A DNA stretch of 15,456 bases from Candidatus Eiseniibacteriota bacterium (GTDB lineage: Bacteria > JAFGKV01): positions 1 to 15,456 of the forward strand of contig JALOPK010000038.1 of NCBI GenBank assembly GCA_025453925.1. The letters are read 5' to 3'. Below, one piece after another: positions 1-15,456 of this stretch (positions are counted from its first letter, which is position 1; each line of letters begins with the position of its first letter). Both the position numbers and the translations under genes were made by a program. The notes under the pieces were generated by a model that had not been told where the DNA came from, did no database searches, and saw nothing but the letters and a program-made list of their open reading frames with translations.

Positions 1-734
1 TGCCCCGCCCGAAGATCGCCGAGATCTCGGGCGTGGTCACGTTCCGTGGGCGACTGATAGCTCGCCCATGAGGTGATGGTGGCGATGAGACTGAAGGCCG
101 CCATGAACCGTGCGAAGAAACGGCCGCCATCGCGCCCGCGACGGCCGGATGCGTGCATGCCGGCGGCGCACATGGCCACGGCGAACAGCAGTTCCCCCAC
201 CTCATCATCGTTCTGGGTGACCGGCAGCGTGAAGAGCCAGGATGCCGCACAGAATGCGGGGATGGCGCCCCACGGCGGCGAGGGAACATCGAATCGGCGC
301 ACCAGGCGCTGGGCTGCGGGGAGGAGCACTCCGTAACCGAGCATGAAGGCCATCGCCAGGGTCCCAGGCCGCATCCACCACAGCGCCAGGTTGTGCAGCG
401 TCGTCTCCCGCTGAACGTTCCGGTAGGCGAAGAAATCCGGGGGCGCGAACCCGAGGAGCCGCTGCCCCCAACTGATCTCCTCCCCGGCCACGAACACGCA
501 GAAGAGGGCGAGCCCCACGCACATCGCCGCGCCAACCGGCCGGGTTCCTCGCCGTTGCCTCGCGGCGGAGAAGAAGGCGAAGGCCGCAGCGGTGAGGCAG
601 TAGAAGTCGAGCCACTCGACCGGCGAGTCCTCCATCAGTACGTAGCCGAACGCGACCGGGGAGACCCATAGCACCACGCCCGACGCCAAGAGGATCACTG
701 CCGTCAGAACTACCGCCCACCCGTCTATGCCCAT
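1..734 (-). CDS. Multi-pass membrane protein with GEEISWGQR motif, partial (C-terminus beyond window)
   Basis: The minus-strand frame starting at ATG 734 stays open to the left edge (244 residues seen). An in-frame TGA at 752-750 lies just upstream and no other start codon intervenes, so this start is nearly forced. The protein is hydrophobic, with likely membrane segments near residues 6-33, 42-57, 67-83, 125-145, 161-176 and 184-198. Between the third and fourth helices is a polar block with GEEISWGQR at 84-92, then Phe-rich PPDFF at 98-102 and a TLHN at 112-115. From memory, EEISWGQR followed by a Gln/Asn-His segment recurs in unnamed membrane proteins of Bacteroidetes, planctomycetes and related groups; I know of no assigned function. 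It diverges from the GH13 gene. Another frame over the same bases (834-205) encodes an Arg/Gly-rich product with no recognisable content and is a shadow. The coding call is fairly sure, the function unknown. Confidence 0.8.
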   Translation of the reverse strand, partial: MGIDGWAVVLTAVILLASGVVLWVSPVAFGYVLMEDSPVEWLDFYCLTAAAFAFFSAARQRRGTRPVGAAMCVGLALFCVFVAGEEISWGQRLLGFAPPDFFAYRNVQRETTLHNLALWWMRPGTLAMAFMLGYGVLLPAAQRLVRRFDVPSPPWGAIPAFCAASWLFTLPVTQNDDEVGELLFAVAMCAAGMHASGRRGRDGGRFFARFMAAFSLIATITSWASYQSPTERDHARDLGDLRAG

Positions 735-877
735 CGCGTGCCCACCATTTCAGTCGCGGGAAATCACCAGGCCCGACGCTTGCCATGCAGGCCTGGTTGC
801 ACGTTACATTGCGTGAATGGGAGAGAATCTCCATCTAAACGGGAACATCGTAAACCCCTACGTTGCTGGAGGAGATC
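735..877. promoter_or_regulatory. Divergent intergenic region with two inverted repeats
   Basis: These 143 bases separate two divergently transcribed genes and should hold both promoters. Two inverted repeats are visible. One has perfect 8-base arms, ACCAGGCC at 766-773 and GGCCTGGT at 790-797. The other is GGAGA-GAA-TCTCC at 820-832, about 45 bases before the GH13 start. TTGCAC at 797-802 resembles a -35 box but no convincing -10 lies 16-18 bases further on, so no promoter is placed. Confidence 0.35.
868..872 (+). promoter_or_regulatory. Ribosome binding site fixing the GH13 start
   Basis: GGAGG lies 5 bases before ATG 878. It sits inside the short extension that a TTG start at 863 would give. 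A strong Shine-Dalgarno followed by ATG and then a signal peptide makes ATG 878 the real start. Confidence 0.75.
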
Positions 878-2959
878 ATGAGCTTCGTGCGAGCGACAGA
901 ACTCGCCCTCGCCGTGTGCATTGCCACCGCATTCCCTCCCTTGGCGGCGGAGCCTTCCGCCGGGGGCGTCAGCATGGACTCCCTGTTCTGGGACGGCCCC
1001 CTGGGAGTTGCGTTCGAGGAGTCGGCGGCGACGTTCCGCGTGTTCGCGCCCCGTGCTGTTTCCGTCACCCTGCACCTATACGGACAACCGTTCGAACCCG
1101 CGATCGCGTCATATCCGATGGAACCGGCCTCGCAGGGCTGCTGGGACCTGTCCACGGTGCTTCCTGCCGACGCTCGCTACTACGCCTACGCGGTCACCGG
1201 CTCCCCCGGCGCCGTGGGGATGTACGACCCCGCGGAGGCCGTGGCGGATCCGTACTCCAGGGCGGTGGTCACGGAGAACCACTATTCCCACCGAGGGCGG
1301 ACCCTGCTCCGCCCGCCTGGACCATTTGATTGGGAAGGCGACACATGGGTGACCCCAAACCCTGAAGACCTCGTGATCTACGAGGCCCACGTTCGGGACA
1401 TGACTCGCCATCCGAGCTCCGGTGTCCCGGATTCCCTGCGGGGGACCTACCTTGGCCTGTGCCACGACGGAGCGGAAGGCGGTCTATCCTACCTCCGCGA
1501 GTTAGGGGTCACGGCCGTCGAACTGCTTCCGGTACAGGAGTTCGGCAACCTCGAGATCGCGTACCGTGATTCGTCCACGCAGGTGTTCAACACCTGGAAT
1601 CCCTACGCGCGGAACCACTGGGGATACATGACCTCCTATTTCTTCGCTCCGGAGGCGTACTACGCGACGGGGCAGGCGCTGGAACCCGGCGGAGTCTGCG
1701 GCGCGGACGGACGGCAGGTGAACGAGTTCAAGCAACTCGTGAAGACGCTTCACCGCGACGGCATGGCCGTGATTCTGGATGTGGTGTACAATCATGTTTC
1801 GCAGTACGACCTGAATCCGCTCAAACTCATCGACAGTGAATACTACTTCCGGTTCGACGAAAACGGCGAACCCCTCTCCCTTTCTGGATGCGGAAACGAC
1901 TTCAAGACTGAACGGCCGATGGCACGACGCCTCATCGTGGACAGCGTGCTGTACTGGATGCAGGAGTTCCACATCGATGGGTTCAGATTCGACCTCGCGA
2001 CCATGATCGACGACGGGACCCTCGCGGAGATCACCCACCGAGCCCGGGAAGTGAACCCCCGCGTCATCCTTATCGCGGAACCCTGGGGCGGCGGCGAGTA
2101 CGACCTGGGAGCGTTCTCCCGTTTGGGCTGGTCGGTGTGGAACGACCGAATCCGCAACGGGATCAAGGGACGCCAGCCCGGGGCCGAGCCCGGCTTCGTG
2201 TTCGGGGCCTTCCTCTCTGGGGAGGATGCGGCAAGCGTGACGAATCATCTCATGGGAAGCGTCCGCTCCGGAGGCGGGCCGCTGCTCTGGCCCTGGCACG
2301 CGGTAAACTACCTTGAGAGTCACGATGATCTCACGATGGGCGACTTCATCAGGATCAGCCTCGGGTTGGCGGACCCCCATGCGCCGGTTGGGGACATCCC
2401 GCGCCATGTGCGCCTCACCCCGCAGGAACTCCGGATACACCGGCTGGCGGCCCTCGCCTTGTGCTGCAGCCAAGGCTCGATCATGCTGGCACAGGGCCAG
2501 GAGTTCGCCCGCGCCAAGGTGATCGCTCAGACCACGGCGCCAGACTCCATGGTGGGGCGCGTCGACCATAACAGTTACGCCAAGGACAATGAGACCAACT
2601 GGCTCGACTACGATCATGCACGGTTGAACAGGTCGCTGGTCGACTACTACCGGTCGCTCCTCCGGCTGAGGAAGCTCTACCGTGGTCTCGGCGGCGCTCC
2701 CCCCGAGCTTGTCTCCACGTGGGCAACGGGCGACAGCCTGTGTGTCGGCCTGCTCATCGCATCCTCGAAGGGCGGCGACCCTGGCGACCTCCTGGTGATC
2801 CTCAACGGCGCACCACGCACAATCCAGATGGAAATGCCCGAGGGTGACTGGAGACCGCTGGTCGTGGGAGAGCGTGTGTGGGACGCCCCGGGAGCAGCCG
2901 TGGGCACATCCCTTTCTCTCCCCCGCACGACGGGCGCGCTGCTCATACGAGAGCGGTGA
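878..2959 (+). CDS. Secreted GH13 isoamylase/pullulanase-like debranching enzyme
   Basis: The 693-residue protein probably hydrolyses alpha-1,6 branch points of glycogen, starch or pullulan outside the cytoplasm. Residues 1-24 form a signal peptide with a plausible cleavage after LAA; there is no lipobox. Residues about 38-110 resemble the CBM48/isoamylase N-terminal domain, followed by YEAHVRD near 168. The GH13 barrel shows all four conserved regions: DVVYNH at 301-306, GFRFD with Arg370 and the nucleophile Asp372, the acid/base Glu401 in AEPW, and ESHDD with His482-Asp483. The motifs mix subfamilies: regions II and III are GlgX/isoamylase-like (GFRFDLAT, EPW), the overall order is pullulanase-like, and region IV has Asp where pullulanases usually have Asn. 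The C-terminal 100 residues resemble the GH13 beta domain. It stands alone and ends convergently 86 bases from the next gene. The family is certain; the exact linkage and substrate are inferred. Confidence 0.93.
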   Translation: MSFVRATELALAVCIATAFPPLAAEPSAGGVSMDSLFWDGPLGVAFEESAATFRVFAPRAVSVTLHLYGQPFEPAIASYPMEPASQGCWDLSTVLPADARYYAYAVTGSPGAVGMYDPAEAVADPYSRAVVTENHYSHRGRTLLRPPGPFDWEGDTWVTPNPEDLVIYEAHVRDMTRHPSSGVPDSLRGTYLGLCHDGAEGGLSYLRELGVTAVELLPVQEFGNLEIAYRDSSTQVFNTWNPYARNHWGYMTSYFFAPEAYYATGQALEPGGVCGADGRQVNEFKQLVKTLHRDGMAVILDVVYNHVSQYDLNPLKLIDSEYYFRFDENGEPLSLSGCGNDFKTERPMARRLIVDSVLYWMQEFHIDGFRFDLATMIDDGTLAEITHRAREVNPRVILIAEPWGGGEYDLGAFSRLGWSVWNDRIRNGIKGRQPGAEPGFVFGAFLSGEDAASVTNHLMGSVRSGGGPLLWPWHAVNYLESHDDLTMGDFIRISLGLADPHAPVGDIPRHVRLTPQELRIHRLAALALCCSQGSIMLAQGQEFARAKVIAQTTAPDSMVGRVDHNSYAKDNETNWLDYDHARLNRSLVDYYRSLLRLRKLYRGLGGAPPELVSTWATGDSLCVGLLIASSKGGDPGDLLVILNGAPRTIQMEMPEGDWRPLVVGERVWDAPGAAVGTSLSLPRTTGALLIRER

Positions 2960-3045
2960 CCCTGCATGCGCTCAGCAGAGGATTGCCGAGCGAGAGGTCC
3001 GCGATGGATGGGTGCTGCGTGCGGGAGACGGACGTGGCGAGAACG

Positions 3046-3618
3046 CTACCAGACCAACGAGAGGGCGAGGCTCCCGGGAGACACGGCAACGGCCACGGGG
3101 CCGCTCCTGCCCCCTTTCAGGCAGTGCACTGCCGAGGCTACCCGTGTCAGGACCGCGAATGCCAGCACGTTCTTCGACGCCGAGTCCCAACGGCGTCGGT
3201 CGCGGACCAGAGTCGTGAAATGTCGCCGCTCGTCCTCGGAACGCCAGGTCCAGACCTTGGAGCCCGAGTACCGGTATGGGTCCTGGTAATGCTGATTGGC
3301 GCGCTCCGAGTTCCAGTAGCGGGTCATGTCGTCATAGTAGGCACCGTCCCGGACCGATGGATCACTGCCCGCGTGGGCAGCCCCGTAGGCGACATAGCCA
3401 TCTTCAACCCCGTCGGCGCGGTGCCCCAGATAGTACCGGCTCCCCCACACCATGCCCTCCGCCACGAGAAAAGCCTGGGCTGAACCCCGCCATCCAAGGT
3501 AGGCTTGACCGGCCCCCGGCAACGCCGTAGACAGCAGGGCCGCCAGGGTTCTGCACTCACCACCCCACGAGGGCAGAACGGCCGCCAGGAGGGCGCACGC
3601 GGCGAGGAGCCGCCTCAT
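3046..3618 (-). CDS. DUF5683-like exported protein, short paralogue
   Basis: A 190-residue protein of unknown function. Residues 1-20 form a signal-peptide-like hydrophobic start. LPGAGQAYLGWRG at 33-45 matches the LxPGxGQxYxG motif of DUF5683-type proteins, which usually sits in or beside a membrane-associated segment. It is a diverged paralogue of the gene just upstream: shared blocks include PGAGQ-Y-G, G-(V/L)-ED-(G/D)-Y, RY(W/Y) and a C-terminal hydrophobic stretch (NVLAFAVLTRVASAV against NRLLGVALVARAATAI). It lacks about 60-80 residues present in the middle of its neighbour. Its ATG overlaps the neighbour's stop as ATGA and no strong Shine-Dalgarno is seen, so translation is probably coupled. 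It is the last gene of the minus-strand operon. The DUF assignment rests on motif memory only. Confidence 0.85.
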   Translation of the reverse strand: MRRLLAACALLAAVLPSWGGECRTLAALLSTALPGAGQAYLGWRGSAQAFLVAEGMVWGSRYYLGHRADGVEDGYVAYGAAHAGSDPSVRDGAYYDDMTRYWNSERANQHYQDPYRYSGSKVWTWRSEDERRHFTTLVRDRRRWDSASKNVLAFAVLTRVASAVHCLKGGRSGPVAVAVSPGSLALSLVW

Positions 3619-4436
3619 CGAAGGAGACTCCGCCAGGCAACCACGAAGGCGGGATCCTGCCGCGACCAGTCAATGGACACCGAGAGGCCGTCCCGCGCCT
3701 CCCGTGTCTCCCGGGCATCGTGGAGGGCCTCGATGGCGGTCGCGGCACGGGCCACCAAGGCGACCCCAAGCAGCCTGTTCGCCCAGCGCAGGCGGCTGTC
3801 GGCTTTGGCCCGCAACCGGCGGCACTCGTCTCGGCGCGGGGAGACATACGCGAAGTGGAGCCCATCGGCATCCTGCCACCAGAAGTCCCCGTTACCGAAT
3901 TGGTTGGGAGCCCAGTCGTCCCAGCCGAAGATGTAGGCGTTTGAGGCTTCGACATCCTGGTAGTACCTGACGAGGTCGCGTTCGCGAGCTTCCCGGATGT
4001 CATGCCAGTAGACGGTGTCTGCCCAGACGAAGGTCGGCTCGATGGTCCGGAAGAAGTCCCACCACTCGAACCAACCCCGCTCGGCGTCATTGGAGAAGTC
4101 TGGATTGCTCAGATCGTAGTGCTCGTCGGTGAAGGCACGGTAGTCATCCTCAAGGCCATTGCCGTCGGCCTTGAGAGCGGCGTACCCGCCCCAGATGGCG
4201 GCATCAGCGGCAACGAATGCCCACCCTGCGGAACGACCCTGGTAGATCTGCCCAGCGCCCGGCACCAGAGCCGAAAGGAGAAACGAAATGCCGGGGGAGG
4301 GCCCCATGCCCGGCGGCGCGACACTCTCAGTCAGAGATGTGTTCACATCGACGCCCCGCAACACAGGGCCCAGGTCTTCCTGCGCGATGGCCGCGTTCCA
4401 TCCGAGCGCGGCAAGCACAACCAGCGGCACACGCAC
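3615..4436 (-). CDS. DUF5683-like exported protein, long paralogue
   Basis: A 273-residue protein beginning at GTG 4436. The frame is open upstream to 4544, but that extension overlaps the protease gene. GGAGG at 4447-4443, six bases before GTG 4436, and a signal peptide directly after it (cleavage likely after Ala18) decide the start. LVPGAGQIYQGR at 57-68 is the DUF5683-type motif, followed by a hydrophobic Ala/Trp-rich segment that may insert in a membrane. The middle is acidic and rich in Trp and Tyr; residues about 225-250 form an Arg-rich helix leading to a hydrophobic stretch (RLLGVALVARAATAI). The next gene is a shorter paralogue. Both follow the protease gene with no gap, so they are probably co-expressed with it and act in the envelope. 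Actual function is unknown. Confidence 0.87.
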   Translation of the reverse strand: MRVPLVVLAALGWNAAIAQEDLGPVLRGVDVNTSLTESVAPPGMGPSPGISFLLSALVPGAGQIYQGRSAGWAFVAADAAIWGGYAALKADGNGLEDDYRAFTDEHYDLSNPDFSNDAERGWFEWWDFFRTIEPTFVWADTVYWHDIREARERDLVRYYQDVEASNAYIFGWDDWAPNQFGNGDFWWQDADGLHFAYVSPRRDECRRLRAKADSRLRWANRLLGVALVARAATAIEALHDARETREARDGLSVSIDWSRQDPAFVVAWRSLLR

Positions 4437-4437
4437 G

Positions 4438-7400
4438 TCATTCCTCCCCGAGAACGGCGAATGGGTGGACAAGCGATCGGGTCGAGCCCTCATACCCGGC
4501 CTCGAGCCTGCAGAGATAGACGCCCATGGGCATTCTGGCCTCAAACGTCCAGTCCTGGCGCTGGCCGCTGGCGGTGCCTGTCCACCCCTGCCTTCGGCGG
4601 CCTCCGGCGTCGAGTATGGTGAGGCCGATCAACGCCCCCGCCCGCGCCCGGAACGACACGTGGGCTTCAGATCCGGACACGGGGCTAGGCCACACGTAGA
4701 AGTCTCCAGAGTCAACCAACCCCTCGGTCGCCGCGGGTGGGGATCCGCTGCCCGCCCACCCGGTCATGGCAGAAGTCCCCCTGGAGAAGAACCATCCCGC
4801 GCCACTGTGGTACGGGAGATCCCACGCGTGGAGTGCGCCGACGCTGTCGGACAGAACCGCCTCGAGATCGCCGTCGCCATCAAGATCCGCAAGAACTCCC
4901 CCCGTCAGCGCGGGAACAGCCAGCGGCCATCCCTCCATGCTTCGGCGCGGAGGCCGACGCAGATCCACGCCACGCCCCGACACACTCATGAACTCTCCGC
5001 GGTCGTCGCCATCCGCGTCGAAACACAACACAGCGTGGGTTGGTGCGGTCTCATCGCCATTTCGGACCCCGGTGCAATCGGCGATGGGATCACCGGCCGA
5101 GGACCACGCCCAGATGCCGCCGTATGTGTCAGAGGCGCCGATATCCAAGACGCCGTCGCCGTCAACGTCGCAGATCACGAGGGGCAGGGACAGGCTTGCG
5201 CCAGGTTCCACCGGCCATCCCGGGCAGGGACGTCCGTCCGGGGCGAGCACCCAGATGTGCGTCGCGGAGCCTACCACTGTCTCCACCACCCCGTCTCCCT
5301 CTAGATCAGCGACCAAAGGCTCGGAGAGCCGGGTTTCATCGTGCATGACCGGCCACCCGGGGAGTGGTTCTCCCGAGGAGCTGAGGGCGAACACGCCCTG
5401 TCCGCAGAAGACCAGATCCTTGGATCCATCGCCGTCCACGTCAGCCACTGCCGGCGCACCCACGGGACCATCGGCCAGGACGATCGGCCACCCCGGCGAC
5501 ATCACGCCCGCCATATTCAGCAGACAGGCCCGGCCATCGGCACTGCCCACCGCGACCTCAGGAGATCCGTCGCCGTCGAGATCGGCCAGCACCGGCGTGG
5601 ACAGAGCGCGCCCGGTCGGCGCGACCGGCCATCCCGGCAGCGGTCCCCCGGCGTCCGGACCGCGCAATGCCATGAGGGCCAGCCGTCCTCCCTCCGCGCT
5701 CATGGCGACGACGCCCTCCATCATTCCGTCGATGGGGATCGCCGCAGGGGCATTGACCACCTGTTGGAAACTGTCCCACAGCACCACCGGCAGGAGATCC
5801 ACCCCCACCGCAAAGACCTTGCCCCGGCCGCCGACCAAAGTGATGGTCTCCCCGGTCGCGGTGTGCACCACGTTCGGAGGGGTGAGGGGGCCCTGCGTCA
5901 CCGCGATCGGCCACCCTTCCTGTCCCCACGATCGGGCAAACGAGAAGGTCATGACGGCGCCCGCAGCCGAGATGTTCGATATCTCGACGTGGGTTCGGCG
6001 GGCGGCATTATCCCAGGAAGCCGGGCGAGTCGCACTTCCGAAGTGGTCATTATGACCTGCCCTGAACGGGTCACCATCGGTCCCCGCCGGGTCAACGTCC
6101 TCCGTCCCCGGAGGACGGCTGCTGGTCTCGAAGTACTGGAGACCGAGATTCTCGACACCCTCGGCCTCTTCCAGCGCCACACCCCGGTGGCGAATCAAAG
6201 TATCGGCATCCGCGTCGTACTCGAGGATGTTCGGCAACCCACTGTCCCACAAACCTTGCGCAGTATCGACATGCCAGATGAGAAGGCCCGAGCCGGGCAG
6301 CCCCGCGTCGTATTCCGTCGTGGTGGTGTCGCCCGTTACCGTAGTCGGGCCCAGGATCACGCCCGCGCCCGACTTGAGGTAGACCGTCGGATCGCCGTCG
6401 GTGTCGACCTGGCGGTTCTCCAGCAGGAAGTGCTCCGACTCGCTGATGGTGATGCGGTACGCGGATGAGGCCTGAGTGGTGGCGGTCACGGCGTATTCAC
6501 CCGGAAGGGTCAACTCCTCCGGACTGACCCACCCCAGCATCTGCTTGCTGAACGCGCACAGCGAGGGAGGCAGCACGCCCACCAGAACGCGGCCCGTCTG
6601 GTCCTGAAAGGCCATGCCGTCGCCGTTGTCCATGAGCGCCCAGTATCCCACCACGTTGCTGAAGTATGCATAGTCATAGAGATCCAGGAGCCCCAGCTGA
6701 TGCCCGAACTCGTGGGCAAGCTCCGAATGGATGCAGGCAACTTCCCGAGAAGGATCCAGATCCTGGTTGATCGCCTCGGGCATGACGATGACATCGTCCA
6801 CCGCATGGGAGCTGTCGTCAACCATGACCGGCGAGCCGAGAAACGTGGTCAGCGAGGGGATGTAGGCGGTGATGAGGTCGCAGGGCGAGTCGCCGGCGTA
6901 ATCATGTTGCCAATCACCGCCCGCGTGAAACACGATGTAGGTGTCGAACTCCCCCAGAGTCACGGAAGAATCGCCGTCGGCGGCCAGCAGCGCATCCGCG
7001 GCGAGACGGGCCAGACGATCCTCCCGCTCGCTGAGGTCGTTGGGATTCTGGTAGTAGCTGTAGTATGCCGTGCGATGGGGCATTCGAAACGCCCCGTCAT
7101 CCTCATCCGGGAGAACCCGGAATTCGATGGAAAGGGATCCGTAGGACTGCACGGCATAGTAGCGCGCCAGCGCATCCATGACCCCCTCGAAGTATCGCCT
7201 GTTGTGAGGAGGCGCTCCGGGATATCGATCGGACGTTTCGGCTCCGGAGAGATCGAACGAGCCGTTCCCGGAGATGCCGCAGCCGTCATCCGGCCGGGGC
7301 GCGGGAAAGTCCACGCGGATCGCGAGTACCCTCAGGGTCGTTGCCTCGCCTTTCCGGCGGTGGGCGATCGGGGACTGCCTGCTGCTCCCGAGGTGAACCC

Positions 7401-7557
7401 GCGGCCGAGGGGAACTCACAAGGCGGCCCGCGATGGGCGACGGCCCAGCGGACGAGACCTTCAGCACGTCGCTTCCGGCGGGTCCTGCAACGAGCACCGC
7501 AGCGACGCCGGCGATCGCGCACGCCCTCCCCGGGAGTTTCGACACCGAGCGGATCAA
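4438..7557 (-). CDS. Secreted M6-family zinc metalloprotease with FG-GAP repeats and FlgD/T9SS-like C-terminal domain
   Basis: A 1039-residue exported endopeptidase. The start is TTG 7557, two bases after the upstream stop; GTG 7545 is an alternative, and both give a signal peptide of about 25-30 residues. The catalytic domain contains HEFGHQLGLLDLYD with His282, Glu283, His286 and Asp292, the HExxHxxGxxD zinc site of the M6 (immune inhibitor A-like) family. Residues about 655-900 hold six FG-GAP/VCBS-type repeats with calcium-loop cores near 659, 703, 752, 798, 848 and 890 (DLDGDG, DVDGDG, DLEGDG, DVDGDG, DADGDD, DLDGDG), likely a beta-propeller. The last 85 residues (VWPSP, then a beta-sandwich pattern, then MGVYLCRLE) resemble FlgD-Ig or type-A T9SS sorting domains, with a short GEE tail. 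The gene directly upstream encodes a PorV-like protein, the expected shuttle for such a tail. Protease identity is firm; the secretion route is inferred. Confidence 0.93.
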   Translation of the reverse strand: MIRSVSKLPGRACAIAGVAAVLVAGPAGSDVLKVSSAGPSPIAGRLVSSPRPRVHLGSSRQSPIAHRRKGEATTLRVLAIRVDFPAPRPDDGCGISGNGSFDLSGAETSDRYPGAPPHNRRYFEGVMDALARYYAVQSYGSLSIEFRVLPDEDDGAFRMPHRTAYYSYYQNPNDLSEREDRLARLAADALLAADGDSSVTLGEFDTYIVFHAGGDWQHDYAGDSPCDLITAYIPSLTTFLGSPVMVDDSSHAVDDVIVMPEAINQDLDPSREVACIHSELAHEFGHQLGLLDLYDYAYFSNVVGYWALMDNGDGMAFQDQTGRVLVGVLPPSLCAFSKQMLGWVSPEELTLPGEYAVTATTQASSAYRITISESEHFLLENRQVDTDGDPTVYLKSGAGVILGPTTVTGDTTTTEYDAGLPGSGLLIWHVDTAQGLWDSGLPNILEYDADADTLIRHRGVALEEAEGVENLGLQYFETSSRPPGTEDVDPAGTDGDPFRAGHNDHFGSATRPASWDNAARRTHVEISNISAAGAVMTFSFARSWGQEGWPIAVTQGPLTPPNVVHTATGETITLVGGRGKVFAVGVDLLPVVLWDSFQQVVNAPAAIPIDGMMEGVVAMSAEGGRLALMALRGPDAGGPLPGWPVAPTGRALSTPVLADLDGDGSPEVAVGSADGRACLLNMAGVMSPGWPIVLADGPVGAPAVADVDGDGSKDLVFCGQGVFALSSSGEPLPGWPVMHDETRLSEPLVADLEGDGVVETVVGSATHIWVLAPDGRPCPGWPVEPGASLSLPLVICDVDGDGVLDIGASDTYGGIWAWSSAGDPIADCTGVRNGDETAPTHAVLCFDADGDDRGEFMSVSGRGVDLRRPPRRSMEGWPLAVPALTGGVLADLDGDGDLEAVLSDSVGALHAWDLPYHSGAGWFFSRGTSAMTGWAGSGSPPAATEGLVDSGDFYVWPSPVSGSEAHVSFRARAGALIGLTILDAGGRRRQGWTGTASGQRQDWTFEARMPMGVYLCRLEAGYEGSTRSLVHPFAVLGEE
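4443..4447 (-). promoter_or_regulatory. Ribosome binding site inside the end of the protease gene
   Basis: GGAGG on the minus strand lies within the last codons of the protease gene, six bases before GTG 4436. It sets the start of the long DUF5683-like paralogue and indicates tight operon packing. Confidence 0.75.
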
Positions 7558-7559
7558 AG

Positions 7560-8594
7560 CTAGATCAGGACCTTCAGGGAGTACATCTTCGTGTAGGTGC
7601 TCCCCAAATCCTCCGGTGGCTCGATGAAGGCGAAGTCGAACTGGAACCGCTTGTACTTCAGACCGCCTCCGAAGGTGGCGCCCTTGGGCACGTTGCCGGC
7701 TTCACGGTCGTAGTAGTAGCCGCCCCGGAGGAAAACGGCGTAGGCATCATTGGCGTCTGCGTACTTGTACTCGGCGCCGACGCAGCGCTTGCTCTCGCGG
7801 AGTTCGTCGGCGAATCCGTCCTCGCTCCAGTTCACCATGACCTTGTTCAACTCGGTCGAGAGCAGCAGCGCCCCGAATGAAGGCCTGTCCATGACTTTGT
7901 ACGCCAGGCCGACTCTGAGCAGGCGCGGCATCGGATCGGCCGCGGCTTCGGAGCGGTAGGAAATCTCCGGGCCGATGTTGGAGAGGCTCGCGCCGACGTT
8001 CAGACCGTTGAGGAGGCCAGGGATGCGGTAAAGCCATCCCAGATCGACCGCCCAGTTGGTGCCAACCCCTTCATCTGGGTGGAGCTGGCTCCGGATGTAC
8101 TTCAGGTTGCCGCCGACGCCCATGCGTGACGTGATCCGGGTGCTGTAGGACAGATTGAGAGCGATGTCGTACACCCGGAACGTGCCGAGTTCGTTGTTGT
8201 CCTCGTCTGTTTCCATCACCTCCCCGACGTGCAGGTAGTTGGCACTCAGGCCAAAGTGACCCCATCCTGGCACATGCTGCGTATAGGCGAAGTACTCGAG
8301 ATAGAGGTCATCCAGATCAAAGACCGGCATCCACGGCGAATGCATGAGGAAGAGTTCCCGCGGGCAAGGGCCGCCGGACTCGGTATCACACTTGAGTGCC
8401 AGACCGCCCGGGTTGTAGAACGCCGCGGTCGCATCATCGGAGACCGCAACGAACGCCTGCCCCATGCCGTTGGCGCGTGCGCCGGGAGCGAGGATCAGGA
8501 ACACGACCGCCGTACCCACTTCGGCACGGGCCGGTTGCGGGACCAGTACCATCGAAAGCAGAATCAGAACACTCGCTGCCACTCTCCGAATCAC
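7560..8594 (-). CDS. PorV/PorQ-family outer-membrane beta-barrel protein
   Basis: A 344-residue outer-membrane protein starting at GTG 8594. The N-terminus is a signal peptide with cleavage after ARA at residue 24. PGARANGMGQAFVAVSDD (37-54) and YNPGGLA (60-66) match the GARAxGMGxAFxAxADD...NPAGLA signature of the PorV/PorQ family, distantly related to FadL. The remainder alternates polar and hydrophobic residues as barrel strands do, with many Gly, Tyr and Asn, and ends in a hydrophobic strand (YSLKVLI). In Bacteroidetes, PorV binds the C-terminal domain of type IX cargo and carries it to the attachment complex. Here it is followed after two bases by a protease with such a domain. Family membership is well supported; an actual T9SS in this organism is not shown by this window. 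Confidence 0.92.
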   Translation of the reverse strand: MIRRVAASVLILLSMVLVPQPARAEVGTAVVFLILAPGARANGMGQAFVAVSDDATAAFYNPGGLALKCDTESGGPCPRELFLMHSPWMPVFDLDDLYLEYFAYTQHVPGWGHFGLSANYLHVGEVMETDEDNNELGTFRVYDIALNLSYSTRITSRMGVGGNLKYIRSQLHPDEGVGTNWAVDLGWLYRIPGLLNGLNVGASLSNIGPEISYRSEAAADPMPRLLRVGLAYKVMDRPSFGALLLSTELNKVMVNWSEDGFADELRESKRCVGAEYKYADANDAYAVFLRGGYYYDREAGNVPKGATFGGGLKYKRFQFDFAFIEPPEDLGSTYTKMYSLKVLI

Positions 8595-8601
8595 GCTCGG
8601 A

Positions 8602-8607
8602 CCTCCT
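8602..8607 (-). promoter_or_regulatory. Strong ribosome binding site of the PorV-like gene
   Basis: On the minus strand AGGAGG lies seven bases before GTG 8594. It is a perfect Shine-Dalgarno match and selects this GTG as the start. Confidence 0.8.
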
Positions 8608-8639
8608 CGGACTGCGTAAGAAGAAAACCTGTATGTGGC

Positions 8640-8673
8640 GGGGTATGCCGTCAGCGCCTACTGAGCATACCCC
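8640..8673 (-). terminator. Hairpin spanning the holA stop codon
   Basis: Perfect 9-base arms GGGGTATGC (8640-8648) and GCATACCCC (8665-8673) enclose a 16-base loop. The holA stop codon (8653-8651) lies in the loop. On the minus strand the stem is followed about 12 bases later by a TTTTCTTCTT run and then the ribosome site of the PorV-like gene. It could be a partial terminator, an attenuator or an RNA-stability element between the replication gene and the secretion genes; the gap before the T-run makes a classical terminator doubtful. Confidence 0.5.
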
Positions 8674-9703
8674 CGGCCCGGGAGGCGGTTCCTTCGGGGT
8701 CGAGCGATATCAGAAAGCGGGTGAGGGCGGCCTCCGGTCGCGCCGCCCCGGACTTCGACGTCAGCTCTGCGGCAAACAGATCGTCCAGCGCCTGCAGCAC
8801 GCGCGCGGCCGACCATCCCTGAGCCTTGGCGAGCACCTCCTTGAGCCTCCAGGGAGGGAATGCTTCCGCCAGCCCCTCGCGGGGGAGTGTGACGGCGAGA
8901 AGGATATCCTCGAGCATGGCCGCCAAGGAGGGAAGCACGCGCATGGCATTGCGCGGCAGCAGGAGAACCGAATCCAGGGCGGCCAGCGCGCGGGGAACAT
9001 CTCCGGCGGCCGCGGCATCCAGAAGATCGGGCAACGAACCCGCACTCGCATCAGCGACTTCGTCGACCGTGGCGCGGGTGACTTCGCCGTCGGCGCCGGC
9101 ATAGGCAACAAGCTTGTCGAGTTCCTGTTCCAGATCCAGGAGACTGGTCCCCGTGAGCGCGACCAGTCGGGCGACCGCCTTGCCGTCGATCCGGAGACCT
9201 CGTCCCTTCGCTTCCCGCTGCACCCACGGGCCAAGCTGACGGTCCGGCAGCGGATAGCAGCCGAAGCAGGAAAGGGCTTTCAGAAGGCCTCCGCCGGGCA
9301 TGGATGGAAGCGTGACGGAAGGGCTGGCGATGAGTACGAGACACCACGTGTCTCCTCCCGCAGAGAGGACCTTGCGGAGGTACTCCGCCTCGCGGGTCAG
9401 CTTCCCTCCCCGTTGAGCCTTGCCAAGCAGCTTCTCGGCCTGGCGCACGACGACCAGCCGCCTTCGGGCAATCATCGGCAGGGTGGAGATCTCCTCGCCG
9501 ACATCCGCGAGGCTTGCCTCGCTTCCAAGGAGTTCGCCATAGTCCAACGGGCGGACCTCGCCGCACAGTTCCCTGATCCGTTCAAACGCTTTTCGACAGA
9601 GGTACTCCTCGGGGCCGAAGACAAGGTACGCCGCCCGCAAGAGCGGCTCAGGCCTGGTGAGCTCCGACCACAACTCGGGAAAGTACATTCTCTGCTGTCG
9701 CAT
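8651..9703 (-). CDS. holA: DNA polymerase III delta subunit (clamp-loader HolA)
   Basis: A 350-residue cytoplasmic protein of the replicative clamp loader, which opens the beta sliding clamp. The sequence has the HolA layout: YLVFGPEEYLCRKAFERI near 26-43 (family YLLxGxexxLxxea), a diverged AAA+ fold with GEEISTLPMIARRRLVVVRQAEKL, the segment WCLVLIASPS at the strand position where the family has LVIxxp, a central helical part (LVALTGTSLLDLEQELDKLVAYA, typical Gxdlxxlxxelekl), and a helical collar at the C-terminus. Total length fits the usual 330-350 residues. The start is uncertain: ATG 9703 or ATG 9688 both fit, and the frame is open further to 9748. It heads the minus-strand gene run, 56 bases before the PorV-like gene and divergent from the PEGA gene. 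Family assignment is confident. Confidence 0.9.
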   Translation of the reverse strand: MRQQRMYFPELWSELTRPEPLLRAAYLVFGPEEYLCRKAFERIRELCGEVRPLDYGELLGSEASLADVGEEISTLPMIARRRLVVVRQAEKLLGKAQRGGKLTREAEYLRKVLSAGGDTWCLVLIASPSVTLPSMPGGGLLKALSCFGCYPLPDRQLGPWVQREAKGRGLRIDGKAVARLVALTGTSLLDLEQELDKLVAYAGADGEVTRATVDEVADASAGSLPDLLDAAAAGDVPRALAALDSVLLLPRNAMRVLPSLAAMLEDILLAVTLPREGLAEAFPPWRLKEVLAKAQGWSAARVLQALDDLFAAELTSKSGAARPEAALTRFLISLDPEGTASRAGGMLSRR

Positions 9704-9795
9704 GCCTGGACAAACCTCAGTCCGCCGCCCACATTGTCGGCGGCACAATTCGTGGGTCTGGTCGCGCTGTCAGGCATCCAACTAGAGTCCAAACC
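9704..9795. promoter_or_regulatory. Divergent holA/PEGA-gene intergenic region with overlapping inverted repeats
   Basis: These 92 bases must contain both divergent promoters. CCGCCG (9722-9727) pairs with CGGCGG (9738-9743). Overlapping it is an operator-like repeat, ATTGT (9733-9737) and ACAAT (9745-9749) with seven bases between. TAGAGT at 9783-9788 resembles a -10 box; if used, transcription would start almost at the GTG of the plus-strand gene. No good -35 box is seen on either strand. Confidence 0.35.
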
Positions 9796-10521
9796 GTGTT
9801 CGGTCAACTCATCTTCAGCTTCTTGATCCTCGGTATCCCGTCCGGAACGGATCTCAGCCTTACCACCCTTCCATCCGGACTGGAGGTGTGGCTGGACGGA
9901 ACGTGGCACGGGCTGGCGCCGTTGACCGTACGGGGAATACCACCAGGCGCCCATCACATCAGAGTTGCCTCACGGCAGCTGTGGGCGATCCAGCCTGTTG
10001 ATACTGTCATGTGCCTCGGGCCTGGATTGAACCGCGTAAGGTTGACTGCACCGGGCACCCTTCATGTTGTCAGCGACGACGCTGGGGCGAGAGTACTGGA
10101 GGATGGCCGTGAGGTCGGGCATAGTCCGCTGATGGTGTCCCGCGGAGCGGCGGTGCGTCGCCGGATGTCGGTGCGCGTGGGTGATGAGACGGTGCACCTT
10201 TGGGATTGGACCCCCATGCCGGGGTCCCTCACCACCGTTCGCCTTCACCATCACCCGTTGCGGCAGACGCCGGCCCGAGAGAGCGGCGTCCGGGCTGCCG
10301 TCCTCACCTGCATCGCGGTCATGGCGATGGCGGCATCGTCCGCGGTCCTTGCCCGCCGGGCAGACGATGCCTACGACGAGTACCGAACCACCGCACACCC
10401 CGATCGGATGCGCACACTTTTTCGCAGGGCCCGGCGGCTGGACCGTTGGGCGTCAGGGCTTTGGTCAGGCTTCGAGGTCGGCGCAGCCGTGGGGCTGGCG
10501 TGGTGGATCCTGGCTGCATGA
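9796..10521 (+). CDS. PEGA-domain membrane protein
   Basis: A 241-residue envelope protein beginning at GTG 9796, the first usable start in the frame; no Shine-Dalgarno is evident. Residues 1-17 form a short signal sequence or anchor. Residues about 20-60 read LTTLPSGLEVWLDGTWHG, then APLTVRGIPPGAHHIRV, a clear PEGA module (beta domain often found in surface proteins). A weaker second copy follows at about 88-120. Two hydrophobic segments follow at about 164-184 and 223-241, flanking an amphipathic stretch (DDAYDEYRTTAHPDRMRTLFRRARRLDRW) of a kind seen at the end of PEGA and TPR envelope proteins in this group. The stop overlaps the next gene's ATG as ATGA, so the two are probably translated together. 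Function beyond envelope structure or binding is unknown. Confidence 0.85.
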   Translation: MFGQLIFSFLILGIPSGTDLSLTTLPSGLEVWLDGTWHGLAPLTVRGIPPGAHHIRVASRQLWAIQPVDTVMCLGPGLNRVRLTAPGTLHVVSDDAGARVLEDGREVGHSPLMVSRGAAVRRRMSVRVGDETVHLWDWTPMPGSLTTVRLHHHPLRQTPARESGVRAAVLTCIAVMAMAASSAVLARRADDAYDEYRTTAHPDRMRTLFRRARRLDRWASGLWSGFEVGAAVGLAWWILAA

Positions 10522-11723
10522 GGGCAAGATGGTGCCTGCTATCCGCAGTCCTGTTCTTCGCGTGCAGCGATCGTGAGCGAGCGAATCCATTCGACCCACA
10601 CAACCCTGACACTGGTGGTCGCCCACTGCAACTCTGGGCGATTCCTTCGACCAACTACGTGCGGCTGCACTGGTCCGTCCCGGCGCTGCCCGATCTGGAG
10701 GCGCCCTGTGTGCTCAGGATCCGAGAGACGTATCCCCCGGATACCGTGCTCTCTGATGCCCCGCTGTCCGGCACATTCGTGGTCCAGGAGTCTTCACCGG
10801 AACCGCTACGCTACCTCCTCGAGGCGAGAGTGCTCGGCTGGGAGGGAGTACACCGGTCTGATACCTCGGTCGCGGTGCGGTCACCCGGTTCCTGCTGGAT
10901 AGCCTCCGGCTATGACCACATGGCTCTGCTCTCTCCGCACACGACGTCCTTGCTGCCCTCGGTGTCTCCGGGTGCCTTTGTCGTGGATGTCAGTTCCATC
11001 GGCACCTCGCTGTGGGCTGCCGGTATGCCGGGCGGTGTGGTGTTTCGAATCGAAGCCTCGGTCGCGGGGCCCTTCCTGACTGAGGACGCGGCGACATCTC
11101 TTTCCATTCGTTCCATCTCCGCGTCGTGGAGTTCCAGCAGGGTATTGCTGGCGCATGCCGGCGGGTTGACGTGGTTCGACCCCGAGAGACGCAGTCTGGA
11201 AGCCATTCCACTGAATCACTCCGCGCCGCCGCGTCTGGCCAGGCTCGCTCCCGACGAAGAAGGCGCCTGGATCTGGTTTGCGGACGATACGCTGGCATAC
11301 CTGCCTCCCGGCGGTGGGATGCCGACCGCCTCCTGGAAACTCCCCGACGTAGCGGAGCTCTGCCCGGTTGCCGGCCGGCGTTGCTGGGCAGGGGCGGCCG
11401 AAGGCCTGTTCCTCGCCGGCACGGATGGGCTCGCCGAGGTTTCGGGTATGCCCGTGGCTTCGGTGGCCGGCGTGTCGGCTACCGAGTGTTGGCTGACGTC
11501 GGAGGAGGGATCGGTGCAGCGCATGTCCGCCGACGGCAGCGTGATGGCGCACCGGGAGCTCGGCGGGTACCGTGTCTGCGCCGCCTCTGAACAGCAGGTC
11601 ATCTGGGTCGCGTCCCAGGACACGACGCTGTGGAAGCTACTCCCCGACCTCCAGATCGCCGCCCAGCTCCGCCTCTTCGAACCGCCGTGGGCAGTCGCCC
11701 CCGGGCCGGTCTCGTTCCAGTGA
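10518..11723 (+). CDS. Lipoprotein with NPFDP motif and beta-propeller-like repeats
   Basis: A 401-residue predicted lipoprotein. ATG 10518 overlaps the previous stop (ATGA); the frame is open further upstream but that extension only antiparallels the PEGA gene and has no signal. The N-terminus MRARWCLLSAVLFFAC carries a lipobox with Cys16 as the lipidated residue, followed by ANPFDPHNPDTGG at 22-34, a sequence typical of lipoproteins in FCB-related bacteria. Residues about 35-120 look like a fibronectin type III-type beta domain. The remainder contains recurrent short blocks around Trp (SLWAAGMPGGVVF, GAWIWFADDTLAYL, RCWAGAAEGLFLAG, ECWLTSEEGSVQRM, VIWVASQDTTLWKL), consistent with blades of a beta-propeller. 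It probably sits in the outer or inner membrane facing the periplasm or surface, together with the PEGA protein. No enzyme motif is visible. Confidence 0.85.
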   Translation: MRARWCLLSAVLFFACSDRERANPFDPHNPDTGGRPLQLWAIPSTNYVRLHWSVPALPDLEAPCVLRIRETYPPDTVLSDAPLSGTFVVQESSPEPLRYLLEARVLGWEGVHRSDTSVAVRSPGSCWIASGYDHMALLSPHTTSLLPSVSPGAFVVDVSSIGTSLWAAGMPGGVVFRIEASVAGPFLTEDAATSLSIRSISASWSSSRVLLAHAGGLTWFDPERRSLEAIPLNHSAPPRLARLAPDEEGAWIWFADDTLAYLPPGGGMPTASWKLPDVAELCPVAGRRCWAGAAEGLFLAGTDGLAEVSGMPVASVAGVSATECWLTSEEGSVQRMSADGSVMAHRELGGYRVCAASEQQVIWVASQDTTLWKLLPDLQIAAQLRLFEPPWAVAPGPVSFQ

Positions 11724-11939
11724 GTTCGCAGGGTCCGGCGCTTGACAGGTGAGAACTCAACCCGCAGTCTCTCCCCCTGGACCCGGGAGTTTCATGCGCT
11801 CCGGCCTTGGACATACGCGGGAGGCGGCGCCGAGAATCGCTCGGCATTGATCCCGGCCGTTCAGCCGCGTGCAGCTATCCCTGAATCCGCTCTCGATGGC
11901 AGTGTGGGCGGACCTTCTCTACTTCTGGAGGTAAGGCCA
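11724..11939 (+). promoter_or_regulatory. Intergenic region before the TPR-SH3 gene
   Basis: These 216 bases carry a perfect TTGACA at 11742-11747, but the -10 position after 17 bases reads CAGTCT, a poor match, so the promoter is tentative. An inverted repeat GCCGAG-AATCG-CTCGGC lies at 11829-11845. The downstream frame is open back to 11742 but the residues there have no protein character and lack a ribosome site. Confidence 0.3.
11927..11931 (+). promoter_or_regulatory. Ribosome binding site of the TPR-SH3 gene
   Basis: GGAGG lies eight bases before ATG 11940. It decides the start against the longer open frame reaching back to 11742. Confidence 0.75.
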
Positions 11940-13121
11940 ATGAGATGTTGGACTCTCGCTCGACTGGCGATTCTTCTCGCCGCGATGCTGACCACCATGT
12001 GCGGCACTCCGGCCGTGCTAGCGCCGCCATCGGCGTATCCGTCCGCGGCTGATGCCTCTCGGGCGTATGAGGAGGCCATCGCGAAGGATCCCGGCAATGC
12101 GAACGCGCACTTGTGGCTCGGCATGCTGTTCCTTCAGGAGGGGCGAGCCGAGGAGGCCGTGGAGCGCCTCACCCGTGCCACCGAGATCGACCCCTCAAAG
12201 ACCGAAGCCTTCGCGGCGCTGGGGAGTCGGTTGGAGGCCGAAGGGAAGTTTCCCGAGGCGCTTCGCCTCTACGACGCGGCCATCCAGGGCAACACGGCTT
12301 TCCGCCAGGTGGTCGAGCGGAGGAGTGAGCTCGGTCAACGCCGAGCGGCAGCCCTCGCAAGCCTCGACGCTGCCTGGGCGTTGCTGTCGCAGGGCAAGTC
12401 CGAGGACGCAGCGGTCATCCTGCGCCCGCTGGCAAGGGAACTACCCGATGAACCCCGAGTCCATGAACTCACGGCACGCGCGGCGATGACCAGCGCCGAG
12501 GCGCTCCTCGCCTATGAGGAGCGCAAAGCCGCCCTGGCCGAGGCGCAGACCGCGGCGAAGGAAGCGACCCGCCTCGGGTCGAAGAACATCGGTGATACCG
12601 CAACCCGGATCGACGGTCTCCAACGGCAGGACGAGGAGCAGGTGGCACAAGCCCGGGAGAAGGTCGAAGAAGGGGGACCGACGTTCGTCCGCGATGTATG
12701 CCTGATGCAGAAGGCGCCACTTCTGACCATCGTGAATCGCAGGGGATATGACCTGACGCTGGACTTGCGCTTCTCGGACGGTGCCACCCAATGGGTCGTT
12801 GTCAACGACAAGGTCGCGCTGCGCTCCGCTCCCGACCGGGAGTCAGAGCGACTGGGGCAGTTGTCCCGCGGCACCTCCGTGTGGGTCAAACGTGAGGGTC
12901 CGGAGGACTACGTACAGGTGTTGTCGTCCATGGGCGAAGGATGGATCGCGAGTTCCATGATCGAGCGAGCGAGCTTCGTCAGCTTCACCATTCGCGCCGG
13001 CACGACTCTGAGTACTGTTCTCCTTCCCGGCACGGCCCAGTACCGTCTCGGCCGGGGAATGCGCGGCCTTGCCGAGGGAACCGAGGAGTTCGTTCCCTAC
13101 CTCTGCTATTCGTGGGAGTAG
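11940..13121 (+). CDS. Exported TPR and SH3-domain protein
   Basis: A 393-residue exported protein. Residues 1-28 are a signal peptide, cleavage likely after VLA; a Cys at 21 lacks a proper lipobox. Residues about 36-115 contain two or more tetratricopeptide repeats (AYEEAIAKDPGNANAHLWLG, then AVERLTRATEIDPSKTEAFAALG, then ALRLYDAAI), followed by a long Ala/Glu-rich helical region to about 260. Residues about 285-345 form a bacterial SH3 domain (VNDKVALRSAPDRESERLGQLSRGT, later WVKREG, GWIASSMIE), a fold that often binds peptidoglycan or peptides. The last 45 residues (IRAGTTLSTVLLPGTAQYRLGRGM) form an extra beta-rich tail I do not recognise. Position between the lipoprotein and the FGE-domain gene, all on one strand, suggests an envelope role such as a scaffold. 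Domain calls are firm, biology inferred. Confidence 0.88.
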   Translation: MRCWTLARLAILLAAMLTTMCGTPAVLAPPSAYPSAADASRAYEEAIAKDPGNANAHLWLGMLFLQEGRAEEAVERLTRATEIDPSKTEAFAALGSRLEAEGKFPEALRLYDAAIQGNTAFRQVVERRSELGQRRAAALASLDAAWALLSQGKSEDAAVILRPLARELPDEPRVHELTARAAMTSAEALLAYEERKAALAEAQTAAKEATRLGSKNIGDTATRIDGLQRQDEEQVAQAREKVEEGGPTFVRDVCLMQKAPLLTIVNRRGYDLTLDLRFSDGATQWVVVNDKVALRSAPDRESERLGQLSRGTSVWVKREGPEDYVQVLSSMGEGWIASSMIERASFVSFTIRAGTTLSTVLLPGTAQYRLGRGMRGLAEGTEEFVPYLCYSWE

Positions 13122-13166
13122 CCCCGGGGCGCGGTCGCGGCGGACTGCCGGATCATCCCCATGACA

Positions 13167-13196
13167 GCCCCGCCGATGGTGCCCTCCCGGCGGGGC
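13167..13196 (+). terminator. GC-rich hairpin downstream of the TPR-SH3 gene
   Basis: Perfect 9-base arms GCCCCGCCG (13167-13175) and CGGCGGGGC (13188-13196) enclose a 12-base loop, 45 bases after the stop codon. No T-run follows, so it may be a weak or factor-assisted terminator or an mRNA 3' end stabiliser. Confidence 0.5.
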
Positions 13197-13257
13197 CACG
13201 AGGGTTGGCACGCGCACCGAGTTTCTCCGGAGCACCGCTCGAGTGGCAGGCAACTGA

Positions 13258-13286
13258 TTGACGTGGGCATGCCGGCATCATAGCAT
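13258..13286 (+). promoter_or_regulatory. Sigma70-type promoter candidate with palindrome in spacer
   Basis: TTGACG (13258-13263) and TAGCAT (13281-13286) match consensus at five and four of six positions and are exactly 17 bases apart. The spacer contains the perfect 10-base palindrome ATGCCGGCAT at 13269-13278, well placed for a repressor or activator. A start near 13293 would give a leader of roughly 180 bases before the FGE-domain gene. Confidence 0.5.
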
Positions 13287-13364
13287 TAGGGGGTTTGCGG
13301 GAACAAGATCCCCTGCGGGAGCCGCCCGGTTCTTGGCTGGATCACCCGGCGCGCGACAGCCTGG

Positions 13365-13390
13365 CGTCGCGGAACGCTGTGTCCGCGACG
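13365..13390 (+). other. Inverted repeat (leader hairpin)
   Basis: Perfect 9-base arms CGTCGCGGA (13365-13373) and TCCGCGACG (13382-13390) surround an 8-base loop. TCTTCCT follows directly. It lies between the promoter candidate and the gene start and could act as an attenuator, a leader hairpin or a protein-binding site. Confidence 0.5.
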
Positions 13391-13430
13391 TCTTCCTGGC
13401 TGCGACTGAGATGACTCCGACCCCGGCAGG

Positions 13431-13444
13431 CACCACGGGTGGTG
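13431..13444 (+). promoter_or_regulatory. Operator-like palindrome
   Basis: CACCAC-GG-GTGGTG has perfect 6-base arms and lies 29 bases before the ATG of the FGE-domain gene. It is suited to a dimeric DNA-binding protein or a small hairpin near the ribosome site. Confidence 0.35.
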
Positions 13445-13473
13445 ATACGCTCACTCTAGGCGAGGGGACAGCC

Positions 13474-15456
13474 ATGGACGCTCAGGTCGAACGGATTCGT
13501 GACTGCTTTCTGACGCGAGCGAAGGAGTTGGGGTATAGGGTCGAGGTGCAGCCTCGGCCTCCCCAGGGCTACCTGTTCTGCGCGGATTTGTACGCGGGGC
13601 CATCTCGGGTGGGGCGTCTCTCCACCCGGAGGACCACCGTATCATGGCGGGCGGCGGGTGCCCCGAAGGCCACGCGCGTGGAGAGTGAGCAGGCGATCTC
13701 CGGGCTCCTTCCGCCACCAGATCTGTCCGGCGCTGCGCTGGCGCCGGTGTCTCCTGATGCCCTGTCCCCTCCCCTACCCACCCCCGACATCGGCCAGGCC
13801 GGAACCATCCGGGATGCGATACCGAATGCTTCAATGCTCGCAACGCCGTCAGACGCCCCGCCGGCCGAAGTCGGAGGACCATCTCCGGTCGCGGTCCATC
13901 CGCCGCATACTGAGGCGCCTCCATCCCCCCCACCCGTGCCCGAACCTCGGGAGACTCTCCAGGCTGAAGCAACGCTCCACGCGCGGGCCGATTCACCACC
14001 GGAACCGGAGAAGCCTCTGGCGAAATCACCCAGTGGCTTGTCCCGGGCCATGACATCATTCAAGGAAGGCGATTTCGAGAAGGCGATCCAGTGGGCAAGA
14101 CTGGCCATGGCCGAGAATCCGGACAGTCACACGGCGAGAGATCTCCTCGCCAGGGCGCAACGCCTGGTGGAGTCGGGTCGCGCCGATGAACCCCCTGCCC
14201 CACCCGCCCCCGCGGAATCCCTCACGCCGCCGGCGCCGCCGCCGCCGAAAGAGAGCCCTGCGAGGATGCCTCTTCCCCAAGGACCCTCGGTACCAGACGT
14301 GAGACCCCCCGAGCCAGCTCCGCCACGGGTGGCCCTGGCAGCGGCGGCCCCTCCGAGCCCGCCTGAGGCTCCGGCACCGGCGACACGGCCTCGTGAAGCG
14401 CCGCATCTCCGCGGGAAGAGCCCGGCGTCGCCCGTCGAGCACAAGAAGCGCCGGACGTCGCCGGTGGTGTTCGTCCTGTTCGCCGTCGTGGTGATCGCGC
14501 TTTGGGTCACCCGGCCCCGACCCTACTCCCCCGGCCCTCCGCCCGAGCCGTTACCCGCGGCGATGGACACCCTCGCCGTCCTGCGCGAGCAGGCCACCAG
14601 GATGCTCCGGGATCTGCGAGGCGACACGCTGGGGACTTCGGGAGGCGCAGCGCTGGAGAAGCTCCTGGACATCCTCCAGCACGAGCCCGCGGACAGCGAT
14701 GCGATGGCGCAGATCGTCGTTCTCAGCTCCCGGGAGGATTCCCTGGCCCAGGCGCACTTGAGGGCCAACCGGTTCGTGAGGGCATCCGAGTTCCTCGATC
14801 AGGGGCGCCGCGGATGGCAGGCGGCAGGCGTCCGCGCCGACAGCGCCGTAGCCCGGCTTCAAGTGAGAAACGGGATACTCCAGGAGATCCTGGAGGCGAA
14901 GAGGGCCATGTTCACCTCGATGGTGCACGTCCCGGCCGGTCCATTCCGCCGGGGATCAAACCGGGGCGGACTCGATGCCAGGCCCGAGCGTGACATCCAG
15001 GTGTCGGGTTTCTACATCGACAGGACGGAAGTCACCAATGCCCAGTACCGAGCCTTCCTGATGGACATCGCTGCCGATGGCTCGGTGCAAGAGCTCCCGA
15101 TGGGGAATGCGAACCTCCCGGTGGTCTCGGTATCATGGGACGAGGCCGCGAGGTTCGCCGCATGGGCAGGGAAGCGTCTCCCCACGGAAGCCGAGTGGGA
15201 GAAGGCCGCTCGCGGCACTGACGGGCGGGCATACCCGTGGGGGGACGAGTTCGACCAGGCCCGCGTGATCGGGCGGGGCGCCGCCTCTGTGCAACCGGTG
15301 GGAAGCGCCCCCCTCGGCGCGAGCCCATACGGCGCCATGGACATGGCGGGAAACGTCAGGGAGTGGACTGCTGATTACTATGACCCGCTCTACTATGGGC
15401 GCTCGCCTTCCGCGGACCCTACAGGCCCAGCCCGGGGACGCGACCGAGTGGTTCGC
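13474..15456 (+). CDS. Single-pass membrane protein with TPR-like segment and FGE-sulfatase domain, partial (C-terminus beyond window)
   Basis: The frame from ATG 13474 runs without a stop to the right edge (661 residues). GAGGGG at 13462-13467 is an acceptable ribosome site. Residues 1-85 form a small module without a signal peptide. Residues about 86-188 are a Pro/Ala-rich linker, 190-228 a TPR-like helical pair (MTSFKEGDFEKAIQWARLA), and 230-325 a second Pro-rich linker ending in basic HKKRR. Residues 330-347 (VVFVLFAVVVIALWV) are a membrane helix. Residues 360-478 are largely helical. From 483 the formylglycine-generating-enzyme-like domain begins: MVHVPAGPFRRGS, FYIDRTEVTNAQYRAFL, RLPTEAEWEKAARG, YPWGDEFD, MDMAGNVREWT. 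By topology the N-terminal part is cytoplasmic and the FGE-like domain periplasmic. The domain's last third is missing, so the copper-binding cysteines of true FGE cannot be judged; many relatives are non-catalytic. Confidence 0.9.
   Translation, partial: MDAQVERIRDCFLTRAKELGYRVEVQPRPPQGYLFCADLYAGPSRVGRLSTRRTTVSWRAAGAPKATRVESEQAISGLLPPPDLSGAALAPVSPDALSPPLPTPDIGQAGTIRDAIPNASMLATPSDAPPAEVGGPSPVAVHPPHTEAPPSPPPVPEPRETLQAEATLHARADSPPEPEKPLAKSPSGLSRAMTSFKEGDFEKAIQWARLAMAENPDSHTARDLLARAQRLVESGRADEPPAPPAPAESLTPPAPPPPKESPARMPLPQGPSVPDVRPPEPAPPRVALAAAAPPSPPEAPAPATRPREAPHLRGKSPASPVEHKKRRTSPVVFVLFAVVVIALWVTRPRPYSPGPPPEPLPAAMDTLAVLREQATRMLRDLRGDTLGTSGGAALEKLLDILQHEPADSDAMAQIVVLSSREDSLAQAHLRANRFVRASEFLDQGRRGWQAAGVRADSAVARLQVRNGILQEILEAKRAMFTSMVHVPAGPFRRGSNRGGLDARPERDIQVSGFYIDRTEVTNAQYRAFLMDIAADGSVQELPMGNANLPVVSVSWDEAARFAAWAGKRLPTEAEWEKAARGTDGRAYPWGDEFDQARVIGRGAASVQPVGSAPLGASPYGAMDMAGNVREWTADYYDPLYYGRSPSADPTGPARGRDRVVR

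Follow-up and report, generated by a model that had tools for sequence, protein, structure and literature searches.

A zinc metalloprotease gene beside porV in a Candidatus Eiseniibacteriota genome and its place in a porU-porV locus found in many phyla

The type IX secretion system (T9SS) has been studied almost exclusively in Bacteroidota, and its presence in several other phyla has been suggested earlier (PMC11285876). The question raised by the locus described here is what an M6-family protease gene is doing directly beside the gene for a PorV-type shuttle in a bacterium from another phylum. The window, meaning the whole stretch of DNA that was analyzed, comprises 15,456 nt of contig JALOPK010000038.1 from Candidatus Eiseniibacteriota bacterium. 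Its source genome (G000) is 3.9 Mb in size and 82% complete, and statements made here about the whole genome are based on profile searches. The original prediction saw in the two genes a dedicated shuttle/cargo unit in a lineage where type IX secretion is poorly described. The description of the lineage is borne out, as only three genomes of the phylum were among those searched: the window's own, one from the same genus (G001) and one from the same family (G002), the two relatives being 94% and 98% complete. For comparison across phyla, 84,980 species genomes were scanned with the PorV profile, which resulted in 80 loci. The answer that we consider reasonably probable is that the M6 protein may be a secreted surface protease, collected by PorV, on the attachment side of the T9SS outside Bacteroidota. 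The basis for this reading is the linkage to porV, an intact zinc site, the homology of the C-terminal tail and the presence of SprA.

Profile matches and coordinates confirm that a PorV/PorQ-type barrel gene lies two bases from an M6 protease gene (Table 1), with the PorV stop codon TAG at 7562-7560 and the M6 start codon TTG at 7557. The pair is therefore real, but the unit does not stop at the predicted bounds of 4438-8594 and runs further, to two DUF5683-like genes. The first of these likely begins at a GTG at 4436, one base past the M6 stop codon (the mechanical ORF starts at 4544), and it overlaps the second by 4 bases. All five genes from holA to the second DUF5683-like gene are tightly spaced on the minus strand, and this spacing is consistent with an operon. 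The same order, including the upstream holA, was found in G001 and G002 as far as their contigs extend, and holA occupies the slot that is held by porU in many relatives. The plus strand of the window holds a gene for a PEGA-domain protein, divergent from the putative holA-porV operon (9796-10521), one for a type I pullulanase-like GH13 protein with CBM48 (863-2959; 342.9 bits against a cut-off of 504.5) and an open-ended gene for a TPR and FGE-sulfatase protein that is weakly GldK-like (13258-15456; 73 bits, cut-off 350).

Table 1. Genes of the porV-M6 locus and parts of the M6 protein, in window coordinates
Feature	Position	Strand	Evidence
holA, DNA polymerase III delta subunit	8651-9748	-	TIGR01128, 161.9 bits; upstream neighbour of porV
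porV-type T9SS outer-membrane shuttle barrel, 344 aa	7560-8594	-	NF033709, PF19572, PDB 6h3i
M6-family zinc metalloprotease with propeller and T9SS-type tail, 1039 aa	4438-7557	-	PF05547, M6dom, NF052323
M6 catalytic region, ~residues 70-542	5932-7350	-	NF052323 over 67-541; Foldseek match InhA2 4yu6
Intact zinc site HEFGHQLGLLD, residues 282-292	6682-6714	-	sequence motif
Beta-propeller with FG-GAP repeats, residues 544-916	4810-5928	-	FG-GAP_3; VIA-align
C-terminal seven-strand Ig-like domain, T9SS type A-like tail, residues 951-1039	4441-4707	-	model; tails of relatives
First DUF5683-like gene	3615-4436	-	PF18935, E=0.0045, 17.5 bits, below cut-off; conserved position
Second DUF5683-like gene	3046-3618	-	resembles the first; tandem conserved in relatives

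The barrel protein belongs to the PorV/PorQ family, with 223.6 bits against NF033709 PorV_fam (cut-off 90) and 63.6 bits against Pfam PorV PF19572 (cut-off 27), and the best solved match of its family profile was F. johnsoniae PorV (6h3i, 9e-53). The PorV equivalog model NF033710 gave 162 bits, under its cut-off of 250, and the PorQ model was lower still (91.2 bits). A second PorV that is ~48-53% identical to that of the window was found in G001 (L040:7365-8750), on a contig that ends just beyond it. Additionally, several loci encode long PorVs of 820-937 aa (L048:6741-9203, L052:6766-9447, L124:5260-8073, L146:3529-6144 and also L131) that have an insert of several hundred residues within the barrel. 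Reg_prop propeller repeats match this insert in L048 and L146, and a propeller of this kind is also known from PorZ.

A type IX secretion system is likely in the window's genome because of the SprA translocon and 56 other sorting tails. SprA scored 357 bits over one frame with TIGR04189 (cut-off 200), and it was above the cut-off in G001 and G002 as well; 50 of the 56 TIGR04183 tail matches were marked as above cut-off. The absence of T9SS core genes, which would have told against the original prediction, was thus not what was found. PorU stayed under its cut-off, and the GldL and GldM profiles, whose reach is unproven, had no match in 17 genomes, with one weak GldM match among 14 more.

The protein encoded next to porV matched Pfam Peptidase_M6 with 33.7 bits (cut-off 22) and keeps the HExxHxxGxxD motif. 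Its AlphaFold model (mean pLDDT 80) consists of a leader helix, the M6 domain, a propeller and a seven-strand C-terminal domain. The propeller aligned to solved propellers with a VIA-align Z of ~30, eight-bladed designs being among the best, and the Foldseek and VIA matches of the whole model were mostly generic propellers.

The C-terminal domain had been predicted to be a type A sorting or FlgD-Ig domain, and this could not be proven by HMM alone. The window tail scored 12.8 bits with TIGR04183 (E=0.087, cut-off 23) and is absent from the 56 matches in the genome, and FlgD_ig matched a relative weakly. Since the tail's own score is below threshold, the claim of homology depends on the relatives. 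TIGR04183 (E<=0.1) matched 38 of 39 aligned family tails, the best with 1.7e-11, and the sole exception was the tail of the window. The M6 family profile also matched PorZ (5m11), in both its propeller and its tail, and the substrate tail of a PorV complex (8glj_D), and the model places seven strands at 954-1035 with a pLDDT of ~79-94. Judged from the family alignment, the profile match and the predicted fold, the window tail descends from sorting domains but has diverged. Homology and fold thus agree with the prediction, but the tail's own TIGR04183 score does not.

The survey across phyla places the pair in a larger context. The next gene after porV belongs to the M6 family in 65 of the 78 PorV loci that extend more than 400 bases beyond porV, covering more than 10 phyla, and the gaps range from -11 to 168 bases. 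The sortase gene porU lies directly upstream of porV in 49 of the 76 loci that have over 700 bases of sequence ahead of it, and the general order is porU-porV-M6-(X)-DUF5683-DUF5683, where X is a further gene described below. M6-bearing loci include those of Fermentibacterota, Calditrichota, Electryoneota, Ignavibacteriota, Chlorobiota, Balneolota, Rhodothermota, Fidelibacterota, Cloacimonadota, Eiseniibacteriota, Zixiibacteriota and Gemmatimonadota. As a control, PorV paralogues at other sites with ample flanking sequence (L053, L055, L057) were without M6. The adjacency counts and paralogue controls place the porV-M6 pair within the porU-porV locus. porV adjoins porU in Bacteroidota (PMC5445135, PMC8564354), and, judged from gene order, the pair belongs to this known locus, extended by M6 and the DUF5683-like genes. 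As 13 of the 78 PorV loci have no adjoining M6 gene, M6 is not essential to every T9SS. A porU-porV-M6-X locus was not found described in the open-access literature. Two side observations concern porU itself: one locus has a tandem porU pair (1337 and 1611 aa) upstream of porV (L152:3-8935), and porU-porV occurs in contigs labelled Desulfuromonas and Desulfobulbaceae (L110, L150), which may be binning errors or transfer.

Conserved adjacency was thus found as predicted. However, the accompanying argument, that a PorV gene rarely has one cargo gene as its partner, ignores the Bacteroidota, where porV lies beside porU, itself a tailed surface protein, and "dedicated shuttle/cargo unit" is too narrow for a porV copy that adjoins porU in relatives and a genome with 56 other tails. 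It is therefore highly unlikely that the window PorV is a private shuttle for M6 as SprF is for SprB. The two-base gap, the conserved pairing and the several PorV-family members of the genome (5 matches at E<=1e-10, window PorV included) would fit a private shuttle, but the remaining paralogues are far less similar to the window PorV (<=91 bits), and one PorV serves type A tails in F. johnsoniae (PMC12618676).

The comparison of loci also revealed a relationship between the state of M6 and gene X, which encodes a protein of ~1010 aa and sits between M6 and the DUF5683-like genes in many loci (for example L044:12240-15275 and L089:7840-10875). Its domains are Peptidase_MA_2 with HExxH, which every full-length copy keeps, and a TolB-like propeller. 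The model of the protein has a helical protease part, the TolB-like propeller and a long-stranded C-terminal region that is read as a putative outer-membrane barrel from the predicted strand pattern. The fold-search matches listed for gene X cover its propeller, and no family model covering the whole protein was found. Where M6 is full-length and enough sequence follows it, 15 loci have an intact M6 without X, 37 have a dead M6 together with X, and none has both an intact M6 and X. Another 4 loci have a dead M6 without X beside it; a full-length X is encoded elsewhere in their genomes, as it is in G055 (~950-1095 bits). X matches in the 17 M6-intact genomes were partial only (<=163 bits). The L129 genome has another PorV locus that follows the same pattern, with a dead M6 and then X.

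A Fisher p of 2e-10 for this exclusion was rejected as independent support because the intact or dead state changes once on the M6 tree, which makes the exclusion one evolutionary event. It could be a coincidence of descent, but from the sequences we read it as one coupled event that has been retained over many phyla. No earlier description of the exclusion between intact M6 and X was found in the open-access literature, and the split between intact and dead M6 against the presence of X offers a direct test of which of the two proteases processes T9SS cargo. The dead forms also bear on whether M6 is an ordinary degradative enzyme acting outside the cell, which would use the general T9SS and lie beside porV by chance. 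Secreted proteases are common among T9SS cargo, many proteins of this genome are tailed and the zinc site is intact. However, a position beside porV that is conserved in more than 10 phyla, with a dead form retained in most of them, is unlike a mere digestive enzyme, and this explanation seems unlikely. The linkage could also reflect co-regulation of porV and M6 instead of a physical complex.

The phylum of the window stands out with regard to PorU and PorZ. PorU NF033707 (cut-off 420) had no match above its cut-off in any of the three genomes (best stretch 218 bits, whole protein 290.4 bits), and PorZ had no match at E<=1e-15 in the same genomes. The best match to the PorU model was a C25 protein of ~1380-1390 aa (G000:C44, G001:C87, G002:C119), in which the catalytic Cys and His are retained and the C-terminus is PorU-like. 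It is encoded at L157:2809-6975 in the window's genome and at L158 and L159, and its tail is FlgD_ig-like. None of the C25 proteins inspected in the phylum's genomes, the C44-type protein included, has the EHEHTRD motif, in which the second His is conserved in 98% of porV-linked PorUs. In the tree, the porV-linked PorUs group together (support 98) to the exclusion of the C44-type protein, which is tentatively placed beside them (support 72, branch length 2.0); by sequence, the C44-type protein could be a diverged PorU. These data support a phylum without canonical PorU or PorZ in which PorV, SprA and an intact M6 remain, but they do not support a loss of PorU activity. No earlier report of this phylum-wide lack was found in the open-access literature, and it raises the question of how, or whether, tails are removed there.

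One answer would be that M6 replaces PorU in this phylum and removes sorting tails after export. The lack of a PorU match above cut-off and of PorZ, which includes the two more complete genomes, the missing EHEHTRD motif and the position of M6 beside porV, as PorU has elsewhere, all point in this direction. However, the C44-type protein with its catalytic residues could itself be PorU, PorU is also present in most other M6-intact genomes, and a T9SS without PorU, PorQ and PorZ has been reported for Sphingobacteriia (PMC7323717), which leaves replacement of PorU by M6 quite improbable. A broader form, in which the phylum has a T9SS without canonical PorU and PorZ and M6 would be a second, unrelated class of T9SS signal peptidase, with the proteolytic task of the locus moving to X in other phyla once M6 was dead, is doubtful to the same degree. 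Two related readings were rejected: loss of PorU forcing M6 activity is not general, given the M6-intact genomes that retain PorU, and M6 as a substitute for PorZ does not agree with genomes that have both (G003, G047, G056, G057 and those of L121 and L130).

If the M6 protein is a surface protease collected by PorV, as we favor, it would be exported by Sec and moved through the outer membrane by SprA, and PorV would then bind its tail so that M6 stays on the cell surface. There it may cleave proteins arriving through the T9SS, either in maturation or to remove their tails. In most phyla the zinc site of M6 has been lost, and proteolysis would probably be carried out by X, probably anchored in the outer membrane and encoded alongside or elsewhere. 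In the clade of the window, X is absent and M6 would be the active partner. That so many phyla have a protease gene fixed in this locus suggests that some part of export or attachment has so far gone unstudied.

Several known systems resemble the window pair in part. In SprB/SprF, the gene for a tailed protein likewise adjoins its shuttle gene, and the known dedicated T9SS pairs combine PorP/SprF shuttles with type B tails (PMC12618676); the window pair has neither of these, but a PorV-family shuttle and a type A-like tail. PorZ (5m11) shares the propeller and type A-like tail, and the C-terminal half of the M6 family profile matches it (1.9e-6). However, PorZ is without an M6 domain, and since the two occur together in several genomes, M6 is not simply its substitute. 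InhA2 (immune inhibitor A, 4yu6) shares the M6 domain and zinc motif, but the window protein combines this domain with a propeller and T9SS-type tail and is linked to porV. The dead M6 branch is already represented in NCBIfam as NF052323 T9SSA_dep_M6i (T9SS-dependent M6-like inactivated metalloprotease), which has the same order of M6-like domain, propeller and type A tail, and whose members met here lie in the same place after porV. The dead branch scores up to 684.8 bits with this model (reached at L042) and intact M6 members 210-371. With an intact zinc site and 209.9 bits against a cut-off of 600, the window M6 is not a member and belongs to an active sister clade. A parallel in gene arrangement is PorU-PorV of Bacteroidota, where a tailed protease gene likewise adjoins porV and PorV has been proposed as the anchor of PorU (PMC5445135). 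PorU is a C25 cysteine protease encoded upstream of porV, whereas M6 is a zinc protease encoded downstream that coexists with PorU in most lineages.
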